Assembly: GCA_029561175.1 (NCBI GenBank)
Contig: JAKQJL010000014.1
Location: 1-43,684, forward strand
Source of the DNA: a bacterium
GTDB lineage: Bacteria > Patescibacteriota > Microgenomatia > UBA12405
Direction of reading: 5' to 3'
Length of the DNA stretch: 43,684 nt
Part shown: positions 1 through 43,684 of the stretch, piece by piece
Layout: each line of letters starts with the position of its first letter
Position numbering within the stretch: the stretch's first letter is position 1
Notes under the pieces: generated by a model
What the model saw: the letters and a program-made list of their open reading frames with translations, nothing else
Told to the model about the DNA's origin: nothing
Database searches by the model: none
Translations under genes and position numbers: made by a program

Positions 1-94
1 AGTAATTTGTGAGGTAGAATACACTTAGCTGATTATGCAAAGAGTAAATTTAAATATCAACTTTCCGCATGGCAGCTATGGCGTTTTAAATTAG

Positions 95-118
95 TCCCGT
101 GCAAGCGGGATTTTTTTT
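95..118 (+). terminator. Rho-independent terminator-like hairpin plus T-tract
   Basis: tcccg-tgcaag-cggga 5-bp stem (95-110) followed directly by 8 T (111-118). Confidence 0.7.
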
Positions 119-146
119 GGCCAAAAATTAAAAATTAAATATAAAA

Positions 147-362
147 ATGAATGTATTTGAAGAAATGGCAGAAAATATAGCTTTAGCTCAAGGGCGAAAT
201 GTTAATGGAACTATTCTTATGGAAGATGAAATACAATCATCTTTCTCTGGAATAGGAGGTGATTTAAGAAAAGGACTGGATGGAAAAACTATAGAAATTG
301 TAAGAAGAACTGATCATACTGGAAAAGCAGAATTACTTTTAAGAAGAGGGGTTAATCAATAA
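147..362 (+). CDS. Small hypothetical protein (71 aa)
   Basis: ORF just downstream of a terminator; 3' end overlaps the convergent dnaE 3' end by 24 bp; no family recognised. Confidence 0.5.
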   Translation: MNVFEEMAENIALAQGRNVNGTILMEDEIQSSFSGIGGDLRKGLDGKTIEIVRRTDHTGKAELLLRRGVNQ

Positions 363-3300
363 ATTAACCTCTTCTTTTAGTTTTTCGTCGTAGCGGACAC
401 CGTAGGGAACGGGAATTTTTTTACCGTTGGGTAAAATAATTAATCCTAAATGACCGTTGGGGTTATTTTTTAATAATGAGTTTAGTTTTAACAATTGAGC
501 TTGAGAGGTGCCTTTGGGGACGGTGATGACATAATCGAAACGACTTACCCCTGGAGGAAGGCTGGATAAAAGTTGATCGATTAAAATTGATTTTTGACCA
601 TCTCTGGTATTGATTTTACCTTCAATATATACTGGCTTATTATCGGTAATTTCGTTTTCTACTTCAGCAAAACTTTTAGGGAAAATGACAGCTTCAGTAG
701 TGCTAGTATCATCGGCCAAAGTAATAAAAGCCATTTTTGAGTTATCTTTTTTAGTGCGAATTACTTTAAACTTCTCGATAACAGCTACAAATTTAACCGG
801 AGAGTTGTCGGATTTTAAAAGAACGTCAGAAATTTTAGGAAGATTGGCATCGGCAAAAGGTGAAAGCATTTTAGTAATCGGATTCTCAGTCACAAAAATT
901 CCCAACAAAGCTTTCTCGTTGGCTAATTTTTCTTTTTCATCCATTGGAGCGACGGAAATAAAATTATCTTGAGGAATAAATTTATCTTCATGCTGATCAA
1001 ACAAACCAGATTGACCGGAGTTGTTTTTTGCTTGAATTTTGTCGGTAGTAGAACGAATTTGTTCAATGCTAGCAATAATTGCATTTCTTTCACCAAAATC
1101 ATCGAAAGCACCAACTTTAATTAAACTTTCCAGTACTCGTTTATTAATTTTACGAGAGTCAACTCGAAGACAAAAATCGGTGAAGTTTTTAAAAGGTCCA
1201 TTTAAATTTCTTTCGGCAATAATATTGTCGATGGCGGCATCACCGACATTTTTAATGGCTCCCATGCCAACAATGATTGACATTTTTTCCAATGAGTTTT
1301 CATTGGGGCGCATATCAAAACCTTTATTGGATTGATTAATATTGGGTGGGTCAATAATAATGCCCATCTTGCGGCATTCTGAAATACCATCTGAGACTTT
1401 ATCAATATCGTCGGATTCGGCAGTTAACAAAGCACACATATATTCGACCGGATAATTGGCTTTCATGTAGGCGGTGCGGTAGGCCAACATTCCATAAGAA
1501 GCGGCGTGAGCTTTGTTGAAACCGTAGGAGGTGAACGGTTCAATGTAGCCCATAATTTCGGCGGCTTTTTCTGGAGTGTAACCGTTAGCCAAACAACCGG
1601 CAATAAATTTCTCTTTTTGAATGGCCATTTCTTCGGGAATTTTTTTACCAATGGCTTTTCTAAACTTATCAACTTCCACCCAGTTGTAACCAGCTAATTC
1701 AATGGCGGTATATAAACAATCATCTTGGTAAACCAAAAGACCATAAGATTTTTTCAAGTATTTTTCCATTTTAGGATCGAAGTAAGTGATTTTTGATGGA
1801 TCGTTTTTTCGGGCAATGTATTCGGGAATCATGGCCATAGGTCCAGGACGATAAAGTGCCACCATAGCCATAATATCGTCTACTCGCGAAGGTTGAAGCT
1901 CTTTTAGCCATTTGGTCATCCCCTCACCTGAAAGTTGAAATACACCCATGGTGTCGCCACGAGACAACATTTCAAAAGTTTTTTTGTCATCAAGAGGAAT
2001 TTTTCTTAAGTTGATGTCGATATTTTGGGTTTTCTTAACGTTTAGAACTGATTCTCCTAAAAATGATAAATTGCGAATTCCAAGTAAATCGAACTTGATT
2101 AAACCAACATCTTCAACGGCATGCATTTCATATTGAGTAATCATTTTGTCGCCACCAGTTTCGATTTGGGTAGGAGAAAAATCGTTGATTGTTGATGGAG
2201 AAATGACGATAGCACAGGCATGAACAGAAATGTGACGAGCGCAGCCTTCAATCATTTTAGCGGTGTCGACAATTTTTTTAGTATCAGCATCGGTATCGTA
2301 GAGTGCTTTAAGATCTGGAGTAGTGTCGAGGGCTTTATTGATCGACATAGGAAAACCCTGAGAGCCCATGGGAATCATTTTGCTGATTTTGTCGGCAATG
2401 GCGTATTCGTAGCCTAAAACTCGAGCAGTGTCGCGAACAGCTCCCCTGGCCATCATCCGTCCAAAGGTACATACTTGAGCAAAAGATTCTTTACCGTATT
2501 GATCGGCAATATGATAAAGCATTTCTTGGCGTTTGGTGTCGGAAATGTCTAAATCGATATCTGGAGGTGAAGGTCGGTCTTTGTTTAAGAACCGCTCAAA
2601 AGGTAACTGATAGATTAATGGATCAACCGAAACGATTCCCAAAACAAATGAAACTAAAGATCCGCCAGCTGAACCTCTGGTGTTGGTGGGAGTGTGATTT
2701 TCTTCGCACCAGGCAATAAAATCACGCATGATTAAAAAGTAAGCAGCATAACCTTTGGAGCAAATAACATCAAGTTCGTAATCTAATCTTTCTTTAACTT
2801 CAGGAGAAATGGTGCCGTAGTGTTCAAGAGCCGAATCATAAACTAGCTTGGTTAGTTGTGATTCAGAAGTCATGCCTTCGGGTAATTTAAACTGAGGGAA
2901 ATACCACTTACCAATTTCAATTTCTAGTTGGCATTGTTGAGCAATTTTGACAGTATTGCTAATTGCTTCTGGTAAATCACTAAACTGCTCGATCATTTCT
3001 TGGGGGCTTTTGACGTAAAAATCGGGAGTTTCCGACATGGTCATTCGGTTGGGAGAATTAAGAGTGGTTTGAGTGTTGATCATTACTAAAACATCTTGGC
3101 CAAAAGCGTCTTCTTTTTTAATGTAATGAGCATCGTTGGCGGCAACTAAAGGAATTCCTAATTCACGGCTAATTTTGATAATTCCTTCGTTGGCAATGTC
3201 GCATTCTTTAATGCCAGGATGACGTTGTAGTTCTAAATAATAGTCTTGTTGGAATAAATCGAGAAACTTTTGAGCCGAGGCTTTAGCTTTATCGTATTCT

Positions 3301-3746
3301 TTGGTTAAAATTTGAGATCCAATTTCTCCCTGTAAACAGGCGCTAGTACAAATTAGACCAGCATGATATTTTTCCAAAGTTTCCCAGTCGACTCGTGGTT
3401 TGTAATAAAAACCATCGATGTGACCGATAGAAACTATTTTCATTAAGTTTTGATAACCCTGATGATCTTTGGCAAGTAAAATTAAATGATTAGCTTTTCG
3501 ATTGGTAGAACTTTTTTCAAAACGACTTCCGGGACAGGTGTATATTTCACAGCCAATAATGGGTTTAACTTCATTTTTTTGGCAGGTTTTATAAAATTCG
3601 ATGGCACCATACATGTTGCCGTGATCGGTAATGGCAACTGTGTCCATGCCCAACTCTTTAATATAGGGAACTAGTTTTTTGATTTTAGTTAGTCCGTCGA
3701 GAAGTGAGTATTCGGTATGAAGGTGTAAATGAACAAAATCGGACAT
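339..3746 (-). CDS. dnaE: DNA polymerase III alpha subunit
   Basis: 1135 aa; N-terminal PHP motif HLHTEYSLLDG, PDIDLDISD, full-length DnaE architecture. Confidence 0.97.
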   Translation of the reverse strand: MSDFVHLHLHTEYSLLDGLTKIKKLVPYIKELGMDTVAITDHGNMYGAIEFYKTCQKNEVKPIIGCEIYTCPGSRFEKSSTNRKANHLILLAKDHQGYQNLMKIVSIGHIDGFYYKPRVDWETLEKYHAGLICTSACLQGEIGSQILTKEYDKAKASAQKFLDLFQQDYYLELQRHPGIKECDIANEGIIKISRELGIPLVAANDAHYIKKEDAFGQDVLVMINTQTTLNSPNRMTMSETPDFYVKSPQEMIEQFSDLPEAISNTVKIAQQCQLEIEIGKWYFPQFKLPEGMTSESQLTKLVYDSALEHYGTISPEVKERLDYELDVICSKGYAAYFLIMRDFIAWCEENHTPTNTRGSAGGSLVSFVLGIVSVDPLIYQLPFERFLNKDRPSPPDIDLDISDTKRQEMLYHIADQYGKESFAQVCTFGRMMARGAVRDTARVLGYEYAIADKISKMIPMGSQGFPMSINKALDTTPDLKALYDTDADTKKIVDTAKMIEGCARHISVHACAIVISPSTINDFSPTQIETGGDKMITQYEMHAVEDVGLIKFDLLGIRNLSFLGESVLNVKKTQNIDINLRKIPLDDKKTFEMLSRGDTMGVFQLSGEGMTKWLKELQPSRVDDIMAMVALYRPGPMAMIPEYIARKNDPSKITYFDPKMEKYLKKSYGLLVYQDDCLYTAIELAGYNWVEVDKFRKAIGKKIPEEMAIQKEKFIAGCLANGYTPEKAAEIMGYIEPFTSYGFNKAHAASYGMLAYRTAYMKANYPVEYMCALLTAESDDIDKVSDGISECRKMGIIIDPPNINQSNKGFDMRPNENSLEKMSIIVGMGAIKNVGDAAIDNIIAERNLNGPFKNFTDFCLRVDSRKINKRVLESLIKVGAFDDFGERNAIIASIEQIRSTTDKIQAKNNSGQSGLFDQHEDKFIPQDNFISVAPMDEKEKLANEKALLGIFVTENPITKMLSPFADANLPKISDVLLKSDNSPVKFVAVIEKFKVIRTKKDNSKMAFITLADDTSTTEAVIFPKSFAEVENEITDNKPVYIEGKINTRDGQKSILIDQLLSSLPPGVSRFDYVITVPKGTSQAQLLKLNSLLKNNPNGHLGLIILPNGKKIPVPYGVRYDEKLKEEVNLLINPSS

Positions 3747-3763
3747 GAGTAATTATCAGTTAT

Positions 3764-4639
3764 TTAGATCATGCCTTCAAGGGCTTTGATTCGGTCTTCA
3801 ACTGGAGGGTGAGTGGAAAATAAATTAGCAATTTTGTTTTTGGTAAATGGATTGGTGATATATAGCGAAGCGGTAGCAGTTGAAGCGGTTTCAAAAATGT
3901 TGGGATCGGAAGATATTTTTTTAAGAGCACTAATTAGTCCACTTGGTTGTCGAGTAAGTAGAGCAGATTGGGCGTCGGCAAAAAATTCTCGTTGGCGGGA
4001 TATGGCTAGTTGAATTAATTGACCAATTAATGGGGCAAAGATAATTAAAATTATTCCAATTAAAGTTAAAATTGAGCTAGATGATTCTTTATTATTTTTG
4101 CGATTAAAGGTGGAATGATGGGCTAAATCAATGAGGATTGATAGGGTACCGATTAATAGAGAAACAGTGGTCATTAATAAAATATCGTAATTCTTAATAT
4201 GAGAAAGTTCATGAGCAATTACTCCTTCCAACTCAGTTCGGTCAAGTTTTGCTAGAAGTCCAGTGGTGGCACAAACTACTGCATTTTGTGGGTTTCTACC
4301 GGTGGCGAAAGCATTCATAGCTGGGGTATCGATTACATAAATTTTTGGAGTAGGAATTTGAGCGGCTAAACATAAATTTTCAGTAACAGTATAAAAATCA
4401 AAATAATCTTTTCTGGTAGCAACTTTGGCTTGATTAAGCGCTAAAACTATTTTGTCACCATAGTAGTAACTAAGAAAAGATGAACCAAAAGAAAACAGTA
4501 AAGCCAAAGGAAAAAGTTCTGCTAAATCATAACTATAAGCAATGATATAAGCCGCAAAAGAGATAAACCCAATAAACAAACTGATAATCAGAAAAGAGCG
4601 GATTTTATTCCGGCTGACTTGCTGGTAAACGTTGATCAT
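3764..4639 (-). CDS. htpX: M48 family metalloprotease HtpX
   Basis: TM segments, HEXXH motif (VIAHELSHIKNYD), FATGRNPQNAVV; adjacent to lemA. Confidence 0.92.
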   Translation of the reverse strand: MINVYQQVSRNKIRSFLIISLFIGFISFAAYIIAYSYDLAELFPLALLFSFGSSFLSYYYGDKIVLALNQAKVATRKDYFDFYTVTENLCLAAQIPTPKIYVIDTPAMNAFATGRNPQNAVVCATTGLLAKLDRTELEGVIAHELSHIKNYDILLMTTVSLLIGTLSILIDLAHHSTFNRKNNKESSSSILTLIGIILIIFAPLIGQLIQLAISRQREFFADAQSALLTRQPSGLISALKKISSDPNIFETASTATASLYITNPFTKNKIANLFSTHPPVEDRIKALEGMI

Positions 4640-4643
4640 AAAA

Positions 4644-5225
4644 TCAATCGAGTTTTACTTTTGGAGTAGCTGTTTCTTCTGAAGAAACAGATAAAAATTC
4701 GTTGGATACTGGAGTGCTAAAACCGGTTTTTGGTTTAAAACCGAATAACTGAGCTAACCAAACACCAGGAATAGTACTAATCTTAATGTTAAAATCAGCG
4801 GAAAGATCGATTAATGTTCGTCGGGCATACATAATTTTGTCGGAGGTATCTCGAAGCTCATTCATCATATTGGTAACTAAACCAGCAGCTTGGATTTCAG
4901 GATTTGACTCAGCAATAACCTTGATAGACCCCATGGTTTTACTGATTAACGATTCGGCGGCGTCAATGGCTTTAGGATCTTGGGAGGCAATAGCTTTGTC
5001 AATTAATTTTCGAGCATCAGCTAAAGCTTCAAAAATCCCCTTCTCATGTTTCATGTAGCCTTTAACGGATTCAATTAAGTTAGGAATTAATTCAGCTTGT
5101 CGTTTTAATTGGTTACCGATTTCTTGAATCGAGGCCCCAATTTGAACTTCGGAGGTTTTTAAACCATTGTAAAAAGAAACTAAGTAAAGACCGATAACAG
5201 CAATAATTCCTAGAATGATAAGCAT
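4644..5225 (-). CDS. lemA: LemA family protein
   Basis: N-terminal TM, ...YNGLKTSEVQIGASIQEIGNQLKRQAELIPNLIESVKGYMKHE typical of LemA. Confidence 0.93.
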   Translation of the reverse strand: MLIILGIIAVIGLYLVSFYNGLKTSEVQIGASIQEIGNQLKRQAELIPNLIESVKGYMKHEKGIFEALADARKLIDKAIASQDPKAIDAAESLISKTMGSIKVIAESNPEIQAAGLVTNMMNELRDTSDKIMYARRTLIDLSADFNIKISTIPGVWLAQLFGFKPKTGFSTPVSNEFLSVSSEETATPKVKLD

Positions 5226-5296
5226 ATTAAAAAAATTAATAACTATTTATTGATTAAGTATAGCATCTTTAGTATACTTTCGAAGTCAGATCGCAA

Positions 5297-5370
5297 GGGT
5301 CCATGGTGCAGCGGTCTAGCACATCCGCCTGTCACGCGGAAGATCGTGGGTTCGAATCCCATTGGACCCG
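5297..5370 (+). tRNA. tRNA-Asp (anticodon GTC)
   Basis: Full cloverleaf: acceptor gggtcca/tggaccc, anticodon loop ctGTCac (GTC at 5331-5333), T-arm gtggg-ttcgaat-cccat. Confidence 0.95.
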
Positions 5371-5375
5371 CTTTA

Positions 5376-5411
5376 CCCGCCATAGTTCCGATCTATCGGA
5401 ACGAAGGTGGG
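5376..5411. repeat. Composite inverted repeat / hairpin
   Basis: gttccgat-ct-atcggaac (5385-5402) nested in cccgcc (5376-5381) / ggtggg (5406-5411). Confidence 0.7.
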
Positions 5412-5502
5412 TTGTTTGAAAACTTTTTCCCTATATCGAAGCCTCGTTGCCTGAATGGTGGCGTGTAAATCGGGTAAACCCGCCATGATGTAAAATTTAT
5501 TT

Positions 5503-5748
5503 GTGTATTATTATGTGTACTTTTTAGTTAATTCTAAAAACAAACACTATATAGGCTGTACTAATAACCTAAAAGAAAGGATTAGAAGACATAATTTGAA
5601 ACAAGTTAGTGCGACAAAAAATGATGTTCCTTGGAAACTTAAGTCCTGTTTTATTTTTGATGAAGAACACAAAGCATTTGAGTTTGAACAGTATTTAAAA
5701 ACAGGTGCTGGAAGAGGTTTTATGAAAAGACATAAAATCTGGGAATAA
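5503..5748 (+). CDS. Stand-alone GIY-YIG domain endonuclease
   Basis: 81 aa; MYYYVYFLVNSKNKHYIGCTNNLKERIRRHN, small GIY-YIG superfamily (UvrC-N/YhbQ-like). Confidence 0.88.
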   Translation: MYYYVYFLVNSKNKHYIGCTNNLKERIRRHNLKQVSATKNDVPWKLKSCFIFDEEHKAFEFEQYLKTGAGRGFMKRHKIWE

Positions 5749-5788
5749 AGTTTTTCTAAACACTGCCATGTCGTTGGCGATAACTCCG

Positions 5789-6400
5789 CTAGTCTAAGAT
5801 TCCATCAAGATTTGTATCGTAGATGATGGCTTCGGAAACGAGACGGTAATTCAAAACTTCTTCTGGAGTAAACCAAATAGCAATTTCTTTGTTGGCTTCT
5901 TCAACAGATCCGGAAGCATGAATGATATTTCTAACAGCTCGATGATCGGTATCAGCGGCACGATATGAATCGATAGTGTAGTCTCCTCGAATGGTACCAG
6001 GAACTGAAGTTAAAGGTTCAGTACCACCAGTAATTTTTCGGATAACTCCAATAGCATTCATCCCCTGCCAGACCATAGCCACTACTGGTCCACTACTTAA
6101 AAAAGTGACTAATTGTTGGCGGACACCTTCAGCTAATTCAATGGGGTCTTCGGTGGGAGGTGTTAAGCCTTTAGCTTTCCAGGCTTCGATTGATTTGGTT
6201 CCGGTTTTGAAAGCCCATTCAGGGTCGACAGAATAATGAGTGAGTGCTTTATCTTTGGAAGGTATGGCCATTTTGATAGCTACTAATTTTAGACCACTTT
6301 GTTCGTAACGGCGAATAGCTTCGCCGATGAGGCCTCGTTGAACTCCATCTGGTTTAACTAATACTAGGGTTTTTTCTTGTTTGTCGTCGTAATTTTGCAT
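5789..6400 (-). CDS. ndk: Nucleoside-diphosphate kinase, with insertion
   Basis: TLVLVKPDGVQRGLIGEAIRRYE and active-site NIIHASGSVEEANKEI; 203 aa versus about 140-150 for a typical NDK. Confidence 0.9.
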   Translation of the reverse strand: MQNYDDKQEKTLVLVKPDGVQRGLIGEAIRRYEQSGLKLVAIKMAIPSKDKALTHYSVDPEWAFKTGTKSIEAWKAKGLTPPTEDPIELAEGVRQQLVTFLSSGPVVAMVWQGMNAIGVIRKITGGTEPLTSVPGTIRGDYTIDSYRAADTDHRAVRNIIHASGSVEEANKEIAIWFTPEEVLNYRLVSEAIIYDTNLDGILD

Positions 6401-6474
6401 AGTTGACTATTTTATGTTGAGAAGTGGATTATTTTCAAGTATCAATAAAAAGATATCTAACGATATAATAAGTA

Positions 6475-6777
6475 ATGGATAAGATCTTTAAAGCACTGTC
6501 TGATATTAATAGAAGACGGATTATTACCATGTTGGTAAAAAATGGTCCAATGAATGTTACTCAGATTGTAGAAAATTTACCGATAGGTCAATCAACAACT
6601 TCAACCCACTTAAATATGTTAAAAAAAGCTGGCTTAGTAGAATTTTTGGTTAATAATCGGGAAAGAATTTATAAAATAAACAAACAAACGATAAAAAGTT
6701 TTGTTCAAGTGATAAATGAATTTTTTGGATCTTTGGAATCTAAAGACAATGTTGAAATAATAGTACGGAGAAAGTAA
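6475..6777 (+). CDS. ArsR-family HTH transcriptional regulator
   Basis: FKALSDINRRRIITMLVKNGPMNVTQIVENLPIGQSTTSTHLNMLKKAGLVE, winged HTH of ArsR type. Confidence 0.88.
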   Translation: MDKIFKALSDINRRRIITMLVKNGPMNVTQIVENLPIGQSTTSTHLNMLKKAGLVEFLVNNRERIYKINKQTIKSFVQVINEFFGSLESKDNVEIIVRRK

Positions 6778-6784
6778 GGTAGAA

Positions 6785-7366
6785 GTGTTTGACTATGGGA
6801 CAAAACTAGTTTATTTTTTGAGTATGAAGAAAAAAGCCAAACAACAAATTTTTAATTCAACCGAAGAAGTGATTAGTATGATTTTGGGGTTGGGAGTGGT
6901 AATTGTAATTATTGCTTTGATTATTAATTTTTTTGTTAGAAGAAAGGGAGAAATAAGCATTCCTGGAATTAGTGATCAAAAAGAACTGACCATTACAAAG
7001 AATTCAGATGTGGTTAAAAGCGAAAGTGAGTATTTTTATGAAGTTAAAGCTGGCGATAGTTTGTGGAGTATTGCCCAAACAATTTATGGTGATGGGTTTA
7101 AGTATCAAGAAATAGCCGATAATAATTTGATTAAAAACCCAAGTGCAATTGAGCCGGGAATGAAATTAAAAATAAATAAAGTAGAAACCAAAGAGATGAT
7201 TGGTGGTGAATACACAATTGCTCGAGGAGATAGTTTATGGAAAATTGCTTTGAAAAGTTATGGTGACGGTTATCAGTGGGTGTTGATTTGGGAAAACAAT
7301 AAACAAAATATTAAAAATCCAAATAAACTGGAAGTTGGAACAAAAATTGTAATTCCAAAAAAATAG
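6785..7366 (+). CDS. Membrane-anchored protein with two LysM domains
   Basis: TM segment, then YEVKAGDSLWSIAQTIYGDG and YTIARGDSLWKIALKSYGDG; the true start may be ATG at 6824. Confidence 0.88.
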   Translation: MFDYGTKLVYFLSMKKKAKQQIFNSTEEVISMILGLGVVIVIIALIINFFVRRKGEISIPGISDQKELTITKNSDVVKSESEYFYEVKAGDSLWSIAQTIYGDGFKYQEIADNNLIKNPSAIEPGMKLKINKVETKEMIGGEYTIARGDSLWKIALKSYGDGYQWVLIWENNKQNIKNPNKLEVGTKIVIPKK

Positions 7367-7400
7367 CAAAGATGTTTTTGTGCTAGAATTGAATGTATTT

Positions 7401-7471
7401 GCAGCTATGGTTTAGTGGTAAAACGAGTCCTTCCCAAGGATTAGTCGAGGGTCCGATTCCCTCTAGCTGCT
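7401..7471 (+). tRNA. tRNA-Gly (anticodon CCC)
   Basis: Acceptor gcagcta/tagctgc, anticodon loop ttCCCaa (7433-7435), T-arm gaggg-tccgatt-ccctc; T-loop has C at position 55. Confidence 0.9.
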
Positions 7472-7478
7472 CTTTGAT

Positions 7479-7551
7479 GCCAGTGTAGCTCAGTTGGTAG
7501 AGCAACGCTTTCGTAAAGCGTGGGTCGGGAGTCCGATTCTCCCCTCTGGCT
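7479..7551 (+). tRNA. tRNA-Thr (anticodon CGT)
   Basis: Acceptor gccagtg/ctctggc (one T-T mismatch, 6-67), anticodon loop ttCGTaa (7512-7514), T-arm gggag-tccgatt-ctccc. Confidence 0.9.
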
Positions 7552-7587
7552 CAGATAGTTTATAATTACTGATACAATACATATCAT

Positions 7588-8307
7588 ATGGCTGAATTTA
7601 AAAGATCTAGATTAATAAATAAAGATGACGAGAATGTGACAAAAAAGACGGTAGTTTTGGGAGTATTAACGTTATTGATATTTTTATTTATCGCAATTTT
7701 TGGTTTACCAATTTTAATTAAATTTTCAATTTTATTGGGTGATTTAAGGAATAAAAATTCAAAAGAGATTAAAGAGAAAGTTCTACCTCCCATGCCACCA
7801 AGAATAGTACTTCCGCTAGAAGCGACTAATAGTAGTCGGTTGAGTGTTGGCGGTTTCGGAGAAAAAGGGACAATGATTGAATTATTGAAAAATGATTTAT
7901 CGGTGGGAAAAATGGAAGTAAGTGAAACTGGAGATTTTAGTTTTAACGATATTATGTTGGATATGGGAGAAAATACTTTTACTGCGATCGCCTTGTCTGC
8001 TGATCGAGGAAGTAGTGAGCCTTCAAAACAAGTAACAATTGCTTATGATAATGAAGCTCCAAGCTTGGAAATGTCTAATCCAAAAGAAGATAAACTGACT
8101 GTAGAATCTGCTGATTACGATATTATTGGAAAAAGCGAAAAGGGTGTTAGTGTAACCATGAATGGCAGATTGGCCATTGTGGCTGATGATGGAACTTTCA
8201 AATTAAAATTTCAACTTAATGCTGGTAAGAATGAAATTGAGATTGTAATCAAAGACAAAGCTGGAAATGAAACTAAGAAAAAAATCGAAATTACTTACGA
8301 TATTTAG
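7588..8307 (+). CDS. Membrane-anchored protein with bacterial Ig-like repeats
   Basis: N-terminal TM; repeated beta-rich segments ENTFTAIALSADRGSSEPSKQVTIAYDNEAP and KNEIEIVIKDKAGNETKKKIEITYD. Confidence 0.7.
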   Translation: MAEFKRSRLINKDDENVTKKTVVLGVLTLLIFLFIAIFGLPILIKFSILLGDLRNKNSKEIKEKVLPPMPPRIVLPLEATNSSRLSVGGFGEKGTMIELLKNDLSVGKMEVSETGDFSFNDIMLDMGENTFTAIALSADRGSSEPSKQVTIAYDNEAPSLEMSNPKEDKLTVESADYDIIGKSEKGVSVTMNGRLAIVADDGTFKLKFQLNAGKNEIEIVIKDKAGNETKKKIEITYDI

Positions 8308-9364
8308 TTTGGTTCAAAACTAAATAAACTAAAACCCAAAGGTATAAACCAGAATTAGCGAAAGAAGAATGTATTAATAGAGCAATTAAAATTGATTTAA
8401 GATAGGTTGATGAAGATTTAAACCAAACAAATAAGCCAATAAGTAGAGGAATAATTCCAAGAATACCATTGGTAATTAGTAAAGTTAATAAACTATTATC
8501 AAATCCGGATGAGGCATGAGATTCTGGATTGGAGTGAAAATGTTTTAAGTTGTTATACCCCAAACCAAAGAAAGGCGATTTTTGAGATAGTTTAAAAGCT
8601 TGTTGATAATTTTCGATTTTGGCAAAAATTGATGATGTTCTTTTTAAATTGGTACTTTCTCCTGGTACTTTGGGTAAAAGTAATATTGTTAAACTAAGAA
8701 TTAATAGAGTTTTAATAAATAGATAGCGATAGTGATAAAAAATTTCAAGAAACAAGGTTACTATTAGCAATGCAAGATAAGTTGATCGGCTATAAGTTAA
8801 AGACATTGCTAAATAACTGATACCAATTAAGATTTGCCAGAATTTTGGTTTATTTAAAAATAAAAAAAGAATAAAAAATAAATAAAGAATTCCAGTAAAG
8901 GTTGGATCAAAAAAAGTGCTAACTAAACGATATTGATGAGGATCCCAATTAAAAGCTTTGAAATAACTGAAGTCTGGCCAAAAGAAATATTGAATAAATC
9001 CAAAAATAATATTTGATAAAAGAGCGATAATTAACCAGGGTTGGTTATTTTTTATGGTAGGTGGATAGGCTAGTAAAAGAAATATAGAAGTTAGCCGTAG
9101 TTGGTAGAACAATGAATTAAAAGAAAAATATTGAAAGTTTAAAATAAAACTAAAAACAGACAAAATAACAAAGATTAAAAAAAAGATATTAGTGGGTTTT
9201 TCTTTTTTTAATAAATGGAAAAATAAGTTAAAAACTGAAAAGATTACTATTAGTAAATCTAAAATTGGTAAATTTTGTCCAAAAAGATTGATTCGAGCAA
9301 GTTGACCAAAAAAAAGACAAAGATAAATAGCGATGGTGGCTATTTGGTAGATTGTAGATGCCAT
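8291..9364 (-). CDS. O-antigen ligase/polymerase-like polytopic membrane protein
   Basis: About 10 hydrophobic segments; LVSTFFDPTFTGILYLF and SRSTYLALL, Wzy/WaaL-like; flanked by glycosyltransferases. Confidence 0.75.
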   Translation of the reverse strand: MASTIYQIATIAIYLCLFFGQLARINLFGQNLPILDLLIVIFSVFNLFFHLLKKEKPTNIFFLIFVILSVFSFILNFQYFSFNSLFYQLRLTSIFLLLAYPPTIKNNQPWLIIALLSNIIFGFIQYFFWPDFSYFKAFNWDPHQYRLVSTFFDPTFTGILYLFFILFLFLNKPKFWQILIGISYLAMSLTYSRSTYLALLIVTLFLEIFYHYRYLFIKTLLILSLTILLLPKVPGESTNLKRTSSIFAKIENYQQAFKLSQKSPFFGLGYNNLKHFHSNPESHASSGFDNSLLTLLITNGILGIIPLLIGLFVWFKSSSTYLKSILIALLIHSSFANSGLYLWVLVYLVLNQTKYRK

Positions 9365-10113
9365 AATTTAGATCTGACTAAAAAAGAATGAAAACTCATA
9401 CCTAAAGCCATAATTATGCCAGGAAGACCGTCGATAAAACCAAGTTTAAAAATATAATTAACAAAAAATTTTGCTAATGGATAGATGACTATTTCAAAAA
9501 TGTTAGTTCTTTTTTGTCGATCAAATAATTCTTGGGCGCGGATTGAAGAATAGTAGTTTATTTTTGAAAAAAATTCATTTAAGTTTTGGTGGGGAAAGTG
9601 ATTGATGGTATAGGCTAATCGAATGTGGCAACATGATGATTTCCAAACTTCATGTACTTTTCCAAAAAAAGAACCATTCTTTTTATTAAATAATCGAAGG
9701 AATCTTTGGTGACGATTTTCACCGTGCATTAATATTTTTCCTAAAAAATAATCGTTCCTAAAAAAAGAATAATTAGAGCCTTGAAAATCGAAATTGTTAA
9801 TAAAATTAAGAAGTTCTTCTGATGGGGTTTCGTCTGGGTCTATCCAAAAAATCCAATTATTAGTAGCAAGGGATATACCAAAATTTCTTTGGGAAGAAAA
9901 ATCGTTATCCAACCCCCTACTTTTAGAAATTACTTTTAAATCTTTAGATTCAAGTTTTTTCAATTTCTCAACAGTATCATCAGTGGAATTGTCATCGATA
10001 TTTACTATTTCATTAATTGCTGGACAAAGACTAAGCCATTCCTGTAGAACATCAACATTTTCAGATTCATTTTTGGTTAAGTATAAAAGAGAGATTTTAT
10101 TTGAGTTGACCAT
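9340..10113 (-). CDS. Glycosyltransferase family 2
   Basis: ISLLYLTKNESENVDVLQEWL, IVNIDDNSTDDTVEKL, WIFWIDPDETPSEEL. Confidence 0.88.
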   Translation of the reverse strand: MVNSNKISLLYLTKNESENVDVLQEWLSLCPAINEIVNIDDNSTDDTVEKLKKLESKDLKVISKSRGLDNDFSSQRNFGISLATNNWIFWIDPDETPSEELLNFINNFDFQGSNYSFFRNDYFLGKILMHGENRHQRFLRLFNKKNGSFFGKVHEVWKSSCCHIRLAYTINHFPHQNLNEFFSKINYYSSIRAQELFDRQKRTNIFEIVIYPLAKFFVNYIFKLGFIDGLPGIIMALGMSFHSFLVRSKLWHLQSTK

Positions 10114-11179
10114 TATTTGCGATTATCATTAGTAAATTTTTTGTATAGTTTGACCAATCTATTCTATCAAGTTGGTGTAAATTTACTATTTTCTTATTTA
10201 AATACTGTTTTATATGATAATTAGCAATTTTATCATTTTGAAACAAGATTCCGTTTAAACCATTTCTTATAAGTTCACTTGTTCCTCCTGTGTTTATTCC
10301 AAAAACAAAAAGACCTTTGTTTAAAGCTTCAAGAGTTGTTAATCCAAAAGGTTCTTTTATATTATTAGCAAGGTAAAACGAATGTTTTTTTATTATTTCT
10401 TCTTTATTTTTATTGTTTTCTTCTTGAATTATTTTTGTGTTTGGTAATAATTTTGATTGATTAAAAATATAGTTGCTTTCATCTGTTATTCTTCCGATTA
10501 TTAAAAGCTTGATACCTTTAATATTTTTTATTTGATTTAAAGAAATTTGATGTCCTTTTAAATATGAAAGTTGTCCAATAGATAAAATTTCTTTTTTTGG
10601 GTTTTTTATAATCTTTGTTTTATGAATATATTTTAATCCAGGATAAAGAACGAACCCTTTTTTGTTATAGATTTTCTTTAGTAGATAATTTGAATATTGT
10701 GAGTTTGTAATAATCAAATTGGCTTTTTTACAATTAACATAATCTATTAGTTTTAAAGGTAATCTAAAAAATTTGGCAAGTCTTTTTTTAAAATTATTTA
10801 GAAAAGCTGTTTTCTCATAAAACTCCCTTTTTGGTTCAGAAAAAATATATACTGCGTTATTTAAATAATGAAACAGATATGGAGTTTGTATATTTTTGCA
10901 CGCTCCTATAATCACAAGATCGTATTGATTATTTAATATAGTTTTTGATATTTTCTTTGCAATTTTGTTTAAAGTAAAAATTGAAAAAAATAAATCTATA
11001 ATAATATTTTTTTTATTATTTTCAGGAAAAGAATAAACATTATTATAAAATGAGATATTTTTTGGTATTTTGTGGCAATACAAATCAATACAATTATTTT
11101 TTGAGAGATTTAAACTAATATTTTCTATTTGATTTAACGCACCTCCATTATCTAGATTGTGATATATAGCTATTTTCAT
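10097..11179 (-). CDS. Glycosyltransferase group 1 (GT4-like)
   Basis: C-terminal region KEPFGLTTLEALNKGLFVFGINTGGTSELIRNGLNGILF. Confidence 0.85.
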   Translation of the reverse strand: MKIAIYHNLDNGGALNQIENISLNLSKNNCIDLYCHKIPKNISFYNNVYSFPENNKKNIIIDLFFSIFTLNKIAKKISKTILNNQYDLVIIGACKNIQTPYLFHYLNNAVYIFSEPKREFYEKTAFLNNFKKRLAKFFRLPLKLIDYVNCKKANLIITNSQYSNYLLKKIYNKKGFVLYPGLKYIHKTKIIKNPKKEILSIGQLSYLKGHQISLNQIKNIKGIKLLIIGRITDESNYIFNQSKLLPNTKIIQEENNKNKEEIIKKHSFYLANNIKEPFGLTTLEALNKGLFVFGINTGGTSELIRNGLNGILFQNDKIANYHIKQYLNKKIVNLHQLDRIDWSNYTKNLLMIIANNGQLK

Positions 11180-11216
11180 AATGTAATAATAATTACAAAA
11201 GAGTATTATTTAATTA

Positions 11217-13517
11217 ATGAAAAGAATAATATGTTTTCTATTATTTATATTCATTCTTTTAGCTCAAGAAGTAAGAGCTGAATGTTCTTTAAGATATTAT
11301 AATTATTTATCATCATACAGTTCTGATTTAAATTTAAACGGTGAAACTTATCCAAATATAGTGTTTGAGAATGATTCTCTTTTATTAAAAAGTAATAAAG
11401 CAACTTTTCCGTTTATTGAATTGAATAACTATGCTAATTATATAGGTCATGAAATAAAGACATGTAATAATGACGTTTTTGATGTAACTTTTAAGGTAAA
11501 TAGTATTAATCCGATGGGAAGTGGTTTGGGTTTTGGTTATTTAATTAATAATATCCCTTATAATATATTTTCTTTGTGGGCTGATTCTCCTGGTGGTTTG
11601 TATCTTATTTACAATAATTACTATAAATACAATTATGATTTTTGCAAAAACTTATCAGGTAAACCCTTTTATTCAGATTATCAATCTTTTCCTATAAACA
11701 TTACTGATAATGAGTGGCATTCTTTTAGGATTGAAAGAGATTGCCAAAGTTATCATGTTTATATTGATAAGGGATCTGCTGATCAGAAAAAGTTTTCTTT
11801 TTATGGTGCTCAGTGTATACCAGAAAATTTATGGTTTGGAAATCCATTGTCTGGTGGAGGAAGTGAGTGGACAAGTATGTCTTTTAAAAATATAAAGATA
11901 ATGAATTCTTTGGATGATTGTGTTTTACCTACACCAACTCCGTCTATGGCAAAAAAGAAAGTGGTGGTGGTGCCGGGAATGGGGGCGAGCTGGAACAGTC
12001 GAGCAATTGTTTACAATGAAAATGTTGCTGATGATCAATGGAAAATGACTCCGTTTGTGACTAATTATGATAAATTGGTGGCAGCTTTTGAAGAGAATGG
12101 GTATGTGAAAGGGGTTGATTTGTTTGTTTGGAATTACGATTGGCGAAAACCTTTATCAGAGATTGTTGGTAAATTGAATTCTTATATTGATTTGATTAGT
12201 GAGGGGGAAAAAGTTGACATAGTCGGTCATAGTTTAGGAGGATTGGTGGCAAGAGTTTGGTCCCAAGAGAATGAAAATAAATTTAATAAAATAATTAGTT
12301 TGGGTTCGCCACATAAGGGAGTGGTTGAGGCTTATGAAGCATATTATGGTGCAAAGATAGTTGATAAGTTGGATTTTTCGACAATAGGTTTAAAGATTTT
12401 ATTTGAAATTCAAAGACAAGGAAGAAAACCGATTGAGGCTATACAGAACTATGCGCCAATTTTAAAAGATATCTCCCCTACTTTTGATTTTCTTAAAAAG
12501 AACAATAAGATTGTAAGTTTTAATAAAAATAATTATTTAAATAATAAAAATATTAGTTTTTCAGGAGATTTAATGTCGATTGTTGGAAATGGAAATAAAT
12601 TGACAGAATGGATAAATCTAACTGATAGATCAGTTTTTGATAAAGTGATGGGTATTTGGCCAGAAGGAAAACCGATAAGTTATCAAAAAGGAAAAGGAGA
12701 TGGTACGGTGTTGGAAAAAAGTTCGAAGTTTGGAACTGAAATTATAGAAATAAAAAGTGAACACGGAGAATTGCCTGATTTGTCGATAAATAAAGTGTTA
12801 ACTACTTTAGGTTTAGGAATAACAGTTAGCCTGGTAACTGAAAACAGTGTTGATAAAATGGTTTATTTCATTGGTTCTCCAGCAAAAATTGTTTTAGCTT
12901 GTCCTGATGAAACCATTGAATCAGATGATTTTATTTTAAAAGATTTAGAAGATGATGATTCGTGTCAATTAAAAGTAGTTGGAACTGGCGAAGGTAAATA
13001 TCATTTATTATTTGGTAATACAAAAAATAGCGATAGTTGGATTTATAACGAAGGACAAATAAATAATGGTGATGAGGTGGCGGTTGATGGTGATTATTTC
13101 TATCGGCAAATAATAAAAGTGGCGGAAGAATTGAATCTTTTGGAACTAAAAGCTGCGGCTGAAAATAAAGATGATGAATTAATTTTAAGTTTGATTTTTA
13201 AATATCGAAAGCAATCAAAAGAGAATAGTAAAACTTGGTTAATGATTAATTGGTGGCGGCAAATATGTTTAAGTAAAGAATATGAGAATAAATTGACCAA
13301 TGATGTTTATAAAAAAGCTTTGGAAGCTAGATCTTTAGTAGATAGAATTTCTAGGCTAAAAATCAGATTTGGAATTAACCCTACCGAGTATGGAGCTAAT
13401 AGTTTTAATGAACTAGATAAATACTATGTAGAGATGGTGGCGAATAAAACAAAAGACAGATCGTTGGTGATGGCTAATGCAAAGTTAATTATCAAGTTGG
13501 CCGAAGACGTTTGGTAG
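11217..13517 (+). CDS. Secreted LamG-like + LCAT/lipase-like alpha/beta hydrolase fusion
   Basis: Signal peptide; N-terminal LamG-like beta domain; linker PTPTPS; hydrolase with VVVVPGMGASW and nucleophile elbow VGHSLGG. Confidence 0.82.
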   Translation: MKRIICFLLFIFILLAQEVRAECSLRYYNYLSSYSSDLNLNGETYPNIVFENDSLLLKSNKATFPFIELNNYANYIGHEIKTCNNDVFDVTFKVNSINPMGSGLGFGYLINNIPYNIFSLWADSPGGLYLIYNNYYKYNYDFCKNLSGKPFYSDYQSFPINITDNEWHSFRIERDCQSYHVYIDKGSADQKKFSFYGAQCIPENLWFGNPLSGGGSEWTSMSFKNIKIMNSLDDCVLPTPTPSMAKKKVVVVPGMGASWNSRAIVYNENVADDQWKMTPFVTNYDKLVAAFEENGYVKGVDLFVWNYDWRKPLSEIVGKLNSYIDLISEGEKVDIVGHSLGGLVARVWSQENENKFNKIISLGSPHKGVVEAYEAYYGAKIVDKLDFSTIGLKILFEIQRQGRKPIEAIQNYAPILKDISPTFDFLKKNNKIVSFNKNNYLNNKNISFSGDLMSIVGNGNKLTEWINLTDRSVFDKVMGIWPEGKPISYQKGKGDGTVLEKSSKFGTEIIEIKSEHGELPDLSINKVLTTLGLGITVSLVTENSVDKMVYFIGSPAKIVLACPDETIESDDFILKDLEDDDSCQLKVVGTGEGKYHLLFGNTKNSDSWIYNEGQINNGDEVAVDGDYFYRQIIKVAEELNLLELKAAAENKDDELILSLIFKYRKQSKENSKTWLMINWWRQICLSKEYENKLTNDVYKKALEARSLVDRISRLKIRFGINPTEYGANSFNELDKYYVEMVANKTKDRSLVMANAKLIIKLAEDVW

Positions 13518-14021
13518 TTATTTTTTGGTGTATTTTCCGTAAATAACGATTGGAGTGCCAACTTCAGCCCAATCATAAATAACTTTAGCTTCAGGTGTTT
13601 TCATATTAATACAACCGTGTGACATTGGAGTGCCGAAGTTATTGTGCCAGTAAGTGCCATGAATGCTATAACCCATCTTTTTTGGAGTTGACTCATTGTA
13701 AAAGAATAATATATAAGGAACTTTGGGTAAATAATAATAAGTGCCGTTTTCTTTTGATCCTCCAGACATTTTTTGAGATCGAATTTTTGTCCAAATTTGA
13801 TAATCACCAACAGGCGTTCGATCCCAAGTTCCGGATGAAATTAAGTACTCATAAACTAATTTTCCATTCTCGTAGGCATACAATTTTTGATTAGTTAAAT
13901 TAACTTCAATTCTTTTTGATGAAATAGCGGTAGTATCTCCAAGAATGTTTGGTTTTGGGCTAACAATTAGAAAAGTAAAAACTACTAGGGGAAATAATAA
14001 AATCAACCATTGCTTACTCAT
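13518..14021 (-). CDS. L,D-transpeptidase (YkuD)
   Basis: Catalytic HGTYWHNNFGTPMSHGCINM motif; N-terminal TM/signal. Confidence 0.93.
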   Translation of the reverse strand: MSKQWLILLFPLVVFTFLIVSPKPNILGDTTAISSKRIEVNLTNQKLYAYENGKLVYEYLISSGTWDRTPVGDYQIWTKIRSQKMSGGSKENGTYYYLPKVPYILFFYNESTPKKMGYSIHGTYWHNNFGTPMSHGCINMKTPEAKVIYDWAEVGTPIVIYGKYTKK

Positions 14022-14683
14022 AGTAAGTATATGTTAGCGGTTTTGGTGGATTTAGCAATATGGATTATTGGTTGGTCGATTATTTTTTGAAAATGGTTGT
14101 CTCCGCAGAGTATGGCTGGGCCTCGAGTAATTTTGATTTCGATTACTGAGTTATCGTTAATAATTTGATTAGTTTGTGGTTTGGTGGGGTTATTAAATGC
14201 AATTCCAATGCCTTGACAAAAAATTGTTTGAGTAATGCTTTTAAAATAGCCAGTTGATCCAAACGGAGTGGCAATTACTAAGCCATCGCCAATGATTTCT
14301 TCTGAGTAAGCTTGTTGGTTGAAACGATAAATAAAACGAAGAGCTGACTGGGGGTTTTGAGTATGAATGTTAAATTCATTTAAAACATCAATTTGTTGAT
14401 TGTCGATGGTAGTAAATAATTTGGAAAAACTGGTTGGCTCAATTTGATGATTAACGATTTGTTCAAAAATTACATCTAAATTAGTAATTGGTGAACATCG
14501 AAGACAATGAGAAGAAGACCTAAGAGGCAATATTGGTTGATCAAAATTATTGGCTGCGCCAAGAATAGTGCCGTCTCCACCGACAGTAACTACTAGGTCT
14601 AGTTGATTGGTCCACTTTTCAATTGAGTCCTGAAAACTTTTTTCAATTGGACGATTTTGTGGATTAAAAAGAGTGATTGCCAT
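14018..14683 (-). CDS. nadK: NAD kinase
   Basis: VTVGGDGTILGAANNF and GDGLVIATPFGSTGY. Confidence 0.9.
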   Translation of the reverse strand: MAITLFNPQNRPIEKSFQDSIEKWTNQLDLVVTVGGDGTILGAANNFDQPILPLRSSSHCLRCSPITNLDVIFEQIVNHQIEPTSFSKLFTTIDNQQIDVLNEFNIHTQNPQSALRFIYRFNQQAYSEEIIGDGLVIATPFGSTGYFKSITQTIFCQGIGIAFNNPTKPQTNQIINDNSVIEIKITRGPAILCGDNHFQKIIDQPIIHIAKSTKTANIYLL

Positions 14684-14686
14684 TTG

Positions 14687-14758
14687 TGGCCGCTAGTGGG
14701 ATCGAACCACTGACCTTTCCAATGTGAATGGAACGCTCTACCACTGAGCCAAGCAGCC
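14687..14758 (-). tRNA. tRNA-Val (anticodon CAC)
   Basis: Reverse complement ggctgct...agcggcc acceptor; anticodon loop ttCACat; standard T-loop ttcgatc. Confidence 0.93.
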
Positions 14759-14807
14759 TAAAGTTGGATAGTTGGATTATACAATTTTTTAGAGTAAACT
14801 GACCATT

Positions 14808-15395
14808 ATGAATCTACATCAAAATGAAAAAGGGTTTGCCATTGGAGCCTTAATTTTAGAATTTGTTCAATCGATTGTGTTGGCACTATCGGTGTTTGTG
14901 TTAATTTATCTTTTTGTGGCTCAACCTAATGAAGTGAAAGGAAACTCGATGTTACCGAATTTTGTTAACGGTGAATATTTATTAACAGATAAAATTAGTT
15001 ATCAATTGGGTGAGCCAAAACGAGGAGATGTGGTGGTTTTTAAAGCTCCACCAAGTGAACCATGTGCTGAGGAACAGTGCGAGTATATTAAAAGAATTAT
15101 TGGCGTGCCTGGTGATAAAGTTATGGTTAAAGGCGGAGAAGTATATTTGAATGGTACAAAACTAAATCAATCATTTTTACCAAGTGATTTTGTTACTGAA
15201 GCTGGGGATTTTAATTCTGAAGGTGATGAAAAAACAGTACCTCAAGGTCAATATTTGTGTTTCGGAGATAATCGTTCACATTCTCGAGACGGTCGAGAAT
15301 TTGGACCAATTAAAAAGGAATTAATAGTTGGAAGAGCTTTTTTTAAATACTGGCCTCCTCAATCAATTGGTTTGGTGCCAACAATTAAGCTTTAA
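14808..15395 (+). CDS. lepB: Signal peptidase I
   Basis: GNSMLPNF, RGDVVVFKAP, YIKRIIGVPGDKV, GDNRSHSRDGREFG. Confidence 0.95.
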   Translation: MNLHQNEKGFAIGALILEFVQSIVLALSVFVLIYLFVAQPNEVKGNSMLPNFVNGEYLLTDKISYQLGEPKRGDVVVFKAPPSEPCAEEQCEYIKRIIGVPGDKVMVKGGEVYLNGTKLNQSFLPSDFVTEAGDFNSEGDEKTVPQGQYLCFGDNRSHSRDGREFGPIKKELIVGRAFFKYWPPQSIGLVPTIKL

Positions 15396-16240
15396 TTTAA
15401 TTCAGAGTTAGTTAGTTCCTTTTTGCACACGGTTTGATAGAGACTTTTTAGTTCTTCAAAACGTTTATCAAGTGGGCCTCGAAATTGGAAAGTAACTTTA
15501 GTAATTACATTTGTTTGAGAGACTTTGACAGTGGTCGTTTTTTGATCAAAAACAGAGACGAGATCTTCACTGATGGTGTCTAACTTTGACTTAAGAAATA
15601 AATTAATATTTTCTTTGGTGATAGGGACGACACCTTCTTCAATTTTTTTTCTCATCCGACGAGCAATTTCTTCGGCTCGGCGAACAGAGGCTTTTTCTTT
15701 TAAGACTATTTTGTAGGCTTCAATAATTAAACGTGTATCGGTAATTGATGATAGGGCTCGGGCATGACCTTCAGTAATTAATCCAGAAAGTAAGCCATCT
15801 TTTAAAGCATCCGGTAGAGTTAATAATTTTAGACAATTGATGACATAAGGAATACTTTTTCCAACTCTTTTTGCTACTTGGGGGTGGTCAAATCCAAACT
15901 CTTCTTTTAACCTAAGAAAGGCTTTAGCTCTTTCGATTGGATTCAAATCTTTTCGCTGAAGGTTTTCAACAATAGCCATTTCAAGCATTTGTTGAGGGGT
16001 GGTTTTTTTGATAATTGCAGGGACATAGGCTAGTTTTAGTGCTCTGGCTGCACGCCAACGTCGTTCGCCGGCAATGATTTGGTAACCAGCTGGTGTTTGA
16101 GCAACAATTAAGGGTTCAATGATTCCATGTTCTTTGATTGATTCGACTAACTCAGCAATTGATTCTGGACTAATGACGCCTCGAGGCTGAAGAGGGTTTG
16201 GTTCGAGTTGATTGGTGGGGATCTGAGAGACATCTTTCAT
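15392..16240 (-). CDS. parB: ParB/Spo0J-family partition protein
   Basis: NPLQPRGVISPESIAELVESIKEHGIIEPLIV, GERRWRAARAL, HTH region. Confidence 0.93.
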   Translation of the reverse strand: MKDVSQIPTNQLEPNPLQPRGVISPESIAELVESIKEHGIIEPLIVAQTPAGYQIIAGERRWRAARALKLAYVPAIIKKTTPQQMLEMAIVENLQRKDLNPIERAKAFLRLKEEFGFDHPQVAKRVGKSIPYVINCLKLLTLPDALKDGLLSGLITEGHARALSSITDTRLIIEAYKIVLKEKASVRRAEEIARRMRKKIEEGVVPITKENINLFLKSKLDTISEDLVSVFDQKTTTVKVSQTNVITKVTFQFRGPLDKRFEELKSLYQTVCKKELTNSELN

Positions 16241-16286
16241 AGTAAAAGAATACTATGAAAATGAATGTGAAAAAAGAGATCAAAGT

Positions 16287-16538
16287 TTAGGCTTTGACGA
16301 CTGAAACTATTTTTCGACCAAATTTTTTCAAAAATTTGACAATTCCTGGTTTGATAGCGTAGATGGTAAAATCTTTTCCAAATTTGGTTCCTTCTCCGCA
16401 ATGAAAGGTTGATCCTACTTGACGGACAATAATTTCACCTGTGTTTACTTTTTGATCTCCAAATTTTTTGACACCGCGTCTTTGACCGGGTCGATTTGAT
16501 TTTTGGTTGGTTTTTCCTTGTGATTTGGTATGTGCCAT
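16287..16538 (-). CDS. rpmA: 50S ribosomal protein L27
   Basis: MAHTKSQGKTNQKSNRPGQRRGVKKFGDQKVNTGEIIVRQ. Confidence 0.96.
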   Translation of the reverse strand: MAHTKSQGKTNQKSNRPGQRRGVKKFGDQKVNTGEIIVRQVGSTFHCGEGTKFGKDFTIYAIKPGIVKFLKKFGRKIVSVVKA

Positions 16539-16543
16539 ATAGG

Positions 16544-16855
16544 TTAAAAGTTAAGTTTGGTAATTTTTAAATCAGTTAATTGAGCTCGAAAACCTAAATG
16601 ACGTCGGTAACGTGATTTTGATCGATAGGTACTAACTTCAATCTTTTCACCTTTAAAATCTTTGACGATTTCGTATTCGACGGTAGCTTTGTCGACAATT
16701 GGAGTGCCAACAGTGACTTTATCATCGTTGACAGTGAGTAAAACTTCTTTAATTTCACCTTTCTTTTCAGAAGTGGTAAATTTATCGATTGTGATGGTTT
16801 GACCTTCACTGACTAAAAATTGTGAGCCAGAGATGGAAATTACGGCGTATTTCAT
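16544..16855 (-). CDS. rplU: 50S ribosomal protein L21
   Basis: MKYAVISISGSQFLVSEGQTI...YRRHLGFRAQLTDLKI; adjacent to rpmA. Confidence 0.96.
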   Translation of the reverse strand: MKYAVISISGSQFLVSEGQTITIDKFTTSEKKGEIKEVLLTVNDDKVTVGTPIVDKATVEYEIVKDFKGEKIEVSTYRSKSRYRRHLGFRAQLTDLKITKLNF

Positions 16856-16885
16856 ACTCGGTTATTATAACATAGTAGTTTTTAT

Positions 16886-17881
16886 TTAAATGGAGAAAAT
16901 AATACCCAAAGATAAAAGCAAGGCAATTAAGGAAGAACCGCCAACTGATAAAAACGGTAAAGGGATACCAGTTACGGGCATAACACCGAGATTCATACCG
17001 ATATTAATGAAAGACTGAATCCATATTTGAAAAACCAAAGCTAAAGTAAAAAGAAACATGGGGCGGTTTTGGGTGGTATCGTAAGCTTTAGCTATTAAAC
17101 TAATAATAATTACTAGATAGCAACCTATAATGGTTGTAATACCAACAACTCCCCTTTCTTCACCAATGGCGGCAAACATAAAATCAGTATGTTTTTCTGG
17201 TAGAAAAAAAAGTTGACTTTGGCTTCCCTTTTTATAACCTTTACCCCAAAATCCTCCGGAACCAATGGCGATTTTGGATTGAATAACATTATAGCCTTGA
17301 TTAAGTGGGTCGTGATTTGGATTAATAAAATTAATAATTCGGTTACGTTGATAATCTTTTAAGACATATTTCCAAATTAAGGGTGAAAAAACTAAAAATG
17401 AAATAAAACCCAAAATAGCTAGTTTTTGAAGATATTTTTCGTAGATTAAAAAAGGAGTAAGTAATAAGCTTAACGTGATAGCACTTCCTAAATCTGGTTG
17501 AATTAAAGTCATTAGAATGGGAATGGCGGCTAAGAAATGATATTTAGTGTTAATTAAAAATAATAATAGTAAAGGTTTAATGATTTCTGATGGCTGGATG
17601 GTGGTAAAACCAATATCAATCCAGCGACGTGAACCACGAGTAAAGGTGTTCATTAGTAAGGGAACTGAGAGCAACAAACAGCAAATAATAAAAATAATTA
17701 GTTGTTTATTTTTTAGACTTTTTGGATTTAATTGAGTCCCAAAAATAAAAAAAATCAAACCAATTATCCAAGCAAGTAGTTGTTTGACGAGCAAAGATGG
17801 CGCCACCGAACTAACCATGAGCATGTTCATTAAAAACAAAACAAAAACGCTAATAAAAAAAGGTAGATAACGATTGATCAT
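16886..17881 (-). CDS. rodA: SEDS family rod-shape protein RodA
   Basis: GSRRWIDIGFTTIQPSEIIKP, PDLGSA, GVMPVTGIPLPFLSVGGSSL. Confidence 0.9.
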   Translation of the reverse strand: MINRYLPFFISVFVLFLMNMLMVSSVAPSLLVKQLLAWIIGLIFFIFGTQLNPKSLKNKQLIIFIICCLLLSVPLLMNTFTRGSRRWIDIGFTTIQPSEIIKPLLLLFLINTKYHFLAAIPILMTLIQPDLGSAITLSLLLTPFLIYEKYLQKLAILGFISFLVFSPLIWKYVLKDYQRNRIINFINPNHDPLNQGYNVIQSKIAIGSGGFWGKGYKKGSQSQLFFLPEKHTDFMFAAIGEERGVVGITTIIGCYLVIIISLIAKAYDTTQNRPMFLFTLALVFQIWIQSFINIGMNLGVMPVTGIPLPFLSVGGSSLIALLLSLGIIFSI

Positions 17882-20658
17882 CGTGATAATTTTATCGATA
17901 AATTATCACCTTTTTCAATTGATATAGCTAATGTTTTGGCAAGTATTTGTTTTTCGAATGATTCTGGCCAATTTGGTGCGATAATTTCGATTTTATCGTT
18001 TACTTTTAGTCCAGTTTCTTTTCTCAATACTTGAATTTGTCGAACAAAGTCTCGATATTCTCCTTCGGCGATTAGTTCGGGAGTAAGATTGGTATCGATG
18101 GTGGCTGATATGACAGAAGATTGGCTAATAACTATTTCTTTAATATTTGTTTCTTCTTTGATTATTTCTAAAATTGAAGGAGACAAAATTTGAGGACAGG
18201 AAATAGTGGCTTTGGCTAATGGTTGGCGAACTTTGAGAGCAGCCTTTTGTCGTTGAGCGTGAATTTCTTGACAGATATCGCGAGCATAAGACATTTCAAT
18301 TTCTAGATTTTTATCAATTAAGCTTGAGTTTAAAGTTGGCCAGTTGGAAGTGTGGACAGTTTTGTTTGAAGTTGCGAATTCATCACCGATTAAACTATGA
18401 TAAAAAACTTCAGAAATAAAAGGCAGGAAAGGTGAAATAATCACAGTTAAATTATTAAAAACATAGTCTAAGACAAGATGATTATCGGAACGATCTCGAC
18501 TACGACGAATATACCAAGTAGATAAATCACTGACAAAAGATTGAATAGCTTCAGTGGCTTTGACGGTGGAATATTTGTCTAGAGTTTTGCTAGTAATGTC
18601 TAAGGTGTGGTGTAATCTAGATATTATCCATTTATCAAGTTGGTTGGTTACCGAGGCTGGGTCAAAATCTGTTTTTTGAAAATTATCTAAATTGGCGTGT
18701 TGAACAAAAAATTTAAATGAATTCCAAAGGATCAAGATAAAATCACGCTTAACTTGATTGGCAATGTCGTAACCAAAATTGACACTGATGTATGGTTTTT
18801 GTTGGTAGTATAGCCATCTCATAGCATCGGCAGTCATTTTTTCAACAGCATCATCAAAAGGAATACCATTCTTTTTGGTTTTGCTCATTCTTTCACCTTT
18901 TTCATCACGAACTTCGGCATGAGAAACCACATTGAGGTAAGGGGCTTGATTTTCTTGGGCAACTCCAAAGAATAGCATGGAATAAAACCAGAGTCTTATT
19001 TGTTCAATCATTTCTAAAACGCAGTCTGCGGGAAACCATTTTTTCCAATATTCTGGATGATCTAAGTAATTTAAAGTTGAAAAAGGAACTACGCCAGCAT
19101 CAAGCCAACAGTCTCCAACATCGGCAACTCTTTTAACATTTTTTCCACAGTGAGGACATTTAATTTCGATATCATCAATATAAGGACGATGAAGGCTTTT
19201 TAAAGAATCAACATTACTTGGGTTAACTGCTAAATCTTTTAATTCTTCTAAGTTTCCAATAACAGTTAAATGACCACACTCACAATCATAAAATGGTAGA
19301 GCGAGGCCATAAAAGCGTTTACGACTAATCATCCAATCTCCCATATTGTCTAGCCAATTTTGCATTCTGCGACTAGTATATTTTGGGTGCCAGTTAACTG
19401 TTTCGGCTGCTTTTTTAAGATGAGGACGGATTTCATCTGTTTTGATATACCAAGAATTTTCTAATCTAAATAAACATTTAGTTTTACAACGCCAACAATG
19501 TGGATAGCGATGAGTAATTGATTCGGTTTTAAATAGAGCGTCATTTTTTTGAAGATAATCAAAAACTTGTTGATTAACATCGTGAGCATAAAGTCCTGAT
19601 AAGTCTCCATACCCAGAGAGAAAGTGTCCAGTTTCATCTAGAGGAGCGATCATGTCTGAATTTAGTTTTTGTCCTAATTCAAAATCTTCTTGACCACATC
19701 CTGGAGCAATATGAACTACCCCGGTTCCTTCTTGGGGGTTGACTAGTTCCCAGTTAGTAATATAGTGATTAATATTTTCTTGGGCTGGTATTTGATAAAG
19801 AGATTGATATGGTTGATTTAATAGGACTTGAGGGTCGATGGTTTGATAATCAGTGAGGCCCAAACGATCGGCAGCTGTTTTAGCTAGATAAAGATATTGT
19901 TGATTACTTTTAGCTTTGACATATTCAAAATCAGTATTGATGGCTAATAAGACATTGGCCGATAAGGTCCAAGGAGTGGTTGTCCAAGCTAAAACATACT
20001 CATTTTCAGTATTAGTTAGTTTGAATTTTAAATATACTGAAGTATCGGTAATATCTTTGTATCCATCAGCTTGTTCGTGTTGAGATAAACCGGTTTCACA
20101 TCGTGGGCACCAGGTGGTAGCACTTTTTTTCTTTACTAACCAACCTTTTTGATGAATTGTTTTTAAAAAGTGCCAAATGTATAAATTATTTGTTTTTGAA
20201 TTCGTGTAATAGGAGTTTTCCCAATCCATGAACATTCCAAGTCTTTTGGATTGTTCTGTTTGAAGACTAGCAAATTTATCGACTCGAGCGACGCAAGCTT
20301 GAGTAAAGTTATCTAATCCAAAAGTTTGAATATCTTTTTTTGAATTAAAACCATTGTCTTTTTCAACTTCAACTTCAACCCATAAACCTTGGCAATCAAA
20401 ACCATTTTGGAAACGTTGTTGGTGCCCGGTAAGGTTTTTGTATCTTTGAAATAAATCTTTTAAGGCTCGACCTCGAGCGTGATGAACACCCATTGGACCA
20501 TTAGCAGTAATTGGGCCATCAATAAAAGAAAATTTTTTATCGGCTGAATCGTTTTTATGAAGATATTGATTAATAATGTCGTGTTGATACCACCATTCAA
20601 TTATTTGTTTTTCGAGTTCAGAAAAACTTGGGTTTGAAGGAAGATCAGTGTAAGACAT
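17878..20658 (-). CDS. ileS: Isoleucyl-tRNA synthetase
   Basis: DGPITANGPMGVHHARGRALKDLFQRY, WTTTPWTLSAN, GERMSKTKKNGIPFDDAV. Confidence 0.93.
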   Translation of the reverse strand: MSYTDLPSNPSFSELEKQIIEWWYQHDIINQYLHKNDSADKKFSFIDGPITANGPMGVHHARGRALKDLFQRYKNLTGHQQRFQNGFDCQGLWVEVEVEKDNGFNSKKDIQTFGLDNFTQACVARVDKFASLQTEQSKRLGMFMDWENSYYTNSKTNNLYIWHFLKTIHQKGWLVKKKSATTWCPRCETGLSQHEQADGYKDITDTSVYLKFKLTNTENEYVLAWTTTPWTLSANVLLAINTDFEYVKAKSNQQYLYLAKTAADRLGLTDYQTIDPQVLLNQPYQSLYQIPAQENINHYITNWELVNPQEGTGVVHIAPGCGQEDFELGQKLNSDMIAPLDETGHFLSGYGDLSGLYAHDVNQQVFDYLQKNDALFKTESITHRYPHCWRCKTKCLFRLENSWYIKTDEIRPHLKKAAETVNWHPKYTSRRMQNWLDNMGDWMISRKRFYGLALPFYDCECGHLTVIGNLEELKDLAVNPSNVDSLKSLHRPYIDDIEIKCPHCGKNVKRVADVGDCWLDAGVVPFSTLNYLDHPEYWKKWFPADCVLEMIEQIRLWFYSMLFFGVAQENQAPYLNVVSHAEVRDEKGERMSKTKKNGIPFDDAVEKMTADAMRWLYYQQKPYISVNFGYDIANQVKRDFILILWNSFKFFVQHANLDNFQKTDFDPASVTNQLDKWIISRLHHTLDITSKTLDKYSTVKATEAIQSFVSDLSTWYIRRSRDRSDNHLVLDYVFNNLTVIISPFLPFISEVFYHSLIGDEFATSNKTVHTSNWPTLNSSLIDKNLEIEMSYARDICQEIHAQRQKAALKVRQPLAKATISCPQILSPSILEIIKEETNIKEIVISQSSVISATIDTNLTPELIAEGEYRDFVRQIQVLRKETGLKVNDKIEIIAPNWPESFEKQILAKTLAISIEKGDNLSIKLSR

Positions 20659-20677
20659 GACCTGATTATAGCTTATC

Positions 20678-21820
20678 TTAGTTGTTTTTTCTTAAAAATG
20701 ATGGGATATCTAGTTCGTCGGCAATATCAATACCGGTAGGTAAATCTTTTTTGGATAAAAACTCTTCAACTTGTTGATTATTGGTTTGATTAATTGGAGT
20801 TTCAGTTTTTTCCTCAGAGACGGTAATAAGTTTTTTGTAAGATGAAAATGGTTTTAAACGAGAACTGTCAAAACCAGTGGCAATTACTGAAATTTTAATG
20901 GTGTCTTTTAGCTCTGGATCAATGTTGGCTCCAAAAATAATATTGGCGTCTGGAGCAGCGTGGTTGGTGATTGTTTGCGCGGCTTCTTCAATTTCAGCCA
21001 TGGTTAAATCTGGACCACCGGTAATGTTGATCAAAACTCCTCTGGCGCCATCGATATTAACTTCGACTAAAGGTAGCTCAATTGCCATCTCAACGGCCTT
21101 TGAGGCTTTGTTTTCACCGCTAGCCTCACCTACTCCCATTAAGGCAGTACCGGCGTTACTCATGATTGATTTGATATCAGCAAAGTCTAGATTGATTAAA
21201 CCTGGGGTGGTGATTAAATCGGCTATGGCTTTGGTACCTTTTTGAAGAACTGAATCGGCAATTTTAAAGGCTTCAACTAAGGTTACTTGATCGTTTACCA
21301 CCTCCATGACTTTTTGGTTGGGGATAACAATGAGAGTGTCGACATTTTTCTTTAGACGTTCAATACCTTCTTCGGCATTAGTCATTCGACGAGTACCCTC
21401 AAAAGAAAATGGTTTGGTAACGACGGCAATAGTAAGAATTCCTAATTCATTTTTAGCGATATCGGCAATAATTGGGGCAGATCCAGTACAAGTTCCTCCA
21501 CCCATACCTCCAGTAATAAAAACCATATCAGCTTCGGATAAAGTTTCTTTGATTCGGTCTTTTGATTCTTGGGCGGCTTCTTGACCAACTTGAGGATTTC
21601 CACCAGCACCCAATCCCTTGGTTAATTTTTCTCCGATTTGGATTTTTATGGGGGCTAGAGAGTTTAAAAGTGCTTGAGAATCGGTATTAATCGCAATGAA
21701 ATCAACTCCATGGATATTATCTTCAGAAATCATTGAGTTGATGGCATTGTTACCACCACCACCTACTCCTAAAACTTTAATTTTGGCAAATTGTCCTGAT
21801 AAAGTTTTTATTAGTCCCAT
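20678..21820 (-). CDS. ftsZ: Cell division protein FtsZ
   Basis: VGGGGNNAINSM, GGMGGGTCTGSAPIIAD, C-terminal peptide DIPSFLRKNN. Confidence 0.97.
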   Translation of the reverse strand: MGLIKTLSGQFAKIKVLGVGGGGNNAINSMISEDNIHGVDFIAINTDSQALLNSLAPIKIQIGEKLTKGLGAGGNPQVGQEAAQESKDRIKETLSEADMVFITGGMGGGTCTGSAPIIADIAKNELGILTIAVVTKPFSFEGTRRMTNAEEGIERLKKNVDTLIVIPNQKVMEVVNDQVTLVEAFKIADSVLQKGTKAIADLITTPGLINLDFADIKSIMSNAGTALMGVGEASGENKASKAVEMAIELPLVEVNIDGARGVLINITGGPDLTMAEIEEAAQTITNHAAPDANIIFGANIDPELKDTIKISVIATGFDSSRLKPFSSYKKLITVSEEKTETPINQTNNQQVEEFLSKKDLPTGIDIADELDIPSFLRKNN

Positions 21821-21822
21821 AT

Positions 21823-23070
21823 TTAAGGTAAAAGAGGTTCAATAATGCTTTTTAATTTACCGAAGATGCCAGTGAAAGAATTGGCAATTTTTTTGTTGGC
21901 AGATGGAGTGAATTGAACTTCTGTTAAGCCGTATTGTAATAAACCAATAGAGCTAACAAAGGCTGGATTTTGAATATCATCAATTACCCCACCTATTTTG
22001 GGAGGATTAGCAATTCTGACTGGTAAAGGAATTACTTTGGAGCAAGTGTCTTTAATATTTAGTATTTGAGAACCGCCACCAGTTAAGACAATTCCAGAAG
22101 GAATCAGATTGATTAAACCACTTGACTCAATTTGGTTGTAAATAATAGTAAAAATTTCTTCTAATCTAGGTTTAATGATGCCATTAATTGCGGTTTGAAG
22201 AGAGATTTTGTGTTTTTCTTCGGAAATTATGCCAAATTGAGAGATATCAATTTCATCTTCAAATTTTTGAGAATTGTTAAATTTTTCGAGTTTTAATTTA
22301 ACTTTGTCAGCGTCTTCTAAAGAAAGTCGAAGTCCAATTGCCAAATCGTTAGTAACATTGGCTGAACCGACTGGAATTACTGATGAAAAAGCTGGTTTTC
22401 CCTCAGTAAAAATAGTTAAAGAAGTAACAGTGCCACCAATATCAATCAAAGCAATTCCTAATTCTTTTTCAGTATTGGTTAAACAAGCTTTTGCTGAGGC
22501 TAAACCGGAATAAACTAAGCTATCAATTTTAATACCAACATCGTCAAAGCATTTTCGAATATTTTTAATGGCTGGTGATGAGGCAAAAATCAGATGGGAT
22601 TCAAGTTCAAGCTTAGAACCGCTCATGCCGATGGGGTTAATAACTCCGTCTTGATCGTCAACAATGTATTTTCTTGGAATTACATGGATAATTTCCTTGC
22701 CAACAGGAATACTGACTGATTTTGAGGCTTCAATTATTCGAGAAATGTCGTGCTGAATAATTTCGTTGTTGGGTGAGCTGATTGAAACAATACTATGTGA
22801 GTTTTGAGATTCAATATAATTAGCTGCAATTGAAACAACGGCGTTGTTAATTTGAAAACCAGCCATTCTTTCGGCAGCTTCAACACTTTGAGTGATGGCT
22901 TGGGTGGCCTGATCAATATTAACTATTTGTCCTTTTCGAAAACCAGCAGCTGGAGAAGATGAAACTGCCACAATATTGAATCTATCTTCAACATCAAAAT
23001 ATTGACCAATAATGGTAGTTATTTTTGTCGATCCAATGTCGATACCGTTAATTATTCTTGAATGTTGCAT
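21823..23070 (-). CDS. ftsA: Cell division protein FtsA
   Basis: NGIDIGSTKITTIIGQ, IALIDIGGTVTSLTIF, GIVLTGGGSQI; the ORF track starts at 23094, internal Met at 23070 gives the canonical N-terminus. Confidence 0.94.
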   Translation of the reverse strand: MQHSRIINGIDIGSTKITTIIGQYFDVEDRFNIVAVSSSPAAGFRKGQIVNIDQATQAITQSVEAAERMAGFQINNAVVSIAANYIESQNSHSIVSISSPNNEIIQHDISRIIEASKSVSIPVGKEIIHVIPRKYIVDDQDGVINPIGMSGSKLELESHLIFASSPAIKNIRKCFDDVGIKIDSLVYSGLASAKACLTNTEKELGIALIDIGGTVTSLTIFTEGKPAFSSVIPVGSANVTNDLAIGLRLSLEDADKVKLKLEKFNNSQKFEDEIDISQFGIISEEKHKISLQTAINGIIKPRLEEIFTIIYNQIESSGLINLIPSGIVLTGGGSQILNIKDTCSKVIPLPVRIANPPKIGGVIDDIQNPAFVSSIGLLQYGLTEVQFTPSANKKIANSFTGIFGKLKSIIEPLLP

Positions 23071-23416
23071 ATGGATGATTTTGAGCAAAATCAATTAAGG
23101 TTAATTGTTTGCCTATTATATTAGCTTTTTTTGAAAGATTTTGTAAGACAACAAATTGAGTATAAATATTTTTTTGGGTAGAAAAAATAATCTTTGTTGA
23201 ATTATCAGAAAATTCAATTTCATTTAAAAATGGACGAAAAACAAGATTTTGATAATTAAAATTTAATTTTGATGAGGTTAATTTAAATATTTGAATTTTT
23301 GAAGAAAAATCTGATGGTTGATTTTTTAAAGTGATTTTAGAGGTGTTTAAATATAGAAATAATTGAATAATAATGATCAATAACGGAAAAACAAAAAGAA
23401 AGTTATACCATTTCAT
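23048..23416 (-). CDS. Minimal FtsQ/DivIB-like protein
   Basis: 122 aa, one TM; tail KIIFSTQKNIYTQFVVLQNLSKKANIIGKQLTLIDFAQNHPYATF resembles the FtsQ beta-domain end; sits in the ftsQ position between murG and ftsA. Confidence 0.65.
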   Translation of the reverse strand: MKWYNFLFVFPLLIIIIQLFLYLNTSKITLKNQPSDFSSKIQIFKLTSSKLNFNYQNLVFRPFLNEIEFSDNSTKIIFSTQKNIYTQFVVLQNLSKKANIIGKQLTLIDFAQNHPYATFKNN

Positions 23417-24464
23417 AAAATAGTTTAAAAAATGGATGAATAGCTGAACTGGGTTTAAAATTTACTTGGTTGTTTACTTTTGATAAACGAAGAATTGAAT
23501 TAACTAATTTAGTAGAAGTGAGCTGATCTTGGTTAATGATAATAATGTTGTTAGGTGATTTGTTTTGTAGCCAGTTGGCATTGAGTTGTTGTTCGTTTTG
23601 TTGACTAAAAGGTAGGGGTATTAAAATAGCTTTTTGATTAAAAGTGAAAATTTCAAAACAAGTGTTGGCACCTGCTCGTCCGATAATTAAGTTGGCATGT
23701 TTAAAAATCCAACCAATATCTTGAGAAGAGATATATTCAGTTTGGTAGTAACGAGAGTGATGATAATTTTGAATGATGTTTTTATTTTTACCAGTTTGAT
23801 GAATGATGGTAAAGTTGGTTAGTTTTGAAAGAGAATTAATCAGATGTTGGTTGATAATCGCCGAACCTTGATTGCCGCCAGTAATATAGATAAGAGGGTA
23901 TTTTTTTATTTGCTTTTGAAGAGGGTTAAAAGTAGATCGGTTGGTTTGATATAGTTGTTGTCTGACTAAATTACCAGTAACTATAGTTTTTGAAGGTGGC
24001 AAATTGTTTTTAGTATCAAAAGAAAGAGCGATTTTATTAACAAACAATGAACAAATTTTGGTGGTTAAGCTAATAGTTAATGTTTGTTCGTGAATAATTG
24101 ATTTAATTTGATTAACTCTTGAAGCGATTATTACAGGAACTGAAACGTAACCTCCAAAAGAAACAACCAGATTTGGCTTAATTTGCCTAATTAAATAAAA
24201 ACTCCTAAAAAAAGAAAATAAAGTTAATGGGATACCTTTAATAGTGTTAAACAAAGAAATTCGATCGAGTTTACCACTGGGTATATTAATAATTTGAATA
24301 TCTTTTTTTTTAAAAACAGGATCGTCAAGATGATTGTCTGAAGAAAATTTATGAGTTAAATAAAAAATTTTCCAAGAAAAATGAGTGTCTTGACGAAGGT
24401 GATTGATTAGTTCAATGGCTGGAGTGTGATGAACTCCGGTGATGATGATGGTTTTGTTGATCAC
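23403..24464 (-). CDS. murG: UDP-GlcNAc:lipid I GlcNAc transferase MurG
   Basis: VVSFGGYVSVPVIIASRV, IIHEQ, ITGGNQGS, IGRAGANTCFE; shortened N-terminal G-loop (IIITGVHHTPA). Confidence 0.9.
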   Translation of the reverse strand: MINKTIIITGVHHTPAIELINHLRQDTHFSWKIFYLTHKFSSDNHLDDPVFKKKDIQIINIPSGKLDRISLFNTIKGIPLTLFSFFRSFYLIRQIKPNLVVSFGGYVSVPVIIASRVNQIKSIIHEQTLTISLTTKICSLFVNKIALSFDTKNNLPPSKTIVTGNLVRQQLYQTNRSTFNPLQKQIKKYPLIYITGGNQGSAIINQHLINSLSKLTNFTIIHQTGKNKNIIQNYHHSRYYQTEYISSQDIGWIFKHANLIIGRAGANTCFEIFTFNQKAILIPLPFSQQNEQQLNANWLQNKSPNNIIIINQDQLTSTKLVNSILRLSKVNNQVNFKPSSAIHPFFKLFYEMV

Positions 24465-25548
24465 TGTTTTTTAAGTATAACAATTGTTGTTGTCGGTGAA
24501 TATTGGCGACAACTCCTAAACCTAAATATAAACTTACTAAAGAAGAACCGCCGTAAGAAATAAAAGGTAGTGGCATTCCGGTTAGAGGAATTATTGAAGT
24601 AATTGCCCCAAGATTAATTAAAGCTTGAAAAGCAATCCAGAGGCTGATTCCGATAGTAAATAGCTGAGTTGAGTGGTCGGTAAGAGTGTTTGAGAAATTA
24701 ATCAGATGACTAACTAAATACAAATAGGCAAGACAGATGATTAACATACCAATAAATCCTGTTTCTTCACCAATAACAGCAGCAATTGAATCAGTAGATA
24801 CTTTAGGTAGAAACATATATTTTTGATCTGAATTAGCGAAACCTTTACCAAAAATATGGCCTGAAGCCAGGCTGACAATTAGCTGGTTGCTGTGGTAAGC
24901 CTGAGTTGATTGTGGGTTGATTAGTGATTGAAGTCTTTTTAGACGGTATGGTGAGGTAATGGTTAAGATAATACCTAAAAATAAGGCAATAACACCGATA
25001 ATAAAAATAGATTTGATATCACCATTGGCTAGATAAAAAAGAAAAATCGAAATTGTGGCAATTAGAATGGTAGTACTTAGGTTTGGTTCGATAATGATTA
25101 AGAAAAGACCAATTACTAAAGGAATAAAAAAGTGTTTTAAATTAACATTTTTAGTGAGAATGTTGGAAAAATAAAGTATTGAAGTAAATTTAAAAAGTTC
25201 TGATGGTTGAACTCCAAAGAAACCAAAATTTAACCATCGATTGGCACCTAAGATTTTTAATCCAAACTGAGGAATGACAACTAAAAAAAGTAAGAAGAGA
25301 GAAAAATAAAATAATATCGGGGAAAATTTTTTAATTAAAGAATAATCAAGATATCGAATAATAAAAAAAATAGAGAGACCGATTAATGACCAGATTAATT
25401 GTTTTTTGGCGATGCCAAAGCTTACTCCAGTTAAGTTGATAGATTCGAATGGTGAGCTGATTGATAAAAATACTAGACCGATAAAATTTAAGAAAAATAA
25501 GTAACCAAAAATGTGCCAAAAGGATATTGGTTTATTGTTTGTGGTCAT
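24412..25548 (-). CDS. ftsW: SEDS lipid II polymerase FtsW
   Basis: GANRWLNFGFFGVQPSELFKF, AAVIGEETGFIGM, IIPLTGMPLPFISYGGSSLVS. Confidence 0.93.
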   Translation of the reverse strand: MTTNNKPISFWHIFGYLFFLNFIGLVFLSISSPFESINLTGVSFGIAKKQLIWSLIGLSIFFIIRYLDYSLIKKFSPILFYFSLFLLFLVVIPQFGLKILGANRWLNFGFFGVQPSELFKFTSILYFSNILTKNVNLKHFFIPLVIGLFLIIIEPNLSTTILIATISIFLFYLANGDIKSIFIIGVIALFLGIILTITSPYRLKRLQSLINPQSTQAYHSNQLIVSLASGHIFGKGFANSDQKYMFLPKVSTDSIAAVIGEETGFIGMLIICLAYLYLVSHLINFSNTLTDHSTQLFTIGISLWIAFQALINLGAITSIIPLTGMPLPFISYGGSSLVSLYLGLGVVANIHRQQQLLYLKNSDQQNHHHHRSSSHSSH

Positions 25549-26653
25549 TTAGCAATTTGTTGATGTAAACCTCAGGAATTTCTTGAAAATTTTCGGGTTG
25601 ATCGACCAATTGATGATCAAAATTATATTGGTAAATAGTGGTTTGTTGTTTGTTTTTAAGATTAAGTTGGGCACCTATTAATTCTTGATTAAACCGTTGA
25701 TTTTCTTGCTGATCAGAAATATTAAAATTATGAGGGATAAATGAAAGAAGATGAAAATAAAAAAGTGGGTTGAGCGATGCTTGAATCTCAAGCTGAGTGT
25801 AAAAACTAAAAGAAGCAGTTAAACGAGGATTGCACTCTAAAAGATAAACTTTATTTTGGTTTACAAAAAAGTCTAAACCAAAAAAACCTCGATAATGATT
25901 TTCTTTTAAGATTTCTCCAAAAGAATTAGTAATTTCAAGAACTTGTGATTTTATAGACGAACTAATATTTGCAGGCCATTGACGGCCAACGGTGGTGAAT
26001 GGATTATCAGTAAGTTTTTTAATACCAGTAAATTGAAGTGCTGGTGGACTTTGAAAAAGATGTGAATCAACTAGACAGCAATTATTTAAAAGAGTGTATC
26101 CTGACAAATAGGGTGAAATTTTAATTGGAGTATTGTCGGGGAGCAGTGGTTGAAAATTTTTAAGAAAAAAAGTTGAATTACCTGCCCAACCAAAGTGACT
26201 TTGAATAACTAGAGGGGTTTGAAATTTTTCAAAAGCTTGATTAATGTTATCAGAGGTAAAGGTGGTAATTAAGTGCGGAATAATTGGGATGTTTTTTAAT
26301 GAACAAATTGTGGGAAATTTAATTTTATCTTCAAAAAAACGATTAAGCTTGCTGGAATTGGCGGCGTAAATCCATTGATATTTTTGACAAATTTTCTCGA
26401 TTTTACCAGATGGTTTAAAAGGAATAATTATATTTTTCTTATTAGTTGAGTTAGCCAAATTTTGAAGATAATCAATTGTTTTTTGGTTTTCTATAAAGAC
26501 CCCTGTATTTTTTAAAGATAAGTTTATTTTTAAAGTTATAGGGGAAATTGAATAGAAGTTTGGTAACTGAGGAAGATTAATATCTAAGAATTGATCCAGA
26601 CAAAGATAGACAAAATTATAAGGTAATGATGAGAGATAACTTAGTAAATTCAT
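25532..26653 (-). CDS. ATP-grasp family ligase of unknown substrate
   Basis: C-terminal FGLDFFVNQNKVYLLECNPRLTASFSF (ATP-grasp metal/ATP-binding ExNPR motif); 17-bp overlap with ftsW, 4-bp overlap with the PLP gene. Confidence 0.75.
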   Translation of the reverse strand: MNLLSYLSSLPYNFVYLCLDQFLDINLPQLPNFYSISPITLKINLSLKNTGVFIENQKTIDYLQNLANSTNKKNIIIPFKPSGKIEKICQKYQWIYAANSSKLNRFFEDKIKFPTICSLKNIPIIPHLITTFTSDNINQAFEKFQTPLVIQSHFGWAGNSTFFLKNFQPLLPDNTPIKISPYLSGYTLLNNCCLVDSHLFQSPPALQFTGIKKLTDNPFTTVGRQWPANISSSIKSQVLEITNSFGEILKENHYRGFFGLDFFVNQNKVYLLECNPRLTASFSFYTQLEIQASLNPLFYFHLLSFIPHNFNISDQQENQRFNQELIGAQLNLKNKQQTTIYQYNFDHQLVDQPENFQEIPEVYINKLLNDHKQ

Positions 26654-27450
26654 CTTTTAATGCCAGTAACAATTATTAATGGATAATCTCCGATATTAAG
26701 TGATTGGCTAACTTTCTTAAGGCCTGCTAAGGCTAACCCGGCTTCTGGAGAAACAAAAAGCTGATTATCAAGTAGTTCTTGATAACAGGATTTAACTTCA
26801 GAATCGTTAACCACAACTCCCCCACCATGATTTTTTAAGAGAGAAATAATTTTTTGTTTATTGGGAAGTAACTTTACAGATAAAGCATCGGTAATGGTTT
26901 TCATTTCAGAAGTGTAATCTTGATCAAAATAACTACAAATTGGACAAGAAGATGCCGGTTGGACACCAAAAAGTTTGATATTTTTGGGAAGATTTTTTGA
27001 TATTCCTAATAGAGTGGTGCCACTGCCGATAGGTAAAAAAATACTAGTTACTTGAGGTAGTTGAGTTAAAATGTCGATGGTTATCTTCTGGTAACCGATT
27101 TGAGCGTTGGGATCGGTGGATTGGCGAAGAAAAAAAGCCTGGTTTTGTTTGGCGTATTTAAAAGCTGAACTATTAGGTTGAGTTGTTTTAGTAACTTGAG
27201 ATTTAATCAAACTTAGTTTTGAAGCTGAAATATGAGGAGATACAAAAACCTGAAGTTCTAAATTTAATTGACGGCAAAAATAATCTGCTGAAATAGCGGC
27301 ATTTCCTGAAGAAGCAATTACGAATTTTTGGTAACCGAGTTTAATAGCTTGATTGATTTGAAAAGGGATGGCACGATCTTTGGCAGAGCCAGTAATATTT
27401 TGATCTTCGCGAAGATAATAAATATTTTTTATTTTGGTAATTGGAATCAT
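26650..27450 (-). CDS. PLP-dependent fold-type-II enzyme (threonine synthase/cysteine synthase/Ser-Thr dehydratase-racemase superfamily)
   Basis: REDQNITGSAKDRA (PLP lysine), IASSGNAAIS, LPIGSGTTLLG; 266 aa, compact. Confidence 0.82.
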   Translation of the reverse strand: MIPITKIKNIYYLREDQNITGSAKDRAIPFQINQAIKLGYQKFVIASSGNAAISADYFCRQLNLELQVFVSPHISASKLSLIKSQVTKTTQPNSSAFKYAKQNQAFFLRQSTDPNAQIGYQKITIDILTQLPQVTSIFLPIGSGTTLLGISKNLPKNIKLFGVQPASSCPICSYFDQDYTSEMKTITDALSVKLLPNKQKIISLLKNHGGGVVVNDSEVKSCYQELLDNQLFVSPEAGLALAGLKKVSQSLNIGDYPLIIVTGIKR

Positions 27451-27487
27451 AGATGCGATATTTGATTATATATGTTATATATAGATT

Positions 27488-27643
27488 ATGGAAACAAAAA
27501 TTCTTTGTCCCGATTGTCAAACAGAAATAAAATTTGAAAAAATCGAGGTTGGTGATATTTTAGAATGTGATGAGTGTGGTACTGAAGTAGAAATTATTTC
27601 AGTTGAACCATTGAAGTACACTTTATTGGTTGAGGAGAAGTAG
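27488..27643 (+). CDS. LysW-like amino-carrier/zinc-ribbon small protein (51 aa)
   Basis: Own translation: METKILCPDCQTEIKFEKIEVGDILECDECGTEVEIISVEPLKYTLLVEEK; CPxC...CDxCG layout, acidic, LysW-like spacing; absent from the ORF track (under 60 aa). Confidence 0.8.
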   Translation: METKILCPDCQTEIKFEKIEVGDILECDECGTEVEIISVEPLKYTLLVEEK

Positions 27644-28180
27644 TCGGAAAAAGCCTTCTTTAAATTGTTCTTGATCTTGATTGATGTCGATTTGGCCGTA
27701 ATGAACTCCATGATTACTTAAACTGCTGTGGACATAGATTATTTGTTGATCAATTTTTTCAATAACAAATAAAACGTGATGACCTCGTTTTTGGCGGATT
27801 AAGTCTCCTGTTTTAACATCATTAATGTTAACTTTTTTTGATAAAGGAGAAGACGTGAGCATGTTAGCGTTTGTTCTTCGAACATTCAGTTGGGCATCGA
27901 AATAAAAATTTAACAACTGACAACATAGACCTGAACAATCAATTCCTAAATGATGTTTCTTTTGAAAGCGATAAATTTGATTTGAATCTAGTTCGAGTAT
28001 TTTTACTCCTTCTTGGTTGGCCAATTCGACTGTTTTTAGAGCAATTTCTTTGGCGTTTCCTTTACCTACCAAAGAAGCTTCTGGAGAACTGTTTTTATGT
28101 TTACCGGTATTCATAAAGTAAGGAATACCAATATACTTTGAAATTTCTTGTTTTAGTTCGGTTAATTTAATCCCAGCCAT
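27623..28180 (-). CDS. NlpC/P60-like cysteine peptidase
   Basis: LGIDCSGLCCQLLNFYF, TGDLIRQKRGHHVLFVIEK; likely Met start at 28180 (ORF track start 28216 overlaps mraY). Confidence 0.82.
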   Translation of the reverse strand: MAGIKLTELKQEISKYIGIPYFMNTGKHKNSSPEASLVGKGNAKEIALKTVELANQEGVKILELDSNQIYRFQKKHHLGIDCSGLCCQLLNFYFDAQLNVRRTNANMLTSSPLSKKVNINDVKTGDLIRQKRGHHVLFVIEKIDQQIIYVHSSLSNHGVHYGQIDINQDQEQFKEGFFRLLLLNQ

Positions 28181-29196
28181 AGACCTAAAATTGCTAATAT
28201 AAAACCAGCCAACCAAGCTCTAAAGACAATTTTTGGTTCTTCCCAACCATTTCTTTGAAGAGTTAGATGGATTGGAGCAGCTGGGAAAATTTTTCGATGT
28301 AAATAGAGTTTTGAAAAGATTTGAATAGCACTGCTTAAGCCTTCGATAATAAAAATGAATCCAACCACAAGTAAGGGAATTAGTTTTCCTAAAAGAATCG
28401 CAATTAAGGCAAAAGTGGCACCAAAAGACATTGATCCCACATCACCTAACCAAATTCGAGCTGGATAAACATTGAAATATAAAAAAGCAATTAGTGCACC
28501 AATCCATAAGGCTAAAAACAAAGAAATAGGAGTGTCGAGCTGGTTGCTTGAGAGTACCCAAAAAGCAAAAAGTGAAATCATTAAAGTTCCGCAAGATAGA
28601 CCATCAAGACCATCGGTAATATTAAAAAAATTAGCAAAACCGACAATAATTGTGGTAAAAATGGGGATAGAAAATAATCCCAAAGAGACTGGACCCAAAA
28701 AAGGTAGATAGACAAAATTTATACCTAATCGAAAATAAATATGAGCTGAAACTATACCGGCAATTACGAACTGCAAGAGTAGCTTGTGTTTCATTCTTAA
28801 TCCAAAAAAACCAGATTTTTCAAAATTAAAGAATTTTAAAGCATCATCGTATAAACCCAGTAATCCAAAACTGATAAAGGTGAAAAAGATGGCTTCAACT
28901 TCTCGTTGAATTTGAAAGTTATGAGAAATAAAAATATTTGATTGCTGAAGAATAAAAAAAAGAATTGTAAAAAGAACTGTGACTGACACAATAATTAATA
29001 AGCCACCTCCCACTGGTGTACCGGCTTTAATCGCGTGATATTTATCAAAAATCGGAGTTCTTTTGTTTTGAAAATCAAGAGTTTTTTGCTTTTGGCGTTG
29101 GAATTTAAGATGATAGAGAATGTTAATAAAAGGAACAACCAAGACACTGGTGCAAATGAAAGAAAAAAGAAGCAGGCCAAGATAAAATTGGATCAT
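28162..29196 (-). CDS. mraY: Phospho-N-acetylmuramoyl-pentapeptide transferase
   Basis: GTPVGGGLLI, NITDGLDGLSCG, WLGDVGSMSFGA, NGWEEPKIVFRAW. Confidence 0.92.
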   Translation of the reverse strand: MIQFYLGLLLFSFICTSVLVVPFINILYHLKFQRQKQKTLDFQNKRTPIFDKYHAIKAGTPVGGGLLIIVSVTVLFTILFFILQQSNIFISHNFQIQREVEAIFFTFISFGLLGLYDDALKFFNFEKSGFFGLRMKHKLLLQFVIAGIVSAHIYFRLGINFVYLPFLGPVSLGLFSIPIFTTIIVGFANFFNITDGLDGLSCGTLMISLFAFWVLSSNQLDTPISLFLALWIGALIAFLYFNVYPARIWLGDVGSMSFGATFALIAILLGKLIPLLVVGFIFIIEGLSSAIQIFSKLYLHRKIFPAAPIHLTLQRNGWEEPKIVFRAWLAGFILAILGLWLGLN

Positions 29197-29212
29197 TATT
29201 GATTAAGTATAG

Positions 29213-30523
29213 TTAAATTTTAGTAAAAGTCGAGATTATACGGTTTAGAGTGTCTAAACCCTTTTTACCTCCGGAACTAAAATGGACCAAAATGTCTTGA
29301 GGTTTAAGATTGTTTTGGTAATAGTCAATTATTTGTTGGTAATCTGGCAGGTAAGTTATTTTTTTACCTAATTCTAGGTGATAATCTTGAAAAGTAGTTC
29401 TTTGGTCAACAGAAACTGATGGGGAAAATTTTATTTTACTAATAGTTATTTGGGATGCGTTTTTAAACGCCTGATTAAAACCAATTATCGAATTTTTATT
29501 TTGTAAAAAGGAAGCGTGAGGTTCAAAAAAAACTTTAATTTGGTGAGTGGGATATTGATAGTGAATTGCTTCTAAGGCTGAGGCAATTCGATCTTTAGAT
29601 TGAGCAAAATCGTCGATAAAAATAATATTATTAATGATTTTTTTGATTTCTAATCTGCGCTTAATACCACGGTAATGATTTAAAGCTGATTGAATGATTT
29701 TTGGTTTAATTCCTAAGGCGATGGCCATAGTAGTGGCTGCCATAACGTTTTCCTGATTGTGTTTACCAACTAAACAAGAATTAAAAGAAAAATTAAAATT
29801 ATAAGGAAGAGCCTGTGAGTAATTCTTAGAAATTTCTGTGGCTGATGGAGAATTTGGGTTATAAACTAAAATGCCATTTTTAGGTAATCGATTGATAAGT
29901 TTAATAAATGATTGTTTGTTTGAGCTTTGGGAAGGATAGGATTCTTTATGTTCCCAGTCGGCTGAAGTTAATAATAAATGGGTTAGCGGGTAATAATGAA
30001 ATTTTGCTTGAGTATCGAGACCATTAATAGATTCATCGGCTTCAATAATTGAATAGTCCCCAGTACTAGTGGTTAAAGAGGGAAGATGATTAATAAAACT
30101 GGCACCAACCATATAACTAGGGTTGAGTTTGGCATATTTAAAAATCCAGATTAATAATGAGGTGATGGTTGATTTTCCATAAGATCCAGCGACTAAAATG
30201 TTGATTTTTTTATCTAAAAGCTGACTTAGGTACTCAGTGGCGGATATATAAGGATAGTGGTTTTTAGTAATTAAAGCGAATTCTTCTTGACATTTGGTAA
30301 ATGATTTAAACGAAGAACCGATAATAAATAGGTCAATTTTTTGATAATCTATGACTTTATTAACAGGAATTTTGGATTTTAAAAGAATGGTGCTTATAGG
30401 AGGATAAATTTGATCTTGATCTGATCCAGATATTTGGTGGCCAAGTCGAGTTAATTCTAAAGCTAAAGGTGTGGTCATGTTGCCAGCGATTCCTAAAATA
30501 TGAATTCTCATAATTGTTGCCAA
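29213..30523 (-). CDS. Mur ligase, Mpl/MurC-like
   Basis: IHILGIAGNMTTPLALELTRLGHQISGSDQDQIYPPISTIL (Mpl/MurC Rossmann), P-loop VAGSYGKSTI, IIEADE; only MurC-type ligase in the window. Confidence 0.85.
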   Translation of the reverse strand: MATIMRIHILGIAGNMTTPLALELTRLGHQISGSDQDQIYPPISTILLKSKIPVNKVIDYQKIDLFIIGSSFKSFTKCQEEFALITKNHYPYISATEYLSQLLDKKINILVAGSYGKSTITSLLIWIFKYAKLNPSYMVGASFINHLPSLTTSTGDYSIIEADESINGLDTQAKFHYYPLTHLLLTSADWEHKESYPSQSSNKQSFIKLINRLPKNGILVYNPNSPSATEISKNYSQALPYNFNFSFNSCLVGKHNQENVMAATTMAIALGIKPKIIQSALNHYRGIKRRLEIKKIINNIIFIDDFAQSKDRIASALEAIHYQYPTHQIKVFFEPHASFLQNKNSIIGFNQAFKNASQITISKIKFSPSVSVDQRTTFQDYHLELGKKITYLPDYQQIIDYYQNNLKPQDILVHFSSGGKKGLDTLNRIISTFTKI

Positions 30524-31098
30524 TGATTATTTTGATAATATTCAAAACCAGGAAGGTTTCTTTTGTAATAACCGATTTTTTTATCAAGATCGAATCTACC
30601 CAAATAACAAAAATCTAAATTATTATTGGCACTATCAATGATTGTTTCAATTACCATTCTGATGGGTAAATCCTGATGAGCAAAATCTGGATTATAAAAA
30701 ACATAGGCAATATGGGAAAATTTTTGATGATAATAGCAAATGGCATAGCCAACTATTTGATCTTTAAGTTTCCAAATAAAAAGTTGATTAAAAATATGGT
30801 GATTAAAGATATATTTAACAGAACTAATTGGAAAATCCCAGCCTAAATTTTTAATCCAATGATGAATAGTTTTTTGAGTAGACAAATCGAAGGAAAAATC
30901 TGCCAAATTTATTTTTTCAAAAGAAAAATCAGTGGTTTTTCTAATGATGCGACGATTTTCAGAAGAAAGAGTAAATTGTGAGAGATTAGATCGACAACTT
31001 GATTCTTGATAGAAGAGTTGACGATCGTTACGTTGAGGTAGTAATCCTTGCTGGTATAAAGATTGATAATCTTGAGTTGCGAGAATATTGAATGTCAT
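30508..31098 (-). CDS. Arginyl/leucyl-tRNA-protein transferase (ATE/Bpt)-like GNAT-fold protein
   Basis: SSENRRIIRKTTDFSF, IAYVFYNPDFAHQDLPIRMVIETI, LDFCYLGRFDLDKKIGYYKRNLPGFEYYQNNHWQ resemble the ATE/Bpt core and C-terminal pattern; overlaps murE and the Mpl-like gene. Confidence 0.62.
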   Translation of the reverse strand: MTFNILATQDYQSLYQQGLLPQRNDRQLFYQESSCRSNLSQFTLSSENRRIIRKTTDFSFEKINLADFSFDLSTQKTIHHWIKNLGWDFPISSVKYIFNHHIFNQLFIWKLKDQIVGYAICYYHQKFSHIAYVFYNPDFAHQDLPIRMVIETIIDSANNNLDFCYLGRFDLDKKIGYYKRNLPGFEYYQNNHWQQL

Positions 31099-32339
31099 TG
31101 ATTTAATTTTAATCTAAAAGCAGTTCTAAAAGCTTCGGCATCTGACCAGGGGTATTCAGTATTACCCAATAAAATAGTAGTTTCGTGGCCTTTACCGCAA
31201 GCAACAATAGTATCGTGAGGTTTAGCAAGACTAATTGCTTGGTTAAAAGCTTCTTGACGGTTGGGGACATTATAATAAGAAAAGAGTTGTTTTTTAACTT
31301 TTGATTGATTGATACCATTGATTATCTGTTGGTTTATATCTTCAATTTTTTCATTTCGAGTATCATCAGAGGTAATGAAAGCGATGTTTGACAATTCGGA
31401 AACTACTTCTCCCATTAAGGGTCTTTTTGATTGATCCCGGCCACCGGTAGCGCCAAAAATAACAATTAATCTACCTGAAGTAGTTTCTCTTAATGATAAT
31501 AAAGTTTGTTTTAATGCTGCTGGAGTATGAGCAAAATCAACAATAGTTCTAATATTTAGATCGTTTTCAATATTTTGTCGACGACCTTTTGTTTCTGGAA
31601 ATTCAAGAATATTTTTGGCAACTAATTGATGATCAATATTTAGATCAGTTAACAAAGAATAGGCTGCCAGAATATTGTAAGCTTGATATTGATATGGAGA
31701 ATTGGTGATTATTTGTTTTTGATTAACTAAAAAACTTAGAGATTTTGGGGTTATTTTAAGATTTTTAGCTTGGAAATCTGATTTGGTATTAAGACTATAG
31801 GAAATTAATTTTTTAGAATCAAAAATGGATTTAATGGTTTTGGCAGAAGAATCGTCTTGATTAAAAATAATTTTGGAAGAATTTTTTAATAGTTTTAATT
31901 TGGCTTCTAAGTATTCTTTTTGAGAGGGAAAATCATCTAAATGTTCATGAGATAAATTGGTAAAAATTCCATAATTAAATTTAAACCCAAAAAATCGAAA
32001 TTGATCGAGACCGTGTGCGGTGGTTTCAATAACGGCATATTTTTTACCTTCTTTTTTCATTTTAATAAGAATAGGAAGGAGGTTCTTGGGATGAGGAGAA
32101 GTGGTGTGTAATCCGGGGCTATTGATGGTGTTAATTGAAAAAGATGGAAAACCAAGACGATTTAATAATTCATCAATGAGAACGGTGGTGGTGGTTTTAC
32201 CATCAGTTCCAGTGACGCCAATTAAGAAAAAATGACGTTGAGGAAAGCCATAACGAAGAGAATAAAATAGGCTATTTGGTAAATGCCAACAGTAATTCTT
32301 TATTTTTTGGAAAAGGTATTTAATCCAAATATTAGGCAT
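31095..32339 (-). CDS. murE: MurE-type Mur ligase (short N-terminus)
   Basis: GVTGTDGKTTTTVLIDELL, ETTAHGLDQFRF, NLSHEHLDDF, VDFAHTPAALKQTL, GATGGRDQSKRPLMG. Confidence 0.9.
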   Translation of the reverse strand: MPNIWIKYLFQKIKNYCWHLPNSLFYSLRYGFPQRHFFLIGVTGTDGKTTTTVLIDELLNRLGFPSFSINTINSPGLHTTSPHPKNLLPILIKMKKEGKKYAVIETTAHGLDQFRFFGFKFNYGIFTNLSHEHLDDFPSQKEYLEAKLKLLKNSSKIIFNQDDSSAKTIKSIFDSKKLISYSLNTKSDFQAKNLKITPKSLSFLVNQKQIITNSPYQYQAYNILAAYSLLTDLNIDHQLVAKNILEFPETKGRRQNIENDLNIRTIVDFAHTPAALKQTLLSLRETTSGRLIVIFGATGGRDQSKRPLMGEVVSELSNIAFITSDDTRNEKIEDINQQIINGINQSKVKKQLFSYYNVPNRQEAFNQAISLAKPHDTIVACGKGHETTILLGNTEYPWSDAEAFRTAFRLKLNQ

Positions 32340-32345
32340 ATTTTA

Positions 32346-33869
32346 TTATATCAGATTTGAAATTATTGATGCCAGGTCAAACCAAATTGGGGCAGCGGTA
32401 CTAGAACCCCAAGGAGAAGATTTGGGGTTGTCAACAGTGACGACCATGGTTGCTTTTGGCTGATTACAGGGAAAAAATCCAATATATGAAGCCATAGTTT
32501 GATTGTTGGTGTAATTACCACCAAGGGCAACCTGTGCAGTACCTGATTTTCCACAAGCTTCAAAATTTTTTGATTTAAATTGAGCCACTGCTCCCTCTTC
32601 AACTCCGTATTTTAAAATTTCTTTTAAAGACTCAGTGGTTTTAGAAGAAAAAATCGGAAGATTGTTGGTTTTAATTTGAGTTGATAAATGTGGAGTGACT
32701 AAATAACCATTATTAGCTAAAGTGTTGAAGGTTCGGATTAATTGAATTTGAGTTAAAGCGAATCCTTGACCAAAAGAGGCTGTAGCTAAATCAATTGGAG
32801 ACCAATATTTTTTTTCAATTGGTCTTGATTCACCGGGAAGATCAATGCCGCTTTTTTGGTTGATTTCTAATTTGTCAAAATATTGCAAAAAATTATCTTT
32901 TCCAATAAGTTTGATAATTTCACTCATTGAAATATTATCAGAGTATTTAATAGTATCTTTTAAATTGGCGTGAGGGTGAAAAGTATTATCCCAGTTAGAG
33001 ATTTGGTTGTCTCCTATTTGATAAGGTTGTGAACATTGGGTGCACTGATAATTTAGATCAATAGCTTTTGATTCTAAGCCTATGGCAATGGTAATTGGTT
33101 TGAAAACTGATCCTGGTTCAAAAAGATAACTATGCTCTCGGTTGGTGGCGGTAATTCCTGAAGGTGTGGCTTCAAAGCTAGCCATAGCAATAATTTCTCC
33201 GTTTGAAGGATTTAAAATGATAGCCGAAACGGCATCGGCTTGATATTTAGTTAAACCAGTTTTTAAAGATTTTTCTAAGATAGATTGAATGGTTTTGTTT
33301 AAAGTAACTTTAAGATCTTGTCCTGAATTTGCTTTTGACTGAAGGTTGGTGATTAAGCTGCGATTTAGAGCATCTTTCTTTTCCCAAGTATATTTGGTTT
33401 TACCAGCAAGGAAATTTTGATAATAGTTTTCTAAACCATTAATAATTGGAATGGCTAATTGGTTTGGGTAGAATCTGGTGAACTTTGTTTCCCAAATGAA
33501 CCCTTTTTCTTGATTGTTAAGATAGAAATTATAGTCAAAATGATCTTTGAGAGTAATCCATTTCTGTTTGGGGTTATTAATAAAAGAATCGAGGTTGGGA
33601 AATTTAGTTTTTAAAGATTCAAGGTCTTTAATCTCTGGTTTATATAGTGAAAGTTGATAGTATAATTCATTTCCAGCCAGTAAACTGTTATCTTGAAAAT
33701 AAATATTACCTTTTTGTCCGGTTTTAATTGAAGGCTTAATTAATTGATTTGTGGCTTGAAGATTAATAGCGTCGAACTTGATAATTTGCCAATAGAACAT
33801 TCTAAAGATAATGGCAAAAAAACAAACGACGATAGTTACTTTAACTGATTTAATTCTTAAGGGTGGCAT
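32346..33869 (-). CDS. ftsI: Class B penicillin-binding protein (FtsI/PBP2-like)
   Basis: SxxK in LFEPGSVFKPIT, SDN (YSDNISM), KSGTAQVALGG. Confidence 0.92.
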   Translation of the reverse strand: MPPLRIKSVKVTIVVCFFAIIFRMFYWQIIKFDAINLQATNQLIKPSIKTGQKGNIYFQDNSLLAGNELYYQLSLYKPEIKDLESLKTKFPNLDSFINNPKQKWITLKDHFDYNFYLNNQEKGFIWETKFTRFYPNQLAIPIINGLENYYQNFLAGKTKYTWEKKDALNRSLITNLQSKANSGQDLKVTLNKTIQSILEKSLKTGLTKYQADAVSAIILNPSNGEIIAMASFEATPSGITATNREHSYLFEPGSVFKPITIAIGLESKAIDLNYQCTQCSQPYQIGDNQISNWDNTFHPHANLKDTIKYSDNISMSEIIKLIGKDNFLQYFDKLEINQKSGIDLPGESRPIEKKYWSPIDLATASFGQGFALTQIQLIRTFNTLANNGYLVTPHLSTQIKTNNLPIFSSKTTESLKEILKYGVEEGAVAQFKSKNFEACGKSGTAQVALGGNYTNNQTMASYIGFFPCNQPKATMVVTVDNPKSSPWGSSTAAPIWFDLASIISNLI

Positions 33870-34077
33870 TGATTGGTTTTAAATTTGTGTTTTTTGGTTG
33901 ATTCAAAAGTTCCGATTCTTTTAATAAGTTTTGAAGTTCATGGTTTAGTTTAGAGTATTGAGAAGATAAATCCTTGTAATATTGGTCAATAATAGCGATT
34001 TTATTTGAATAATAGATAGAAAAGATTAACTGAAAAACGATGGTAAAAAAACAAATAAAATAATAGAGACGAATCAT
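33850..34077 (-). CDS. FtsL/DivIC-like bitopic protein
   Basis: 75 aa, TM followed by coiled-coil-like helix, located between rsmH and ftsI. Confidence 0.65.
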   Translation of the reverse strand: MIRLYYFICFFTIVFQLIFSIYYSNKIAIIDQYYKDLSSQYSKLNHELQNLLKESELLNQPKNTNLKPINATLKN

Positions 34078-34943
34078 GATTCTATTATTTCATATCCACG
34101 TAGAATTGCCGAGCGCGAAGGAGGATTGATTTTTATCTCAGAAAATGAAGGTTTAATTGGTTTAATAAGAAGATTCTTTACTTTGGATTGGTTAATAAAG
34201 TTTTTTACAATTCGATCTTCCCCAGAATGAAAAGTAATAATGGCAATTTTTGTTAAAGGCTGAAGCTTGAGAGTTGATATTAGAGCTTGTTTTAAGTTTT
34301 GGTATTCTTGATTAACTTCAATTCTTAAGGCCATAAAAACTTTGGTGGCTGGGTGAATTTCTGAACGACGATGATTGTTTTGGTAAGTATTTTTAATAAT
34401 TTCAGCTAACCTAGAGGCTGAAGTAATTGGTTTTTGTTGTCGCTGATGAATAATATCTTTGGCTATTTGAACTGATAATAATTCTTGAGAATAATAAGAG
34501 AATAGTTCTACTAATTGTGATTGATCATAAGTATTAACTATTTCTTGGGCAGTTAAAGATGTGTTTGGATTTAATCTCATATCTAAAAGATCATCTTTGA
34601 AAGAAAAACCAAGATTATAATTAAGAATTTGATTAGTACTTAAGCCTAAGTCAAAAAGAATGCCGTTGATGGGTTGATTAATTTGGGAAGATATATTTTC
34701 AAGTTGATTGAAATTAGATAATAAAGGATGAAATTTAGTGGAAAGATTTGACTCTGAGATTCTTTGAGTAGCTGTTTCTAAGTTTTGTTGATTGGTGTCA
34801 ATCCCCCAAACAATAGATCCGTGTTTAAGCAATTCAAGAGTGTGACCACCATTACCAAGAGTGGCGTCGATAAAAACTTGATCTTTTTGAGGTTGAAAAA
34901 AATCAATTACTTCCGAAAGTAAGACTGGATAATGATAATTCAT
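34074..34943 (-). CDS. rsmH: 16S rRNA (cytosine-1402-N4) methyltransferase
   Basis: HYPVLLSEVIDFF, VFIDATLGNGGHTLELL, FSFKDDLLDMRLNP, FHSGEDRIVKNF. Confidence 0.96.
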   Translation of the reverse strand: MNYHYPVLLSEVIDFFQPQKDQVFIDATLGNGGHTLELLKHGSIVWGIDTNQQNLETATQRISESNLSTKFHPLLSNFNQLENISSQINQPINGILFDLGLSTNQILNYNLGFSFKDDLLDMRLNPNTSLTAQEIVNTYDQSQLVELFSYYSQELLSVQIAKDIIHQRQQKPITSASRLAEIIKNTYQNNHRRSEIHPATKVFMALRIEVNQEYQNLKQALISTLKLQPLTKIAIITFHSGEDRIVKNFINQSKVKNLLIKPIKPSFSEIKINPPSRSAILRGYEIIES

Positions 34944-35623
34944 TATTCAAATTGATAATCTCCAAGGAATGATTCAGTACTTTTAGTGACTGATTTTGGG
35001 GAAATATCGGTCCATTTAGAATTTTGGTTACTGCTACTAAAAATAGAATATGACTGAGGATTTTTGATAAGTAGATAAGAGTCATTTCCGGAAGTATTGG
35101 CTTTGATAATTAAATTATCAAGATTATAGCTAATTCCTGATTGTTTAATTTTAGAGCCAGTTTGAAGAACAAATGGATATTCAACTGTGGCGACTTGAGA
35201 AGATTTGTTGGCGATGGTAAGAGTGATAACTCCACCAACGACTCCACTGTCATATTTATATTTACAACCATTTGTACAACTTTGAGTTCCTAGGAGTAAA
35301 TCTTTCTTAACGCTCGAATTTAATTCTGATTGTTCAATTGTTCCGGCTAGACCTTTTTCAATTTCATTACCATTGTCAATTGCTGAATAGATTAATTCAT
35401 AATCGATTTTAGAAAAATTTTTAGAAAGATTCTTAAATTCTAAGTATAACCAGTGACCGTCTAGACTTGGAGTAAGTTTGACATAAGGAATGTCTTGATT
35501 TTCAAGTGTGAAAGCTCGAGGAGTTGGGGTTGGGGAAGGTGCTGGAGCAGTTTTTTTGCCACAAGAAGATAAGAAAAAAGAAAAAATAAACAAGAGACAG
35601 AGAGTTTTAATTGTTGTTTTCAT
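34943..35623 (-). CDS. Predicted lipoprotein of unknown function
   Basis: Signal peptide with lipobox LSSC; Pro/Thr linker; occupies the usual mraZ position upstream of rsmH. Confidence 0.7.
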   Translation of the reverse strand: MKTTIKTLCLLFIFSFFLSSCGKKTAPAPSPTPTPRAFTLENQDIPYVKLTPSLDGHWLYLEFKNLSKNFSKIDYELIYSAIDNGNEIEKGLAGTIEQSELNSSVKKDLLLGTQSCTNGCKYKYDSGVVGGVITLTIANKSSQVATVEYPFVLQTGSKIKQSGISYNLDNLIIKANTSGNDSYLLIKNPQSYSIFSSSNQNSKWTDISPKSVTKSTESFLGDYQFE

Positions 35624-35624
35624 A

Positions 35625-36941
35625 TTAAGAGTTTAATTTGGATGATAACCAATTGTCAATTTCTTCAATATTGATTCTAATTTGTTCCATAGTGTCACGA
35701 TCTCGAATTGACACAGTATTGTCTTCGAGAGTTTGATAATCGACAACGGCACACCATGGGGTACCAATTTCGTCTTGGCGACGATATTTTTTACCAATAT
35801 TACTACTATCATCAAAATCAACAGAATATTTTAAAGATAGTTTTTGATAAAGATCTAATGATTTAGAAACAATCTCTGGTTTGTTGGCGGCAATTGGAAA
35901 TATAGCCATTTTATAGGCAGATACTTGTGGATTGATTTTTAAAACGGTGCGAATGTTACCATTCTCCAATTTTTCTTCGGTATAAGAATCGAGAAGTAAA
36001 AAGAAAAAGCTGCGATCAACACCACCAGACGTTTCAGTAATCCAGGGAGTATATTTTTCATTGGTAACAGGATCACGATAATCTAAATCTTGACCACTAA
36101 ATTTGGAATGTTGGGTTAAATCATAATCGGATCGCCAATGAATACCTTCCATTTCGGCCCAACCCCAAGGGGTTTGATATTCGATATCGAAAGCTTTTTT
36201 GGCATAAAAAACTAATTCGTTGGCTTCGTGCTGACGGAAACGTAAATTTTCCTTATTATTAAATAATTTTTGATACCAGACCATTCGTTGCTCTTTCCAA
36301 TATTCGTACCATTTTTCCATTTCATTGGGATGAACAAAGTATTGAATATCCCATTGTTCGAATTCGCGAGTGCGATAAAGAAAATTTTTTGGGGTAATTT
36401 CATTTCTAAATGCTTTTCCAATTTGAGCGATACCAAAAGGGATTTTGACACGACAGTTATCAACAATATTTTTAAAATCGAGATAAATAGTTTGGCAGGC
36501 CTCCCCTCTTAAATAAGCTGGAAGTTTTTCGCCTTCAATAACGCCAATTTCGGTGTGAAACAAAATGTTAAATTTTTTGGGAGCAGTAAATTCACCATCG
36601 CATTCGGGGCATTTTTTGGCATTGTCAATTAAATCGGGACGAAATCGTTTGTGACATTTCTTGCATTCAACTAATTCATCACCAAAATTTTTAACATGAC
36701 CGGAGGCTTCCCAAACACGAGGATGAGTAATAATTGAGCCGTCGATAAAGACGACATCTTGTCTTCGGGTAACATTATCACGAATCCACAAATCTTTCCA
36801 ATTCTTTTTCATTAATGAACCAATTGGGCCATAATCAAAAAAACCTTGGATACCGCCATAAATTTCTGAGTTTTGAAAAATAATCCCTCGTCTCTTTGAT
36901 AATGAGACTATTTTGGAAACGATATTGTCTTCAGTAGTCAT
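35625..36941 (-). CDS. glyS: Glycyl-tRNA synthetase (single-chain class II type)
   Basis: SKRRGIIFQNSEIYGGIQGFFDYGPIGSLMKKNWKDLW, FRNEITPKNFLYRTREFEQ. Confidence 0.95.
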   Translation of the reverse strand: MTTEDNIVSKIVSLSKRRGIIFQNSEIYGGIQGFFDYGPIGSLMKKNWKDLWIRDNVTRRQDVVFIDGSIITHPRVWEASGHVKNFGDELVECKKCHKRFRPDLIDNAKKCPECDGEFTAPKKFNILFHTEIGVIEGEKLPAYLRGEACQTIYLDFKNIVDNCRVKIPFGIAQIGKAFRNEITPKNFLYRTREFEQWDIQYFVHPNEMEKWYEYWKEQRMVWYQKLFNNKENLRFRQHEANELVFYAKKAFDIEYQTPWGWAEMEGIHWRSDYDLTQHSKFSGQDLDYRDPVTNEKYTPWITETSGGVDRSFFFLLLDSYTEEKLENGNIRTVLKINPQVSAYKMAIFPIAANKPEIVSKSLDLYQKLSLKYSVDFDDSSNIGKKYRRQDEIGTPWCAVVDYQTLEDNTVSIRDRDTMEQIRINIEEIDNWLSSKLNS

Positions 36942-36959
36942 AACGGATTATACCGTAAA

Positions 36960-37526
36960 CTAGTTAAATAACTCAGAACTAGATAATTTTTTTTCAAGTA
37001 TAGATTCAAAATATTTTTTTAATAAAGATTGGGTTTCTGAATAATTTTTTTGAGAAAAACTTAAATATATTTCAGGTGGAACACCGAAACCTAGTATTTC
37101 TAAAATATCCATTTCGTGTTTTATAAAAGAATAAAAATTGTTGGATTCAATTGAGGTAATCATACTTAAAAACTGCTGATAGATACCGTCTATTTGTTGG
37201 TTGTCTGCAACTAAGTAATCGGCAATTTCTAAAACTAAAAAAAGTAAGTTAAGTTGAACAAGTTTTTTATTATTTTTCAAAAGATGATCAATAATTCTTG
37301 TTTCAGATATCCAATAAAAATTATTTTTATGATACAACTGAACAAAAATAGTGTTACCTAATTGAAGTGAAGAACCCCTGGAGCTTCTAATACTTTTAGC
37401 GGATTTGGCAATAGCAACGATTTTACCAAAGTTTTCGGTCAATAAGGTGACAATTAGATCCGATTCACGATAGACTCGTCGTTTAATAACTATAGCTTTG
37501 GTGTTGAAATATTGATTATTTACCAA
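36960..37526 (-). CDS. recO: DNA repair protein RecO
   Basis: TKAIVIKRRVYRESDLIVTLLTENFGKIVAIAKSAKSIRSSRGSSLQLGN. Confidence 0.85.
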   Translation of the reverse strand: MVNNQYFNTKAIVIKRRVYRESDLIVTLLTENFGKIVAIAKSAKSIRSSRGSSLQLGNTIFVQLYHKNNFYWISETRIIDHLLKNNKKLVQLNLLFLVLEIADYLVADNQQIDGIYQQFLSMITSIESNNFYSFIKHEMDILEILGFGVPPEIYLSFSQKNYSETQSLLKKYFESILEKKLSSSELFN

Positions 37527-39415
37527 TTGATTTTGATCACTTTATCACCAGTCCAAGAAAAGGAATCGTATTTTTGTCCATTGACATAGATTTCATAGTC
37601 AATAGCTTTGGTTCCTGGTTGTTTTTGAAGATAAAGTTGATAGTTTTTTGAAGGTTTAATTGAAGACTGATATTGAACAGTTACCTTGGTGGAATTTTTG
37701 GCATATAAAGGATATTTATCGCCATAGAACCCTTCAAAAACTTGTTTGCCTAGTTCTTCGTACTTAAGAGGATCGACTTCAGTACCAGTCATTTTGATTA
37801 AATTCGACCCAGTTGGAAGATAAAATCTAAACCAATTGCGGTATTTTGGAGCGTTTAAACATAAATCACCTTTCTCAAGATTACAATTACTAGCTCGGCT
37901 CGGATTGGTGTAGGTAATTGAGACTTTATGTTCAATAGAACCATCTTTACTAATTATTTCATGTTTAATTTTTTGTCTAATAAAGAGATTGGTTTTAGCA
38001 CTACTCATATTAGCGTCATTAAGATGGAAATAGTCAGTATTAGAATCGGTAGTAACGATTTTACCGTTAATATTGGCTAGATCAGCTGCTTGTTGCATGG
38101 TTTCATCAGAAAAATAGAAAAGAATGTGTTTTTCAAAAATATCTTTAAAAGCAGCTTGTGCTAAAGGACCGATTTTGCTTTTTTCAGCACCCATAGCATT
38201 AGCCAAAATAGATCTCATGAGGGGGCCCAAAAATCCTTTTCGATTAGTTTCAATATAATTTCTAGGTCGACCAGCAATCCATTCTAGTTGATAGATAATT
38301 TGAGGACAACCGTCACAACGTTTATCTGGGGTGGCTTCAAAACTGCCGTAGGGATCACCAACGCCAATTTTTCCTAAAACTGAAACTAAATCAACTAAAA
38401 CTTGAGTATCAATAGCAATGACAGCGTCAACTTGATTTTTTTTGCCATAGGCTTTGTAATAGTTATCGAGAAAAAGTTTGACACTAGTGGGGAAATCTGG
38501 AGATAAATTCATGTCTCGAACATTCCAATAAGGAACATTGATGTGATAGGACTTAATTGGTCGAGGAGCTGGAATAGTGCTGTTGATTTTACTGTCGAGT
38601 GCATAGATATCATCTGAAAAAATGGGGTTTACTTTTCCTTTATCAACTTGGATAACACTAAAAGCTGTCCAGAAACCTCCAGTAGGTCGTAATTCAGCGT
38701 CGTTTTGAAATAAAAGAAGATAATTTCTAGGTTTATCTTTTCCTAATAACCATGAAGTTTTAGTTAGGATGGGTTTACCATCTTTAAGAAGTTTATAAGA
38801 ATCTGAAACTAAAGCTTGAGCTTTGATGATATTAGATTTTACTTGATAGTTTTTTATAGTTTCAGGATAACGATCGGCATCAATTTGAGATAGTTGAGTG
38901 TTAATTTCGGCTAAGTTTTTTTCAATAGTATCAAGGTGAGGCAGTACACCTTCAATAGATTGGGTTAGAAAAGTGATTCTGTCTTGAGTGGTTTGAGTTG
39001 AATCAGTTTTACCACCTTTAAGACCTAGGAAATCTTGATATGGTTCAACGGCTTGAATAAGAATTTTACTGGTATCTATTCCTAGAAAAGCAATTTTAAA
39101 GAGTTTATCTCCATCAGCATAATAATCTTTGGCATAAGGAAGATTTTTGGCAAAAGAAAAATAGCGGAATTGTTTATCTAATAATTTTAATTTAGATGAA
39201 AAGGAATCAATCTGAATATTTAATTCTTTAAGATCTTTATTTGAAATAGCCGTTTTGATTTTATCTGATTCAGAAATTAGTATTTTTGATTGTTGATAGA
39301 GTTTTTTGCCAGGGACATAGATAAAAAAGAAAAGAAGAGTGGTGGAAATGGCGCCAAAAATGATCAAAACAGAGAAAAAGCTGATAATAATATTTAAAAT
39401 ACGATTTTTGGTCAT
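37520..39415 (-). CDS. DUF4012-like membrane/extracellular protein
   Basis: LLGKDKPRNYLLLFQNDAELRPTGGFWTAFSVIQVDKGKV; N-terminal TM. Confidence 0.82.
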   Translation of the reverse strand: MTKNRILNIIISFFSVLIIFGAISTTLLFFFIYVPGKKLYQQSKILISESDKIKTAISNKDLKELNIQIDSFSSKLKLLDKQFRYFSFAKNLPYAKDYYADGDKLFKIAFLGIDTSKILIQAVEPYQDFLGLKGGKTDSTQTTQDRITFLTQSIEGVLPHLDTIEKNLAEINTQLSQIDADRYPETIKNYQVKSNIIKAQALVSDSYKLLKDGKPILTKTSWLLGKDKPRNYLLLFQNDAELRPTGGFWTAFSVIQVDKGKVNPIFSDDIYALDSKINSTIPAPRPIKSYHINVPYWNVRDMNLSPDFPTSVKLFLDNYYKAYGKKNQVDAVIAIDTQVLVDLVSVLGKIGVGDPYGSFEATPDKRCDGCPQIIYQLEWIAGRPRNYIETNRKGFLGPLMRSILANAMGAEKSKIGPLAQAAFKDIFEKHILFYFSDETMQQAADLANINGKIVTTDSNTDYFHLNDANMSSAKTNLFIRQKIKHEIISKDGSIEHKVSITYTNPSRASNCNLEKGDLCLNAPKYRNWFRFYLPTGSNLIKMTGTEVDPLKYEELGKQVFEGFYGDKYPLYAKNSTKVTVQYQSSIKPSKNYQLYLQKQPGTKAIDYEIYVNGQKYDSFSWTGDKVIKINW

Positions 39416-39445
39416 ATTTATTAGTGTAACGAATTAAAATAAGAT

Positions 39446-40087
39446 TTACCAGCGAGAAATCATGGCAAATGGGGTTTTGAAAATGATGAGAATATCTTGA
39501 ACAATAGACTGTTGGCTAATGTATTTAGCATCTAGTTCAGCTCTTTGTTGGAAATTTACATCATTTCTACCTGATACTTGCCATAAACCAGTTATTCCTG
39601 GTTTTGCAGTTCGAATGATATCAATGTGTTTTCTGGCTTGAGGATATTTTTGATAATTTTCTTTTAATTCTTCGTCTCGATAAGCTCGAGGGCCAACTAA
39701 ACTCATTTCACCTTTTAAGACATTAATAAATTGTGGCATTTCATCGATTGAAGCTGCTCGAATGTATTTACCAATTTTAGTAATACGGGGATCTTCGTTC
39801 ATAGGTAACTTCCAATCGAGTTTTTTATATTTTTCCCATAACTCAGGATATTTAGTTTTTAAAAATTCATCATTATCACCAATATACATAGATCTAAATT
39901 TATACATTAAAAAAGTTTGATTTCTACCAACTCTTTTTTGTTTAAAAATTACTGGTCCTGGTGAGGTTATTTTTATGAGAACTGCAGTAATTAACATAAT
40001 CGGAGAAAACAAAATTAAAAGGGTGATTGAAGAAACAATATCAACTAATCGTTTAAAAATAAAAAAAAGCTGGTTATTTTTGGTCAT
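39446..40087 (-). CDS. Undecaprenyl-phosphate sugar phosphotransferase (bacterial sugar transferase)
   Basis: FKRLVDIVSSITLLILFSPIMLI, FKQKRVGRNQTFLMYKFRSM, LKGEMSLVGPRAYRDEEL, KPGITGLWQVSGRN. Confidence 0.94.
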   Translation of the reverse strand: MTKNNQLFFIFKRLVDIVSSITLLILFSPIMLITAVLIKITSPGPVIFKQKRVGRNQTFLMYKFRSMYIGDNDEFLKTKYPELWEKYKKLDWKLPMNEDPRITKIGKYIRAASIDEMPQFINVLKGEMSLVGPRAYRDEELKENYQKYPQARKHIDIIRTAKPGITGLWQVSGRNDVNFQQRAELDAKYISQQSIVQDILIIFKTPFAMISRW

Positions 40088-41144
40088 TTTTAGTTAAAAA
40101 ATATTTTTCAGTTTTTGGGCTTGAAACAATTTTAGCAACTAAATCCCTAACTGAGAAACTTTGATTTAAATCGCAAACTAATAAAGCATCAGAAGTGTCG
40201 ATAATTGCCAAATCTTTTACTCCTACTAAACCAAGCATTTTATGGTCAGAAAGGCTAACAAGACAATTACTGGAATTCTGATTGATAATTGGTGATTTAG
40301 ATAAGCTGGTGATGGTGTCTTGGCGAATAATGTTTAATAAATTTTTCCATTCTCCAACATCACTCCATTGAAAATTGCCGGGAACTAAATAAAAATTTTT
40401 TGTTTTTTCAGAGAAGGCATAATCAAAAGCAATCGAATCAATGTTTTGATATAAAGAAATGATTTTGTTTTTATTGGATTTTTTAAGTTCAAGATAAAAC
40501 GAATACAGTTTTTTTTGGTGTTGTTGGCAAATAGTTTCAATTGTAGGAACCGAAAAAGTGTATATTCCAAGATTCCACCAGGCATCTTTTTTAATTAGAA
40601 TTTTTGCAGAAGAAATATCTGGTTTTTCAATGAATTGGTCAACTTGAAATTGTTGATTAATTAGAAGATAACCATAAGAAGGATTTGGACTAGAAGCTGG
40701 TTGGCCAATAGTTACCAAAGAATGCTTTTTCTTGGCGACCTGATAAGCTTTTTGTAGACAGTGAGTGAATTTCGAAGTTGGGTAGAGATAATGATCAGAA
40801 GGTAGAGTGGTAATTATTGCTTGAGGATTTTTTTGAGAAATGATTGATGTGATATATAAGGAGGCAACTGCAGTGTTTCTTTTTTCAGGCTCGGTAATGA
40901 TATGACTTGGTAAAATTTGATTACCTAATGTTTTTTTAACTAATGATTGGTATTTTTTATTGGTAACAATATAGATGTTGTTTTTTGAACTAATGGTTTT
41001 TAAACGGTAAAAAGTTTCTTCCAACAAAGTTTTTCGAGAAAAAAGCTTAAGAAATGGTTTTGGGAAAGACGCTCTTGATAATGGCCATAATCTTGGACCG
41101 GTACCTCCACACAAAATAACAAAATAGTGATCTTTTAATTTCAT
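40074..41144 (-). CDS. manC: Mannose-1-phosphate guanylyltransferase
   Basis: VILCGGTGPRLWPLSRASFPKPFLKLF, TEPEKRNTAVASLY, TLPSDHYL, FQWSDVGEWKNL. Confidence 0.93.
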   Translation of the reverse strand: MKLKDHYFVILCGGTGPRLWPLSRASFPKPFLKLFSRKTLLEETFYRLKTISSKNNIYIVTNKKYQSLVKKTLGNQILPSHIITEPEKRNTAVASLYITSIISQKNPQAIITTLPSDHYLYPTSKFTHCLQKAYQVAKKKHSLVTIGQPASSPNPSYGYLLINQQFQVDQFIEKPDISSAKILIKKDAWWNLGIYTFSVPTIETICQQHQKKLYSFYLELKKSNKNKIISLYQNIDSIAFDYAFSEKTKNFYLVPGNFQWSDVGEWKNLLNIIRQDTITSLSKSPIINQNSSNCLVSLSDHKMLGLVGVKDLAIIDTSDALLVCDLNQSFSVRDLVAKIVSSPKTEKYFLTKNDQK

Positions 41145-42172
41145 ATTGAATTGATTGTCTTTTTAAAGTCTAGCATGAATTTTTTATCTGAAAAATTGAG
41201 AGCTTGTTGCCGACAATCGACTGGATTTGAGGGATGAGAGAGATAAGATTCGATTGCAGATTGAAGTTGATTAATTGAATAGAGAATACCAGTTTGGGGG
41301 GTAACCGTCTCAAGGGCTCCACCCTGATTAAGTGCAATTACTCCCCTACCGCAGGCTTGAGCTTCTAAAGAGGTTAGCCCAAAATCCTCAATTTGAGGAT
41401 GAATTAGTGCAATGCAATTTTGATAATAGGTTAACAATTCAGGATTACTAGCTTGACCGGTAAAAAAAATATTATTGCCAGTAACCATTCTTTTTAGATT
41501 CTGTTCTTCTCGTCCAGTTCCAACAATTATTAATTTATAGGGTAAATGATTAAATACTTTAATTACTTGATCAATATTTTTATGTTTAACTAAACGACTG
41601 ACGCATAAAAAATAATCGTTTGTAGGGGTAGCTATTGGTTTAAAAAAATCAATATTTATTCCAGGATAAATAATCTTGGCTTTTTGGTGTAAATAATTAT
41701 TAATACGAGACTGAACGGTTTTAGAATTACATAAAATTAAATCTGGACGATAAGAATATACCTGATCTATTTTTTGGTAGAGTTTTAGAAAAATATTACT
41801 AGTGGGGTAAAGACGACGGTTAACATTATGGTAATAACAAATAAATTTAGTGTTTGGTTTGGTTAACAAACAGTGACCGATGGTTGATGTAGTTGAAATA
41901 ACTAAATCGTAATTTGAAAAATCAAATGATTCTGCTAATAAATCATAGATAGGAGAAAATAAAGGAAAGATTTTGTTGGGAAAGCTATCGGTTAAAGTAG
42001 AAAAAACTGGAGTTGAAGGTGGTAACCAAGTTATTTTTTTAGGTTGATAATTTAAAGTATATAAATCTGCTTGAGGGTAGATTTTTAATATGTTTAAAAG
42101 AACTTTTTCAGCACCACCCCATTGATTTATCCAATCAAAAAAAATAGCAATTTTATGATAGTTGTTGTTCAT
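41141..42172 (-). CDS. Glycosyltransferase group 1 (GT4)
   Basis: WGGAEKVLLNILKIYPQADLYTL, FLCVSRLVKHKNIDQVI, EDFGLTSLEAQACGRGVIALNQGGALETV. Confidence 0.92.
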   Translation of the reverse strand: MNNNYHKIAIFFDWINQWGGAEKVLLNILKIYPQADLYTLNYQPKKITWLPPSTPVFSTLTDSFPNKIFPLFSPIYDLLAESFDFSNYDLVISTTSTIGHCLLTKPNTKFICYYHNVNRRLYPTSNIFLKLYQKIDQVYSYRPDLILCNSKTVQSRINNYLHQKAKIIYPGINIDFFKPIATPTNDYFLCVSRLVKHKNIDQVIKVFNHLPYKLIIVGTGREEQNLKRMVTGNNIFFTGQASNPELLTYYQNCIALIHPQIEDFGLTSLEAQACGRGVIALNQGGALETVTPQTGILYSINQLQSAIESYLSHPSNPVDCRQQALNFSDKKFMLDFKKTINSI

Positions 42173-43262
42173 AAATGGCCAATGTTTGAGAAGCTGTTGT
42201 TTTCCAGCTATACTTTTTGACTTGAAGGTAACCTTTTTTAATATATTCTTGCCTTAACTTAGAATTGTTTTTGAATAGAAGAATGTTTTGAATTAATTGA
42301 TCTGAAGAGTTTGGGTCAAAGTACAAACAAGAATCTTGATATATTTCAGGAAGACAAGAAGAGTTACTTGAGATTACTGGGCAACCTAGTGACATTGCTT
42401 CTAAACCAGTTAAACTAAAACCTTCGTAAAAGGATGGGTGAACCAAACATAGTGCTTGTGAGTATATTTTTTGAAATTGGAGATCATCTATATAACCTAG
42501 GAAATCAACTTGATTTTCTAAATGCATTTTTTTAATTTTCTTTTGTAATCTGTCGGAAAAAACTGAGCGAGAACAGATAACCTTAAGTTTAATATCGGGT
42601 AGTTTTTGAAGAGAAGATAAAATTATCTCGATATTTTTATGAGGATAAAGATTGCCAGTATAGATGAGATAATTTTTGGGTTGATTTGAATTTAATGGTT
42701 TAATAATGAAGTTTGGATCAATGGCTTCATAGGTGGTAGTTACTTGGTTTGGTTTAATGGAAAAATTCTTGATTAAATAATTTCGCCAAAAATTACTAGG
42801 AACAACAAGATTGTTTGTTTTAATAACTATGTTAGTTAAAAATAGATAAGAAAAATGTTTGAGCCAATAAAGATACTTATTTTTAGTAGTTGTTTCAGGG
42901 CCAGTTGAGAAATGTTTAATTAAATCGTGAATGGTTACTACCGATTTTTTAAAATACAAAAGGGGTTTATTAAAATGAGTGAAATGGACTAAGTCTGGAT
43001 TAATTTTAAATATTAAAAATGGAAGGAATAATTGTTCTGAGAGAGAGTAATGTTTAATGGTGGTGGGGTGATAGATAAAGTGATTAGAAAGATTTTCTTT
43101 AATTTCTGGTAATTGATCTTGGTAGACCAGTAAGTGCCAGGAATATTTTTTGAAGTTTGGTTGAGTGGTTAAAGCTTGGAGAAGGTTTTTAACATAACGA
43201 CCAATACCGGTGTGTTTGGGTCCATAAAGTCGAGCATCGATTAAGATTTTTTTGCTTTCCAT
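42153..43262 (-). CDS. Glycosyltransferase group 1 (GT4)
   Basis: GPKHTGIGRYVKNLLQAL, YTGNLYPHKNIEIIL, PSFYEGFSLTGLEAMSLGCPVISSNSSCLPEI. Confidence 0.93.
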   Translation of the reverse strand: MESKKILIDARLYGPKHTGIGRYVKNLLQALTTQPNFKKYSWHLLVYQDQLPEIKENLSNHFIYHPTTIKHYSLSEQLFLPFLIFKINPDLVHFTHFNKPLLYFKKSVVTIHDLIKHFSTGPETTTKNKYLYWLKHFSYLFLTNIVIKTNNLVVPSNFWRNYLIKNFSIKPNQVTTTYEAIDPNFIIKPLNSNQPKNYLIYTGNLYPHKNIEIILSSLQKLPDIKLKVICSRSVFSDRLQKKIKKMHLENQVDFLGYIDDLQFQKIYSQALCLVHPSFYEGFSLTGLEAMSLGCPVISSNSSCLPEIYQDSCLYFDPNSSDQLIQNILLFKNNSKLRQEYIKKGYLQVKKYSWKTTASQTLAIYEQQLS

Positions 43263-43684
43263 ATCCGATATTTTTCTAAAAAATTAATCCCCTGCCAAAT
43301 AAAAAACTGAAGTGCTTTAGGATACTTGTTAATTAAGTTTTCGGAATAAAAGATTCTCATGGCTTGAGTGGAAGCTTTAGCTGAATTAATTTTGGTTTCT
43401 ATGCTAGCTGAAGAAATGTTTTTTGATTGTTTAATAATTCCAGAAGAAACACCCTGATAATGATTTATTTTTGTGCCGGGGTAGAAAAAGAGTTGGTAAC
43501 CTTTTTGATGTAATTTATAGCAAAAGTCTAAATCTTCGCCGTAGAAAAAATATTTTTCATTCCACCAATTTATGGCCTGGCCAACAGTTTTTTTCATCAT
43601 AAAAAAAGCACCAACACAACAATCGATTTTTTGAACTTTCGAATAATCAAGATAACTCATGAGATAACCGTTAATTAATTTCCA
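43241..43684 (-). CDS. Glycosyltransferase family 2, C-terminal part (runs off window)
   Basis: VGAFFMMKKTVGQAINWWNEKYFFYGEDLDFCYKLHQKGYQLFFYP; frame stays open upstream of the listed Met to the window end (WKLINGYLMSYLDYS). Confidence 0.85.
   Translation of the reverse strand, partial: WKLINGYLMSYLDYSKVQKIDCCVGAFFMMKKTVGQAINWWNEKYFFYGEDLDFCYKLHQKGYQLFFYPGTKINHYQGVSSGIIKQSKNISSASIETKINSAKASTQAMRIFYSENLINKYPKALQFFIWQGINFLEKYRIWKAKKS

Follow-up and report, generated by a model that had tools for sequence, protein, structure and literature searches.

A carrier protein and three enzymes look like an undescribed replacement for the missing D-glutamate enzymes of many tiny Patescibacteria

In many tiny Patescibacteria, a small carrier protein and three enzymes look like an undescribed replacement for the missing enzymes of the D-glutamate step in peptidoglycan synthesis. 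The textbook enzymes of this step are MurI and MurD, to which few exceptions exist to our knowledge, namely MurD2/MurL and the use of DapF as a racemase in Chlamydia. D-Glu at stem position 2 is described as strictly conserved in bacteria (PMC5885031). We see an even chance that the cassette analyzed herein, from a 43,684-nucleotide contig (the window), provides the core of a cytosolic route, other than the usual one, that places D-Glu at this position and replaces MurI and, in most lineages, MurD. We hold more tentatively, at somewhat below even chances, that loading, epimerisation and ligation of the second stem residue all take place while it is bound covalently to a dedicated carrier via the epsilon-amine of the carrier's C-terminal lysine, which would make this protein a carboxyl-group carrier and the mirror image of LysW, and that the arrangement replaces MurI and MurD in a large part of Patescibacteria. 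If true, a route of this kind would represent a new logic of cell-wall synthesis, account for wall-making in the many Patescibacteria that have MraY, MurG and FtsW but lack MurD or MurI, and offer a narrow, lineage-specific target. A few small soluble proteins also suffice to put Patescibacteria wall chemistry to a direct test.

The cassette lies in the dcw cluster of the window, which comes from a member of the Shapirobacteria (Patescibacteria). A 373-residue ATP-grasp amide ligase (25532..26653, minus strand; PF02655, 8.8e-6; AF2 pLDDT 95.0; ATP-grasp fold at Z 23-25) is the proposed carrier-loading enzyme, and a 266-residue fold-type-II PLP enzyme (26650..27450, minus strand; PALP domain PF00291, 6.6e-39; AF2 pLDDT 92.5) is the proposed carrier-bound glutamate epimerase. 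Next to them is a 51-residue LysW-like zinc-ribbon protein, the putative carrier (27488..27643, plus strand; METKILCPDC...ECGTEVEI...LLVEEK; PF21344, 3.2e-11). The fourth part of the unit is a cytosolic NlpC/P60 peptidase (27623..28216, minus strand; PF00877, 2.4e-6), for which a conserved Met near 28180 is the likely start and which is the proposed gamma-D-Glu releasing enzyme. The flanks of what is usually the murD slot are mraY upstream (28162..29196, minus strand) and ftsW downstream (24412..25548, minus strand), and the gene order in Shapirobacteria is mraY-NlpC-LysW-PLP-ATP-grasp-ftsW. The initial annotation had described the PLP, ATP-grasp and LysW-like genes correctly, including the overlaps of 4 bp (PLP/ATP-grasp) and 17 bp (ATP-grasp/ftsW) and the divergent gap of 37 bp; it overlooked the cluster's cytosolic NlpC/P60, ATE-like GNAT and non-canonical 'MurC'. 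It had further suggested translational coupling to the cell-wall genes. Adjacency of the ATP-grasp gene to ftsW is indeed conserved, but the 17-bp overlap is not, and coupling to ftsW is therefore no general feature.

Across the order, the ATP-grasp, PLP and LysW-like genes were found in 37, 39 and 38 of 43 genomes, respectively, adjacent and in a shared arrangement, and the co-location of the three genes is therefore not due to chance. The unit is kept throughout the order and in approximately 20 further families. It was located between mraY and ftsW-murG in all 20 neighbourhoods first read, and LysW diverges from the PLP gene in 68 of 69 loci, the lone exception (L100) being an artefact of open-frame counting. 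In a phylum sample of 380 genomes, comprising 35 with the PLP gene and 345 without, PLP and LysW co-occurred in 30, while PLP alone was present in 5, LysW alone in 3 and neither in 342 (p 6e-36); no LysW was seen near the PLP gene of one PLP-positive genome, G412. Outside of Shapirobacteria the parts are often scattered over several kb, away from the murD slot. Fusions of GNAT to MurC (L107), MurC to NlpC (L102) and ATP-grasp to NlpC (L119, L195) indicate that these parts belong together. The co-occurrence in relatives that the initial annotation required for its reading thus extends across many lineages and places the three families in peptidoglycan synthesis; the genomic association of the unit with peptidoglycan genes is strong.

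These patterns bear on the possibility that the pair serves ordinary amino-acid metabolism, as a threonine synthase and a biotin-carboxylase-like ATP-grasp enzyme located in the dcw cluster by chance. Threonine synthase and PRK06524 are the best NCBIfam names for the two proteins, but their scores fall far below the cut-offs (77.6 of 358 bits for the threonine synthase equivalog and 82.7 of 684 bits for PRK06524), the arrangement is conserved in many families, and the linked peptidoglycan enzymes are fused in three different ways, all of which makes this explanation very improbable. Close characterised orthologs, which the initial annotation had named as the sign of such a role, were not found for the pair.

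The enzymes that the unit might replace are conspicuously missing. In the phylum sample MurD was found in 5 of 35 PLP-positive as compared to 253 of 345 PLP-negative genomes (p 8e-12), with no match in the other 30 PLP-positive genomes, and strong MurI hits occurred in 0 of 35 as compared to 115 of 345 (p 3e-6). None of the order's genomes containing all three genes (triad genomes) reaches the cut-off for canonical MurD, and a MurD-type ligase of any sort was not found in G000. MurI is also absent from 230 of the 345 PLP-negative genomes and MurD from about 92 of them, so the cassette is not a prerequisite for such absences. The usual gene order is mraY-murD-ftsW, and in Shapirobacteria the unit fills the place of murD. 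Among 20 MurD-containing loci that were read, 10 contained mraY, a MurD-position ligase, ftsW (rodA in L133) and murG in order, and LysW, PLP, ATP-grasp, GNAT and NlpC were near murD in none of the 20. A candidate for a hidden murD between murC and mraY was rejected, the gene there being MurA-like.

The five MurD proteins that do accompany the triad are altered. They keep Lys348 and Thr321 and have lost Ser415, which is kept in 10 of 10 controls and which binds the second, gamma-like carboxylate of D-Glu (PMC3527612); loss of this ligand suggests that the gamma-carboxyl of their substrate is masked. Nor are they MurD2-type ligases (Arg358, Glu197), since they keep Lys348 and have Asn rather than Glu at position 182. 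The MurD2/MurL system of Xanthomonas (PMC8788868) bypasses MurI at the D-Glu step by use of L-Glu and later epimerisation, a likeness that holds in the model proposed here. MurD2, however, belongs to the Mur ligases and takes UDP-MurNAc-L-Ala as its substrate, and MurL epimerises in an ATP-dependent manner, whereas the present unit consists of ATP-grasp, PLP enzyme and carrier, with no component in common. Taken together, the absence of MurD and MurI, the occupied murD slot in Shapirobacteria, the altered MurD and an Mpl-like MurC (below) point to stem position 2, the D-Glu step.

The putative carrier is a zinc-ribbon protein, scoring 43.1 bits against PF21344 (cut-off 27), with the four cysteines of the ribbon (CPDC/CxxC) conserved in the alignment. 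True LysW ends in EDWGE (PMC10433800). Among the LysW-like proteins encoded at loci with a PLP gene, this ending, or the terminal Glu of LysW/AmCP carriers, was absent and a C-terminal Lys stood in its place in 69 of 69. In the window the codon for this invariant lysine, the candidate attachment site, occupies 27638..27640 (plus strand). LysW-like proteins found outside of Patescibacteria end in EDWGE or Trp and have no PLP or ATP-grasp neighbours. The LysW/ArgW amino-group carrier pathway of Thermus and archaea likewise combines a zinc-ribbon carrier having a functional C-terminus with an ATP-grasp ligase, and presumably also resembles the present unit in its modifying enzymes and releasing peptidase. 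It differs in the EDWGE/Glu terminus, in its LysX-type ATP-grasp enzyme bearing GSWGR, in its kinase, reductase and LysK where a PLP enzyme and NlpC/P60 are found here, and in lacking the tie to peptidoglycan. The GSWGR motif of LysX/ArgX partners is not present in the unit's ATP-grasp enzyme, for which the conserved motif is GWAGNS.

In the route that we propose, the ATP-grasp enzyme would activate the gamma-carboxyl of L-Glu and join L-Glu to the carrier's C-terminal lysine, most likely at its epsilon-amine, an attachment that would leave the alpha-amine and alpha-carboxyl of Glu free. The PLP enzyme, which would need the free alpha-amine, would then epimerise carrier-bound Glu from L to D. 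In MurD-less lineages, this one included, an ATE-like GNAT may place L-Ala on the alpha-amine, after which the Mpl-like MurC would ligate UDP-MurNAc to the L-Ala, and NlpC/P60 would probably cut the product off the carrier. The sequences themselves show the gene set and its conservation, the invariant lysine, the filled murD slot in Shapirobacteria, the absent enzymes, the fusions and the altered MurD residues; from these we infer the substrate, the attachment atom, the epimerisation, the GNAT donor and the order of the steps.

The PLP enzyme has the features of fold type II, namely a PALP domain, PLP Lys K24 and an SxGN loop (S47-G49-N50). Fold searches placed Thr synthase, Ser racemase and Asp racemase in a tie at Z 29-30. 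They do not discriminate between epimerase, synthase and dehydratase activity for this enzyme, and for the ATP-grasp protein they do not single out a gamma-glutamyl ligase among the enzymes sharing its fold. The ATP-grasp protein resembles Aslfm, MfnD and BesA, ATP-grasp amide ligases that act on Asp/Glu side-chain carboxyls; its scores fall well short of the family cut-offs that were applied (MfnD, 25 of 400 bits), and those enzymes have other partner genes. A role as a Ddl replacement was rejected, as Ddl is present, G000 included.

An alternative that we consider unlikely is a direct route with no covalent carrier, in which the PLP enzyme racemises free Glu or another amino acid, the ATP-grasp enzyme either makes the dipeptide L-Ala-D-Glu or stands in directly for MurD, and the LysW-like protein serves purely as a regulator, inserting its C-terminal tail into an active site much as CysE does with CysK. 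The fold-type-II Ser and Asp racemases among the closest folds and the ATP-grasp peptide ligases among the structural neighbours agree with such a route, and the Mpl-like MurC would take the dipeptide, as PaMpl takes L-Ala-D-Glu, albeit slowly (PMC3060825). The ATP-grasp gene is nonetheless kept in the five triad genomes that have both canonical MurC and MurD, where a dipeptide ligase would be pointless; triad MurD has lost its gamma-carboxylate ligand, which suggests that this carboxyl is masked; a tail used for regulation alone would not have to end in Lys at all 69 loci; and NlpC/P60 and GNAT are left unexplained. Less probable still is an unusual amino acid destined for a cross-bridge or stem side-chain modification, as with Aslfm and D-Asp. 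Here the enzyme families and dcw location fit, but losses of MurD, MurI and canonical MurC and an altered MurD are not predicted, and GNAT is the likelier bridge-type enzyme of the cluster. Thus, of the amino-acid ligation suggested by the initial annotation, the handling of an amino acid by ATP-grasp and carrier is retained as the best reading, while the unusual cross-bridge residue is not.

The MurC-like ligase of the window (29213..30523, minus strand) is the only MurC-type enzyme found, is below the murC cut-off, and sits in the biosynthetic dcw cluster. All 5 triad genomes with MurD have canonical MurC and none of the 30 without MurD does, those 30 carrying an Mpl-like ligase alone in its place. 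Affinity cannot be read from unrooted MurC/Mpl trees, so the tree was rooted with MurD, and the triad MurC then grouped with Mpl rather than MurC (100/99), a placement that involves long branches and has AU p 0.03 against the alternatives. The Mpl-like nature of this ligase had been predicted ahead of the tree. It shares with Mpl the YPP motif and a Glu at the position of Gln in MurC (EP where MurC has QP), and forms a separate subfamily: the Mpl motif (S/T)AFFDKRSK (PMC3060825) is not in the window ligase, which has INGLDTQAKFHYY at that position.

The peptidase retains catalytic Cys and His, and Y33, D93-C94-S95 and H147 are nearly invariant in the alignment; matched by motif rather than by structure, these include the gamma-D-Glu S1 residues Tyr226, Asp237 and Ser239 of NlpC/P60 enzymes (PMC2954226). 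A PDB sequence search with this protein returned repeat artefacts only. The gamma-D-Glu endopeptidases YkfC and DPP VI share the catalytic Cys and S1 residues, but the present NlpC belongs to a biosynthetic unit and is elsewhere fused to MurC or ATP-grasp. Asp256, the mark of the YkfC subfamily that needs a free N-terminal L-Ala (PMC2954226), is absent from the window protein, which has R113-R-T-N-A there, and a requirement for free L-Ala is therefore not expected.

NlpC/P60 with Mpl is a known recycling pair (PMC9928106, PMC3060825), and the genomes are reduced. These epibionts might accordingly salvage host murein peptides, NlpC/P60 trimming them to L-Ala-D-Glu and the Mpl-like ligase reattaching this dipeptide, such that MurI, MurC and MurD become dispensable and the triad does something else, e.g. 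amino-acid metabolism. The grouping of triad MurC with Mpl fits such a scheme. We judge it improbable, though more probable than the cross-bridge, because it does not account for the triad's positional and fusion ties to NlpC, GNAT and Mpl-like MurC, because NlpC is still fused or adjacent to ATP-grasp or MurD in triad genomes with canonical MurC, and because the window NlpC lacks Asp256.

For the carrier-bound route, the proposed L-Ala donor step falls to a GNAT (30508..31098, minus strand) related to arginyl/leucyl-tRNA-protein transferases. Its matches to the ATE/Bpt aminoacyl-tRNA-protein transferases are below the cut-offs (Pfam, 20.3 of 25 bits; NCBIfam arginyltransferase, 31.8 of 205 bits, 1e-7), and no GNAT was seen near the MurD-less loci L109, L114, L115, L190-L193, L197 and L198. 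Upstream lies murE (31095..32339, minus strand), which is without the N-terminal UDP domain. Truncated MurE/MurF was considered as a sign of off-nucleotide assembly and rejected, as MurD-positive Patescibacteria likewise lack this domain, a general trait of the phylum.

The genes at 25532-27643 lie as the initial annotation had described them: in a re-reading of the window the PLP enzyme and ATP-grasp genes overlap by 4 bp, the latter overlaps ftsW by 17 bp, and the LysW-like carrier gene starts divergently, 37 bp from the PLP gene. Their products belong to the Pfam families PALP (PLP enzyme), ATP-grasp_3 (ATP-grasp) and Zn_ribbon_LysW (carrier). The minus-strand series begins with glyS, a lipoprotein-like gene, rsmH, an FtsL-like gene, ftsI, murE and an ATE-like GNAT gene, continues with a MurC-like ligase, mraY, an NlpC/P60 peptidase, the PLP enzyme (with the divergent LysW before it) and ATP-grasp, and ends with ftsW, murG, an FtsQ-like gene, ftsA, ftsZ, ileS and rodA. 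Elsewhere in the window (8001-12000) GC drops to 25-29% over glycosyltransferase and O-antigen-ligase-like genes, possibly a foreign surface-polysaccharide island.

Named carrier relatives in public genomes were mostly from Candidatus Shapirobacteria, Patescibacteria. Among 43 genomes of this order, ATP-grasp (37/43), PLP (39/43) and LysW (38/43) were found at neighbouring coordinates, and in 20 of 20 neighbourhoods the triad stood between mraY(-NlpC) and ftsW-murG. The 17-bp overlap with ftsW, from which translational coupling had been proposed, is present in the window but is not conserved among relatives. When 75 loci were read, taken from the order and from about 20 families outside it, PLP occurred in 72, the LysW gene in 70 and ATP-grasp in 66. 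NlpC/P60 was present in up to 59, with 55 matches to one profile and 4 more to an SH3-type one. The four parts occurred together in 52 stretches; several of the 75 stretches are short contigs. Outside Shapirobacteria the parts were often set apart by wall genes (mraY, GNAT, murC) or spread across several kb. In family f89 (L111, L118, L197, L198) an ileS-like gene lies between LysW(-K) and PLP, with the divergent orientation and C-terminal Lys retained.

The position of the cassette was compared with 20 murD neighbourhoods from MurD-positive genomes. Ten had mraY, a MurD-position ligase (carrying the profile label murE or murC), ftsW and murG in that order (L124, L128, L130, L131, L133, L134, L136, L138, L139, L143), with rodA at the ftsW place in L133; in the other ten, murD was away from mraY/ftsW/murG or its neighbours were not recognised. 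LysW, PLP, ATP-grasp, GNAT and NlpC were found near murD in none of the 20. The cassette is a positional replacement of murD in Shapirobacteria, though not in every lineage.

Of 380 sampled Patescibacteria genomes, 35 had PLP (E < 1e-45). Because Fisher tests assume independence and related genomes are not independent, the following p-values are not literal: LysW was found in 30 of these 35 and in only 3 PLP-negative genomes (p 6e-36), MurD in 5/35 PLP-positive versus 253/345 PLP-negative genomes (p 8e-12), and strong MurI matches in 0/35 versus 115/345 (p 3e-6). Reading recovered a K-ending carrier in four of the five PLP-positive genomes that had given no LysW match. Canonical MurC occurred in exactly the five PLP-positive genomes with MurD; the remaining 30 had only a MurC-like ligase under the family cut-off. 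The association between the cassette and the missing enzymes is strong, since it recurs in many families. The source genome of the window is only 83% complete, so these absences rest on the group of genomes rather than on that one. By these searches, both MurD and the cassette are missing from G046, G067, G166 and about 90 further genomes, many of them near-complete Patescibacteria.

The window MurC-like enzyme lacks the canonical MurC motifs DDYxHHPTE and FQPHxxxRT and contains a [YF]PP motif found in 17/17 triad ligases and E. coli Mpl and in 0/14 MurC. An expectation that it uses a preformed peptide had been recorded before any tree was built. In a tree with a MurD outgroup, triad ligases and Mpl formed one clade (support 100/99). 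We call the window ligase Mpl-like, because both alternative topologies were rejected only at AU p 0.03 and branches are long; it is not Mpl proper, as the Mpl motif (S/T)AFFDKRSK is missing.

All five triad genomes that have MurD encode it beside the cassette. In MurD inhibitor complexes the first carboxylate is held at Lys348/Thr321 and the second at Ser415 (PMC3527612). All five triad-associated MurD keep Lys348 and Thr321 and have Tyr, Trp, Tyr, Tyr or Gly at the Ser415 position and Asn at the Asp182 position (5/5); ten ordinary Patescibacteria MurD retain Ser415. Loss of the second carboxylate contact agrees with the gamma-carboxyl being no longer free; this is suggestive, not proof.

MurE (window 31095-32339) and MurF (G000:C36:4854-5906, same genome) have no N-terminal UDP-MurNAc-binding domain, which is absent from nearly all Patescibacteria MurE/MurF checked, whether MurD is present or not. 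In a MurD-positive Microgenomates genome (L130:15244-17298) a single 685-aa frame, with a masked stretch inside, joins a GlmU-like nucleotidyltransferase to MurC. Tandem divergent Ddl-like ATP-grasp genes (G029:C3:29524-31377; G007:C41:9419-11933) accompany or replace a standard Ddl in some genomes of the order.

In alignment and loci reading, the C-terminal residue was Lys in 69/69 LysW-like proteins with a PLP gene in the same locus; the endings differ (EEK, DEGK, VEK, RGK) and the final Lys is constant. Known LysW/ArgW, in contrast, end in EDWGE and bear the amino acid on the final Glu (PMC10433800), and LysW proteins away from triad loci terminate in EDWGE/EDWGQ, in Trp or in other residues. 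Therefore, the triad carrier shares the LysW-family domain but has a different, fixed terminus. In family f55 a LysW-like protein without a PLP neighbour (L117:9956-10126, close to a murE-like gene; L081) ends in Val or Phe and is possibly a further carrier variant.

Three types of fusion, GNAT-MurC (L107), MurC-NlpC (L102) and ATP-grasp-NlpC (L119, L195), tie GNAT, the MurC-like ligase, NlpC/P60 and ATP-grasp into one pathway. In triad genomes with MurD, an SH3-domain NlpC/P60 lies beside MurD (L105, L113, L194) or is fused to ATP-grasp (L119), and no GNAT was seen in their short neighbourhoods. By motif match the residues that make up the catalytic and gamma-D-Glu sites of YkfC (Tyr, Asp-Cys-Ser and His) are preserved in the window NlpC/P60, and the YkfC Asp that recognises a free N-terminal L-Ala is absent (PMC2954226); no signal peptide was recognisable by eye. 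A second, FemX-like GNAT gene (L102:16459-17478, family f46), flanked by murE and by a PLP aminotransferase-like gene, suggests a cross-bridge or sugar-modifying step there.

AlphaFold2 models of ATP-grasp (pLDDT 95.0) and the PLP enzyme (92.5) were confident. The former resembles biotin carboxylase, PurK and ATP-grasp peptide ligases (8ynd, Z 23.8; BesA 8yi6, 23.5) with no clear winner, and for the latter threonine synthase, serine racemase and aspartate racemase tied at Z 29-30; neither predicted model settles the reaction.

What is missing is the supply of D-Glu and its addition; the genes present encode an amide ligase, a PLP enzyme whose superfamily includes racemases, a carrier that always ends in Lys, and a candidate gamma-D-Glu peptidase. 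A PLP enzyme requires a free alpha-amine, which makes attachment of the amino acid through a carboxyl more likely than through its amine, and the carrier Lys can supply an amine. From the missing reactions, the enzymes present and carboxyl attachment we infer, step by chemical step, a scheme in which the gamma-carboxyl of Glu would be placed on the carrier Lys, the Glu epimerised and joined to L-Ala/UDP-MurNAc, and the product cut off by NlpC/P60. Such a scheme would account for ATP-grasp retention in genomes with MurD, for the lost gamma-carboxylate contact in triad-associated MurD and for an Mpl-like MurC only where MurD is gone. A full-text literature search, with most subscription papers and all preprints outside it, gave no match for this gene set or for a LysW-type carrier that serves peptidoglycan synthesis. 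Its architecture, with a carrier, an ATP-grasp enzyme, a modifying enzyme and a releasing peptidase, makes the cassette a variant of the amino-group carrier systems; the chemistry and pathway would be new.

Follow-up and report, generated by a model that had tools for sequence, protein, structure and literature searches.

A putative ATE-derived aminoacyl-tRNA transferase in a cell wall gene cluster of Patescibacteria and its possible substitution for MurD

Genes and gene order at the locus

The window analysed here, a stretch of 43,684 nucleotides, comes from a draft genome of Ca. Shapirobacteria, Patescibacteria (0.70 Mb, 83% complete), in which it is contig C7. The nearest relatives of this genome are other Ca. 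Shapirobacteria/Microgenomates/Patescibacteria. It encodes a series of cell wall genes, all on the reverse strand (Table 1), in which a gene for a protein resembling arginyltransferase (ATE) is placed between those for a MurE-like and an Mpl-like Mur ligase. The initial annotation gave the ATE-like gene a 4-bp overlap with murE, which is correct, and a 16-bp overlap with the Mpl-like gene, which proved to be an artefact of the upstream TTG. When the ATG at 30511 is used (MRIHILGIAGN...), which is the same start as in the orthologues, the second overlap is also of 4 bp (ATGA). The operon proposed for these genes is borne out by the two 4-bp overlaps and by the order murE-ATE-mpl, found on one strand in all 30 loci examined in the family and the order.

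Table 1. Features of the cell wall gene cluster, with positions in the window
Feature	Position	Strand	Remarks
MurG	23403..24464	-	PF04101/PF03033
FtsW	24412..25548	-	PF01098, E 1.3e-78
ATP-grasp enzyme	25532..26653	-	373 aa; PF02655 over cut-off; model pLDDT 95.2
Fold-type-II PLP enzyme (PALP, threonine-synthase-like)	26650..27450	-	PF00291, E 6.6e-39
NlpC/P60 peptidase	27623..28216	-	PF00877; no evident signal peptide
MraY	28162..29196	-	PF00953, E 1.9e-29; conserved place beside the Mpl-like and ATE-like genes
Mpl-like Mur ligase	29213..30511	-	ATG at 30511; listed ORF start is the upstream TTG at 30523
ATE-like aminoacyl-tRNA transferase	30508..31098	-	196 aa, ATG start
MurE-like ligase	31095..32339	-	TIGR01085, 296 bits, over cut-off; 4-bp overlap with the ATE-like gene
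Penicillin-binding protein (transpeptidase)	32346..33869	-	PF00905, E 8.6e-58; upstream, same cluster
RsmH/MraW-like methyltransferase	34074..34943	-	upstream end of the dcw-type cluster; assigned by position and sequence; order kept in relatives

A search of contigs with the single protein as the query returned no loci, and with an alignment as the query it returned 32. Within the family, 29 of 34 genomes have the ATE-like gene, which also occurs elsewhere in the order; of 381 additional genomes taken from across the phylum, 24 carry it. The window genome has a single copy. The relatives carry a dcw-type cluster in the order RsmH-PBP-MurE-ATE-Mpl-(MurA)-MraY-NlpC/P60-PALP-ATP-grasp-FtsW-MurG-FtsQ-FtsA. 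In most of them the Mpl-like gene and MraY are separated by a MurA-like gene of about 442 aa; the window genome (28162-29213) and the loci L037 and L046 have no such gene there. The corresponding stretch in G048, a canonical sibling from the same class, carries MurB, MurA, Ddl, Alr, MurF, MraY, MurI and MurD. G048 also encodes a 666-aa ORF (L150, 13903-15903, minus strand) that consists of an N-terminal nucleotidyltransferase-like (GlmU-like) part and MurC.

The ATE-like protein, the Mpl-like ligase, the fold-type-II PLP enzyme, the ATP-grasp enzyme and the NlpC/P60 peptidase form a conserved module together with MraY. Other classes have it as a compact stand-alone cluster of ATP-grasp, NlpC/P60, MraY, ATE, Mpl-like and PALP genes (L111, L113, L114, L117, L119, L122 and L124), and the ATE-like and Mpl-like genes are apart in several families. 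Members of the module are also found fused, i.e. ATE with Mpl as an ORF of 688 aa (L112, from a genome assembled in one contig), Mpl with NlpC/P60 (L116), and ATP-grasp with NlpC/P60 (L122). The NlpC/P60 proteins of the window, L116, L122 and L173 look cytosolic and travel with the module. A second aminoacyl-tRNA-type GNAT protein (LPG_synthase_C) is encoded between the ATE-like and Mpl-like genes of G289 (L124, 9035-9841, plus strand).

Nearly every genome with the ATE-like gene has strong matches to the profiles of the module-type ATP-grasp and PALP enzymes. The only genomes with such matches and no ATE-like gene are G011, G035 and G140. The contigs of G011 and G035 end before the ATE/Mpl slot, and the operon of G140 reads ATP-grasp-PALP-MurD-NlpC, with MurD in the slot occupied elsewhere by the ATE-like and Mpl genes. 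The NlpC/P60 protein of G140 carries a dipeptidyl-peptidase SH3 domain. A fold search with the structure model of the ATP-grasp enzyme returned generic biotin-carboxylase/PurK matches only.

Sequence family and predicted fold of the ATE-like protein

Both motifs quoted in the initial annotation are present in the 196-aa translation, and the resemblance to ATE claimed there is real. The window protein scores 20.3 bits against ATE_C of Pfam (PF04377), which is below the cut-off of 25, and about 32 bits (E 1e-7) against the NCBIfam arginyltransferase models, whose cut-off is 205. In a phylum-wide set of 28 family members, ATE_C matched 27, and the NCBIfam arginyltransferase models reached E values down to 7.7e-17 with no other NCBIfam family matching. 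FemAB is absent from the Pfam and NCBIfam matches of the protein and of its family. The conserved motifs are G-x4-R, SSENRR, YLG, YK and W. The family alignment has no invariant or near-invariant Cys, and hence the zinc motif of ATE1 (PMC10115844) is missing.

A sequence-profile search against the PDB gave only weak matches to ATE1 (E 0.18-0.45), and none with a wider alignment, so that a comparison of folds was needed. We predicted the structure as a single 196-aa domain with a mean pLDDT of 96.7 and a pTM of 0.92. The best Foldseek match of the model is ATE1 (E 1.9e-8, with TMq 0.74 for the human protein and 0.75-0.76 for KlAte1), followed by MprF/A-PGS, FemX (E 5.2e-7), streptothricin-type aminoacyl-tRNA peptide synthases (Sbb17) and LFTR, all of which use aminoacyl-tRNA. 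The alignment shows the YLG...YK...W signature, and the fold of the model is that of GNAT proteins of the C-terminal ATE type. Structure prediction had been set beforehand as the check on the proposed GNAT-like aminoacyl-transferase fold, and it gave no unrelated fold, with ATE1 ranked first. Among GNAT proteins it falls in the branch of the aminoacyl-tRNA transferases, with arginyltransferase as its closest relative.

MurD and the ligase in the MurC slot

We compared the Mur genes of 78 genomes. MurD was found over the model cut-off in none of the 49 genomes with the ATE-like gene and in 24 of the 29 genomes without it. The Fisher p value for this exclusion is 1.5e-15, not corrected for phylogeny, and overstates the evidence, since the MraY tree has about three changes between the ATE-like and MurD states and only 2-3 independent pairs. 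The exclusion is thus largely inherited and reflects about 2-3 independent switches, too few for significance once descent is allowed for. Neither gene was found in five genomes: the assemblies of G011 and G035 have a gap at the slot, those of G046 and G053 yielded almost no Mur genes, and the fifth is G410. The last genome is 100% complete and has no MurD, ATE-like, PALP or ATP-grasp gene, yet its Mpl-like ligase (L155, 9539-10939, minus strand) falls in the ATE clade and shows the remodelled pocket. G410 possibly has a third solution or a very diverged transferase.

The genomes with the ATE-like gene mostly keep MurB, MurE, MurF, Ddl and MraY in addition to the ligase in the MurC slot, and MurF occurs together with Ddl at G000:C36. 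We rejected the loss of MurB as a part of the swap, as MurB is present in 70 of the 78 genomes. A replacement of Ddl by the ATP-grasp enzyme is not our main idea either, because most (though not all) ATE-like genomes keep Ddl; D-Ala-D-Ala ligase (PF07478) was not found in the complete genomes G213 and G289. At least G213 does have MurF-like ligases, and the terminus of the stem in these two genomes may also be unusual. A MurI-type racemase is encoded in 8 of the 49 ATE-like genomes versus 12 of the 24 MurD genomes, and residue 2 of the stem may therefore not be D-Glu where the ATE-like gene occurs. Alr is missing in many genomes both with and without this gene.

The Mpl-like ligase is the only MurC-type ligase found in the window assembly. 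It is below the NCBIfam cut-offs of both the Mpl model TIGR01081 (153.6 bits, cut-off 388.7) and the murC model (186.3 bits, cut-off 335.1). Its best match among solved structures is 3hn7, the murein peptide ligase Mpl of Psychrobacter arcticus, a recycling enzyme that accepts L-Ala-D-Glu, slowly (PMC3060825). When 49 ligases are placed in a tree, the 31 from ATE-like genomes all group with that of G410 in one clade (support 100/99), to which E. coli Mpl is the closest of the named proteins (94/72). The Mpl-type loop is present in 31 of these 31 ligases and also in some ligases of MurD genomes. The residues of MurC that bind L-Ala lie in the motifs DY[AG]HHP and QPH-x-x-x-R (PMC3060825). Almost all ligases of the MurD genomes keep DY[AG]HHP and QPH-x-x-[ST]R, whereas in 31 of 31 ligases of the ATE-like genomes the second His of the former has become Ser or Thr and the latter is remodelled. 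This suggests that the amine substrate of the Mpl-like ligase differs from that of MurC, with the residues mapped by motif rather than by structure.

A possible tRNA-dependent start of the stem peptide

The steps from MurC to MurF are regarded as a near-universal bacterial pathway and as a drug target. Positions 1 and 2 of the standard stem peptide are L-Ala and D-Glu, and MurD joins the carboxyl of residue 1 to the amine of residue 2 (Glu) by ATP activation. In the ATE reaction, an N-terminal Glu or Asp receives on its alpha-amine the carboxyl of an L-amino acid carried by tRNA (PMC10115844). Our preferred reading, to which we give a probability of roughly 55%, is that the ATE-like protein descends from ATE, transfers an amino acid from tRNA in the assembly of peptidoglycan precursors and, paired with the Mpl-like ligase, replaces MurC and MurD. 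A role of the ATE-like protein in the wall peptide is well supported, while the substrates, the acceptor, the dipeptide intermediate, the order of the steps and the roles of the PLP, ATP-grasp and NlpC/P60 enzymes are set out below as we infer them.

The ATE-like protein would take residue 1 of the stem, probably L-Ala or some other small L-amino acid, from its charged tRNA and would join it to the alpha-amine of a free residue 2 (D-Glu or a relative). The product would be a dipeptide, or something longer where the acceptor had already been extended. The bond for which MurD uses ATP would instead be drawn from the tRNA ester, before attachment to the sugar. A peptide formed at that stage calls for a ligase that loads a peptide, and not L-Ala, on UDP-MurNAc; the Mpl-like ligase could do this with ATP by coupling the peptide to the lactyl carboxylate, after which MurE and then MurF would act as usual. 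The PLP enzyme may supply an amino acid or D-amino acid, and both it and the ATP-grasp enzyme may act on the acceptor, to prepare or to modify it. Peptide trimming or salvage may fall to the cytosolic NlpC/P60 peptidase. A dipeptide made from aminoacyl-tRNA would account together for why MurD was lost, why an Mpl-type ligase with an altered pocket fills the MurC slot, and why ATE is found fused to Mpl. We see about even odds for this pathway in full, i.e. a stem that starts as a tRNA-made peptide, a dipeptide loaded by the Mpl-like ligase, MurC and MurD bypassed, and position 2 possibly not D-Glu. The source of D-residues where MurI and Alr are both missing is outside what the model explains, and so is G410. 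Against the reading stand G410, the largely inherited exclusion of MurD, the families whose ATE-like and Mpl-like genes are apart, the scarcity of MurI, and the ATP-grasp enzyme, which could in principle carry out the chemistry of MurD itself.

The annotation of the sequence family as arginyltransferase would fit an N-degron arginyl- or leucyl-transferase that lies in a wall operon by chance. We consider this very improbable, as the gene is linked to Mur genes across the phylum and even fused to a Mur ligase, and the invariant Cys and zinc motif of ATE1 are missing from a protein with a single gene copy in its genome. ClpS, for which the initial annotation had proposed a check, was found in none of the 78 genomes by a search that was positive in E. 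coli, used as a control, and others. The peptidoglycan role that had been suggested instead of an N-degron role agrees with this absence, with the fixed murE-ATE-mpl operon and with the fusion.

Two other wall functions deserve attention. The ATE-like protein shares its fold with FemX and might, as FemX and MurM do, add an L-amino acid from tRNA to a side-chain amine of the stem for the cross-bridge, with the ATP-grasp enzyme as the substitute for MurD that adds a PLP-made residue 2. ATP-grasp enzymes are known carboxylate-amine ligases in wall peptides (PMC2922099), and the ATP-grasp/PALP pair tracks the ATE-like gene. But in G140 the pair stands beside MurD, so that it is no mere stand-in for MurD, the fusion with Mpl places the ATE-like protein at the first ligation rather than at a step after MurE, and an Mpl-like ligase with a remodelled pocket in the MurC slot is left unexplained, which makes this function unlikely in our view. 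Alternatively, the de novo making of residue 2 may have been abandoned for salvage, in which NlpC/P60 trims imported murein peptides of a host, the ATE-like protein restores the N-terminal residue and Mpl reloads UDP-MurNAc. The recycling role of Mpl (PMC3060825), the fusion of NlpC/P60 to the Mpl-like ligase, the SH3 domain in G140 and the mostly missing MurI all speak for it. However, the de novo enzymes MurB, MurE and usually MurF and Ddl are kept and the module lies inside an essential dcw-type cluster, so that we judge salvage improbable. Our preferred reading has the ATE-like protein replace MurD in a module with the Mpl-like, PLP, ATP-grasp and NlpC/P60 enzymes, which argues for assembly of the stem peptide more than for a cross-bridge of the Fem/MurM type.

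A large uncultured group appears to have exchanged a Mur ligase for a tRNA-dependent enzyme that descends from the protein-tagging ATE. If true, translation would be linked to the stem peptide itself and not only to cross-bridges, the missing murD in Patescibacteria genomes would be explained, and a gene otherwise annotated as an N-degron enzyme would gain a concrete function. Our search of the literature, which preprints and subscription papers may have escaped, returned no ATE-like gene or MurD loss in Patescibacteria and no tRNA-dependent stand-in for MurD, and a demonstration of the reaction would make the pathway a new one.

The use of aminoacyl-tRNA for cross-bridges (Fem/MurM) and by ATE for N-degrons is known (PMC2922099). 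Among known systems ATE1/Bpt (PF04377; PRK01305 models) is the best match in sequence and fold and has the S-x-x-x-RR and YLG...YK...W signatures in common with the ATE-like protein, which differs in its shorter N-terminal part, its lack of an invariant Cys, its scores far below the cut-offs, and its context of Mur genes and no ClpS. FemX/FemAB/MurM belong to the same aminoacyl-tRNA-using GNAT branch, and action on wall precursors is proposed for the ATE-like protein too; it has one GNAT domain instead of two, is closer to ATE by sequence, and its proposed acceptor is the residue at position 2 rather than a side-chain amine. The Mpl-like ligase is like Mpl in its best solved-structure match, its loop and its nearest clade, but it is the sole MurC-type ligase of its genome and has HSP/QS/QT instead of HHP in the motifs of the amine pocket. 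In Xanthomonas, MurD2/MurL, a MurD variant with an epimerase, place residue 2 in an alternative way (PMC8788868), and like the case presented here they are an alternative to the canonical MurD. MurD2 remains a Mur ligase that depends on ATP, with the epimerase acting after it, whereas the genomes with the ATE-like gene have no MurD homologue over the cut-off and would use a tRNA-dependent enzyme in its place.
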